Assembly: GCA_030144725.1 (NCBI GenBank)
Contig: JASKMD010000006.1
Location: 722,171-786,170 of the forward strand
Reading direction: 5' to 3'
DNA: 64,000 nt
From: Haematococcus lacustris
Lineage: Eukaryota; Chlorophyta; Chlorophyceae; Chlamydomonadales; Haematococcaceae
Made by a program: the position numbers and the translations under genes. Under the pieces are notes generated by a model. The model had not been told where the DNA came from, did not search any database, and saw only the letters and a program-made list of their open reading frames with translations. Every line of letters begins with the position of its first letter. Positions within the stretch are counted from its first letter, which is position 1. Positions 1-64,000 of the stretch are shown in pieces.

Positions 1-1012
1 TCCGTAAAACCTTGATGAATATGCATGGAGATCCACCATTGTGTTGAGTTGTCGCCGAATAACTGCAACGACGACAGACATTCGTTGACCTATGCATACT
101 CTGTTTCTTTCAAAAGCCATGCACACAAAAAAGCTCAAGATTGGCGAGGAACTCTCACATTTTTATGGACAGAGAACATGCTAGCCCCTACACAGGTATA
201 CCTTTTCGGACAATCGATGAGTTCAAGCATTACAACCACGACATATCAACCCAAGCGTCTTCCATCTCCCAAAGCTAATACACAATGCAGAATAGCCCAT
301 GCACAATGCAGAATAGCCCTTGTCAACCAGCCACAACAAACTCCAGCAAAGAAGACCCTCATGCAGCCTTCTGGTAGGTGACCTCTGGATGCCCTTCCTT
401 TGCCGCCTGCATAGGGCAATGCACACAGGCCGTGCTCTGAACTGAGGGTTGGTCTCAGACATCACGCATGATCCACCATCCCATGCACCACCATCGGCAA
501 CCTTGCAGCCAGCACCAGCAGGGCCATCAAGCTCTGTGCGTGCAGCCAACACAATGACCAGTGTGGCCAGCAGTGGACAGCTGAGTGGTCCAGGCTGGCA
601 CCAGTACCATTGACATTCAGATTAAGTGGCAGGCATGGCACACTATACATCTTGGGTGTGTGCCTTGGTCATGGTGCGATGTGCAGCAGATGTCACTGTA
701 ACCATTTGTGCATGCACCAGCATGGAAGGCTCAGAAAATTCAACCATTGAAAACTCATGGGTAATCATCTTCAATCATATTGTTCATCCCAGCCAAGGTT
801 GCAGTGTAGCATTGCCGTGTGTGTGACCTATCCCTTCCACTCTCAAGCAGGACAGTTGCGCACACACATACACATACTGTACAGGTACTGGAACAGTCGG
901 AAGCAAGGCAATCAAAAGAGAAGCTGTACACATGGCGAATTGATAAGGGCAGGTTCACACATTACTCTGCTCACTACCATCACCCACATCCCCCCGGCCA
1001 CACCAGACCTAC
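1..1012. other. No confident gene; possible 3' end of the adenosyltransferase gene
   Basis: I see no conserved protein family in any frame of this stretch. The last recognisable residues of the cob(I)alamin adenosyltransferase gene (ending [13 protein letters not shown]) are followed at position 1012 on the minus strand by a good donor (GTAGGT). A short final coding exon and the 3' UTR are therefore expected somewhere here, but I could not identify them. Confidence 0.4.
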
Positions 1013-2209
1013 CATGTAGCGCGCTGCCGTGAAGAGGTAGTCACTCAGGCGGTTAAGGTACACCGGCACTGCAGGGTCCATGGCGTCTGGTCCCTCCACA
1101 CCCCCTGCACCCGTCTCTGATGCGCTGCTGCCTCCCTCCTCCTCATGCTGCTGCTGGCCCCCTGCTTGCTGCACAGCACTCAATGCCTCCTCTGCTGCTC
1201 TGCTATCTTTCTCCCCACCTGCACCAATGGCCTCGACGGTGGTGGAAACAGATGCACAGCTGCTGCTGGTTGGGCCTGTAGACCGGGCAGGGATGGCAGC
1301 AGCGGCTGGAGCAGCGCGGGCAGAGGTGGCTGAGCCTGCTCGCGCCAAGGCAACCACGCTGCGCTCTGCCCGCCGGCAAATGGACCGGGCCGCATGCAAG
1401 AAGGCTGAGGCCTTTCCACCAGAGGGCAGGATGAAGTGGCGCAAGGGGGGCAGGCCCGCATCCAGGCTGTCAATCCAGGACTGCGAGCAGAAAGATGCGG
1501 AAACTCTGACGAATAGGTAAGCAGGCAGGGCAGGCATGACTGACTGCGCCTAAGTTTAGTGTGCACCCAAACAATCACATTGCGACCAGCTTTGCTACAG
1601 CAGTATGTTATCCTGCATGGTGCTGATGGCTATAGCCACTGCTCCACGAACTTACTGCTGCAACACCCCCCCCTGTCTGTCTCACAGGCAGGGCTGTCCC
1701 ACTCACCTCCACAAGACTTGTGTGGGCAGAGTCAAACCGGGTGCGGCCCACTTTAGCACCTTGAACTGCAGTGGCTGGGGTGGCAATAGCAGAGCCCACA
1801 TCGATCAGCCGAGACTGTATTGTCTTCAACTGCAAGCCGATACAACAAGGCAATGTAGACATCGACTCGGTGCCACCATTCTACCGATGCTGCATGCACA
1901 ACGTGCTGTGGGCGGGTGACAGATAAGCTTGGAGCAGATTACGAATGAAACAAGCACCTGGAAAGCCACGGTGACATCCTTGTCTTCTGTGAACTCTCGA
2001 GCGATGCCCAAAGCGCTGTTTAATTCATCAACGTCTCCTAGAGCCTGCACGTTGAACACGAGATACGAACCGATCTCAAAACCGGCGTCAGTGCCGAGAA
2101 ATCAAGCGCGCAGGAATTGACCTCAAAATACGCAGAGTCTTTTGGCAACCGCTCGCCAGTGTACAGGCACGATGTGCCACTGTCGCCAGTGCGTGTGTAA
2201 ATGCGAAAC
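1013..2209 (-). CDS. MMAB: ATP:cob(I)alamin adenosyltransferase (PduO/MMAB type), ends unresolved
   Basis: The enzyme transfers the adenosyl group of ATP to cob(I)alamin to make adenosylcobalamin, usually in mitochondria. Four exons are readable on the minus strand: 2209-2122, 2044-1958, 1829-1707 and 1480-1013, all in compatible phase. They give the family hallmarks in order: [12 protein letters not shown] with TGERLPKD (ATP-binding N-terminus), [31 protein letters not shown], then [32 protein letters not shown] and [16 protein letters not shown]. The first readable exon begins mid-codon after an acceptor, so an upstream exon carrying the start and a probable transit peptide is missing. The 3' end is also open: reading through position 1012 gives a stop at 980-982 but replaces the usual C-terminus. 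Between the Arg-rich helix and the RLSDYLF motif lies an Ala/Ser/Gln/Glu-rich insertion of roughly 75 residues that bacterial and animal members lack. Confidence 0.85.
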
Positions 2210-2897
2210 CTGCAGAAGCCCAATGTCATACCGTCAGACGGCCAACCCCGATGGGAAGCTATCTAGTGCTGCAGCACACAGCAGTGCGGTGAGTGGTGCG
2301 CACCGGCGACGATCTGCTGCCAGGCCAGCAGTTCGCACCGCTTTGCTGCACTTGCCAGGGCTCCATCGTCACCAGACATTGGGCAACTACTCAGAGTGCA
2401 ATCAATGAGGATAGCGCAGGTGACGCCGCCACTTTCTTACTTAGCCACGCATGTCCAAAAAATGCATGGGACTTATGTGCAGCTTGACAATATGTTAGCC
2501 AAGGGAAGGCGCAGTCATCAGAGGCGCGCATCATTGTCACGTTAGTAGTCCATTTACCAATGAAGCAACGTGTGGAAAGGTCAGTTCCTGAAACGTAAAG
2601 TAAGGAAATGTGTTGACAACTACTGACATCTTGCGTTTCAGCGGACGGCGATTCAGTGGGACAGATTACACAGCCTAAAGACTGCGCTTGGGCTACTATC
2701 CTAGGCCTCTTGACTTGCATATGTCCTCCTGAATAACCCATGTCTTCCTGGCGCCATGTGGCAAGTTGTTGTGTTGGCCCCAGTGTGGGATTAGGGTGAA
2801 AGGCCACGCCCCTGAGACGAGCCATCTGTGTTGGAGCCAAGCCGGTCGTGTGCATGTACGCCAAGAGAACCGAAGGATGACGGTGGTCACCGTGATG
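2210..2897. other. Upstream part of adenosyltransferase gene and eIF3b 3' UTR
   Basis: This stretch lies between two minus-strand genes. It should contain the unseen first exon or promoter of the adenosyltransferase and the 3' UTR of eIF3b. A minus-strand ATG near 2370 opens a short frame (MSGDDGALASAAKRCELL...), but its possible donor is in the wrong phase for the next exon, so I did not call it. Confidence 0.4.
2666..2670 (-). terminator. TGTAA polyadenylation signal for eIF3b
   Basis: TGTAA on the minus strand, 228 bases after the eIF3b stop codon. TGTAA is the usual polyadenylation signal of Chlamydomonas-type green algae, and this spacing is typical. A five-base match alone is weak evidence; its position after the stop codon supports it. 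Confidence 0.5.
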
Positions 2898-12342
<9,445 letters not shown>

Positions 12343-12762
12343 GCCTCTTGCATGGACACAGGCAGAAACACCTTGGAATTCATGCCCTGCTCACATCGTA
12401 GATTCGTAGGTTTGTAGAAGAATGTAGTTATGGTAGCCATTGAGCAAGCAGGTGGTCATAATGCTGTGCAAGAGTAGAGCACTGCGGGTCAGGCCGCCTC
12501 ATCCAGTTAAGCTGTATGGTCTGTGCAAAATGTGGCTACAGATGGCCCCTTTAGCTGGTTAATCCACGTCCAAGCGGTATTACCCCGACTTTATGCATAT
12601 GCATGTGCTTGCATACCATGCATGCAGACACCGTCCCTGCGTCTGCCTTCCCAGGTCCTGCACTCCCGCGACAACACAGAACACAACCAATTCTGGGGCA
12701 CTCCCACCCTGCGAGTCAATTGCTTGGCCACACAGCGGCATCGGCTCCACTGACCGCCATAC
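12343..12762. promoter_or_regulatory. Shared upstream region of eIF3b and the coiled-coil gene
   Basis: The two genes start back to back, about 420 bases apart, so this stretch must hold both promoters and both 5' UTRs. I see no clear TATA box. A cluster of overlapping ATGCAT/TGCATG palindromes lies at about 12590-12625. Confidence 0.5.
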
Positions 12763-15700
12763 ATGGAGTGCAGCAGGTGCCAGGTGCGTGCACTGATGGT
12801 AGTGCAGGACCTTGGACGCTTGCATAGTGTGCCATTCGCGCCATTATTTGCTTGCTCGCTTCCTTCGTCAGCGCACGCGCAAGCAGCTGGATGCTGCCGA
12901 GGAGCGAGAACGTGACTTCCGGGAGAAACTATCCTCAGCACGTAGTGACCAGGCGAACCTCGCTAGGCAGCTAGAGGCAAGAGATACAGTGCAGCCTTGC
13001 AGCAAGCCTGGTTTAGGTCACTCAGCTTGTTGGACGTGAGCTATCTCTCTTGAGTGGAGACGTATTCATGCGGATGTGCATGTACATGTGCTGACATGCA
13101 TTCAGGTAACACGGAGAGTCTTGGCCCGTGTTGGTGATGAGAAGGCGAGATTGGAGGTGGGGCTGGGCAGGTGGGGTCAAAGGAGTTGAACAGCAGGGCT
13201 GCTGCATCACCCCCAGCCTCACGTCAGTCCCACATGGAGGAGCGAATGTGAGTCACAACTGTTCTGCAGGCCGCCTCAGAGCAAGACCGTGCTGCAATTA
13301 GGACCCTGCAGCAGCGTCTGGACACCGACACTCACAGCAAACTGGCCAAGTGCAAAAGCCAGGTTAGTTTTCCCCGGCAGAGGTAGACGAGAGGTGCAGC
13401 ACACCGGGCAGACCTAACAAAACATGCCTGCACCCCTGTGCACAGTGGGGTGTGCAGCCACATTGCTTGACCAGGGTGTATGGCTGCCAGCGTAGAGTGT
13501 GGTGGGCAGCATCGTCACCAACGCAAGCTGCACTTCTCGTCCCATACCTGGATGGGAACATAGCATTTGCATAGCACAATGGAGCCTTAGCAATGGTGTA
13601 AGCTTCATGACATTGCTGGACACCTGTCTCAAGGTTGAGGTCCTGCAGCCTGACCAGCCTGGTACCCTGGCAGCCGTCATTGCGTGGTGTGTCCTGTCGA
13701 CACTAATGCCACAGCACGGAAGGACCCATGGCTCATGCAACCTTGGTCGACCTGTCTGTGCAGACGATAGACCTGCGAGAGCAGGTGTACGAGCTGGAGT
13801 CACGGCTGCTGCTAGCCGAGGAGCGCAACATGGCCCAGACACGTGAGGTGGGTGGCCTGGCTGCCAGGCGCACAACAGCACTGGGCATGGGTCCAGCGCA
13901 ACTCAGGAGTAGGTCAGGGGAGGATCTAACAGTACACGGCGTTTGCCTGGTCGTGCTGCAGCAACACACATACTCCAGGACTCATATTGCGGGAGGACCT
14001 AGTCACTGCTGGGTGGTAACAGCATGCCGTGTCTCTCAACTCAGCTGTGCGGAGGATGCCCAAGTGACCTCAGCATGTGTAGGCATGGCATGGCAATAGC
14101 GCGGGCTTGCCGGGAATGAGGGATCTCTGCCTTGTGTTTGCTTACTCAGACAGTTGCAGCCTAACATCTGAAGCCTGCCTGAACAGACCTGGCCTGCTTC
14201 GCCCTTACCTGCTCATCCATTGCAGATCCATGTGTTGAAAGGGGCTTTGGGGTTAAAGACCAGTGCGTCTGACGTTGTGTTGGACAGCCAGGCGAAGCTG
14301 CTGCACGCACTGGCAAAGGTTAGCTTAGTTGGTGACAGGGCTGGGGCATTGGTATGGCAGTGGCGCGTCATGGCCAGTCTAGACCCTGCATGTATGCCAG
14401 TCCTCCTGCAACCTCCAGCTCCATCTTTTACTCAGTTTGATCTGGTTTCTGTCGTGATCATGGTGTTCTTGAGCTTTCTATGTACATTCGCACCAAGTGG
14501 AGTCCCACAGGCAACGCATGGCATGCCCTGTGGTGCAGAGCAATGAGGAAGTCGCCCGCCTGTCTGGCACCCTGTCCGACAAGGAGCTCATGCTGGATGA
14601 TGTGGCGCGCGAGCTGAATGAGTGCCGCGCTGAGGTCGGGATCGCTGGCTCGCGACCCCCAGCCTGCAACCTCAGCTGCGACGTTCGTAGTATTCTTGAC
14701 CGTGAGGTGATGCGCTGGCTGCGCTACCCGCAGATTCAGCGCTTACACGAGGACAGGATGCAGCTGAAGTCGCAACTTGAGGTCGTGCAGTCAGACGCGC
14801 AGTCCGAGCAGCGCAAAGCTGACGAGGCACGCGACGAGGCACGTCGCTTGCACCGGGAGCTTGATGAGGTGCGCCGCCGGTGAGCGCGACATGGCGGAGC
14901 AGTAACGGACCTCCGTATGCTTACTACCCTCAAACACAAGCCACATAACTCCGTCGTTTGAGACGTTGCATGCCTCCTTGGGGGTTGCATGCCTCCTTAG
15001 GGGTTGCAGGGAGTGACGCTTGGGTTTAGCAAGACTGCAAGATCGCACTCTGGCTTGCAGGCTCGCGCTTTGGCTGAGCATCACGAGCTGGTAGCACGGG
15101 AGTCTGAGGCTGCGCTGGCTGCACAGCAAGAGCAAGGCCGCCAGCTGGCTGACCGTCTTCAGGGCATTGAGAGGGCAAGCAGGCTGTCGGTGAGTACCAA
15201 GACCTGCTGGCTGCTATGCCAAGGTGGAGCCTCTGTACCTCTTTTCTGTACCATCGCTAGCCATGCACAGCCCACTGATCGCAGGGGACAAGCCATGGCC
15301 ATGATCGCAGGGGACAAGCCTGAGTCTGTAGCTTGTCTTTGCAATAGAGTGGGCTGCCTCCATAGCGTGTCTAGTTAGCCCCCCCTTCAAGCTGTCATCA
15401 GCTTACAATTAGTGCATGTTTTGTCATGCCAACTCTACATCATAGCCCTCGGGTCAGGCAATAGTGTAGGTGGTAGGCGGCTCATGTGCCATGTGCACTG
15501 GGTTTACTCCACACAGCCCAATAACACTGTTTGAGCCGGATCTAGTTAGTGGCTGCTAGTGGTTGCTAGTAGGTACTTCTGATCCGGCTCAAATGGAGGC
15601 CCTAGTGAGGGACAAGGGGGCTGCTATGCCAGGGTTCTTCAGCAGTGCAGCAGCATTCCCAATTGCCAGCACCACCAAGCCAACAGCTGCAGCTTTGGGT

Positions 15701-18700
15701 CAACACATTGTAACGCAGACCAAATCTGCATGGCAGCTCATCTGCCACTGCTGTCATCATGAACCATATCATCATCATCACACGTCATCGCCTGCCCGCA
15801 TCCACACACTCATAGACATGATATGTCGTGGTTCATGCTCGCTACATTCAATGCTGCACGCTACACTGGCAGTGGTGATGAGTCTGGGCGCCACACACTA
15901 CAGGTGACGCAGTGAGTGAATGGCGATGTGTGTTGCAGCAATGCTGGCATGATGGCAGTGACACTGTTTCCCACCAGGATACAGCGCAGCACACACGGCA
16001 ATACGAGCTTGGCATTGCCCAAGGAAGATGATGGTGGTGTTGATGATGATAATGTTGATGATGATGGTGATGACTAGGGCACCGCACAGCACACGTGTCA
16101 AAAGCAAGCTAATGCTGCCTGTGGGTCCTTTGCACTGCCATGCTCAGGTGGAGGCTCTACGCACCGAGGTGGGCCTTGCAGTGGAGCGCAGTGAAGCGCG
16201 GAGTGCTGAAGCCCGTGCTGCGGCTGCAGCTGCTGCAGCCAGCCAGCAGGAGGAGCTGGCTGGCCTGCAGCAGCAGCTGGCAGAGGCACACCAGCAGCTG
16301 GAAGAAGCGCTGGTGAGACTTGACAGGTGCAGGAGGCAGGTGCAGGAGCCCCCACCCTGCTATCCTACATGCATTTGCAATGCCTGCGTGCCAACCATTT
16401 AGCCTGAGGCAGCGCTTACGGACATGTAGTTGCAGCGCTCATGTCAAACATCCACAAGTGTGGACTGGCACAGCTGTGCCTGCGCCTGGCACACACTAAT
16501 GGTTGGTGTCCTGCTCTGGAGTTGTATTCTGTTCTAGTTCTGATTTATTCTGTTCTAGTGTTCACCAGTGATCAGTGTTTTGCGAAGGCTGCCTTACAGA
16601 TCCCTGACACACACTAGTGATCAATGTTCTCAGCCTGTCCTCTCACTCATGTCCTCGCCACGTTGTCCACGCTGCTGGCTCCTGGCTGGGCGCAGACCAT
16701 GTCCCTACCGGTGGCAAGGCAGGTGGCAGGGCAGGGGCAGCAGCAGGCCCATGTGACCATGTGAAGCTGTGGACAGTATGGCAGCAGGGGCAGTGGCAGG
16801 GGAAGGCTGCCTCACAGATTCCTGGGAGGATGGACTTGCTGACCCTTGTGGCCCTTGTCTGGCTTACTCTGGCTCTTGATGAGCAGTGAGGAACGCTCAG
16901 CGCCTGTCTATCCGCCTGCTCTGTGACCGCAGGACAACTCCCAACAGCAGGCAACTGATCACGAGGCAATGGTGGGCGACCTAGAAGCGCAGCTACGCAA
17001 AGCAGGAGGCGAGGTGCGGCGTGTAACAGGGTAGGGGCGGGGCGGGGCGGCGTGTAACAGGGTAGGGGTGGGGCGGGGCGGGGCGGCGTGTAACAGGGTA
17101 GGGGTGGGGTGGGGCGGGGCGGGGCGGCGTGTAACAGGGTAGCCCTAGTGGCAGGCATAGCATCAGGGGCAGGCATAGCATCACCAGCAGCAGCAGCAGT
17201 AGCCATCACACTACCCTGTTCCAGGCACAATAGCCTAGCACTGTGGTGAAGCGAGGTTCAGGCATGGCTCAGCACAACCCAGCCACCAGGTGCCAGGAGC
17301 TGCAGCTGAGATCTGCTGTAAGAAGGGTTGTCAGTGGAGGTGCCTTGGTAGAACTATGGGGTCGCACTCCGCCTTTGCTGTCGTGGAGGGGACAGTATGT
17401 GTGGTCACACCCCACTGCTCAAGCCGTGTATCCATCACCACCCAAACAGACACCTACCCCTGACCTTTGCCTTTGCATGAGGAATATGATTGTAGGTTCT
17501 GTTATCGTTGGTGCATCCTAAACTCAGCGTATGCGTCAGTAGGGATACAGGCATAGGGATGTGCATTTGCATTAGGGTGAGTAGGGATACACCTGACCTG
17601 TGACCCTGTCCACCTCTTGGACTTTTGCGTGGCCCCCTCATCGCCTTCAACCCACTGCCTGACTATGGCAATGCTACTCAGGTGGACACTGCCCGCATGG
17701 ATCAGCAACAGTGCCGGCTGGAGCTCCAGCAGCTGCGCCAGCAACACGAGGCGCTGAGCTCATCATACTCGGCACTGCAGGTAACCCCATGGTGGGGTGC
17801 AGGGCTGCAGCTGGCCTAGCCACACCACCCAACGTCATCACACTCTGCTTGCAGTATGGAGCTGCCCCTGCTGCTGCTGTGCTGCCTCTCCTACCGCCCT
17901 TTCTCCTGCTGCTGCTCCCCCTCTCCCTGTCACCACCCCAGTCTGCTGCTGGGGCGGCCTACCTGTGCTACTGCCATCATCATCGCCATCCTTACAACGG
18001 TGGCAACGTTGCTGCTCCCGCTGCCGCTCGTGCTTTGGCTGCATACGAAAATCATGGTTGGTCATGCTGACACCACCGTCTACCAGCTATCAACCAAAAC
18101 GATTCTACTGAGGCAGCTGGTGCTGCCAGAGCTGCTCGTGATGCTCCTGGCTGTGTCACAGGAGCGCAGCCGCCAAGCCGCTGAGCAGCAAGCAGGCACT
18201 GTGGATGGCCTGAAGGCAGAGTTGCAGCGAGCGCTGGAAGAGGTAGGCCAGCTGTGCTTTGGTTGCTGTGCTGCTGCTTCTGCTGCAGCCCTTGCCACGC
18301 CCCAGCACAAAAGCCTGGTTACAAGCCGACTCAGCTGCTGGTGATAACATGGCAGGTTATGTCCCACATGTCTTCTGGTTTAGGAGGCATTGACAGTGGT
18401 TTGGTGTACTGTTGCTGGAATAGGGGCGGTGGGAGCAGGCCGTGCCCCAGGCGGAAGCTCCTTTCTTAATGCACGCCGATTTGCCGGAGTGGTCTTCTTT
18501 TTCTGTTGCTAGCATAGGTGACTTGACATTGTTATGCAACTACCTTGGGGCCAGCTCCTTTCCTTGCTCCTTCAGGCTTTGATGACACGAGTCCCACTGT
18601 TGCAGGCAGGCCACTGCTGCTCTGGTTGGTTTGATCTCATTCCCGTGGCATTCACGCTGCCAGTCCTGTCCACCACGGCGACTGCATAGGGCTGCATGCG

Positions 18701-21700
18701 CTGCCTGCCATGCTGACAGGCTGCTCAGGCCAGGGCAGCTGAGCGGCAGCGCCTAGGGGAGCAGAGCCGGCTGCAGGGCCAGCTGGATGCGCTGAGGGAG
18801 GTGCACTCACAGTGCAAGGTGAGTGCAAGTGCCTGCCAGCTGCTGGCTGTGGCTCCCAGGCACTGTCAGAGGCGGGCCGGGCAGCCAGCGCTAGCACAGG
18901 CTCAGCACAGGCTTCGTTCACCCTGCACTGGCACAGGCAAGCAATCTGATGAAGCGAGCAGCTTGCTGTCATCATTGTCCTTGCCATTGCCTGCCACATG
19001 CTCTTGTGTGAAGCTGCAGCACCACTGCTCCTTCCCATGGAGTCAGGTTGGCCTAGTGTAGGTGACCTGCTGGGGCCTCCCAGCACCCTTTCAACACCTG
19101 CTCGGGGCTTCAACACCTTGATCTCAACACTTGCCTGATGGCGGGCTCCAGCTTCATCACTCCTTTCCACACAAGCGTATATATTGTCAAGGTGTGGGCC
19201 TGTGGGCCATGGCTCGACAGCCACAGCCTATGTGTGAATCCTGCCCTGTGTGGATCTGCAGACCCAGGTTAAGGCATTGGAGGAGGGAGTGGCAGCGGCA
19301 GCACGGGACCGGCAAGCCGCCCTGGATGCCCAAGAGGCAGCAGCCGCCGGCTGGGCTGCAAAGGTGGGTCATTGCCACCATCGTCATCACATTGTCACAT
19401 CAGTGCATTGGCATGCACCCGTCGGCATTGCTGCTATACACTTCCTCACGCCACGGCCAAGGCTCTATGTAGCTGGACAGCCAAGGTGGGTGGCACTGGT
19501 GTATCAGGGCCCCTCTGGCATTATCAGTATGCACGTAGCATGGCAGTGTGTCCTGATGGTGGTGGTATGAGGGCTGTCAGCAGCGCCAGAGACGGATCAG
19601 TACCTCCACTATGCCACAGCTGCTGACCCTTGTGCCCACCGCACCTGCAGCCACTGCCTGGTGTATTGCTCATGTACTGCTATTGATGGGGTAGGTGCCT
19701 GCTGGGTCTGTCTGCACATCGGTTTCATTGATGAGTCTGCACTCAAACACAGACCTGGCCTGCTTAGCCCTGATCTGGCCTGCTTAGCCTGGCTTAGCCT
19801 GCTCAGCCCTGTCCTAGCCTGCTTAGCCCTGGCCTGGCCTGCCCAGCTCTGCCCAGGTCAGCAGCATGTTGCTGTCCGTTTCAAGGACGCCCTACCTACC
19901 TACTGTCCAGCCTCCATCCTCCCCTTGACCAACTCTGGTCTGGCTGGGCTACATATGCTGCAGCCCCTAGCCGCTGTTGCAGGTGGAATATCTGGAACAA
20001 CGACTGCGTGCAGCTAAGGGCAGCTTGGATCAGCAGGAGCAGCTGAAGACCCAGGTGGGCCACCTGCCTGCCCCTGCTCGCCTTGTGACAATGGGTTTGG
20101 GTCAGGTTAGGTGGCTGGCAGTTTTAGCAGTGCACACACGACTAAACATCACCGTGCTCAGCCAGGGTGAGGTGGTGTAACAGGGCCACGAGGAGGCTGC
20201 AGGGGTCATGCCAAGGTAGGGGCGAGAGGAGGTGATGGTGGTGGTGTGTTTGCCACACTATCCACCGTCCCATTGATGGTGATGGTGGTGGTGGCGTTGT
20301 TCCTGCTGCTCTTGGTGAGGGTGAGGGGATGGTCAGCGCCCCTGCTGCTGCCCCTGACCCGGTGACCCGGCCTCAGGTGTCGACTCTGCAGTCAGAGCTG
20401 GAGGCTGCCTCCCTGGTGGAGCAGAAGCTGCGTACTGAGCTGCAGGCCGCGCGTGCACAGGTGACCAGCTGCAGGGCCAGCAGCACCAGCACCAGCTCAG
20501 TGGCAGTGTGAGCAGGATGGAAGTTCCTGCGCCAGTAATGAGGGCTGAGGACTGGATGCCATGCTAACCTTGAGGCTGCAGCCTGCATCCAAAGCTGCAA
20601 CCAAATGCACTGCCACCTCTGCTGCACAGCCACGCCTTTGTGGCTGTGACTCATGGACCTTGTATACCGTGATGCTGCACTTCCCTGACCTGGTGTGACC
20701 TGGTCTGACCTCCCCTGACCTGGTATGACCTGACCTCCCCTTCCCTGACCTCCCCTCCCCTGACCTCCCCTTCCCTGACCTCCCCTCCCCTGACCTCCCC
20801 TCTCCTGACCTCCCCTAACCTTCCGTCCCCCGACCTGACCCGAACTCACCTTGCCTGCCAAGCGCAGGCCAGCCAGGCCTCTGCCAAGGTGTCCACCGCA
20901 GACTCTCACCTGCAGGGCATGCGCGACACCATTGACCAGCTCACCAGCTCCAAGGTGATGCCCAGGCTCCTCTGCTCACCCGCTGCTGCTGCGACCAGGC
21001 CACATGGGGCTGCAGGTCCTCGGGTAGACTAATGAAGCACCAGCAGGGCTACATTGTGTAGGCCACCCCTCTCTTGCGCATGCTGCAGCGTCACCATGCA
21101 TTTGCTCGAGCAGCATCAGGCTCTAGCTGCCGATGAGTTGGTCCTCATGATAAGGTCCTGCTGCCTTTGAGTGTCATGAGATTTGGCATTTGGGAGATTT
21201 GTTTTTCTCTGACTGCTGCCACACACCTGGCATGAGTTCTGTCCTCCATGGCAAGCTTCATCCTGCATAGTGTCGCTTGGCCAGCCATGTTCCCTACTGC
21301 CGCCTGCTGCGCCCATTCATTGCCCCCTGTGTCTGTGGCTCCACACACCTCCACACCACACTGCTGGATACGGCTGCTAGCATTGTGAGACACATAGCAG
21401 CACTGACGTGGCTGATGGTGCCTTGTCCGCTGGGGTGCTGCCGCCAGGTCAAGCTGCAGACCGAGCTATTGGACCAGCTGGCGTCCATGAAGCGCAAGCT
21501 GGCCGAGGTGGAGGGTCACAACCAGCAGCTCAGGTCCTCTGCCTCTGCCGCAGCCCACCAGGATACGTACAGGAACCTGTCTCACTCCATTACGGTGAGC
21601 ACTGCTCACGGGCTGCTCTGCTCCCCTCCATTGCCTGGGGAAGAGATGGAAGGCTGTAAGGGGAATGCCGCTTAGGGAAGACTTGCAGGGCTGTTAGGGC

Positions 21701-22213
21701 AGGCACACATCTGTGCAGGGACCCTCAGTGTGCGAGTCTGTGCAGGGACCCTCAGTGTGCAGCCGCCCACTAAGTGCCACTGGGTTATCAGTGGGGGCCA
21801 CTGTTCCACTTGTTCCAGCACACCTGCACGCGCTTGGCAACGGTACTTCAGTGGGAGGCTACCCCTTGCATCTTCCCCTGTCGATGTGCTTGAAATGCCT
21901 CACGCGCATGGTATGTCCCGCCATGCCACGGCCGCAGCTAGCTCCTCCGTCACATCGACCTGTCTCTGCACCCCGGGCGCCCAGCCCATTGCCCATTGTT
22001 CGGCCGCCAAGCGCTGGCCTGGGCAGTGCGGCCGTGGCGGGTAGTTCTATGCGGGACCGTGCGCAAGCCCTGTACGACCGGGCGAGGATGGCCAGCCGGG
22101 CGCTCGGCTACGAGGACGAGAGCGAGTCGGACGGGGATACGGCCAGCCACTTCTTGCGCGAAGCAAGGCCAGCGCTCTCGTCTGTTGCGACCCGCCTCGC
22201 CGGACGGCGATGA
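12763..22213 (+). CDS. Long coiled-coil protein of unknown function, about 20 exons
   Basis: Not recognised as a named family. Exons: 12763-12783 (tentative start MECSRCQ), 12872-12988, 13106-13156, 13270-13362, 13764-13847, 14226-14318, 14539-14634, 14734-14868, 15061-15189, 16148-16312, 16933-17013, 17682-17780, 18162-18242, 18720-18818, 19262-19363, 19983-20054, 20377-20460, 20868-20954, 21448-21594 and 21938-22213. These give about 703 residues. A further short exon near 15979 (DTAQHTRQYELGIAQ) is possible but lacks a convincing donor. Nearly all exons encode charged heptad-rich helix (for example RLHEDRMQLKSQLEVVQ, LQQQLAEAHQQLEEAL, VEYLEQRLRAAKG). The last encodes a Pro/Ser-rich stretch and an acidic tail (GYEDESESDGD). 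Every listed exon has a length divisible by three and phase-0 borders. A cytoskeletal, centrosomal or ciliary role is a guess from composition only. Confidence 0.85.
15530..15593. repeat. 13-bp perfect inverted repeat in a coiled-coil gene intron
   Basis: TTTGAGCCGGATC at 15530-15542 is repeated inverted as GATCCGGCTCAAA at 15581-15593, with 38 bases between that include short GCTAGTGG-type direct repeats. It may be the remnant of a tiny inverted-repeat element or an RNA hairpin. Confidence 0.75.
17030..17135. repeat. GGCGTGTAACAGGGTAGGGG minisatellite
   Basis: Three to four copies of a 35-40-base G-rich unit that grows by added GGGGC pentamers, in an intron of the coiled-coil gene. The added pentamers are the same motif that fills the 27.1-29.2 kb array. 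Confidence 0.85.
20690..20835. repeat. CCTGACCTCCCC minisatellite
   Basis: Degenerate tandem copies of a CCCTGACCTCCCCT-like unit. It forms the pyrimidine-rich lead-in to the acceptor at 20867 of the coiled-coil gene. Confidence 0.8.
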
Positions 22214-22710
22214 CAAGCATCATGCCTGCGCGGCCGGGGTGTGCTAAGCCTGTGTATCCAGCTCGACTGGCATGTCATTCATCTCATTCATCTGTCAGGT
22301 GTTGCTTGAATGCGCAAGCTGCCCGTTCAGCAGGTGTGGTGCTGTAGACTAATGCAACACCCATGCATCCACTATGCAGCACACTCGAGAGAGGTGCTCG
22401 TGTGCAGCCATACGAGCACCTCTCACGATCACGAGCTACGTCTCAAGCAGCCTAGGATCACCCTGGCCCTTACCTCAGCCCAGCGCCTCCCCCTTTTTCT
22501 TTCATAGCCCTGGTGCCTTGGTCGGACCATGTCTGGTGTGAGGATGGACCCAGCAAGCCACTTCCTTGGCCCCTTTATGGCTGCTGCCAGTCAATGGTCA
22601 GGGCTCGTGAGCTTGCCATGTTGACAATGGCCATGCGGACATTGGCTTGATACTTGAGCAAGGAGTTACATACAGATGACAAATGAAGAGAAAACAGATA
22701 TCAATAGGTT
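22214..22710. other. 3' flank of the coiled-coil gene
   Basis: No gene seen. It holds the presumed 3' UTR, a strong hairpin at 22389-22424 and the start of weak homology to the far end of the inverted duplication. Confidence 0.5.
22389..22424. repeat. Perfect 13-bp stem, 10-nt loop hairpin downstream of the coiled-coil gene
   Basis: GAGAGGTGCTCGT at 22389-22401 pairs perfectly with ACGAGCACCTCTC at 22412-22424. It starts 176 bases after the stop codon, so it could be a 3' UTR stem-loop. It could equally be a small RNA precursor or a chance palindrome. Confidence 0.8.
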
Positions 22711-23161
22711 AATCCAAGTCCTCCTCTACACCAGGACCATTGCACACTGATGCCAAGCATCCCACACATGGTCCCTGACCGCGTGGCCTTGATCACAAGA
22801 GGTGGACAAGCACAGGCGGGTGCATGGGGCTTGTCTCAGCCAGCTGCCACCTCATGTGCAAGGAGTTGTGTTGTAAGGCAGTGGCAGTGTGCAAGACTAT
22901 GGACAGGGAGCAGGCAGTCTCAAAAGGCAGCAGCCTCAATCCAGACATTACTAGACACCACCTTGTGTGAGAACAGTTCAAATACACCGTTGCCCCATGT
23001 GGGCTACTGCAAGAATGATCAGTAAACAGCACCTCAGCCTCCCTTAGTGCCGAGTCAGCTGGGCAACAGATCTAAAGCGACAGAACAGATTGACGGGCTA
23101 TGTACTTGGCACACTGGCCATGTCAAGGGAAGGGGCCAGGCGCTGGAGGGCAGGCCCCTCC

Positions 23162-26100
23162 CTACTCCACAAACGGGCCGCACTTGGGGCACGAGGCGGG
23201 GGCTGCAGGGCAACATGGCGCAAGCCAGCAGCACGTCAGCCCGCAGCCAGCCACAGCGCAGCAGGAGGCAGGCACAGGCGCCAGCAGGCAGCAGGGTGAG
23301 GGCAGGGACACTGCAAGCCTCTGAGGGGCGCAGGGCCCTGAGCCGGCTGCCCTCCCACCCAGCCTGTGAGCAAGCTATGGCCCTCACCTGAGCAGACGGT
23401 GAAGTCTGAGCAGTCGTCCTTGGTGTACAGGCAGCTCATGCCCACCAGGTGCTGCAGCTGGCCGCAGCCCTTGCCGGCGCTGCCACACACTGTGTAGCCC
23501 AGGCAGTAGGGCTTGGACCAGCTGGGCTTGCAGCCGCCAAACACCGGCTTGCACTTGATGGCGTCCAGCTGCTGCTGGCAGCGGGTCCAGGAGGTGGACA
23601 CGACCTCCCCCCTCCCCAGCACCAGCGGGCAGGCCTGGCGGTCCATCTTGATCTGCCCGCCCAGCTTGTTGTCGTCACAGGGGCACTTGCCCCGGCCCGA
23701 GCAGGAGCCGTCATTGCAGCAGCAGCGCGACTCAGCGCAGGCCTTGCAGGACGGTTTGTAGCCATATGAGCAGGAGCAGGAGTCGCAGCCCTTGTGGGGG
23801 ATGCACTGCAGCCAGGGAGGTGGGGCAGGCGGCCAGGCGATCAGCCCACTGCACCAGGGATCAACTGCCCAGGCACCTCAACCCAACCAGCCTTTGCCCC
23901 ATCAACCTAAACCAGCAGCCCAATGCTGCCCGACACAGCAGGTCAGAACATGGTGCTGTCAGGTCGGCAGGGCAGGGGTGAGCCGGGATGCGTGTAGAGC
24001 GGAGCATGTGCCTATGCTGTGACTTGGATGACAGTGAGCCTTACCTCTGGTTTGGGGCTGGGTGGAGAGGGGCTGGGTGGGCGTGGCGAGGGTGGAGGGG
24101 GGCTGGGTGGAGGTGGAGAGGGTGGAGGGGGGCTGGGTGGAGGTGGAGAGGGTGGAGGGGGGCTGGGTGGGGGTGGAGAGGGGCTGGGTGGGGGTGGAGA
24201 GGGTGGAGGGGGGCTGGGTGGAGGTGGAGAGGGTGGAGGGGGGCTGGGTGGGGGTGGAGAGGGTGGAGGGGGGCTGGGTGGGGGTGGAGAGGGGCTGGGT
24301 GGGGGTGGAGAGGGTGGAGGGGGGCTGGGTGGAGGTGGAGAGGGGCTGGGTGGGGGTGGAGAGGGTGGAGGAGGGCTAGGTGGGGGGGGGTCAGGGCTGG
24401 GTGGGGGGGGGTCAGGGCTGGGTGGGGGGGGGGTCAGGGCTGGGTGGGGGGGGGTCAGGGCTGGGTGGGGGGGGGTCAGGGCTGGGTGGGGGGGGGTCAG
24501 GGCTGGGTGGGGGGGGGTCAGGGCTGGGTGGGGGGGGGTCAGGGCTGGGTGGGGGGGGGTCAGGGCTAGGTGGGGGGGGGTCAGGGCTGGGTGGGGGAGG
24601 GTCAGGGCTGGGCGGGGGGGGGTCAGGGCTGGATGGGGGGGGGTCAGGGCTGGGTGGGGGGGGGTCAGGGCTGGGTGGGGGGGGGTCAGGGCTGGGTGGG
24701 GGGGGGTCAGGGCTGGGTGGGGGGGGGTCAGGGCTGGGTGGGGGGGGGGTCAGGGCTGGGTGGGGGGGGGGTCAGGGCTGGGTGGGGGGGGGTCAGGGCT
24801 GGGTGGGGGGGGGTCAGGGCTGGGTGGGGGGGGGTCAGGGCTGGGTGGGGGGGGGTCAGGGCTGGGTGGGGGGGGGTCAGGGCTGGGTGGGGGGGGGGTC
24901 AGGGCTGGGTGGGGGAGGGTCAGGGCTGGGCGGGGGGGGGTCAGGGCTGGGTGGGGGGGGGTCAGGGCTGGGTGGGGGGGGGTCAGGGCTGGGTGGGGGG
25001 GGGGTCAGGGCTGGGTGGGGAAGGAGAGGGGCTGGGTGGGGGTGGTGAGGGGCTGGGCGGGGATGGAGAGGGGCTGGGTGGGGATGGCGAGGGGCTGGGC
25101 GGGGATGGGGAGGGAGGTGGAGAGGGGCTGGGAGGGGAGGGGAACTTCTTGCACGAGTAGTCACCTGCACACGCAATGCAGCGCTGGGTTAGACACGGCA
25201 ACAGCACAGCCTGATGCAAGCCTCATGCCAACCTTGTGCCAGGCATGCACTGCCACATGTGACGTGCTGTTGACCCCACACAGTAGATGGATGAAGGTGT
25301 GATCTGGCGGGTGTGAGGTGGGTGGTCGAGCTGGCCACTGACCTTTGCAGACCACGAAGTGGTCACAGTCCCCGGTTGCGACGCAGGTCTTGCCCAGATA
25401 TCCCTCGATCAGCGAGCAGTTGGCGTTGTCCTTGCACTTGGTGGTGCCGTAGCAGTTGACGAAGGTGGTGGGGTTGCAGTTGGCCACAGGGCTGCACACG
25501 ACGTTGTTGCACTGCTTCCTGCACTGGGCGCGGTTGCTGCCGGTGCAGAAGTCGATGCACTTCAGCGGCTCGCCCATATTGTTTGCCAGGCAGCCCTGCG
25601 CCTTGCACGTCCCTGATGAGCAGCAGCACTTGGTGCCCGTGTAGCCGTAGTGCAGGAAGCCGCCGGGGCACTGCGGGGTAGGGCAGCAGGGCAGGGTCGA
25701 CAGGGATGGCTCACAGCTGCGGCCAAGATGGCTGTGGACAGGCAGGCTGGAACCGGGGTGGACTACACAAGGGCAGCATGCGCGAGCAGGTGGGCTGGGG
25801 AGGAAAGCACATATGGGGCGCGCTGGCTCGGACAGTGCTCAGAAAGTGCAAGCCGACAGCAATGTGGGCGGGGAGGCATAGCAGGTCTCACCTTGGAGCA
25901 GTCATTGCAGGCGGAGGCGGCGGAGGCCAGGCACAGCACCAGCGCCGCGACCAGGAGCGACGGAGACAAGCCGCGAGGCCTGCACAGGGCAGCGGATGAG
26001 CGGCGGCAAGTCTCGGAAGCGCCGATGCGCCTCGACCCCACCCTTGGCGGGATGCAAGGCGATGTATGCAAGCAGAACAATGCTACGATGCGATGCGGAG

Positions 26101-26210
26101 GACGCTGTTAGCAATCTATTCGATGCCGCCGCGATGGGTCGTGTGAGCGTGCAAGTCTCGTTAGGTGCCGGCAGGGCTGCGAGGCGCGCTGTAAGGCTCA
26201 CTCACCTCAT
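23162..26210 (-). CDS. Secreted cysteine-rich/proline-rich protein, left copy (two exons lost, frame-broken repeat)
   Basis: Function unknown; probably an extracellular-matrix or cell-wall protein. Exons: 26210-26206 (Met plus two bases), 25979-25892, 25670-25343, 25164-24045, 23805-23388 and 23202-23162. A signal peptide (SLLVAALVLCLASAASAC) leads into a Cys-rich module ending CDHFVVCK. Next comes an SPSPP/SPDPPPP repeat exon, then a second Cys-rich module with YCLGYTVC and CSDFTVCS, and the tail CPKCGPFVE. Compared with the mirror gene at 30175-34241 it lacks the middle Cys module and a short proline exon, and residues SCDY (one Cys) in exon 3. The exon loss keeps frame. The repeat exon does not: 1120 bases, where 3n+2 is needed, with the first in-frame TGA near 24983. 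It could be a decaying copy, or the C runs could be mis-assembled. The mixture of Cys modules and Pro-rich rods resembles volvocine matrix proteins, but I recognise no pherophorin domain. Confidence 0.75.
24375..25020. repeat. 21-bp coding VNTR, left copy (SPDPPPP heptapeptide)
   Basis: About 30 tandem 21-bp units, each containing a run of eight to ten G (C on the coding strand). In the intended frame a unit reads Ser-Pro-Asp-Pro-Pro-Pro-Pro. Another frame contains TGA in every unit. Unit length varies by one base wherever the C run changes. Confidence 0.92.
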
Positions 26211-27065
26211 CTTGAAGCCTTCACTGGCAGCCTGGTCGACTGCGATGCGCCTCAGGGTCGGCGGGACTCGCTAGGTGTTGTAGCCGGAGCGAGCTGCAGG
26301 GCTTTGATGCCTGCGTACTGATGCGCAAGCCTGCAGGTTGCTGAGCCTGCACTGGTCTCGGTCTGCTCTGCGCCTGCTTTTGTAGTCTCGTGAAACCAGA
26401 TGTCTGGGCCCGGACGATTAAATCACACTTCATCACTGGAGCACGCCTCGAGGCGCATCATGGTGCGACTACGCTGGCGAGCGAGGCACCGGCAGCGCAC
26501 CCGACATTTAGCCTTGGAACCGTTTCATCGACACTGAAACTTCGCAAGACAACGGTGGAAATTGGCAGAGCCGAAGGCCGGTCCCAGACTGAGCACCAGT
26601 TGCCTAGCCCCACCTGCCCTTGCCTTCAACACCTGACCCTTGCCCTCCACATACTCTTCTACTACTACCTTCCATTCTCTGCCACCCCTTCACAGCCCAT
26701 CCAGCAGGCCTTTTCTTCTGCTTGCCCTACCCCTGCATGCCTTGTCCTTGCTGGCACAAATGCTGCTGGCTGCGGGGGTTACAAGCCTGGTAATCCGCCC
26801 AGCTACAACAGCACGGCGCTCAACGTTGTGCTGGTGGCCACAGCCATGCTCACCACCACGTCGTGTGAAGGCCATACTAACCCATCTTTATCACATGCCG
26901 TCTTTATTGTGCCTGTCTTTGCAGAGGCACTACTCATGAAACCCAAGACATCAATGCAAAACATGAGGTGTTGACCTGTGAGGGTGTTGACCTGAGAGTG
27001 TTGAACTGAGAGTGTACCCTTGATGACTACAACCCCAATCGCTAATGCTTTTGCAGGAGAACACG
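26211..27065. promoter_or_regulatory. Upstream region of the left cysteine-rich gene
   Basis: The part up to 26887 is mirrored at 29495-30174 and must carry the promoter and 5' UTR of both copies. A TATA-like CTTTTGTAG (CTACAAAAG on the gene strand) lies about 170 bases before the ATG. From 26888 to 27065 the sequence is unique spacer with no gene. Confidence 0.5.
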
Positions 27066-29165
27066 CGGGGCGGGGCGGGGCGGGGCGGGGCGGGGCGGGG
27101 CGGGGCGGGGCGGGGGCGGGGCGGGGCGGGGCGGGGCGGGGCGGGGCGGGGCGGGGCGGGGCGGGGCGGGGCGGGGCGGGGCGGGGCGGGGCGGGGCGGG
27201 GCGGGGCGGGGCGGGGCGGGGCGGGGGCGGGGCGGGGCGGGGCGGGGCGGGGCGGGGCGGGGCGGGGCGGGGCGGGGCGGGGCGGGGCGGGGCGGGGCGG
27301 GGCGGGGCGGGCGGGGCGGGGCGGGGCGGGGCGGGGCGGGGCGGGGCGGGGCGGGGCGGGGCGGGGCGGGGCGGGGCGGGGCGGGGCGGGGCGGGGCGGG
27401 GCGGGGCGGGGCGGGGCGGGGCGGGGCGGGGCGGGGCGGGGCGGGGCGGGGCGGGGCGGGGGCGGGGCGGGGCGGGGCGGGGCGGGGCGGGGCGGGGCGG
27501 GGCGGGGCGGGGCGGGGCGGGGCGGGGCGGGGCGGGGCGGGGCGGGGCGGGGCGGGGCGGGGCGGGGCGGGGCGGGGCGGGGCGGGGCGGGGCGGGGCGG
27601 GGCGGGGCGGGGCGGGGCGGGGCGGGGCGGGGCGGGGCGGGGCGGGGCGGGGCGGGGCGGGGCGGGGCGGGGCGGGGCGGGCGGGGCGGGGCGGGGCGGG
27701 GCGGGGCGGGGCGGGGCGGGGCGGGGCGGGGCGGGGCGGGGCGGGCGGGGCGGGGCGGGGCGGGGCGGGGCGGGGCGGGGCGGGGCGGGGCGGGGCGGGG
27801 CGGGGCGGGGCGGGGCGGGGCGGGGCGGGGCGGGGCGGGGCGGGGCGGGGCGGGGCGGGGCGGGGCGGGGCGGGGCGGGGGCGGGGCGGGGCGGGGCGGG
27901 GCGGGGCGGGGCGGGGCGGGGCGGGGCGGGGCGGGGCGGGGCGGGGCGGGGCGGGGCGGGGCGGGGCGGGGCGGGGCGGGGCGGGGCGGGGCGGGGCGGG
28001 GCGGGGCGGGGCGGGGCGGGGCGGGGCGGGGCGGGGCGGGGCGGGGCGGGGCGGGGCGGGGCGGGCGGGGCGGGGCGGGGCGGGGCGGGGCGGGGCGGGG
28101 CGGGGCGGGGCGGGGCGGGGCGGGGCGGGGCGGGGCGGGGCGGGGCGGGGCGGGGCGGGGCGGGCGGGGCGGGGCGGGGCGGGGCGGGGCGGGGGGGCGG
28201 GGCGGGGCGGGGCGGGGCGGGGCGGGGCGGGGCGGGGCGGGGCGGGGCGGGGCGGGGCGGGGCGGGGCGGGGCGGGGCGGGGCGGGGCGGGGCGGGGCGG
28301 GGCGGGGCGGGGCGGGGCGGGGCGGGGCGGGGCGGGGCGGGGCGGGGCGGGGCGGGGCGGGGCGGGGCGGGGCGGGGCGGGCGGGGCGGGGCGGGGCGGG
28401 GCGGGGCGGGGCGGGGCGGGGCGGGGCGGGGCGGGGCGGGGCGGGGCGGGGCGGGGCGGGGCGGGGCGGGGCGGGGCGGGGCGGGGCGGGGCGGGGCGGG
28501 GCGGGCGGGGCGGGGCGGGGCGGGGCGGGGCGGGGCGGGGCGGGGCGGGGCGGGGCGGGGCGGGGCGGGGCGGGGCGGGGCGGGGCGGGGCGGGGCGGGG
28601 CGGGGCGGGGCGGGGCGGGGCGGGGCGGGGCGGGGCGGGGCGGGGCGGGGCGGGGCGGGGCGGGGCGGGGCGGGGCGGGGCGGGGCGGGGCGGGGCGGGG
28701 CGGGGCGGGGCGGGGCGGGGCGGGGCGGGGCGGGGCGGGGCGGGGCGGGGCGGGGCGGGGCGGGGCGGGGCGGGGCGGGGCGGGGCGGGGCGGGGCGGGG
28801 CGGGGCGGGGCGGGGCGGGGCGGGGCGGGGCGGGGCGGGGCGGGGCGGGGCGGGGCGGGGCGGGGCGGGGCGGGGCGGGGCGGGGCGGGGCGGGGCGGGG
28901 CGGGGCGGGGCGGGGCGGGGCGGGGCGGGGCGGGGCGGGGCGGGGCGGGGCGGGGCGGGGCGGGGCGGGGCGGGGCGGGGCGGGGCGGGGCGGGGCGGGG
29001 CGGGGCGGGGCGGGGCGGGGCGGGGCGGGGCGGGGCGGGGCGGGGCGGGGCGGGGCGGGGCGGGGCGGGGCGGGGCGGGGCGGGGCGGGGCGGGGCGGGG
29101 CGGGGCGGGGCGGGGCGGGGCGGGGCGGGGCGGGGCGGGGCGGGGCGGGGCGGGGCGGGGCGGGG
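27066..29165. repeat. 2.1-kb (GGGGC)n pentanucleotide array
   Basis: About 420 copies of GGGGC. Occasional four-, six- or longer-base units occur (for example near 27114, 27223, 27308, 27680, 28163 and 28190). The last 650 bases are free of length variants. It sits between the two arms of the inverted duplication. Any open frame across it (Arg-Gly-Gly-Ala-Gly repeats) is an artefact of a stop-free unit. G4 folding on the plus strand is expected from composition. Confidence 0.98.
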
Positions 29166-30174
29166 ATGCTGCCAGGGATGTTAGAGCCTTGTGTGTATGT
29201 CAGGCCTAGACATGTGGTCCCTAGTGGGTGGGGGTGTTCTATTCCTTTCTTCTTCCAGATAGCTGGGAGGTGCGTGGGGGTGTTTTGGGAGTGCAGAGCG
29301 TCTTTTGAAATGTGGGAGAATGCTGAGGGCTATGACGATATGTTTCAACGGATGGTGGTGACCCCAGGTCTTTCTTTATACTGTCTCTTCCTAGTTTGGC
29401 TTCGCCTTCCTCCCCAGACGGTGCTTTTCCTCTTCGTAGCCTCTATCTTTATATAGAAAAACAAAGATTGCGAGATCACTGTATGATGATCTTTAGATGG
29501 GTTAGTATGGCCTTCACACGACGTGGTGGTGAGCATGGCTGTGGCCACCAGCACAACGTTGAGCGCCGTGCTGTTGTAGCTGGGCGGATTACCAGGCTTG
29601 TAACCCCCGCAGCCAGCAGCATTTGTGCCAGCAAGGACAAGGCATGCAGGGGTAGGGCAAGCAGAAGAAAAGGCCTGCTGGATGGGCTGTGAAGGGGTGG
29701 CAGAGAATGGAAGGTAGTAGTAGAAGAGTATGTGGAGGGCAAGGGTCAGGTGTTGAAGGCAAGGGCAGGTGGGGCTAGGCAACTGGTGCTCAGTCTGGGA
29801 CCGGCCTTCGGCTCTGCCAATTTCCACCGTTGTCTTGCGAAGTTTCAGTGTCGATGAAAACGGTTCCAAGGCTAAATGTCGGGTGCGCTGCCGGTGCCCT
29901 CGCTCGGCCAGCGTAGTCGCACCATGATGCGCCTCGAGGCGTGCTCCAGTGATGAAGTGTGATTTAATCGTCCGGGCCCAGACATCTGGTTTCACGAGAC
30001 TACAAAAGCAGGCGCAGAGCAGACCGAGACCAGTGCAGGCTCAGCAACCTGCAGGCTTGCGCATCAGTACGCAGGCATCAAAGCCCTGCAGCTCGCTCCG
30101 GCTACAACACCTAGCGAGTCCCGCCGACCCTGAGGCGCATCGCAGTCGACCAGGCTGCCAGTGAAGGCTTCAAG
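29166..30174. promoter_or_regulatory. Upstream region of the right cysteine-rich gene
   Basis: Bases 29166-29494 are unique spacer with no gene. From 29495 the sequence mirrors the left gene's upstream region. A TATA-like CTACAAAAG occurs at about 30000, some 175 bases before the ATG at 30175. Confidence 0.5.
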
Positions 30175-33100
30175 ATGAGGTGAGTGAGCCTTACAGCGCG
30201 CCTCGCAGCCCTGCCGGCACCTAACGAGACTTGCACGCTCACACGACCCATCGCGGCGGCATCGAATAGATTGCTAACAGCGTCCTCCGCATCGCATCGT
30301 AGCATTGTTCTGCTTGCATACATCGCCTTGCATCCCGCCAAGGGTGGGGGTCGAGGCGCATCGGCGCTTCCGAGACTTGCCGCCGCTCATCCGCTGCCCT
30401 GTGCAGGCCTCGCGGCTTGTCTCCGTCGCTCCTGGTCGCGGCGCTGGTGCTGTGCCTGGCCTCCGCCGCCTCCGCCTGCAATGACTGCTCCAGGGTGAGA
30501 CCTGCTATGCCTCCCCGCCCACATTGCTGTCGGCTTGCACTTTCTGAGCACTGTCCGAGCCAACGCGCCCCATATGTGCTTTCCTCCCCAGCCCACCTGC
30601 TCGCGCATGCTGCCCTTGTGTAAGCCACCCTGGTTCCAGCCTGCCTGTCCACAGCCATCTTGGCCGCAGCTGTGAGCCATCCCTGTCGACCCTGCCCTGC
30701 TGCCCTACCCCGCAGTGCCCCGGCGGCTTCCTGCACTACAGCTGCGACTACGGCTACACGGGCACCAAGTGCTGCTGCTCATCAGGGACGTGCAAGGCGC
30801 AGGGCTGCCTGGCGAACAATATGGGCGAGCCGCTGAAGTGCATCGACTTCTGCACCGGCAGCAAGCGCGCCCAGTGCAAGAACCAGTGCGACAACGTCAT
30901 GTGCAGCCCTGTGGCAAACTGCAACCCCACCACCTTCGTCAACTGCTACGGCACCACCAAGTGCAAGGACAACGCCAACTGCTCGCTGATCGAGGGATAT
31001 CTGGGCAAGACCTGCGTCGCAACCGGGGACTGTGACCACTTCGTGGTCTGCAAAGGTCAGTGGCCAGCTCGACCACCCACCTCACACCCGCCATATCACA
31101 CCCTCATCCACCTACTGTGTGGGGTCAACAGCACGTCACATGTGGCAGTGCATGCCTGGCACAAGGTTGGCATGGGGCTTGCATCAGGCTGTGCTATTGC
31201 GGTGTTTGACCCAGCGCTGCATTGCGTGTGCAGGCGACTACTCGTGCAAGAAGTTCCCCTCCCCTCCCAGCCCCTCTCCACCTCCCTCCCCATCCCCGCC
31301 CAGCCCCTCGCCATCCCCACCCAGCCCCTCTCCATCCCCGCCCAGCCCCTCACCACCCCCACCCAGCCCCTCTCCTTCCCCACCCAGCCCTGACCCCCCC
31401 CCACCCAGCCCTGACCCCCCCCCACCCAGCCCTGACCCCCCCCCACCCAGCCCTGACCCCCCCCCGCCCAGCCCTGACCCTCCCCCACCCAGCCCTGACC
31501 CCCCCCCACCCAGCCCTGACCCCCCCCCACCCAGCCCTGACCCCCCCCCACCCAGCCCTGACCCCCCCCCACCCAGCCCTGGACCCCCCCCACCCAGCCC
31601 TGACCCCCCCCCACCCAGCCCTGACCCCCCCCCACCCAGCCCTGACCCCCCCCCCGCCCAGCCCTGACCCTCCCCCACCCAGCCCTGACCCCCCCCCACC
31701 CAGCCCTGACCCCCCCCCACCCAGCCCTGACCCCCCCCCACCCAGCCCTGACCCCCCCCCACCCAGCCCTGACCCCCCCCCGCCCAGCCCTGACCCTCCC
31801 CCACCCAGCCCTGACCCCCCCCCACCCAGCCCTGACCCCCCCCCACCCAGCCCTGACCCCCCCCCACCCAGCCCTGACCCCCCCCCCACCCAGCCCTGAC
31901 CCCCCCCCACCCAGCCCTGACCCCCCCCCACCCAGCCCTGACCCCCCCCCACCCAGCCCTGACCCCCCCCACCCAGCCCTGACCCCCACCCACCCAGCCC
32001 CCCTCCACCCTCTCCACCCCCACCCAGCCCCTCTCCACCTCCACCCAGCCCCCCTCCACCCTCTCCACCCCCACCCAGCCCCCCTCCACCCTCTCCACCT
32101 CCACCCAGCCCCCCTCCACCCTCTCCACCCCCACCCAGCCCCCCTCCACCCTCTCCACCCCCACCCAGCCCCTCTCCACCCCCACCCAGCCCCCCTCCAC
32201 CCTCTCCACCCCCACCCAGCCCCCCTCCACCCTCTCCACCCCCACCCAGCCCCTCTCCACCCCCACCCAGCCCCCCTCCACCCTCTCCACCCCCACCCAG
32301 CCCCCCTCCACCCTCTCCACCCCCACCCAGCCCCCCTCCACCCTCGCCACGCCCACCCAGCCCCTCTCCACCCAGCCCCAAACCAGAGGTAAGGCTCACT
32401 GCCATCTCAGTCACAGCCTAGGCACATGCTCCGCTCTACACGCATCCCCGCTCACCCCTGCCCTGCCGACCTGACAGCACCACACCTCAGTCACCAGGGC
32501 TGAAGCCTACCGGTGATGCACAGACCCTGCCCCACCTTGTGCCGCCCTTGCCCCGCAGTGTGTGCCCCACTACACCAAGTGTGGCTTGAAGTCCAAGTGC
32601 TGCAGGCCCCCCCACTACGGCGAGGGCAAGGGCATCTGCAAGCACAAGCAGTGCTGCGACAACCACCTGGGGGAAGATGTGCTGGTGTGCCAGGCTGGGG
32701 CAGGCGGGGTCGACATCAGTGTGCTGACACGAGGCGGCAGCAGCAGCGGCTGTGCGGGCCTGGTGTGCCATGTGGCGCCTGACTGCAAGGGCTACTGCCT
32801 GGGCTACACCACCTGCTCCCCCTCCTACCCGGCCAGGCAATCAGGCGCCCAGTACTGCAACCAGGCCTGCGTGCTGGACACCAGCTGCAACAAGTTCACC
32901 GTCTGCTCAGGTCAGTGAAACCGCAGCTGACTGTGCGGCCTGACGGTCAGCCACACCGCCCGTCACACTGCCAGTCAGCCACACTGCCTGCCTGCCTGCT
33001 TGCTGGACACGGCCAGCCTTCTGACTTGCCAGCATGGGACCTGCACCAGGACCACCCCCCTCTAGGCCAGTCCCAGCCCTGCTGCCACCCACCAACAGCC

Positions 33101-34241
33101 ATGTGCTGCTGGTCGTCCTCCTTGCTCCCTCCTCTCCAGCCAGCCCTGACGGATGCCTTGCCTTGCTTGGGCCTCGTTTGGGGCTCAGTCCTGCTGTGCT
33201 GACACAATGGTTGAGTGCAGAGAAGTGCCTGCCCCCGCCCCCTCCCCCCAAGCCGCCCTCACCACCCTCACCATCCCCACCGCAGAAGGTAAGCACCGCG
33301 CCTGACTGAGCACATGCAGCACATGCAGCACATGCAGCACTAGCAGTCAAGCAGGCACAATAAGGGACCCCTCCAGTGCATCGGGGGACAGCCTGCTGGT
33401 GGTGCAGATACCCTGCCCCAACCTGTGCTGCCCTGCCCCTGCCCCTGTTCCATGTCCTGACCTGCTGTGTCGGGCAGCATTGGGCTGCTGGCTTTAGTTT
33501 CTGGGGCAAAGGCTTCTTGGGTTGAGGTGCCTGGGCAGTTGATCCCTGGTGCAGTGGGCTGATCGCCTGGCCGCCTGCCCCACCTCCCTGGCTGCAGTGC
33601 ATCCCCCACAAGGGCTGCGACTCCTGCTCCTGCTCATATGGCTACAAACCGTCCTGCAAGGCCTGCGCTGAGTCGCGCTGCTGCTGCAATGACGGCTCCT
33701 GCTCGGGCCGGGGCAAGTGCCCCTGTGACGACAACAAGCTGGGCGGGCAGATCAAGATGGACCGCCAGGCCTGCCCGCTGGTGCTGGGGAGGGGAGAGGT
33801 CGTGTCCACCTCCTGGACCCGCTGCCAGCAGCAGCTGGACGCCATCAAGTGCAAGCCGGTGTTTGGCGGCTGCAAGCCCAGCTGGTCCAAGCCCTACTGC
33901 CTGGGCTACACAGTGTGTGGCAGCGCCGGCAAGGGCTGCGGCCAGCTGGAGCACCTGGTGGGCAGGAGCTGCCTGTACACCAAGGACGACTGCTCAGACT
34001 TCACCGTCTGCTCAGGTGAGGGCCATAGCTTGCTCACAGGCTGGGTGGGAGGGCAGCCGGCTCAGGGCCCTGCGCCCCTCAGAGGCTTGCAGTGTCCCTG
34101 CCCTCACCCTGCTGCCTGCTGGCGCCTGTGCCTGCCGCCTGCTGCGCTGTGGCTGGCTGCGGGCTGACGTGCTGCTGGCTTGCGCCATGTTGCCCTGCAG
34201 CCCCCGCCTCGTGCCCCAAGTGCGGCCCGTTTGTGGAGTAG
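30175..34241 (+). CDS. Secreted cysteine-rich/proline-rich protein, right copy (full exon set, frame-broken repeat)
   Basis: Function unknown; likely an extracellular-matrix protein. Exons: 30175-30179 (Met plus two bases), 30407-30494, 30716-31055, 31234-32388, 32559-32910, 33221-33288, 33598-34015 and 34201-34241. The signal peptide is SLLVAALVLCLASAASAC. Three Cys-rich modules follow, separated by proline-rich rods: A (30716-31055, ending CDHFVVCK), B (32559-32910, starting CVPHYTKCG and ending CNKFTVCS) and C (33598-34015, starting CIPHKGCDSC and ending CSDFTVCS). B and C share YCLGYT and the final C-x3-F-x-V-C, so the modules are internal duplicates. All phases fit except the repeat exon: 1155 bases where 3n+2 is needed. 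As written, the frame meets TGA near 31665 after about 20 heptapeptides. Either the C runs are mis-called, or the protein really ends in the rod, or unseen splicing restores frame. Confidence 0.8.
31385..31990. repeat. 21-bp coding VNTR, right copy
   Basis: About 29 tandem 21-bp units (CCCTGAC, a C run, ACCCAG). Starts of TGA at 31391, 31412 and 31433 show the exact period. Units with an extra or missing C near 31580, 31640, 31800 and 31880 shift the frame. From about 31990 to 32380 it grades into a CCCCCTCCACCCTCTCCACC-type Ser-Pro repeat that is steadier in frame. Confidence 0.92.
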
Positions 34242-35568
34242 GGAGGGGCCTGCCCTCCAGCGCCTGGCCCCTTCCCTTGACATGGCCAGTGTGCCAAGTA
34301 CATAGCCCGTCAATCTGTTCTGTCGCTTTAGATCTGTTGCCCAGCTGACTCGGCACTGAGGGAGGCTGAGGTGCTGTTTACTGATCATTCTTGCAGTAGC
34401 CCACATGGGGCAACGGTGTATTAGAATTGTTCTCATACAAGGTGGTTTCTAGTAATGTCTGGAATGAGGCTGCTGCCTTCTCAAACTGCCTTCTCCCTGT
34501 CCATAGTCTTGCACACTGCCACGACTGCCCATACAACACAACTCTTTGCACATGAGGTGGCAGCTGGCTGAGACAAGCCCCATGCGGCCGCTTGTGCTTG
34601 TCCACCTCTTGTGATCAAGGCCTTGAGGTCAGGGACCATGTGTGGGATGCTTGGCATCAGTATGCAATGGTCCTGATGCAGAGGAGGATTTTGGACTGAC
34701 CATTTGAGATTTTTCATTCATCATCAGTTATCAGTCGGTTGCTGTCAATTTGCTAGATTTTACGGGGAAACTGCAATTCTTCCTCCCCCCGTAATGTATA
34801 GGGATTCCAATGTAAAGCTCTCTGCCCCATTACTGAGGCAGTTGGCCGCGTGGCCCTTATTCACATGGCAAGCACATGGGTCACACTGCGCCCTGTACCG
34901 CCTCCCAGGGGCGCAAACCCAGCATACGGAAGGCTGCTGGTAAACACCAGCACCAACACTGCTCCTCGTGCACGGAATTGTCATGCAAGAAAAGGAAAGG
35001 GTGCTGGCATGTGGGTAGTCTACCTCTTCTTTACATCCTCCAACATCCATGGGGCACCCTTGACCCTTGATGAAGCAAGTTGCAACTCCTGAGACTGCTG
35101 GTCTCCAGTGCAACGCCATTCATGCCAGCTTGCCTTGGAAAGTCCCACACTTCCAGCAGAAGGAGAAAGTAGTGCGCATTTGGTTTCACTCGCCCTCGAT
35201 CTTGTACATATAATGTTTGTATCGCTGCCTTGTACAAGTAACAGCATTCACTGCGCTCTGTACTGCTTGGATTCAATGCTAAACCTCTACTAGGCATTGC
35301 ACGCTATCCTTGCTGCCATGCAGCTCTGTGTCCTCTGGCTGAGTGGCCAGGGCTCGCTGTGAAGTGTCAGTCCTTGCCCTACCCATAGGCCCATTCGTAG
35401 TCTGAGCTGTAAGTCTGTGAAGTGTGCAGAGCATGGCGTTGCCGGCCAAGTATGGCCCCGCACGATGAAAGTTACCTTTGTCCCATGCTCATGCATTGCA
35501 AATGTGAAACCAGCATCACATCCTCAAGTACAATTCTTTGCAGGCAACACTGAAGGCGCTTGACCGCG
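34242..35568. other. 3' flank of the right cysteine-rich gene and upstream region of the phosducin-like gene
   Basis: No gene seen. The palindrome arm ends at about 34700. The rest is AT-richer unique sequence. An acceptor-like CTTTGCAG at 35537-35544, 25 bases before the ATG, hints at a 5' UTR intron in the following gene. Confidence 0.5.
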
Positions 35569-38500
35569 ATGACGGAGTACCATACCATCTACCGCGGGCT
35601 TCCCGGTGACACCACCCAGTGGGGTGACATTCAGAGGAAGCTAGGAAACTTGCCCCAGCGAGCACCGGTATGGAAGCCTGCGAAATGGACGCCAGAGGCC
35701 GATGAGCCCCAGGGCGCTGCGTTGATAGATAGCAAGGATGCTGGCGAGCTCAGCGACCTGGACGATCAATTCTCAGATGACCGTTTTTTGGAAGAGTACC
35801 GGTGGGGCTAAGGCTGGCACATCGGGTGCATGGCAAGGCATGCTGCACAGCCGTCTGTCTCCTAGGAATGCAACATAGCACAACTTATAGCTTAGGTCAT
35901 GTGCACGCGCCACTCAACTTAGCATGCCTGCCTGCAAGCTTTCCAACCCTTCTTAACCCTCGTTTTCCATCCAGTGCGACAATGCCAGCTCAAGCAAACC
36001 AGTGTCTGACTTGCCTCCTGCTCTGCTCTCAGACAGCGGCGTGTACAGGAGCTGCGCACTGCTGCCTGCCGCCCTCGGTTTGGCAGTGTGGAGCTGATCC
36101 GCGCATCAGAGTTTGTGCAGAAGGTTACGCAAGCCAGCGCCGGCGGCTGCAGCAACCGCAGTGCATGCGCTGCTATGCACACTGACAGCAGCAGCTGGGT
36201 AGTGCCCAGCGCCAGCACGGGAGCTGCAAGGAGTGCTCAGGTGCAGGGGTGCTCAACCGATGAGCTAAGGGGCAGTACCCAGATGGCCTCTGCACATGTT
36301 GCCCATGGCAGCTCGGCCCAGCCTCAGGGCCCGTTATGGGTGGTTGTACAGCTGTTCAAAGATGGGTGGGTGTGGGCTGGAGGCTGGGCGGGTGAGCGAT
36401 TTGGGGTGCGAGCAGATGGGTGGGGCAGGCAGCCAGGCAGGCAGCGTGCGTCCTAAGGTTTGGTCTAGGGCTGCCACCTCTTCCCCCTTACAACTGTGAT
36501 CAGGTGGTTATGGTTATGGTCAGTGGTGGTGGCGGCGGCGGATGGAACCAGCTGGATGTGCACACCTGAGCCCTGCACCCTGGCTGCTTTGCCCTGGTGC
36601 TGTCACCTAGCGGGACTTCATGTACATCATGTACATCATGGACTTCATGAACACATCACACTTTGTTTACCGAGAGCCAAGTACCACAGACCCACACCCA
36701 ATGTGCTTGCATAATCTGTGCCACTACCCCATGAGTAGGAACTAGGTGGTGTGAGTGCCACGACCAGCATAGACAGGCCAGCCACCATGCATTAAGGTCA
36801 GCAACCTTGCAATACGTCTACGTTCTCACTCCCATGCCTGTCTCGCTCTCATGCCTCTCTTACTTTTCAGCTCCCATGCTTCCCTTTCACCGGCATGTTT
36901 CCATTCTCACCCGGAGGCTTACTTCTAGACATGCTGACCTGTGACAGAGACCTATGTTTGACCGCCACCTTCCCGCCTTCCCTGATGCCAAGCATAGCCT
37001 AGAGGTACAACCGCCTGCCTTGACTTCGCAGACACGGTCCCAGCGCTCTGATGTCCAGCTGCATTGACGAGCTTGCTGCCCGCTACCCCAACACCAAGTT
37101 TGTGCGCATCATTTCCACTGAGTGCATCCCCAAGGTGAGGCAGGGCGGTGAGGGCTGCGGGTCAAGTGTGAAGCTCTTGGTACGTTGTGTGACGTACAAC
37201 ATGCCCATGGCGCATGGCCACCATCTTTTAGCCGCAGATGGACTGTTTTTCAGATGCTGTATTGCAAAGGAGGGAGGTTTCATGCAGTTGGGTGTTCTGC
37301 ATGTCAGCAGCAGCAGTGTTCACCTATGCAAAAGTGCATGGCGGGGGGATGCCCGGCTGTGTTGCCGTGCTGCTGGATAAAGCAAAAGTCGGATTCTTCT
37401 GGGCCTACTTAGCAGTGTCACCTCGTATATCATAGCGCAAAACATTAGCACTGCTACTTATTGACAGCCTGCTCATTAAGCCGGGCAGGTGTTAGAGCAA
37501 GTGTCAGGTGGAAGGGGTACAGCCGGCCAGCAGCATCCAACCGGGGTCAGCCAGCAGCACAGGCAGGACATGGCCTGCCTCTCCTCCCCAAATGACGGGG
37601 GCAGGCAGGGATGTGATGAGGACGGGTAGGCAGGGTGGAGGGAGGCGCATGCCCAGCCAGTGGATGCATCTTTTGGTGACAAGGCTTGGGCTGGTGATGG
37701 GGATGTTACAAATGGTAGAAACAGACCCAGAATTAGATCCTCAATTTGCAGAGGAAGAAAGGTTAATATTATATCCATAGTTTGCAGAGGAAGGGAGGGG
37801 AGGGCGGTCAGAAGCCCTCCCACGCTGATGATGGAAACGCTGTGGCACCCTGGTTCTGGTCCTGACCCTGCGCACCACTAGCACGGTCGTGACCACGCCA
37901 ACTAGGCTCTCCACCACCCCCACCCCTGCCATGCCCACCACCCCTCCCTCCCCCTGACCCTGCAGTACCCTGACGCCCACCTCCCCACGCTGCTGGTCTA
38001 CCATGCGGGCGAGTGCGTGAAGCACTTGGTGGGCCTGGCAATGCACGGTGGCAACCGGGCCACCCCTGAACGTGAGTGTTAGCAGCCACTGCCCAGCGCA
38101 TGCACTGCAGAGGCTGCTGCAGCTAAGCCGGCGGTAGCTACGTGATGATAATGATTGTGATGATGGTGACGATGATATTGGTAAAGGTATCAAAGCCGTC
38201 CACACCTCAGCTCCTATCATTCATCCTCTCCAGCTAACAGCCTGGTGGCAGGGTACACATGAACCAGCCATACACAGATAAGCACCTAAGTTGAGACACC
38301 CCGTTTCTCGTGTTCTCTTGATTCTTTACCGAAAGCCCCCGTTTCTTTTCCGCGCATCGCGTTCTTAGGTGGTTACTAGGGTGGTTGTCGGGCCGTGTCA
38401 TGTTTGCGCATTGTGGGAGGAGAGATCTCAACACTGCCGGGACCGCCGGTTTTAACCCCATCCGGTGTTAAAGCCCGGCCGCGACTACCAGGAGCGTTTC

Positions 38501-40160
38501 AGGAAGCTTCCTCAACGCTCCTAGATACCTTGGTGAGCAACAAAGATGGTGCAGTCGGTGCGTTGTGTCAAATGTGCGGCTGTCCGGCGGTAGCGCTTGC
38601 CATGTTGGGCGGAAGTTCTCGCATGTAACAAATAATCAGATGATCACCGCTTCTGCCACACGCGCTAGGTGGTTTAGCAAAGCTTCTAACGGGGCACGCC
38701 ACAGGGCTAGCATGCTTGCAGCCGCCGCTCGGGCCCTCTCCAAGTTCAAGAGGGGGGCTGCGCGCCCTTCTGTGCGTGCTGTGGCAAAACAGCATGGCGT
38801 CCCCCGCTCCAACCTCAACGACTTTATCAACATGGGGGGTGGGCTGCTACAAGGGGGAGACCGACAGCTTTGACTTAGGCAGAGGAGATGCAGCTGGTCA
38901 GCATTGTCAAGGGGGTATAAGCGCAGGGTAGGGGGGTGACCAGATTGGACCTCCTTGGAGCAGTGCAGTGGGCCTGCGAGGTCCGTGTGAGCAAGGGCCT
39001 GCCACACCTCTTCCGTGATGCAAGCCCGAGCAGCAAATGAAGCCATGGAAGTAAATTGAAATTAATAGTATGAATTAATAATAAATTATACCATACTAAA
39101 CGAAGTCATTGAAGCAGGCCTTTGCCAAGACAGGCTTATACACCCCCAACAAGGAGCAGCTGCTGGCAGCTGCTAAAGCCTCCATCCAAGCTGGCAAGAG
39201 CACGGCGGAAGCACCATGGAAGCGCCTAAATGTGACCAATGATATGATGGATGAAACTTTTAGTTGCTCAATGGAGGAGCAACCTCCGTTGTATTTTCGG
39301 GCAGTGGACCAGTTATACAACAGGCAGGAGCTGGAAGAGCAGCTTTCCATGAGGGCAGCTCAGTATGGCAGAGGGGCTTGCGTGGAGAGGGGGGTGCACA
39401 TCGTGATGCTTTAACTTTCGACTCACAACACAGCTTTTATGTGGAGTTTTGGTGCCATCTGGCGCTAGGACATATAGTGATACAGTGCCGAAAAGGGCAG
39501 GACCAAGTTTCTACTGAAAAATGTTTATACTTGAGTGTCTCAACATAGGTGCACATAGTTTGAGAAACCGAGTCCCAACTTAGGTGCTTATCTGTGTATA
39601 CCCTGGAATATCCATTGAGCTCTCTCCTCTCTGCTGCAGCTCTTCAGACTCACCCCTGCTGTCTTCGCACACTGTCTCAGCAGAACTTGCGGCTGATGTG
39701 AAGTTCAGCGACATGTTGGCTCCATCCACATCACACCATCACACTACCACCATTACCAACAGTGACATCATCAAAAACACCCCTGTTGGCGACCAGCATG
39801 AGTGCTGTTGGAGTGGCTGTAGTCGGTTGCCAACCCGCCATTGACGTGCATGCTGACTTGTCATTGCATGCTGACCTGTCATTGCATGCTGACCTGTCAG
39901 TGGATGCTGACCTGTCATTGCATGCTGACCTGTCCTTGCATGCTGTCCCTGCAGAGGTGGCGCTGGTGCTGAACCAGCTGGGCTCGGTGTGCAGTAGCAG
40001 CGCTGATGGCGAGGAGGGAGAAGAGGAGGGTTGCGGCACTGTTGTGAGGATAAGGGGGCCTGGCGACAGAGCGGAGGACGCCCACCTGATGCGTCAGCTG
40101 GTGAAGAGGGTGGTGGCTGCCCAGGAAGAGGGGTCTGACGAGGATAGCGACTTCGATTGA
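35569..40160 (+). CDS. PDCL3: Phosducin-like protein (PLP2/PDCL3 type, thioredoxin fold)
   Basis: Cytosolic co-chaperone of the CCT/TRiC chaperonin that aids folding of tubulin, actin and related clients. Exons: 35569-35801, 36033-36365, 37032-37134, 37966-38071 and 39955-40160. Phases agree at each junction and the product is 326 residues. The N-terminus has the family's short motif (TTQWGDIQRKLGNLPQR) and an acidic stretch. A basic helix (RQRRVQELR) and the EFVQKVTQAS segment precede the thioredoxin-like domain: WVVVQLFKDG, LMSSCIDELAARYPNTKFVRI, STECIPKYPDAHLPTLLVY and HLVGLAMHGG. The tail is acidic (EEGSDEDSDFD), as in relatives. The thioredoxin CxxC is absent, as is usual for the family. 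An insertion of about 60 Ser/Ala/Gly-rich residues sits between EFVQKVTQAS and WVVVQLFKDG. The last intron contains a DNA transposon. Confidence 0.92.
38700..38873 (+). pseudogene. Transposase N-terminal fragment, psq/pogo-type helix-turn-helix
   Basis: The frame reads LSKFKRGAARPSVRAVAKQH followed by GVPRSNLNDFI. This matches the pattern of pipsqueak/pogo helix-turn-helix DNA-binding domains: a basic helix, then VAKxxGVPxSxLxxxI. No DDE catalytic core follows before the frame ends at 38873, so this is a remnant. The assignment rests on motif shape only. Confidence 0.55.
39109..39414 (+). pseudogene. Transposase C-terminal-like fragment
   Basis: The frame MKQAFAKTGLYTPNKEQL resembles the segment after the catalytic core of pogo/Tigger transposases (AFxxTGIxPxNP). 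It continues for about 100 residues with no further motif I recognise. It lies inside the same element and in the same orientation as the helix-turn-helix fragment. Confidence 0.45.
39840..39947. repeat. 18-bp minisatellite before the last phosducin-like exon
   Basis: About six copies of CATTGCATGCTGACCTGT with small changes, ending in the pyrimidine tract of the acceptor at 39954. Each unit contains CTGAC, a branch-point-like sequence. Confidence 0.88.
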
Positions 40161-40823
40161 CACCTTGTTGGGTTCTGCCGCTCACTCCAAATGAAACATA
40201 TTTTTTCTTACAGAATGCAATGGGACCACATGTGCCACATGCAACAAACCCACACACACGAGGACAAGCACATTGCAAGGGCAGCTAGACCCAGTGTGTC
40301 TGATGCCGTGCCCACCACTAGGCCTGGTCCTGGTCCTCTTGCATGGGGGCAGGGCGCCACACATCCGAGTGTGACTGTGCAGAGTGCGTGACGACAGGAG
40401 TGGCATGCAGGCCTGGCATTGTGTCCTTGTCACATGCTGGCATGTCTCGTGACGGGCATATGCTATATGCTCGCAGTTGTGCCAATTACCATGCTACGTG
40501 ACAGGGACCATGTAGATGTGCAAGGTGCGCAAAACCGTGCATAGTGGACTGCGGGTGCCGCCAAAGACTATGCCAAACCAGCTACAGCAGAACACGGCAA
40601 GCATGTATGGCTGCAAACGATGCATGGCTGCTGCATCAAAATCGCTACCTGAAATAAGCTTAGATAAGAAGCAAGGCGCAGGAGGTAGTACCTGAAATGT
40701 GAACTGAAACATGACATTGAAACTGTGCATGCGCGGACACCTCGGCAGTACAGAATAATTCGTGAAGTAAAACGCCAATGCGGCGCAGCACAAGGCTGTA
40801 GGGGGTGCAGGAATTGCCAGGCG
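40161..40823. other. Intergenic region between the phosducin-like gene and the RS-like gene
   Basis: No gene seen. It should hold the 3' UTR of the phosducin-like gene and the promoter and 5' UTR of the next. A non-ATG extension of the following frame reaches back to 40725. Confidence 0.45.
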
Positions 40824-43800
40824 ATGGGCCAACCTATGCCACGGCTGCCGACTTACACACGGCAGTTTACCTTGGCTCTCATAGAACGCTGGCTGCTGGG
40901 CCAGGATGGCCTCCAGGATTTGGCTGTCGTGTTCGCTGATAAAGCGAAACAGCTGGGAAACTCACCTTGCGTTCTAGGCAATGACATCCCTCAGGTTCGC
41001 ACCGGGATCGGTGGTGTATGCTCTTGGCAAGACTGCGAAGCAAATCTGCTGATGTCCCGCACCTCGCAGGAGCAACTGCATCAGCACCTTATGAACGCAG
41101 TATGGAGCTCCAGCGGGCCGGACGAGGCTGCCAATGCGGGTTACCAGCAAGTTCGAAGTGAGCAGTTAGTTGCAAGGCGGTCAAAGGTTGCGGTGCTGAT
41201 TCACTCCACAAGGATGTTGTCTGCTTGGCTTGCAGATAACATTGCCCAGGCCATTTCCATGATGGCAGGGCAGATTGCGGAGCATATGGGTGCTAGCCTT
41301 GCACCATCCGGTGCAATGCTCAACCTCCTACAGCTTCCCAGCTTCCCACCCATGCCTCCAGCACTTTCCAGTGGCCAGCAAGGTGTATTGCTTGCAGCAG
41401 GCAGCTCCCCCTTCCAGCCACCATCGGCCCTTCAAACAGAAAAGCCACATCAGCAAGCCAGCCCGGATGACGAGCCTCAGTGTGGAGCAGGTTTGGAATG
41501 CCAGACTGTGCAGACAACACCATCCTGTACTGCACAGCCAAAAGCTCGTCATGACAGCAACCAGGGGCCGCAGGATCAGCATGAGGCGCAGGATCAGCCA
41601 GACAAGCCAGATCAGCCAGACCAGCCAATCCTGGACAGGCAGCAAAGTCAGAACCTAGACCAAGGCCCCTGCAAGCCTGCGGCAAGTGAGGCATGCACTG
41701 CTCCTATGACCGGTGACACCCTTGACGCAGACCAGCCCATGCTGTCGCCTCACACAACTCAGCCATGCAGCATGAGCGAGCAGCCATGCCAGCCACCCGC
41801 ACAGGGGACAGCACCAGCTGCAAGCACAGCAGTTCAGGCAGCAATGGAGGAGGACTCGCCTGAGAGTGCGGCCCACCCGCCACCCTCCAGCCAACCTGAC
41901 ACCGCAGACCAGCACCCAGCCTCCCCAGCCGGGCCTGCAGCAGACCCACCAGGGACAGCAGTTTCTGCAGTGGGCGCTGGCAGAAGCAACCCCTTCTCCT
42001 CAGCTGTGCAGCTGCCCACCTCTCATGCATCTCCACAGCCCCAACAGCTGCCCCTGCTTGACACTGCATGTGGCAGCGGCCAGTTCACTGTCTCCCACCT
42101 TCTGTCAGCCGACACAGACGCAGGCGACCACCTACCCTCCCCCAGCAGCCATCGTTCTGCCTCACCCTCTGCCACCGCCTCGCAGCAGCCCAGCGCCAGG
42201 GAAGCCAGTGCTGCAGCTGACACGGCTGCAAAGCCACCTGCGGCCCACATCTCTCCCAACAAAGCCATTGTGGCTGCTGTCCTGGACGGCACCAAGGCAG
42301 ACCCTGTGCAGCCCAGGCTGCGGGACACCAGCCATAGAGGCGATGCAAGGCGTGGGCGCAGCCCCAGCAGCCGCAGCAGTCACAGCAGTCCCAGCAGCCG
42401 CCGCAGCAGCAGCCACAGCGATGACAGCCACAGCCGCAGTGGAGGCCGGCCAGGGTCTAGGCCCAGGTCTACGTCCCCCTCTCGCTCCCCTCGTCGCTCC
42501 CCTGCCCGCCGCCCCTGCACCAGCGGTGAAGGCGCTGGGCAAGACAGGGGTAGGCGGGACCTCAGGAGCAGTCCAGAGGGCAGGCTGAGGGGCCGGCCCA
42601 CCTCCTACGGTAACGGCAGGGACCGGCAGTGGGGAGCCAGCTCCCATGCTGACCCCCCTCGCCACAGTGAGGGGGGCAGGGACCGGGCCGGCTCAGTCAG
42701 GGATGGCAGCTCAGGCCGGGAGCGCAGCGAGGCGCAGAGGGAGGGGCAGACAGGGAGCCTGGGACCCTGGAGGGATCAGCCCCGCCGCAAGTCCTGGGGC
42801 CCTGAGAGGCCTCGGGCTGCCCTCCCTCCCGCCTCCACCCAGCACCAGCGTGGGGAGGCAGACGAAGGCTGGGAGGGTGGCGAGGCTAGGGGCAAGGGGC
42901 AAGGGCAGCGGGAGTGGGAGAGGGGCGGCAGTGGCCAGGAGCAAGGAACAAGGGACAGGCAAGGGGCTAGACGCCAAGCCCCGGGTGCAGGGGAGCAGGG
43001 CGGGGAGGGCCGGCGCCCTCCTACATATCTCTACAGCCCATGTATCCGCCCCCTGCCTTCTGGGCGGGGCGGTCAGGATCGGGGTCCACCTGGGGGCAGT
43101 CACGGCCAGCGGGAGGGGGGCAGGGAGGAGAGCAGGGAACAAGAGCGAGACAGGCCAGAGCGTGGCACTGACTGGCGGTCGGACGGCAGCAGGGGCGGTC
43201 AGGAAGGCAAGGTGGGCCGTGGAAGTCATGCCGAGGGTGATGGCTGGGCCAGTCGTGGGGAGCGAGAGAAGGAGCTCGATGACCCAGGTGCCCCTGCTGC
43301 AGCCAATGGCGTCCACGCCAAGGGGCCAGGGTCGAGTGAGCCTGGCAGCAGTGCTGCTGCGCCACCTCACTTCAAGGGCGGCAGCAGGGGCTGGCAGACG
43401 GCTCAGGGTCATCAGGGGCGCAGGCCGGGATATGTCAGGGGCAGGGAAGCGGGCACTGGGGCCAAGGACAGCTCGGGCTGGAGCCCTGGTCGCCGCCCCC
43501 GTGGCGGCCCTGCAGGCTGGGATGAGGGCGCTGTGAGGGAGCAGCGGGGGGGCGAAGATGGTGAAGGCAGGGAGGGGCGGGGCTGGCAGCGAAGGGGTGG
43601 TGGTGGGGAGGGCAGGGAGGGGCGCGGCTGGCAGCGGGGGGATGGGGATGGTGAGGGCAGGGAGGGGCGGGGCTGGCAGCGAAGGGGTGGGGATGGTGAA
43701 GGCACATGCCTGCCTAGCCGTGACGACTGTGGTAGTGGCGAGGGGGGCCGCAACGGCGGCCAGCGTTCCCCTGCAGTCCCCCCCCCAGCCCCCAGCCTGC

Positions 43801-44705
43801 CCACCCCCTCTGGCCCAGACGCTGCCCAGCAGCCATCCCATGCCCCAGGGGAAGAGAAATGCAGCCTGGGCCATGCCCTGGGGCCACCAGGTGGCGAAGC
43901 CTCAAGGTCAGAGCGGCTGATCCGGGACGAGCATGGCCTGCCTCACAAGCCTTGCAGCAGCTTGGCCCTGCTGGGGAGTGTGGCTGATGCAGTGGCGTGT
44001 GTCACAGCATCACAGGCAGTACACGGCAGCCCCACAGAGCCAGCCATGTCTGCTGACACGTCGGGGCAGCCTGGCTGCAAGGAAGCAGGGGGTCCCAGGC
44101 GCCAGCAGGCTCCCAAGTATATAATAGGCCGGCAGCCCCCCCAACCCCATGAGCGCTCAGGCTCAGGCCTCACCCTGCGACATGGGGAGGGCGAGGAGAG
44201 GGGCAATGAAGACGTGGCCCGGGCGCCCCGGCACCGGGAGCGGGAGGAGAGGGAGGAGAGGGGCTGGGGCAGGGAGCAGGAGCGGGAGCGGGAGGAGGGG
44301 CCTGGCTGTGTGGGAGGCGGCAAGGAGGGGGCTGGGAGGGAGAGGGAGAAAGATGAGGGGTCCTGTTGGGGGGTAGGTAAGGAAGGACAGGGCAGGGACA
44401 GGGAGAGGGAGAGGGAGGGGGGTCAACGCTGGAGGTATGGCAAGGAAGAGCAGGGCAGGGAGAGGGAGAGGGAAAGAGAGGAGGGGCCACGCTGGGGGGG
44501 AGGCAAGGAGGGCCAGGGCAGGGACAAGGAGCGGGAGCGGGGCTGGGAAGCGGGCAGCAGGGGCCGGCAGAATGCCGGTGGTGAGGCCCGGCGAGGGTAT
44601 GGAGGAGGAGGGGAGGCAGACGGCAGCAGGGCCAGCCTGCTCCAGGGGGCTGCTCGGGTCCCTTATGATGAGGGAGGGCGGCCAGCCAAGAGGGCACGGG
44701 AGTAG
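40824..44705 (+). CDS. Large hypothetical protein with RS-like and Arg/Glu/Gly-rich tail
   Basis: Not recognised. From the first ATG the frame runs 1293 codons without a stop. Residues 1-200 look globular and partly helical (TRQFTLALIERWLLGQDGLQ, ADNIAQAISMMAGQIAEHMG). Residues 200-500 are Gln/Pro/Ser-rich. At about 510-620 there is an RS-like segment (SPSSRSSHSSPSSRRSSSHS, SPSRSPRRSPARRP). The remainder is Gly/Arg/Glu-rich with tandem units such as EGREGRGWQRRGG and EREREREEGPRWGGGKEGQG. RS domains suggest a nuclear RNA-processing role, by inference only. An intronless 3.9-kb frame would stand out here, so undetected introns are possible. A TGTAA signal 331 bases downstream supports this strand. 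Antisense frames of up to 387 codons are shadows of the GC-rich codons. Confidence 0.6.
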   Translation: MGQPMPRLPTYTRQFTLALIERWLLGQDGLQDLAVVFADKAKQLGNSPCVLGNDIPQVRTGIGGVCSWQDCEANLLMSRTSQEQLHQHLMNAVWSSSGPDEAANAGYQQVRSEQLVARRSKVAVLIHSTRMLSAWLADNIAQAISMMAGQIAEHMGASLAPSGAMLNLLQLPSFPPMPPALSSGQQGVLLAAGSSPFQPPSALQTEKPHQQASPDDEPQCGAGLECQTVQTTPSCTAQPKARHDSNQGPQDQHEAQDQPDKPDQPDQPILDRQQSQNLDQGPCKPAASEACTAPMTGDTLDADQPMLSPHTTQPCSMSEQPCQPPAQGTAPAASTAVQAAMEEDSPESAAHPPPSSQPDTADQHPASPAGPAADPPGTAVSAVGAGRSNPFSSAVQLPTSHASPQPQQLPLLDTACGSGQFTVSHLLSADTDAGDHLPSPSSHRSASPSATASQQPSAREASAAADTAAKPPAAHISPNKAIVAAVLDGTKADPVQPRLRDTSHRGDARRGRSPSSRSSHSSPSSRRSSSHSDDSHSRSGGRPGSRPRSTSPSRSPRRSPARRPCTSGEGAGQDRGRRDLRSSPEGRLRGRPTSYGNGRDRQWGASSHADPPRHSEGGRDRAGSVRDGSSGRERSEAQREGQTGSLGPWRDQPRRKSWGPERPRAALPPASTQHQRGEADEGWEGGEARGKGQGQREWERGGSGQEQGTRDRQGARRQAPGAGEQGGEGRRPPTYLYSPCIRPLPSGRGGQDRGPPGGSHGQREGGREESREQERDRPERGTDWRSDGSRGGQEGKVGRGSHAEGDGWASRGEREKELDDPGAPAAANGVHAKGPGSSEPGSSAAAPPHFKGGSRGWQTAQGHQGRRPGYVRGREAGTGAKDSSGWSPGRRPRGGPAGWDEGAVREQRGGEDGEGREGRGWQRRGGGGEGREGRGWQRGDGDGEGREGRGWQRRGGDGEGTCLPSRDDCGSGEGGRNGGQRSPAVPPPAPSLPTPSGPDAAQQPSHAPGEEKCSLGHALGPPGGEASRSERLIRDEHGLPHKPCSSLALLGSVADAVACVTASQAVHGSPTEPAMSADTSGQPGCKEAGGPRRQQAPKYIIGRQPPQPHERSGSGLTLRHGEGEERGNEDVARAPRHREREEREERGWGREQEREREEGPGCVGGGKEGAGREREKDEGSCWGVGKEGQGRDREREREGGQRWRYGKEEQGREREREREEGPRWGGGKEGQGRDKERERGWEAGSRGRQNAGGEARRGYGGGGEADGSRASLLQGAARVPYDEGGRPAKRARE

Positions 44706-45035
44706 CTTTCAAGCTCAGGGCGGAGCTGCTTGTGTCGTGCTGTACCCCTCCCCTGACCTCACCTGCACCCTTCACCCGCATCTCGTACCTCCCTCCCTCC
44801 TGTTCACCTCATTCGGCAGCAGGCTGAGCTTGGCTGCTGGGGTGCCGGGCTGGAAGAGCAGCAAGGCCACAAGGTTGCTACCGCCGCTGGGATGCTGTTG
44901 CAGCTGCGTTGCGGTTGCTGTTGCCCTGGTTGCGTCACTGTGCGGACTTGCCCAAGATAAACGGGAGGCCTTGTGTGTCTGCCCTGCTGCACCGGAGCTG
45001 GAGCTACAGCTCAGAGAGCACAGCCCTGGCTAAGG

Positions 45036-45040
45036 TGTAA
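45036..45040 (+). terminator. TGTAA polyadenylation signal for the RS-like gene
   Basis: TGTAA, 331 bases after the TAG at 44703-44705. Same signal type as used by chlorophycean genes. Confidence 0.4.
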
Positions 45041-45767
45041 GAAACATGTGCACTGGGTGATGCACTTGCCTCATTAGTGCATTGCATCTGCACACCACAT
45101 CAGCTGGCTGCTGCATAGAGACAGGACGGCTGCAGCCCCAGCCCTTGAGACCATCTAGAAGCACACGGCTGCCCTTAGCTCCAGCCAGAGCCACCTGAAT
45201 AGCGAGGTGTGCTGTGCTACAGCCAAGCCAAGTTTGCGGCATTCGCATCGCATGGCTTACACTAGCCTAAGCGCCCATCACTCCGGACCTCACGAGCGCC
45301 ATCAGCAAGGCACAGGCAGCAGGCTAGGAGTGAGGGTTGGGGGCACTGCTCAGGTCTGCACATCGACAGCTTGCCAGAGCATCAGGGCGTCAGACATCAG
45401 GCTTCCAGCTGCTACTCGTGACCTTGACCAGGACAATTCAAAATCAGGGTTGCTGGGGCCACGATTGCATGGCAATACGGGATGTAGCATGCAGGTTGTT
45501 GCCAATTACATGCCTGGCAGGGGTGGACATGTGTAGGTGCTTGAGGCTGCAGCACTTGTGAGGAAACAGGCAGGGCAGTCACAGGTACCCCTTCATTGAC
45601 AGGCTTATGTTTTGCATCTGTGTGCGAGATTACATCAAGGTGTGAGCCTATTGACCTCAGCACTCATTACATGATCTGTCATGAAGACTGGCATGGTGCT
45701 GTGATGGTGTGGAGGGCAAGCTGCATGGCGGTTGCTAGTGTGGCCCTGCTTGCATGCAAGGCCATGT

Positions 45768-45825
45768 GAGACAAGGAACTTTCCCAGGGCGAAGCACACA
45801 GCCTGGCTGCCATGAGCACTGTGTA
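45768..45825. repeat. Dispersed repeat, copy 1
   Basis: GAGACAAGGAACTTTCCCAG followed by GCACACAGCCTGGCTGCCAT and GAGCACTGT. The same string, with a three-base difference, occurs in the same orientation at 49450-49515. I see no gene in either copy. Confidence 0.8.
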
Positions 45826-46417
45826 AACGACATTTGTCGTTCACCATTTCCCAAATAAAGCCCACTACCCCACCTTGCTCTATTGTGGATTTGATGTTGC
45901 AAGGTCGGCAGGTTCTTACCGCGAGGTCAAGCGACAGTGAACAGCCTGGGACATAGTCGTGCGTAACACCATTTCCGCCACCACGATTGTTAAGGGACAC
46001 AGTTATTATTGGTTCTGAATATCTCCTGGGCTAGGATTGGCCCAAAGCGACCTAAACAGCTGAGTCAGCCTCATCCAAGCTCTTATCCAAGCACGGGGAT
46101 CAGCCCCACTGATCCCCTACAACGACTGCCCCAAGCTCGTTTGACGCACAATGACATCTAAGTAAGATTCATGATGGCCACACCTCCCATGTTCAGCTGT
46201 GACACGCCTGATAAAATGTTCGCTTGGGTCACACAGGCCACCTCAGGACATCGCGTTTGCACCAGCCCGCTCTATAGCTCAAGCCGTGTCTGTGTCGCTG
46301 GCCTCTAGTTCGGCCGCGATGGTGGTGGGCGAAGATGTTTCCCCGCGGATGAGCCTATAGTAGTGGTCTCTATCACTGGGCATCGCACAAATTGTTCCAG
46401 CGACGAGTTTCAAAATC

Positions 46418-47437
46418 ACGTGACTGTCCAGTCGAGCGCAACAGGAGCCGGAGGTGCATCTATAGTCCTAGTTTGCTCAAGTACGTGGCGTAATACCAAT
46501 AAACGCGACATGCCCCATGTCTTGACTGACCAGATTTCGGTGTTTCTCTGACTGGCGCCAGGCACTAGCCAGGGCTCCATCCGCGACCATTGTCACACAC
46601 ATGTGTCCGTAGCAAGCACATCTACACAACAGGTAGGGTTACTGCAGCATGCAAGTGAGGTGTGAGTGACAGCGTCTCAGCAAGCACATGGCACGCCCAG
46701 CCATGCCACAGCCATGGCAACTAATAAAATGGTATGCCTCTTAGCTTGTGGCCTGTTTGCACCCAAATGAAAGTACAGCCCAAGTTTCATGTGGCACTGG
46801 CGATTCGTTCAGCACTAACATGGGTATGCAACCCCACAACCTCATGTCCTCTCACTACCACCATGTGCCATCCTATTTGGCTGCAGGAAGGCATGCCAAG
46901 GTTCCAGCACCCCAACCAGGGCTAATGCGTAGCAGCGAGTAGCAGTGAGGGGCAGGGAGGGGCAAGGCTGCAGGGGCAGGGGGTTGGGCTGGCGCATGTG
47001 GCTGCAGGTCCTGCCCGGCGTCCTTCCACCATCCTGGCAGCTGGCAGTGCCACATGAAACTTGGGCTTTACTTTCATTTGGGTGCAAACAGGCCACAAGC
47101 TAAGAGGCATACCATTTTATTAGTTGCCATGGCTGTGGCATGGCTGGGCGTGCCATGGGCTTGCTGAGACGCTGTCACTCACACCTCATTTGCATGTTGC
47201 AGCAACCTTACCTATTGTGTAGATGTGCTTGCAGCGGACACATGTGTGTGACAATGGTCGCGGATGGAGCCCTGGCTAGTGCCTGGCGCTAGTCAGAGGA
47301 ACACCGAATTTTGGCAAGTCGAGGCATGGGGCATATCGCTCTTAATGGTGCTGCGCCACTTAGTAGATATAACTAGGACTATAGATGCACCTCCCGCCAG
47401 CGTCGCGCTCGACTGGACCGTCACGTGGTGCTGCTCG
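46418..47437. repeat. Fold-back palindrome, arms about 385 bp
   Basis: Left arm about 46418-46800 and right arm about 47045-47437 are inverted copies with scattered differences. Matching landmarks are CACGTGAC/GTCACGTG, GGTGCATCTATAGTCCTAG/CTAGGACTATAGATGCACC and TTTGCACCCAAATGAAAGTA/TACTTTCATTTGGGTGCAAA. The central 240 bases are unique. No transposase frame is present, so it looks like a non-autonomous fold-back or MITE-like element. I could not define target duplications. Confidence 0.88.
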
Positions 47438-48322
47438 GTGTTGCGATAGGCATTCAGACCCGTTCGACCTTACAACAACTAGCACCCAATAGCAAGCTTG
47501 CGTCTCAAGCACATTTATTGTGGAGGGCGCCACAGGCTTCAGGCCAGGCACAACCATCAGCGGGATACAGCGCAAAAGTACGATTGCAACGCACCAGGCG
47601 CAATTGCTATCCGTGGCCTATGGGCTCCGTTCGTCAAAATTTGAATTTTCCTCAGGGCGAGTCACAGCTGACCCATGTTGACACTGATGAGGGCTGCATC
47701 TTTACAGAGCCCAAGCTGTCAATCATATGGCTGCTTCCCCCATTCATCTTTCCACGTCTAATTAAAAAAAGGGAATTGGGGCCACCATGCACTCCCATCT
47801 ACACGCCAATTTTACGTTAGACCGTCTAATCTAGTCTAAAGTTAGATGGGTCGGGACGATCCCTAAAGATATGGTTGAGGACCCCGGGGCCCAGCTCCTC
47901 TCGAGCTCGATCCCGGAAGATATGGTTGAGGACCCCGGGGCCCAGCTCCTCTCGAGCTCCGAACTCTAGCCCTGGTGGGTCACGACACACTGTGGGTGCA
48001 TGGGCTGTGGCGGGGTTGTGGCAGACGAGCTGCCTGTGGCTGTGCAGCAGCGTAGGCATGGGTGCTTGAAGCTAGAGGCGGTGGTCCACGGCAAAAGTGT
48101 AGAGGAGGCGCGGGGATCGCATGGGGCATAGAACAAAGGTGTCACACACTAAAAGTGTGATAACCCAGAGTACCCAGGCATGCTCCAGGTCAGGGCGAAG
48201 CGAGGGTACAAGGCCAGCACCCATCAGTACATGCCACGCCACAACAACAATAATAATGATGGTGGTGATGTTGATGACGATAATGAAGGTGATGATGGTG
48301 GTGCAGGGGCAGGCTGGCCCAC
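47438..48322. other. Intergenic region with a 51-bp tandem duplication
   Basis: No gene seen. It contains the duplication at 47858-47959 and an ATG/GAT trinucleotide-rich stretch at 48240-48302, just before the 3' end of the radial spoke gene. Confidence 0.5.
47858..47959. repeat. 51-bp tandem duplication made of nested palindromes
   Basis: Two copies of a 51-bp unit that differ at two to three bases. Each contains AAGATATGGTTGAGGACCCC followed by a string of overlapping palindromes (CCCCGGGG, GGGCCC, CTCGAG, GAGCTC). Confidence 0.92.
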
Positions 48323-51257
48323 TTAGGCTGCGGTGAGGGCGCAGGGCTCCAGCTCCCCCACTATGGGGCTGGAGGCCACATGCCAGGTCAGGGGTGCCCC
48401 TGGCTGCGTGCTGTTGGGCTGGAGGCTGCCCCGCTGCAGCAGGTGGGAGGTGGAGAAGAAGTAGACGCCCTCGTGCTGCACACACGGGCAGGTCAGAGCA
48501 GCAGGGCAGGATGGACAGTGCAAGGGGTGGGCAGCAGGACAGACAGACTGGGTGTCACTATCATCATGAGCACAGCTGCTGGCTTGTACTGGGACTGGCT
48601 TACTGGCTAACAATAATAACAAAACAATTACAATAATAATAATACTAAAATGGGTTACTGGGTGACATAAGAAACAGTAATGCGGATTAGGTTACCTAAC
48701 GCCACGCTGGCCAGGGTCCCAGCAAGCCTCGCAGCACTCACCCAGCGCACCCCCAGACTGCCTGGTCTGACCCTGTCTCACTACACGGCCAGGTCTGACC
48801 CTGAGTGTGACCCAGAGTGTGACCCACCAGGGAGCCACCCCCACCCACCCACCGGTTGCAGCCCGGCCTTGAAGCTGCCCTGGAACATGGAGCCGTCCCG
48901 ATGCACCCAGTGCCCACTGGTCACCCCGCCCTCCTCCCACTCGCCCACAATCTGGCAGCCCTCGTGCTGGTAGTGGTAGGTCCCCTGCGGCGCAGCACTC
49001 TTTCCTGAGCGAGGCAGTGGGGCATGCTGGCAAGCAGCGCAGTGAAGGCAGCAGACACCGCAATGGCGCCACACTCCAAGTGTGATGAGAGAGGGTGGAG
49101 CAGCGTCCACCATGAATGCGGGTTGTTCGGTGATTGAGTGCCATGTAGCATGCGGTTTGGTAGGTGATGGATGATGAATGGGTCCCAAGGCAAGTTTTGG
49201 TAGGTAGGAGGTTTGATAGATGGTTGGGTTGTGGCGCCTGGTGCAGGGCCGCAGACCAAGTGTGGTAGAAGAGCCTGGCGGGCTTTGTACCAGCGCACAA
49301 TGGCCCGGTGAGGTGTGATGCAGTGAGGAGGCTGAGCAGCAGCAGTGCAGCAGCGGTAGGGTGAGCAGCGCCGCTGCCACAAGGAGGTGGCGCAACACAG
49401 TGTGGTGGGCTACCAGGCCATGTCACTCATTGTGGGTGGACGGGCTTGGATGCTGAGACAAGGAACTTTCCTCCCAGGGCAGAGCACACAGCCTGGCTGC
49501 CATGAGCACTGTATAGGGCTGGGCAGGGCTAGGGACTCCGGGGGTAGGGGTAGAGGGAGGCAGTGGGGGGGGTAGGGGGGTGAGCGGGATGAGGAGGTTA
49601 GGGTCAGGGTCAGGGTCAGGCTGCAAGCCTCGTCATTGCTGCCCCTCTGAGGCGTATACTGGCTCATCATGAGATGGTGGTTGCATGGCTTTGGTCCTGT
49701 TGTCATCTGCAGCAGGACACGGCTCTTGTGACCGTCCTGGCAAGGACTGCCACTCTGCAGCCTGCTACAGGTGCTGCTGCCCACCGTGCCGTGCCGCTTG
49801 CCAGCCTTGAAGCTGCCATGGTACAGGTCGCCGTTGCCGTACACATACCTGCCCGTCCCTTCGTGCAGGTCAGCAACCCAGTCACCTGCATGAGAACAGC
49901 ATCATAAAACACAACATGACAATACTAAATAATAAACCATGAATCATGAATTCATCATGGAATGTGAGGCTGAATGTGTGAGACAGGTGGTGTGCGGCAG
50001 CAGGTGTGACGCAGGTGGGGTTTGCAAGCCTCCCTGGTCACACCTTCATACACGGATTTGTCAGGGTAGGTCATGCGCCCCTTGCCCTGCTTCTTGTTGT
50101 CCAGGTACTGCCCCTCATACACTGCACCAGACACACCCCAGGTGTACTTGCCCTGGACAGCAGGGAGGTAGCAGTGGGAAGAGTGGGTGGCACGGGCTGA
50201 TGGGCTGCACGGGCTGCTGGGCTGCTGGTGCGGCCTGCAGAGATTGGGCCACTCAGGCCTTGCTGCAACAAGCTTCAATGTACTAGATGCATCAATTGCA
50301 AAAACAAGTGTTGCAGGCGGCAGTCAACCTGACCCTTACCTGACTCCCACATATCTGTTGCTTTTGAAGGCTGTTAAGGGCTCAGGCACAAACTAGACTA
50401 GCACATGTTCACGTGCAAACACCGTGTTTGAGCATGGTTTCACCAGGGAGGTGTGAAAGGTCATCTGTTGGGTGTGCCGGTCCAACCTGGACTGAAACTG
50501 CCGTGCTGCAGGCCTGCTGCAAGGTGGTGAAGAGACCCGGCAGCAGCAAGTCAATGGACAGGCTGCCTGGCAAGGTGGTGACGGTGGATGAGTTCTACAC
50601 CAGCCCTGTGGGAGGTGCTTGAACCGCAACAAGCCCATCAAGCCTGTAGGCTGCAAGCCCCAGCCAGGTCAGATCCAGCGCCCATTGGAGCTGTGCTGGT
50701 GGTCAGGCCAAACAGTGGCACTGGCCTTAGGCAAGAAGTACCCTGGCCTGAGCTTCATGAAGCTGCAAGACTGCTCACCCAAGGCCCAGGCCCAGCAACA
50801 ACAATATGTGCACTAGGTACTATTCATGCTGTTGCCTACATATAAGTCACATAGCCCTAGCTGTAAGGCTATTGTGCTGGGCCACACAAAGGATAAGGGG
50901 ATTGAGTTGCCAGTATGTAACTGGCTCACCTTGCCACAACGTTTCCCATGCTGAAAAGCCCCCTCGTATGTGTCCCCTGGTTTCTCCTCTTCATCTTCCC
51001 CTGGGACTGGCGCTGGGTACTTCATAGTTCCCTGAGCAAGGCCCCTCGCATTTGTCATGGTTGGTGTTCAATGACTGCACCGCAGCGGACACAGGGCACA
51101 CCTGGCCATGAGGCAAGCCGTCTTCATCGTAGGCTCCCTCCCATACCTGCACACAGGAACGGACGAGCGCTACCGCAAGCAAGTAAGAGCGTGAAGCGAC
51201 ATGTAGGTTCAAATCTTCGATGCTTACTGGCGTGGGAGGCGCATCCTCGTCTGACAT
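48323..51257 (-). CDS. RSP10: MORN-repeat radial spoke protein, RSP10-like
   Basis: Predicted component of the radial spoke head of motile cilia. Seven exons (51257-51228, 51146-51102, 51031-50930, 50152-50044, 49885-49785, 48984-48853, 48475-48323) join in phase to 223 residues, close to the roughly 216 of Chlamydomonas RSP10 as I recall it. After a short N-terminus (MSDEDAPPTP) come MORN repeats: VWEGAYDEDGLPHGQG, DTYEGAFQHGKRCGKG, AVYEGQYLDNKKQGKGRM, SVYEGDWVADLHEGTGRYVY, DLYHGSFKAGKRHGTGTYHY and a degenerate one with IVGEWEEGG and MFQGSFKAG. The last exon is not MORN. RSP1/RSPH1 is the alternative, but that protein is longer and has an extended acidic tail that is missing here. The start is the second in-frame Met; an ATG five codons earlier is possible. 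Confidence 0.87.
49450..49515. repeat. Dispersed repeat, copy 2 (in an RSP10-like intron)
   Basis: Same-orientation match to 45768-45825. It lies within the intron between the exons ending at 49785 and starting at 48984. Confidence 0.8.
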
Positions 51258-52660
51258 TGCTGTGATAAGCAATCACTTTTCAGCAGCTCAGCCTGTGTAT
51301 CTACTCTTGCGATATCTCGCGTAGGACACTTAAGACTTGTCCGTGCCCTGCTAACCGGAGTTGCACTAGTGAAGCGAATGCAGGTGCAAATTGGAAAGCA
51401 ACTTCGTACATGCCGCAGTTTCTAAACATCCTGTCAAGGTTGAGAGAGGCAATGAGAACCCAAAGTGACCAGCATATCCCCCAAGTCTGCGTATGAGATC
51501 GACATGATCAGCACAAAAGACTGATGCCATCAGCCTTTTGGGCTGATCATATGACCTGGTCATCTTCTTTCATGTAAAACAATAGACAACTGTTACCAGG
51601 TCGCCTACATAGCCGGGCCAGCCTGGCCACCTACCCAGGGTGGGCCTCGTCAGGGTCACCAGGTCAGCCAGTGCTGACCGTTTGCCTCTGCCCTCACCAC
51701 TGGGTTTTGCTCACCACCTGCATGCCTACCTCCTGCCTGCCTGGCTGCTCCTGGCCTGCTAGACTGCTGCTGGCCTGCTGCTGAACTGCCTGGTTTTCCT
51801 GCTGCCCATGCCCCACCCAAGAGGGAGCTGTGGGCTTAGTCAGTCAGTGGCCCAGAGTGCTTGTCCAGAGCACTCTCCTCATTCACCAGGGCACCCCTGG
51901 CGCTTCAAAGCTGAGGGTGGCAGCTGTGGGTGAAGACTACTCTGGTGTTGTGCACAGCCTATTCCCTGGGCTGTGGCTGGGAACCCTGCCGCTCAATAAG
52001 CTATGGTTTGCTGCTGTGAGGAGGCTGCACAACCATGGAGCCGCCAGGCAGCTGGCAAGCCATGGAACCCTTACTGTCGGAAGTGACTTCTTGCCCGTAC
52101 ATGGCTTGCATGTAGAAGGTTGCAGCGGCCAGCTTGCCATTATGCCTGCAGCCTGGATAGCTGGCAGTGCAGGGGTGGAGGCAAGCACAGCTGGCTGGTC
52201 TAGCTCTGTCCGGTCCTGCAGCAAAGCCACCTACCCACCTAAGCCAGCTACTCAGCACCTAGCTAGAGGTGCACGCTTGAATGTAGCTCACTTTCATTTG
52301 AGGGCCTCCACCCCTGTGCCTGCAAATCCATGCCCATCATCTGTTACTGATGGCCTAAACGCCGCTGCATCAGCCCCCTTGCCACTGCCAACAGCATTTG
52401 TTGCAGGAGCCTGAAGCATTGCCCCTCTTCGGACCCCTCTTCAGTGGGAAAGGGCAGGGGACAAGGTGCTCAGGAAGGGCGCGGCCCACCCAGTTGCTAC
52501 AACCCTGAAGCAAACTTTCCATTGCCGCGGCCGCGCTGCTCAGCCACACTTGCGCGCCACCTACTCGCACCGCTGCCGCGCGAGTGCTGCCGTTTACGTC
52601 ATCTGCGCTGCCTTGCATGAGAACTCGTGCCGGTCGGCGCTTCGTTCAACGCTCCGTCGC
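51258..52660. other. Divergent intergenic region between the radial spoke gene and the Ser-Pro-rich gene
   Basis: About 1.4 kb between two divergent starts. An open frame at 51830-52414 has no family resemblance and low-complexity GC-driven composition, so I do not call it. The last 200 bases are GC-rich and lead into a TATA box. Confidence 0.45.
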
Positions 52661-52666
52661 TATAAA
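52661..52666 (+). promoter_or_regulatory. TATA box of the Ser-Pro-rich secreted protein gene
   Basis: TATAAA, 108 bases between its last base and the ATG at 52774. That leaves room for a 5' UTR of about 80 bases. No other TATA-like motif lies nearby. Confidence 0.6.
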
Positions 52667-52773
52667 GCCCATGCCGCCCCCTAAGCTCTCACAACACTCA
52701 GAGCGCGCTCACATCAGGAAGCAGCGAGACGCAAGGAAGCAACCATCGTGCTCGCTGGTTCGCGTTATCAACC

Positions 52774-54273
52774 ATGCGGTGAGACCTTGATGGCCTTGTG
52801 CGCTCGAGCTGGTGCTGTCTCTCGCTTCCGCTCCATCCATCGCGCGCGTCGCATCATCCGCGCTGTCATATTTGCCGCGCTGCAGGCAGTCCAAACGCCG
52901 TGATTCGATGGCCCCGCTGCTGGTGGCCCTGCTGGCTATGTCGCTGTCTGGCTTGGCAGTAGCAGACGGCCGAGGCTCTACTGGGACAGCTCCTTCACCA
53001 CCACCACCACCACCACCCCCTCCAGCTGGCAACCTGAACCCTTCACCTCCTCCCCCTCCTCCACCCCCTCCTGCTGGAAGCCAGCATCCTTCGCCTCCCC
53101 CCCCACCCCCACCCCCCCCTGGAGGTGTCCACCCAATGTCACCACCTCCCAGCCATGTCTCTACCTCCCCCAGCCCCCCTCCCCCTTCTCCCAGCCCTCC
53201 TCCCTCTCCTCCTAGTCCCCCTCCCTCTCCCCCCAGCCCCCCTCCCCCTTCTCCCATCCCCCCTCCCTCTCCCCCCAGCCCCCCTCCCCCTTCTCCCAGC
53301 CCCCCTCCCTCTCCCCCCAGCCCCCCTCCCCCTTCTCTTAGCCCCCCTCCCTCTCCCCCCAGCCCCACCCCATCTCCCCCTAGCCCTCCTCCAACGACCC
53401 ATGTCCCTTACCCTAGCCCGCCCCCCTCCCATGGCCCCGCTCTTTCTCCACCCAGCCCGCCCCCCTCTCCACCAAGCCCTCTTCCCCCTTCTCCCAGCCC
53501 CCCCTCTCCCTCGCCTCCCAGTCCTCGCCCACCAAGCCCCCCTCCGCCCTCTCCCAGCCCCCCCTCTCCCTCGCCTCCCAGTCCTCGCCCACCAAGCCCC
53601 CCTCCGCCCTCTCCCAGCCCCCCCTCTCCCTCGCCTCCCAATCCTCGCCCACCAAGCCCCCCTCCGCCCTCTCCCAGCCCCCCCTCTCCCTCGCCTCCCA
53701 ATCCTCGCCCACCAAGCCCCCCTTCGCCCTCTCCCAGCCCCCCCTCTCCATCCCCCCCTGTGCCCGCCTCACCCAGCCCACCTCCCAGCCCTGCCCCCGC
53801 ACCCCCCAGCCCAAGCCCTGCTCAGGTAAGACCTCACGTCTGTTACCAAGCTAGGCCATGCCTGACAGCCCCCATCCTTGCCTCGTTCCCAGGCCCAGGC
53901 CTTCCAAAGGCACAGTTGGCACCAATGCATGCTCATCCTCACCGCTGCCTTGCCCTAGCCACAGCCCCTGCATCCAGCACCAGCCTGCTCCACCCACTAG
54001 TGGCACGCACAGCCAGTCCGTCAGTCACAGCACAGACAAGGAACCGCAGGGCCGGTGCACAGCAGCTGGACACAGCAGCTGAAGCCATGTCGCGTTGCTG
54101 GCAGCCTATGGTATGGAAGTCAGGAAGTCAGGAAGTTAGGAAGGAAGGAAGGAGAAGGGTCAAGTTGCTGCCAGGGTCCTATGGCTGGGTGTCCAGGGCC
54201 CACTGGCAGTCCCAGGCTGCCAGCTGCAGCTCAGCCACACCTCCCACACACTGCCCTGCCTGACCCTGTTGTG

Positions 54274-54305
<32 letters not shown>

Positions 54306-54475
54306 AGCCCTCCCCCCCAGCTGCTGGATGCCCTCCCCCACCTCCCCCAGCCTTCATCTGCCCGCCCGAGGAGCCCTGCGACTGCTCCTGCAACTGCCAG
54401 GCCCCGGTCTGCCCACACACTGGCCCGCTGCACGGCCCCAAACCCAGCAAACCCAGCCACGGCAAGGACTTGTGA
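52774..54475 (+). CDS. Secreted Ser-Pro-rich extracellular matrix-type protein
   Basis: Probably a hydroxyproline-rich cell-wall or matrix glycoprotein. Exons: 52774-52778 (Met plus two bases), 52886-53825 and 54308-54475. They are in phase and give 370 residues. After MRQSKRRDS comes a signal peptide ([20 protein letters not shown]), then three [11 protein letters not shown] blocks and about 220 residues of [11 protein letters not shown] rods with near-identical 60-bp repeats at 53501-53740 ([20 protein letters not shown]). The last exon adds [18 protein letters not shown] and a Cys-rich end, stopping at GKDL. An alternative donor at the final codon could extend into the Cys-rich frame near 54600-54880 (CTECCSGLGLCDR). 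The five-base first coding exon ending in phase 2 is the same design as in the two cysteine-rich genes, suggesting common descent. Confidence 0.78.
54282..54307. repeat. (CTG)n tract serving as a splice acceptor lead-in
   Basis: About eight CTG/TGC trinucleotides end in GCAG at the acceptor of the final exon of the Ser-Pro-rich gene. Length changes would alter the distance to the branch point. Confidence 0.8.
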
Positions 54476-55984
54476 GCACACAGGCGTGGCGCCTGGTCCT
54501 CAGCTGGCGCACTGGGCTGATGGCAGCTGGGGCCTGGCAGGGGGCGGGAAGCACAGCCCTGCCCAACCCAGCTGTCAGGTGTGGCAGGCGAATGGCGACC
54601 CAGCGCCCCGGCAGCTGGAGCTGTGTACGGAGTGCTGCAGTGGCCTCGGCCTATGTGACAGGATTGAGGTGCCACGGCACCCAGGCTGTCAGTTGTGTCA
54701 GTTGGACAGTCAGCTGGCTGGCGGCAGCAATGAGAGGAGGACAGCACTGCTGTGGGGGAGTTTCTGCAAGGAGATTTGTCAAGTTTCTGGAAGGAGAGGG
54801 TTCTGTCTGGGCCGTGCTCACGCTGGTGGCCCTGGGGGCCAGGAGGACATTTGGAGGTGTGAGAACAAGAAGCTCAAGGGTAGCTGATGGGAATATTTGA
54901 TTCAGTAGCACAGCCCAGGGCTAGCTTGATAATTGTCATGACTCGGCTCGTGGACGGCAGGCGGGCGCCTTGTTGTCACAGTCGAACCAAGCAATTGCGG
55001 TGTTGAGTGTAGCTGACACGGATCCCTTGCAGGGTGACAGACAGCCGAGTTGCCTGCTGCGAGGATGTTTCACGGACATAACTGTGGCAGATGAAACTGT
55101 GGCATCGTAGTGTTGTCATGAGCTACCAGGGGAGCTGTGGCTACAAGCACACGCACCAGAATGGCTGAGCTGAAGTGGGCATTGGGCCCTCTAGAAGTAG
55201 CCTTTACAACAGTGGTTTCGCAGCCTGTGTTTCATTACAGCTCGTGCTTTGTATTGGTGTAGCATGAGGGCTGTAGGGATTCAAGGTTGTAGTGTTGTCA
55301 TTGAGCAACTGAGCAAATCATGTAAGGCAGTTCCAAGGTCGAAGGATGCCCGGTGCAAACCGCATTAGACGCAAGAGGTGCGCTTCACGAGTAGAGAGTG
55401 GTATATAAGGCAATCTCTAAACCACTACACCCCCCCTCCCTGCGGACACAGTACGAAGGGGGTCTTGTCATGATCAGTGATGCATAACTCCAAAGTTATA
55501 CTGTCATTTTGTTACTTACGCCGTGTACTCCCGTAGTAGTTGAGTACTATTACATGTAATTCTGCATCACTGGTACTGATGCTTGTATTAACCTTTGTAG
55601 ACCAGAGTGTGGTAGGCACCGCAGTCTAAGCGCACACAGACAAACATGCCATTCAATGCAGAACATGCCTGCTCTCCAGGTGTTACTGTGCCGATGCTTA
55701 GGCTCCCTTTTGCGACACGTGTTGACATTGGTGCAGCATTGCACACCAGGCCAACAGTTGCAAAGCAGGCATGCACAAAGTGCCTGTGGGCAACTGCACA
55801 TGGACCAGGCAGGGGGCTCGCCGCAGTCTAAGCTATGTTGAACCTAGCGCAGCTTACCATGCGGCTAGACAGCAAACCGTGGCCTATCTATATCACGAAT
55901 TTGTCGGCACATGTGCATACGCTAATGCAAAAGATGCCACATGCGACTCGCTCAGTCTCTTTACCATACTAACGCTCAGGCCTG
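54476..55984. other. 3' flank of the Ser-Pro-rich gene and upstream region of the ZNF593-like gene
   Basis: An open plus-strand frame at 54486-54887 contains a Cys-rich run (LCTECCSGLGLCDR, FCKEICQVSGRRGFC). It could be an additional exon of the Ser-Pro-rich gene or a remnant of one. From 54900 to 55984 I see no gene. TGTAA occurs at 55323 and 55554. Confidence 0.45.
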
Positions 55985-56697
55985 ATGGGCGGCGGTCCCA
56001 GCCGTAAAGTTGGGTCTAACAAGAAGCATCAGCAAAACCCAAACAAGCGCCTGACTCGCCGAAAATTCCAAGCTCGCCACATCGACCAAGTCTGGGAGGT
56101 ACGAGAGGTGCTGACCGTCGGTGCCCATTCCAACACTTGCTAGGAGCTTGGCCGTGTCGTACGCACAGGACGTGCGCAAGCCCGTTGCAGACGTGCACCA
56201 GCCAGGCAAAACAGGCCCGCAAGGCACAACTGCGCAGTACGTGACGTCAAGGCTGCCTTGTACCCAGCAGCCCCGTCTTTCACTACCTGACACTATACAC
56301 TGCAGCTACATCTCTCATGTCCACCTGCAGTGCATTGCTGGACGAAGACGTCCCTGGGCATGGTCGTCACTACTGTGTCCCATGCGCGCGGTACTTCCAG
56401 ACTGCTGCAGCTCTGGTAGACCACGAAGCCACCAAAGGCCACAAGAGAACGTGGGTCATGCTTTCCCTTTGTTCTTCCTCCCTTCTTCACTGCCAAGTGC
56501 TTGCCCTGTTTCCATGTCTTTCGCGGCCCATGTGATCCGGCCCATGTGCTTTTCTATGAGCATGCAGGGTTAAGATGCTGATGACCAGCGCAAGACCACA
56601 CCGCCAGGCAGACGCAGACACAGCAGGCAACATGGGCGCACCTGACAATGGACCACGCCTCCGCTCCGCTGCTGCAGCAGCTATGGAGGTAGCCTAG
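55985..56697 (+). CDS. ZNF593: ZNF593/Bud20-type C2H2 zinc finger protein
   Basis: Shuttling pre-60S ribosome export/biogenesis factor in eukaryotes. Exons: 55985-56098, 56169-56236, 56331-56450 and 56568-56697. All phases agree and the product is 143 residues, the usual size. The basic N-terminus (NKKHQQNPNKRLTRRKFQAR) is followed by HIDQVWEDVRKP, an acidic entry LDEDVPGHGRHYC, and a single zinc finger C-x2-C-x12-H-x5-H: HYCVPCARYF, then ALVDHEATKGHKRT. The C-terminal VKML and PHRQADADTAGNMGAPDNGP match the conserved tail (ADxAAGMGxPDNGP) of the family. The four exons occupy only 713 bases, making this the most compact gene here. Confidence 0.92.
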
Positions 56698-57875
56698 CTG
56701 GCGATGTGGTACAGCGTGCCGCTGACAATTAACACTGCCATGCTAGCTCTGACACTGCACCCCAGCCTAGCTGGTCTTACTGTTTTCTCTACAGCAATGA
56801 CTGAGCATCCACTTTGTACAGCAAGGGGAATCACCTCAGCTTCATGCGGCTCCATACAGCTCCATGCAGTTCCATGAAGCTCCATGTGGCAGGGAAATGG
56901 GCGGGTGGGATGTCCCTTAGCACTGTAGGCGCTCAACGCCAGTAACATAGGCAGCGCCATCATCTCTCAGTGGAGGTTGGGGAGGGTTAATGGCTGACTG
57001 CCATGGGTCATGGCCACCATGAGGGCAAGCCCAGTCATGGCAGCATAGTCATTTGGGCGGCGGTTGGGACGCTACTCCCCAACCTGACAGGAGAGGTCTA
57101 GCAGGCAGGCAGACGCACAGCCGCATGCAGCGTTGCAGTGAAGGGTCTGCGGTGCCCACCTGACAGGCTGGTGCAGGCGAGCATGGCACCACCGCCTCCC
57201 CTAACCGCCCTCCGCCACCTCCAACTCTTCATGCAATCAGCGGTCTTTGCAATCTCATGTGTCAGGCCAGTCCCGTCGCCCATGATGTGCGCCCATGCTG
57301 TGGCACATGATGTGTGGAAAACAAAGGTGCCCAGACGAGTGTGCAAGCTTAGTCGCCAGCTCTTCTTTTCTTTCTGTCGACGGAAGTTTGCAAGCTGCAC
57401 CCATGATGTTTGTGACGACGGAAAACACCCATGATGTTTGTGACGACGGAAAACACATGAGCCATGCTGAATGAGAAGGCACACGCATCCAGTGCTAAAA
57501 CGCAAACAACGACATCCACCATCACGAGCATGAAGCCCACGCCGCACCGGTTGAGTATCACTACACTGCCTCTACTGTAGTTCTTAGGGGTGTTTTGACG
57601 TCGCTGTAAAGGCCCGGCACCCAATCCTTGCCACCCACTCTTTGCTGGCCTTAGGGAGAGTGTGGCCTTGCCTAAGAAGGAGTGGCGTACAGAACAGGCG
57701 AAGGCCAATCGCAGCCCTTTTCACATTTCTATCTAAAACTTTGTGAGATTGTGTGAGACGTTGTTCTCAATCGGTGCTACGGGCCTGCGATGGTGGGCAT
57801 TGACGTGCCCCGATCACAAGTATGGTGGTCGCTCTTGCTGTAGCACTGGGGGACTTGGGGACCAGGCAATCATCA
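56698..57875. other. Convergent intergenic region between the ZNF593-like and DUF202 genes
   Basis: Both neighbours end here, so it contains two 3' UTRs. I see no further gene. A 28-bp tandem duplication lies at 57399-57454. Confidence 0.5.
57399..57454. repeat. Perfect 28-bp tandem duplication
   Basis: ACCCATGATGTTTGTGACGA plus CGGAAAAC is repeated once, back to back and without differences, which indicates a recent event. Confidence 0.95.
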
Positions 57876-60074
57876 TCAGAGGGCCACCACACCACGCCAA
57901 GACCGCAGGCCCATACCTGCCGCAGCCATCGCGCCGTAGCGCCCGACACCCCATCCATCGTCATCGCTGTCCGGAGCGGGCGACGGGTTGGTCGGAGGAT
58001 GAAGCAGGTCACACAGGTCATACAGGTTGCAAACCAGCAGAGCCACGAAGACTCCCACAAGCAGCAACGCCATGATGAGCCCTCTCCGGCGGTCGCGCAC
58101 GCTGTTGCCCACCAAGTAGCGATGGTTCTGGGGACTGGGACTGCGGCCAACAGTAAGAGCGGGAGTGCCATGCAGCGTGGGGTTCCCGCGTCATCGAGCA
58201 GCGCTGTTTGACGACAGGCCGCAGGCCAACACACCTTGATCATCACACCCACGACTGCACTGCGGGACTGCCAACGACATTACACCATCATCACACCCAC
58301 GACGCGGCGACACCAACCTGCGCGACCAGATGGACGCGATGCTGAATGCCGCGGCCACCACGCCGCAAGCCAGCAGGGAAAAGGCGGTGAGCTCCAGCAG
58401 CATGGAGTGGTTGACCTGCGCGCGCACATTAAGGATAACTGTCTCAGTCAACCATCCGGCTGCTTTCCCGCTGAAGGACCGCAGAGATGGCAGGTGAGCG
58501 GAGCTGGTTGTGGAAGGGCAAGCAGGAGCAAGCAAGGAGGGAGCGGCAGGCTGGGTCGGCATCACAAGGGAATGGCGAGCATCAGCTGGAGGGGCTGGCA
58601 TGTTGGTACGGCATGCACATTTTGGGTACACAAGGGGGCAGTGGTTGCCGTGGCCTTGGAGACTTTGGGCGAGAATGCTGGTCAGAGGGGGGGCTGGCGG
58701 CTGTTGAAGTCTTGAATGCATTGAGGGCAGCGATGGCTGCAGGACTGCAGCACCTCCTCTCTCAGCCCTCCTCTCCTCAGCTCTGACCCTATGGCTGCCT
58801 CCTAGCTCCCTGCCTCCCAGCTTTCCTCTGATCCTATGGCTGTGGGCTCTAAGGCCTGAACTACGTAGCCTTCTTTGCACAGGTCAGGTGCCATGCGCTC
58901 AGCATTGAGTAGGTAGTGCGCTGCCTCTAGGCCTCAACTCGCTGCAGCAGGGTGCAGGTCTGGTGGGGGCTGGGGCAGGTTGTAGGGGCTGGGACAGTGC
59001 TGAGCAGAGGCAGGTGGTGGTGAGGGGTGGGCCGGGGCGTGTGGGCCAGGGGGCTGTGCAGCTCACCAGGTTGAGGTCCCGGTAGGCAGTGGCCTGGAAG
59101 CCCAACACCACACAGGCCAGCCCACTGAGGGTGATGCTCATGCTGCGGCCACACCACACCATATCACACCACATCACACCAAACCATACCACATCACATT
59201 GTACCACACCACGTCACACCATACCACACCATTTCCTACCACACCACGTCACACCATACCACACCATTTCCTACCACACCACGTCACACCATACCACACC
59301 ACGTCAAGACACATGCAGGGGGTAGGCGGGCAGCAGGGGGATCGGGACGACACCCAGGCAGCACGCTGAAAGGATTCATGGGCAGCACCGGGAGGTAAGA
59401 GGACATGGAGACAATCAGGGGAGCGGGGGGAAAGAGGAAGGTGGGGCACCACCACAGCAGTGGGGCAAGAGGGTCGCAAAGGCCAGCATAGTAGGAATGG
59501 AGGGTCCAGCACATGCAGATGGAAGGAGGTTGAGGCGATGGAAGGGGTGAGGGCAAGGGGGAGCTGGTATTGAGGCAGATGTGAGGAGGCGGGAAAGGAA
59601 AGTGTGAGGGAAGCGTATGAAAAGGTGAGGGGCATGTGCGAGGAAGATGGCGAAAGATGGGGGCCAGGTGAGGAGCAAGTGAGTTTTAGGGCCCAACCTG
59701 ACCTGAGCCAGGCGATGAACACTGTCTCATTGTGGGCGATGAGGCTGCCCTCCACAAACAGTTCCTGAGGTGTGTATACGCTGCGGCTGCCCATCTGCCG
59801 CCGCTCCAGCAACTTCAGCTGCCAGCCCTGGGGTCAGACCGGGCCAAATCAGCCAGGTCTAGATCATGCCAGATCAAATCAGACCAATCACATCACCTCG
59901 AATGAGACCAGATTAGGCCATATCAGGTCGAACCATAACATACCACACCAAAGAGGGTGTGATGGGTTCTTACTGATATCCCTTTACATCACGAGGAAAG
60001 TTTTCATTTCCCCGTAAAATTAACTCCAAAATGTCTTCGACCTCGCGTTCCGAAGTGGTTGCGCTGCTCGCCAT
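57876..60074 (-). CDS. DUF202 three-helix membrane protein, VTC1-like
   Basis: Predicted membrane subunit of, or relative of, the vacuolar transporter chaperone complex that makes polyphosphate. Exons 60074-59988, 59827-59703, 59142-59067, 58415-58318 and 58140-57876 join in phase to 216 residues. A soluble N-terminus (SEREVEDILELILRGNENFP) and LLERRQMGSRSVYTPQELF precede three membrane helices: FIAWLSMSITLSGLACVVLG, LELTAFSLLACGVVAAAFSI and LIMALLLVGVFVALLVCNLY. A basic loop (GNSVRDRRRG) precedes the third. The NETVFIAWL segment corresponds to NERTFLxWL of the family but lacks its Arg. The tail is Gly/Asp-rich. The start at 60074 follows sequence without a clear acceptor, so I treat it as a separate gene. 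It could instead be the C-terminal part of the VTC gene upstream, since such fusions are normal in VTC4-type proteins. Confidence 0.78.
59158..59305. repeat. CACACCATACCACACCACGT minisatellite
   Basis: About twelve degenerate copies of an ACACCAYACCAC-like unit in the DUF202 gene intron, just upstream of the acceptor at 59143. It reads as a TGGTGTGG repeat in the transcript. Confidence 0.85.
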
Positions 60075-61655
60075 AACGGCGAGCAGGTTGTGTGCGTAGC
60101 TGTAGGATGCCGAATAATGCTCCGCGCTTATACCCTGGAACCAACCCGTCATGAATCCGACCCGGCTGGCAGCAGTGCAACAGGGACCCTTATGATGAGC
60201 GTCTCCAGGGGTCGGGTGCAGGCGGGCGGCTGGATGGGCAGTTGTGCAGCAGGAGCTATTGTGCGGTGGGAGGCCTGGGTCAGCTGGCCACTGCGCCCAC
60301 CTTGACACTGGCGCCCTGGCTGCTGGAGCGCAGCAAGCCCTGCAGGCCTGCCAGGGGCCCTGCCTGCTTCTGGCCACGCTGTGAGGTCACTGCTGCGCAC
60401 GCAACACACAGGTCACACAGCCTCACACCCTGTTGCCTCACACCCTGTTGCCTCACACCCTGTTGCCCCTGAGCCATGCGATCCATACACGGTGGGTGGC
60501 TGTCAGACCACATGGCGTGCTCTTGAGGGGGCCTGGGCAGACAGTCATGGACATGGTGCTCAGGGCCGCCTGCTGTGCCTCGCCGCCATCAAACCTCCAT
60601 GAAGCAACGCACTGACATGATGGCTTTGCTCTGATTCAGTGTGTGATGATCAGCCCTGTCAGTCTGCCCAGCTGCAGCTGCAGCCTGCCCAGCTTGGGGT
60701 CAGTTTGCCCAGCCATGCTTAGGGTCAGTCTGCCCATCCCTGACACCTGCTGTGGTGGCAGGGGCGTGGCAAGGCGTTGGCCTAGAGCCGGGGGGCAGGC
60801 AGTGGAGGGGTAGGGGGGTAGGGGGGGCGGTGAGGAGGGGGGTGGCAGCAGGGGGCACCTTGCCGCCGGTTCAGGGCCGTGAGCTGACTTGACCGGTGGC
60901 TGCCTTGGTGGCTCAGGCCGGGTGCCTAGGGCCACAGTGCAGGGGCAGGCGGGTGAGGGGCAGGCGGGTGAGGGGCAGGCAGAGCAGCAGGGTTAGGATG
61001 TTGAGGGGCAGGGGATGAGGGGCAGGGGGGGGGGGGCAAGGGGGGGAGGGTAAGGACCCCTTGATGAAGCATGACCCACTTCGGAACGTGCAGACCATAC
61101 TGTGCCTAAGCTGCAAAGTAAGTAAGTCTAAGCTATGCTAACTGAAACGGCTAGTGCTAGCTAGTTACAGCTATACTTGGTGAAACGACCATCGCTTCTT
61201 TGCCACACTCCACGCCTTAGCCATGAGAGTTGGGTGGATCTACAAGGCCACCAGAGTCAGGAAGAGTACGACTCAGGCCCAACTATCCTGACACCTTGAC
61301 CCAGCCATCTCGACACCTTGCCAACCTGGAGAGAGCTGCCAGTCCCAGCTACACTCATTGCTACGCCCACCCCTGATTTGCCCGATGAAAGTCTGAGTCA
61401 TGAGGGATGGGTGAAGAAGCTGAGAGGCAGGTAGAGTAGGGAGGCAGCAAGGTAGGTCAGCTCAGCCATGCCCCAATGCCCACCACAACAGAGCCTGCAA
61501 CTGGAGCGAGCAACTGACATCACAACTTCGCGATGAGTCATTGGGTGCGTTGTTTTCACTTTTATACATTAGTAGTGTAGTATGATCCAAACATTCCTGG
61601 TGCCTGCATGTAGCGAGCAACTGACGTCTTGACTTTGCATGACCAGCGTGCCCAC
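60075..61655. other. Region between the VTC-domain exons and the DUF202 gene
   Basis: No clear exon. If the VTC gene ends here, its last exon is unidentified. One candidate starts after TTGCAG near 61493 and stops after about ten codons. Without splicing, the frame after 61656 stops at 61569. A minus-strand TGTAA at about 61163-61167 could end that transcript. If VTC and DUF202 are one gene, this is a 1.6-kb intron region plus linker. Confidence 0.4.
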
Positions 61656-64000
61656 CTTGGCTTTCATGCCGCCCATCTCAGTGGGGAAGGCCTGACCCGG
61701 GGGGTCAGGGAAGAACTGTGAGGCTAGGCAGCGCTGCACCAGCGGGTCGTCTATCCACACAGGCACCGCCCGCACCTGCAACACTTCCACGCTTTGGATG
61801 CCACAGCTTTGGATGAGGTGGCTGCCAGACCTCCCCCTCCCCCTCCCCCTCCCCCTCCCCCTCCCCCTCCCCCTCCCCCTCCCCCTCCCCCTCCCCCTCC
61901 CCCTCCCCCTCCCCCCTCCCCCTCCCCCTCCCCCTCCCCCTCCCCCTCCCCCTCCCCCTCCCCCTCCCCCTCCCCCTCCCCCTCCCCCTCCCATCCTCCC
62001 CTCCCCTCCCCTCCTCCCCTCTTCCCCTCCTACCCTCCTCACCCTCCTCCCCCTCCCCTCCTCCCCATCCTCCCCTTCCTTCCCCTCCTCCCCCTCCTCT
62101 TCCCCCTGCATTTTCTGCGTTTTGCCCAGCATGACATGCCATTACTCAGATGATAGAGTCCCTAGATGCTGCTCACCATGTCGGGCAAGAGCCCAGCACA
62201 GCCAAACAGGAACTTGGAAAACTCTTCCATCTGCATCAGCACAAACACAGCAGGCTCCTGACTGGGGGAGTCAGGGTGCTAAAGCACATCAAGAGGAGGC
62301 CCCTGGCCCTGCCCCATAGACCACCACCCTGCATGAGGAGGAGGTGGGGGACATAGCAAAAGAGGGCGGGTGCACAGCAGGAGGGGGAAGAGCAGGCCGC
62401 ACCTCTACGAGCCGACCGTCGTCCACCATGCCCTGCAGCCAGGCTGGCAGGGGGGCGGGGCTGGGGGTGGAGGACTGAGGCGCCCCGGACAGGTACACCT
62501 GAGGCAGCAGGGGCCTGACAGGGGCATGGCGGGCAGGGCAGGGCAGGGGCAGGGGCAGGGCAGGGCAGGGGCAGGGGCAGGGGCAGGGGCAGGGGGCAGG
62601 GGCAGGGGCAGGGCGGGCAGGGGGCAGGGGCAGGGCAGACCTTGACGCAGGCGTAGGGGAAGTCCACCGCGTCTGTGTGTCGCGTCTGGCGCCACAACCC
62701 ATTGGCAATCCTGGTCTGCAATTGGCAGGGTCACACCACACAGCGGTCACACTGCCATCAGTCACACTGTCAATTGTGACACTGATATTTGTTGACAGGG
62801 CCCTGACGGGAAGCATCGGAGCTGAACTCTGCCCCGTCACCCCTGACCATGAATTCCCTTCCCTGCTGGACCCCTGGGCCATGGGCACCTTCATGGACCT
62901 GAACACCTCCACCTAAACCCTTCACCCCTGCACGTCAAGTCCCTTGAACGCTTAACACAGCCCCCCCTGGCCCCCCCCCTGGCCCCCCCTGGCCCCCCCC
63001 TGGCCCCCCCCTGGCCCCCCCTGGCCCCCCCTGGGCCCCCCCTGGCCCCCCCTGGGCCCCCCCTGGCCCCCCCTGGCCCCCCCTGGGCCCCCCCTGGCCC
63101 CCCCTGGCCCCCCCTGGCCCTCCCAGCCTCCAGGCCAGAGCCCACCTGGCCGTCATAGCTGTACTCCAGCAGCGCCCTGATGTCAGTGTCCAGCTGCAGC
63201 CGCACCACCACTGGCTCGGGGCACAGCTGGAGCAGGGCGGGGGAGGGGAAGGGCTGAGGGAGGGGTTGAGCCCCCTGACCATCCACTGCCTGCTGGTCTG
63301 ACATCTGCTGCGGCTGCTGGAGGATGAGCTGCTGCTGCTGCTGCTGCTGAGTAAGCTGCTGCTGGTGCTGCTGCTGCTGCTCAATAAGTTGCTGCTGGAT
63401 GAGTTGCTGCTGGATGAGTTGCTGCTGGATGAGTTGCTGCTGCTGGTGCTGGTGCTGGTGGAACTGCAGCACGGCCATGCGGGAGGCGTCCCCTCAGCCG
63501 TCTGTCTTCAAACACAGTTTGACGGAAGGTGACCCGAACCACTGGCCTCAGCGCCTAGTCTCCACCACCCTCTGGACCTGCAAGGGCAGCAGGGCAGCAC
63601 AGCCCGCCCTGCACCGACACAACGTCACAAGATGGCAGCGCTGCATGCTGTGCACTTTGACACACGCCTGGCCATGCTGCTGATTGCGCTGATATCGCTG
63701 ATGTGTTGAAGATGCTATTTCAACTAATGTGTTAAAGGGTGTTCCCACGGACATGACACGGTGACATGACAATAGATGCGAACAGCATGTCCAGCATGAC
63801 GTCACAAAAACAAACTCTACTAGCCGCGACCCTGCCGCTACCAGAGGGATCTATCTGCGCCCTGATCGCTCCCTCCGCCGCCACCCCGGCCGGCCGACTC
63901 GGGCCCGCGGACGGCACGCGGCCCACTCTTCGTCACACCTCGGTAAAGGTTTTAAACAGCGCGAACTCTCGCTGAGTGGCTTCCATCTCTTCCGCCAGGT
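61656..64000 (-). CDS. VTC-domain polyphosphate polymerase, partial (5' end beyond window)
   Basis: Catalytic tunnel domain that builds polyphosphate from ATP, as in yeast Vtc4 on acidocalcisome/vacuole membranes. Exons: beyond 64000-63939, 63554-63146, 62715-62641, 62498-62403, 62230-62177 and 61775-61656. They read MEATQREFALFKTFTEALRP then VVRVTFRQTVFE (family: LRPxxRxxYxRTAF), VVVRLQLDTDIRALLE (RISLDT), WRQTRHTDAVDFPYACVKVY (FPYAVLEVKL), LPAWLQGMVDDGRLVE, MEEFSKFLFGCAGLLPDM (KFSKFxHG) and AVPVWIDDPLVQ. An N-terminal SPX domain would lie outside the window. The second exon contains a Gln-rich insertion of about 70 residues and is 409 bases long, one too many for phase 0 to 0. The frame changes near GGGG at 63493-63490, so it has either a real frameshift or a base error. 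The substrate-binding Lys/Arg set cannot be checked fully. Confidence 0.82.
61831..61992. repeat. (CCCCCT)n hexanucleotide array in a VTC intron
   Basis: About 27 units, nearly perfect, with one slip near 61914, followed by degenerate CCCCTCCT repeats up to 62105. In transcript direction it reads AGGGGG, immediately upstream of the acceptor region of the exon starting at 61775. Confidence 0.93.
62520..62638. repeat. GGGGCA/GGGCAG repeat in a VTC intron
   Basis: Degenerate GGGGCA hexamers fill the short intron between the exons ending at 62641 and starting at 62498. In transcript direction they give the CCCCTG pyrimidine-rich lead-in. Confidence 0.85.
62950..63122. repeat. CCCCCCTGG minisatellite in a VTC intron
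   Basis: About 16 copies of a 10-11-base unit (CCCCCCTGGC with a variable C run), starting just past the donor of the exon ending at 63146. Frames across it are artefacts. Confidence 0.9.

Follow-up and report, generated by a model that had tools for sequence, protein, structure and literature searches.

A palindrome of two divergent gene copies around a GGGGC array in Haematococcus, with signs of gene conversion between its arms

Two questions are raised by this locus: whether a palindrome in which two diverging gene copies flank a long GGGGC array is a genuine part of the Haematococcus lacustris genome, and by what process its arms have been kept alike. The window, i.e. the whole stretch of 64,000 bp that was analysed (assembly GCA_030144725.1, contig JASKMD010000006.1, positions 722,171 to 786,170), had been described from its letters alone as carrying two near-identical inverted arms of ~4.2 and ~5.2 kb around a 2.6-kb spacer. 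Self-BLAST and alignment bear this out: positions 23951-26887 match 32482-29495 (96.2% identity, 2995 columns) and 22703-23953 match 34704-33450 (96.7%, 1257 columns), with a spacer of 2607 bp in between.

Arms, array and gene copies

The palindrome is made up of the following parts, where L2 and R2 denote the same two arms on a second contig (see below).

22703..26887, minus strand: left arm L1, gene copy and flanks (self-BLAST and alignment)
26888..27064, no strand: left unique spacer, 177 bp, without similarity to the right one
27065..29165, plus strand: GGGGC array, 2101 bp, G-rich on this strand (TRF, run lengths)
29166..29494, no strand: right unique spacer, 329 bp, with a diverged counterpart beside R2 (by eye)
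29495..34704, plus strand: right arm R1, gene copy and flanks (self-BLAST and alignment)
32480..33449, plus strand: ~970-bp segment with exons 5-6 (module B), present in both R copies and missing from both L copies (alignment)

The base-by-base alignment of L1 and R1 contains 94 substitutions in 4180 aligned sites, or 65 in 3065 outside exon 4, and R1 is the longer arm through its extra module-B segment. The earlier impression of few differences between the arms holds for their overall identity of ~96% and fails for their distribution, which is patchy: the inner 994 aligned sites are free of substitutions and differ by four one-base indels, the outer end differs at 32 of 343 sites, and the most diverged parts reach 5-9%. 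The module-B segment, which is found at R1 and R2 only, has CCA in common at both of its ends. Since a distant paralogue near C373:14.33 Mb possesses modules A and C and lacks a separate B, the evidence leans towards a gain of this segment by R rather than a loss from L.

The array lacks A and T altogether, and 408 of its 421 G-runs are exactly four long; by count of G-run motifs it has the potential to form quadruplexes. Its centre (28115) lies close to the point midway between the inner arm ends (28191); it stands, nearly as proposed, symmetrically between the two divergent copies. It runs in a single orientation throughout and no likeness was found between the 177-bp and 329-bp pieces flanking it, which indicates that the array was not duplicated together with the arms. 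Within the 331 kb examined, a second kilobase-sized GGGGC array (592303-594224) stands without inverted arms, and a second tight inverted repeat (568814-572336) has a spacer without GGGGC. The sequence-only proposals that the array might have brought about the duplication, or might hold the two arms at a distance, are therefore speculative. A literature search combining a GGGGC repeat with green algae found no paper.

Inverted orientation and the exon positions in both arms agree with the presence of two diverging gene copies on either side of the array:

30175..30179, plus strand: R exon 1 (predicted)
30407..30494, plus strand: R exon 2, end of the signal peptide (by eye)
30716..31055, plus strand: R exon 3, Cys-rich module A
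31234..32388, plus strand: R exon 4, linker of Ser/Pro-rich repeats, with the frame interrupted by poly-C runs
32559..32910, plus strand: R exon 5, Cys-rich module B
33221..33288, plus strand: R exon 6, short Pro-rich linker, end shifted one base to a GT donor by eye
33598..34015, plus strand: R exon 7, Cys-rich module C
34201..34241, plus strand: R exon 8, C-terminal tail and stop
26206..26210, minus strand: L exon 1
25892..25979, minus strand: L exon 2
25343..25670, minus strand: L exon 3, module A with 12 bp fewer than in R
24045..25164, minus strand: L exon 4, linker of Ser/Pro-rich repeats, with the frame interrupted by poly-C runs
23388..23805, minus strand: L module C exon
23162..23202, minus strand: L last exon

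A TATA-like TACAAAAG is located at 30001 and, by eye, also in the other three copies, while the poly-C runs of the Pro-rich exon 4 break the frame in both copies of the window. Judged from the signal peptide, assigned by eye, and the Ser/Pro-rich repeats, the gene probably encodes a secreted protein rich in Cys and Ser/Pro. Pherophorins and other hydroxyproline-rich glycoproteins from the walls and matrix of volvocine algae have Cys-rich modules joined by Ser/Pro-rich linkers. The predicted product resembles them in its hydrophobic N-terminus and in the linkage of Cys-rich modules by Ser/Pro-rich stretches; in contrast to pherophorins, modules A, B and C and P0004 had no Pfam match at E<=1, that of the pherophorin domain included. 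The label of a matrix protein, given in the sequence-only reading, might be regarded as a fair guess. The sole relative found by protein search was a Haematococcus hypothetical protein (1 among 7957 scored candidates, and again the same one among 24); with module C alone, the protein search gave none at E<=0.001 (two candidates) and the PDB search no match. A Pfam search of 16 additional proteins (P0004 and selected open frames) gave one match above its cut-off, a MORN repeat at 49413-49901 that is unrelated to the palindrome, and scans of the window for Rfam families at gathering scores and for tRNAs gave none.

A second contig with the same arrangement

A search of the own assembly, in which only the best candidates were scored, identified a second inverted pair at C373:476900-481537. 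It belongs to an inverted copy of window positions 1-51593 with ~95% identity (unaligned stretches included), residing on a separate contig of the same scaffold whose end lies no more than 60 bp from that point. The two follow each other in a collinear chain from window 1-51593 to C373:504066-455001, with 86-98% identity and unaligned stretches, where 455001 is the limit of the region compared. In most 500-bp windows, the contigs differ by 1-6%. The second contig carries the same two arms and a GGGGC array of 1306 bp in the same orientation as the 2101-bp array of the window, indicating that the spacer has undergone no net inversion.

Most likely, the second contig represents the other haplotype (hap2) of the same strain. 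It is quite improbable that it is instead part of a real, large-scale inverted duplication within Chr6: although both copies reside on one scaffold in opposite orientation, gaps of 500 N are located at 539586-540085 and 685529-686028, the similarity spans from 539525 to 686029, the base with which the window's contig starts, and the authors report blocks in a 1:2 relation between this assembly and their earlier 600-Mb draft (PMC10400597). Either way, the palindrome stands twice.

Since the second contig has the same two arms with a shorter array, a purely artefactual origin of the palindrome, whether through a fold-back read or through a false join between two loci within the array, is very unlikely. 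A GGGGC array is admittedly hard to sequence, and one-base indels are the sole differences between the inner arms. However, the arrangement recurs on a separate contig that is 1-6% different, the array runs in one direction between unrelated flanks, the outer arm ends are clearly distinct, and the window contains no N. The second contig removes most, though not all, of this concern. A head-to-head joining of two haplotypes inside the window was also considered and rejected, as the self-BLAST similarity stops at 22703/34704.

Kinship of the four arm copies

The substitutions among the four copies fall into tracts of differing kinship:

29495..30492, plus strand: inner tract of probable conversion in R1, no substitution against L1 in 994 aligned sites, four one-base indels (alignment, four-way patterns)
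29495..29821, plus strand: ~326 bp of this tract that are missing from R2, R1 equal to L1 and distinct from L2 by five substitutions and one indel (alignment)
33517..34357, plus strand: second tract of low divergence, L1-R1 4/841, R1-R2 23/831, limits set after seeing L1-R1
34358..34704, plus strand: outer stretch, where the copies group by paralogue, L1-R1 32/343, R1-R2 14/345, L1-L2 9/343
25047..26793, minus strand: stretch without any difference between L1 and L2

From the presumed promoter region to exon 2, three of the four copies show no substitution, and the inner block has R2-only sites (33 of 654) and no other pattern; this block is not homogenised in hap2 (L2-R2 33/654). The tract at 33517-34357 contains 17 R2-only sites, five with L1=R1 against L2=R2, three paralogue sites and one R1-only site. 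In two tracts, R1 resembles L1 more closely than it does R2, its own allele (Fisher p 4e-11 and 9e-7, values that flatter the case because the limits were picked after viewing L1-R1). Exon 4 tells the same story, as units of the type CCCTGACC(C/T)CC number 28 in L1 and 25 in R1 and are absent from L2 and R2, so that the expansion is common to both hap1 arms and lacking in both hap2 arms. A closer kinship of R1 with L1 is not seen between exons 2 and 4, where R1 stands about as far from L1 (21/746) as from R2 (20/741), and in the outer flank 17 paralogue sites stand beside three R2-only sites. Judged by the affinity of L1 and R1 in both tracts and in exon 4, as opposed to the grouping by paralogue in the outer flank, the arms of one chromosome evolve in concert. 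At 26794-26885, R1 matches L1 and not L2 (five substitutions and one indel), which points to an L1-like donor in cis. Taken together, these patterns strongly support gene conversion between the arms, and the suggestion of ongoing conversion made from the window alone gains from the mosaic kinship and the shared exon-4 expansion. The absence of 29495-29821 from R2 may reflect either a gain in R1 or a loss in R2.

The suggested youth of the palindrome fared less well. A recent duplication whose arms are alike for lack of time would fit their overall identity and yet can hardly be credited at all, given that both contigs carry it, that divergence between its arms, where greatest, exceeds that between the alleles in this outer stretch, and that divergence is mosaic. 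The 17 paralogue sites of the outer flank rather suggest a palindrome older than the lineages compared, namely the two contigs of one strain, taken as haplotypes. Purifying selection in place of conversion is scarcely more credible: the inner tract does include the presumed promoter and some coding sequence, but R2 differs within that very block, intron 1 included, the coding changes between L1 and R1, though few, indicate no strong constraint (module A five nonsynonymous and two synonymous, module C two and one), and the expansion shared by L1 and R1 is left unexplained. A more serious contender, which we nevertheless regard as rather unlikely, is that the inner kilobase of R1 alone is chimeric, with L-arm reads used beside the array and the remainder of the palindrome real. 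The combination of no substitution with four indels would fit, as each of these is one extra base in R1 and three lie inside 50 bp, a possible sign of a weak consensus next to the array; so would the identity of L1 and L2 across 25047-26793, which, with alleles elsewhere mostly 1-6% apart, indicates that exchange between haplotypes or shared reads were also involved. The L1-R1 kinship farther from the array, at 33517-34357 and in the exon-4 repeat, speaks against it.

Both arms and an array are present in two contigs, and the kinship of the copies is mosaic. We consider it likely that a genuine inverted duplication in both haplotypes, non-reciprocal conversion between the arms in cis and an array acting as a spacer of variable length jointly account for the locus. 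According to this model, a gene for a probably secreted protein would have been duplicated head to head on Chr6 of Haematococcus, and its arms would recombine in cis through non-reciprocal conversion, presumably by repair from the opposite arm. In hap1, the inner ~1 kb of R1, comprising the upstream region, exon 1, intron 1 and nearly all of exon 2, would have been overwritten by L1, further conversion would have made the arms alike in the exon-4 repeat and the 3' part of the coding sequence, and the outer arm ends and the module-B segment would have remained distinct, with the array as a length-variable spacer between the divergent genes. It might be speculated that conversion is set off by breakage or fork stalling at the array. 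An extended version, in which the array is the motor of the palindrome, appears unlikely: forks would stall or break there, the opposite arm would serve for repair, both divergent promoters would repeatedly be reset to one sequence, and in hap1 the repair would have overrun the old end of homology and extended the palindrome inward by ~0.3 kb. If true, the repeat spacer would be a promoter-homogenising device for the gene pair. The locus provides a natural test case for a promoting effect of G-rich arrays on palindrome conversion.

Comparison with known systems

A literature search on inverted duplication, head-to-head arrangement and gene conversion in green algae found no paper. Human X palindromes reportedly have larger, sex-linked inverted arms of >99% identity that are homogenised by arm-to-arm conversion. 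The same process homogenises the arms of the human Y palindrome P6, for which the excerpted account describes multi-kilobase tracts and conversion commoner than inversion; its arms are larger, >99% identical and sex-linked, whereas those of Haematococcus are smaller, of lower, mosaic identity and of no known sex linkage (PMC3723533). The sequence-only reading knew of no described system of this layout, which is contradicted by the divergent paralogue pairs of Caenorhabditis, e.g. F44E5.4/F44E5.5, that reside in long inverted repeats with a spacer and for which gene conversion has been proposed (PMC1803023). As far as excerpts of that study go, they share with the present locus the head-to-head paralogues, arms that are nearly identical in intergenic DNA as well, a structure predating the lineages compared and, in one case, 5' coding identity kept while the rest diverged (PMC1803023). 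The two spacers quoted there measure 126 bp and, in a convergent pair, 414 bp, in contrast to ~2.6 kb, mostly GGGGC array, in Haematococcus, and unlike in the Caenorhabditis case as excerpted, conversion is visible here in two haplotypes of one strain (PMC1803023). Duplicated genes overwriting each other are a known evolutionary route, and what is unusual here is the repeat in the middle. The new parts are the kilobase GGGGC spacer and the haplotype-resolved conversion: the two haplotypes of a single strain of a unicellular alga display arm-to-arm conversion with readable tract limits and donor, beside a strongly quadruplex-prone spacer.

Inverted arms around a GGGGC array

The sequence-only reading had described two inverted arms around a GGGGC array, and this layout was borne out by self-comparison of the window and by TRF:

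22703-26887, left arm (L1), inverted relative to the right arm, self-comparison of the window
29495-34704, right arm (R1), inverted relative to the left arm, self-comparison of the window
27065-29165, GGGGC array, TRF

By base composition, A and T are absent from the array, and 408 of its 421 G-runs are exactly four long, the remainder being of other lengths. The pieces of 177 bp and 329 bp that link the array to the arms showed no resemblance when compared with each other, and the array was thus not duplicated together with the arms. The same unlike pieces rule out the spacer as a fold-back. Another kilobase microsatellite, a (GGCA)n array of 1516 bp, is located at 6927-8442.

Within the 331 kb examined (all but 170 bases) of C373, the scaffold carrying the window at 722171-786170, a second, nearly pure GGGGC array of 1922 bp was identified (C373:592303-594224, stretch L013). 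It has no inverted arms: a search of 582-605 kb gave a single inverted match, of 28 bp, whose copies do not bracket the array. A tight inverted repeat at C373:568814-572336 has 1.6-kb arms of 99% identity and a 266-bp spacer that contains no GGGGC; it is perhaps a mobile element, since a related 90% copy resides near 545 kb. None of the observations points to the array as a cause of conversion between the arms.

A probable second haplotype

Searching the assembly revealed a second inverted pair on the same scaffold. A chain of matches in opposite orientation, at 86-98% identity and with unaligned stretches, connects window positions 1-51593 to C373:504066-455001, and substitution rates between the two contigs are mostly 1-6% outside repeats (500-bp windows). 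The contigs are parted by 500-N gaps at C373:539586-540085 and 685529-686028; similarity between them starts at 539525, 60 bp before the end of the second contig, and reaches 686029, where the window's contig begins. Judged from these sequence features, namely the match chain in opposite orientation, the N gaps and the similarity reaching the contig ends, the best explanation is that a single scaffold received two haplotigs. C373:455001-539585 and 686029-786170, separated by about 146 kb, apparently represent both haplotypes of the region in opposite orientation, and Chr6 appears to be locally duplicated in the assembly, with both haplotypes on the chromosome scaffold. The names Haematococcus pluvialis and H. 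lacustris denote a single species. For H. pluvialis SAG 192.80, a HiFi and Hi-C assembly gave 1:2 blocks against an earlier 600-Mb draft (PMC10400597).

The second contig (hap2; the window represents hap1) possesses both arms, L2 and R2, and an array of 1306 bp in the same orientation as that of the window. G-runs that are not four long make up 20.8% of this array vs 3.1% in the window.

Predicted genes and the repeat exon

Based on splice sites and frame, divergent genes were predicted, one with its start codon at 30175 (+), the other at 26210 (-). Both encode a hydrophobic N-terminus, by eye a putative signal peptide, a Cys-rich module A, a Ser/Pro-rich repeat exon (exon 4) and a module C, while an extra module B (exons 5-6) belongs to the right gene copy and was found in R1 and R2 only. 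Predicted module A is related to module C (29% identity, E 6e-9); modules A, B and C had no Pfam match at E<=1. The sole protein match, one among 7957 candidates scored and again the only one among 24 candidates in a second search, was P0004, an H. lacustris hypothetical protein. It shares 99% identity with R2 in module A and 96% with R1 in module C; module B is absent from its sequence. We infer a wall or matrix role of the encoded protein. A distant paralogue of the gene, with modules A and C, lies within C373:14323001-14333000 (L012). A protein-like open frame at 26345-26971, which crosses the inner part of the left arm in the direction of the array, has DUF6951 as its top Pfam match (E 0.09, below the family cut-off), and an open frame at 49413-49901 (-) contains a MORN repeat that exceeds its Pfam cut-off.

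The frame of exon 4 is broken in L1, R1 and L2 and open to the end in R2. The breaks in L1 and R1 sit at C-runs of 8-10, so that sequencing error and true change are indistinguishable in the window copies. Exon 4 contains 28 units of the type CCCTGACC(C/T)CC in L1 and 25 in R1, both showing their variant units (the fourth and fifth) in identical order, and counts of 0 in both L2 and R2. As judged by these units, the expansion is one that arose or spread within hap1, both arms of which have it. The repeat type is haplotype-specific (24045-25164, 31234-32388), the SPDPPPP-type unit being counted in hap1 only.

Probable conversion between arms and comparison with known systems

Outside exon 4, L1 and R1 differ at 65 of 3065 aligned sites. 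A base-by-base arm alignment, proposed in the sequence-only reading as a search for divergence and conversion tracts, yielded a clean inner tract, the first 994 aligned sites from the inner junction being free of substitutions; when 65 differences were placed at random 20,000 times, the longest clean run was 605. The tract contains four indels, each a single extra base in R1.

Site patterns among the four copies (paralogue: L1=L2, R1=R2)
Start of the four-copy homology to exon 2 end (654 sites): 33 R2-only, other patterns 0
Exon 2 end to exon 4 (729 sites): 10 R1-only, 9 R2-only, 8 paralogue, 1 other
33517-34357: 17 R2-only, 5 L1=R1 vs L2=R2, 3 paralogue, 1 R1-only
34358-34704: 17 paralogue, 8 R1-only, 5 L1-only, 3 L2-only, 3 R2-only, 1 cross, 1 other

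The inner block of hap2 is not homogenised (L2-R2 33/654). Between the exon 2 end and exon 4 pairwise distances are about equal, without L1-R1 kinship (R1-L1 21/746 vs R1-R2 20/741). At 33517-34357 the distances are 4/841 for L1-R1, 5/841 for L1-L2, 9/841 for R1-L2 and 23/831 for R1-R2. R2 is not fast everywhere, as 34358-34704 has just 3 R2-only sites. Fisher tests of paralogue sites vs R2-only plus shared sites, compared between tracts whose limits were picked after viewing the L1-R1 differences and whose sites are not independent, gave p = 4e-11 for the outer vs the inner tract and 9e-7 for the outer tract vs 33517-34357; they show heterogeneity among tracts and are no tally of conversion events.

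The innermost ~326 bp of R1 are absent from R2. Here R1 matches L1 but not L2, from which 5 substitutions and 1 indel set it apart, and thus an L1-like sequence of the same chromosome was the donor. R1 might have gained this stretch by repair that proceeded past the old homology and was ended by end joining, or it might have been lost from R2. Over 25047-26793 (1.7 kb) no difference separates L1 from L2, in a locus whose alleles mostly differ by 1-6%; therefore, inter-haplotype exchange, or shared reads in the assembly, also occurred.

The earlier suggestion that no system of this layout has been described does not hold, as Zhao et al. 2007 (PMC1803023) report divergent paralogue pairs from Caenorhabditis inside spacer-containing inverted repeats. 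The arms there resemble each other more within a species than across species, and in one pair identity is confined to the 5' gene end. Arm-to-arm conversion on the human Y, in multi-kilobase tracts and with rare inversions, is reported by Hallast et al. 2013 (PMC3723533). Given the cases reported in these two papers, the conversion mechanism is already known. Among the matches listed by searches of the open-licence literature, no title pointed to a comparable nuclear gene palindrome in an alga. New here are the kilobase GGGGC spacer and the evidence from two haplotypes.
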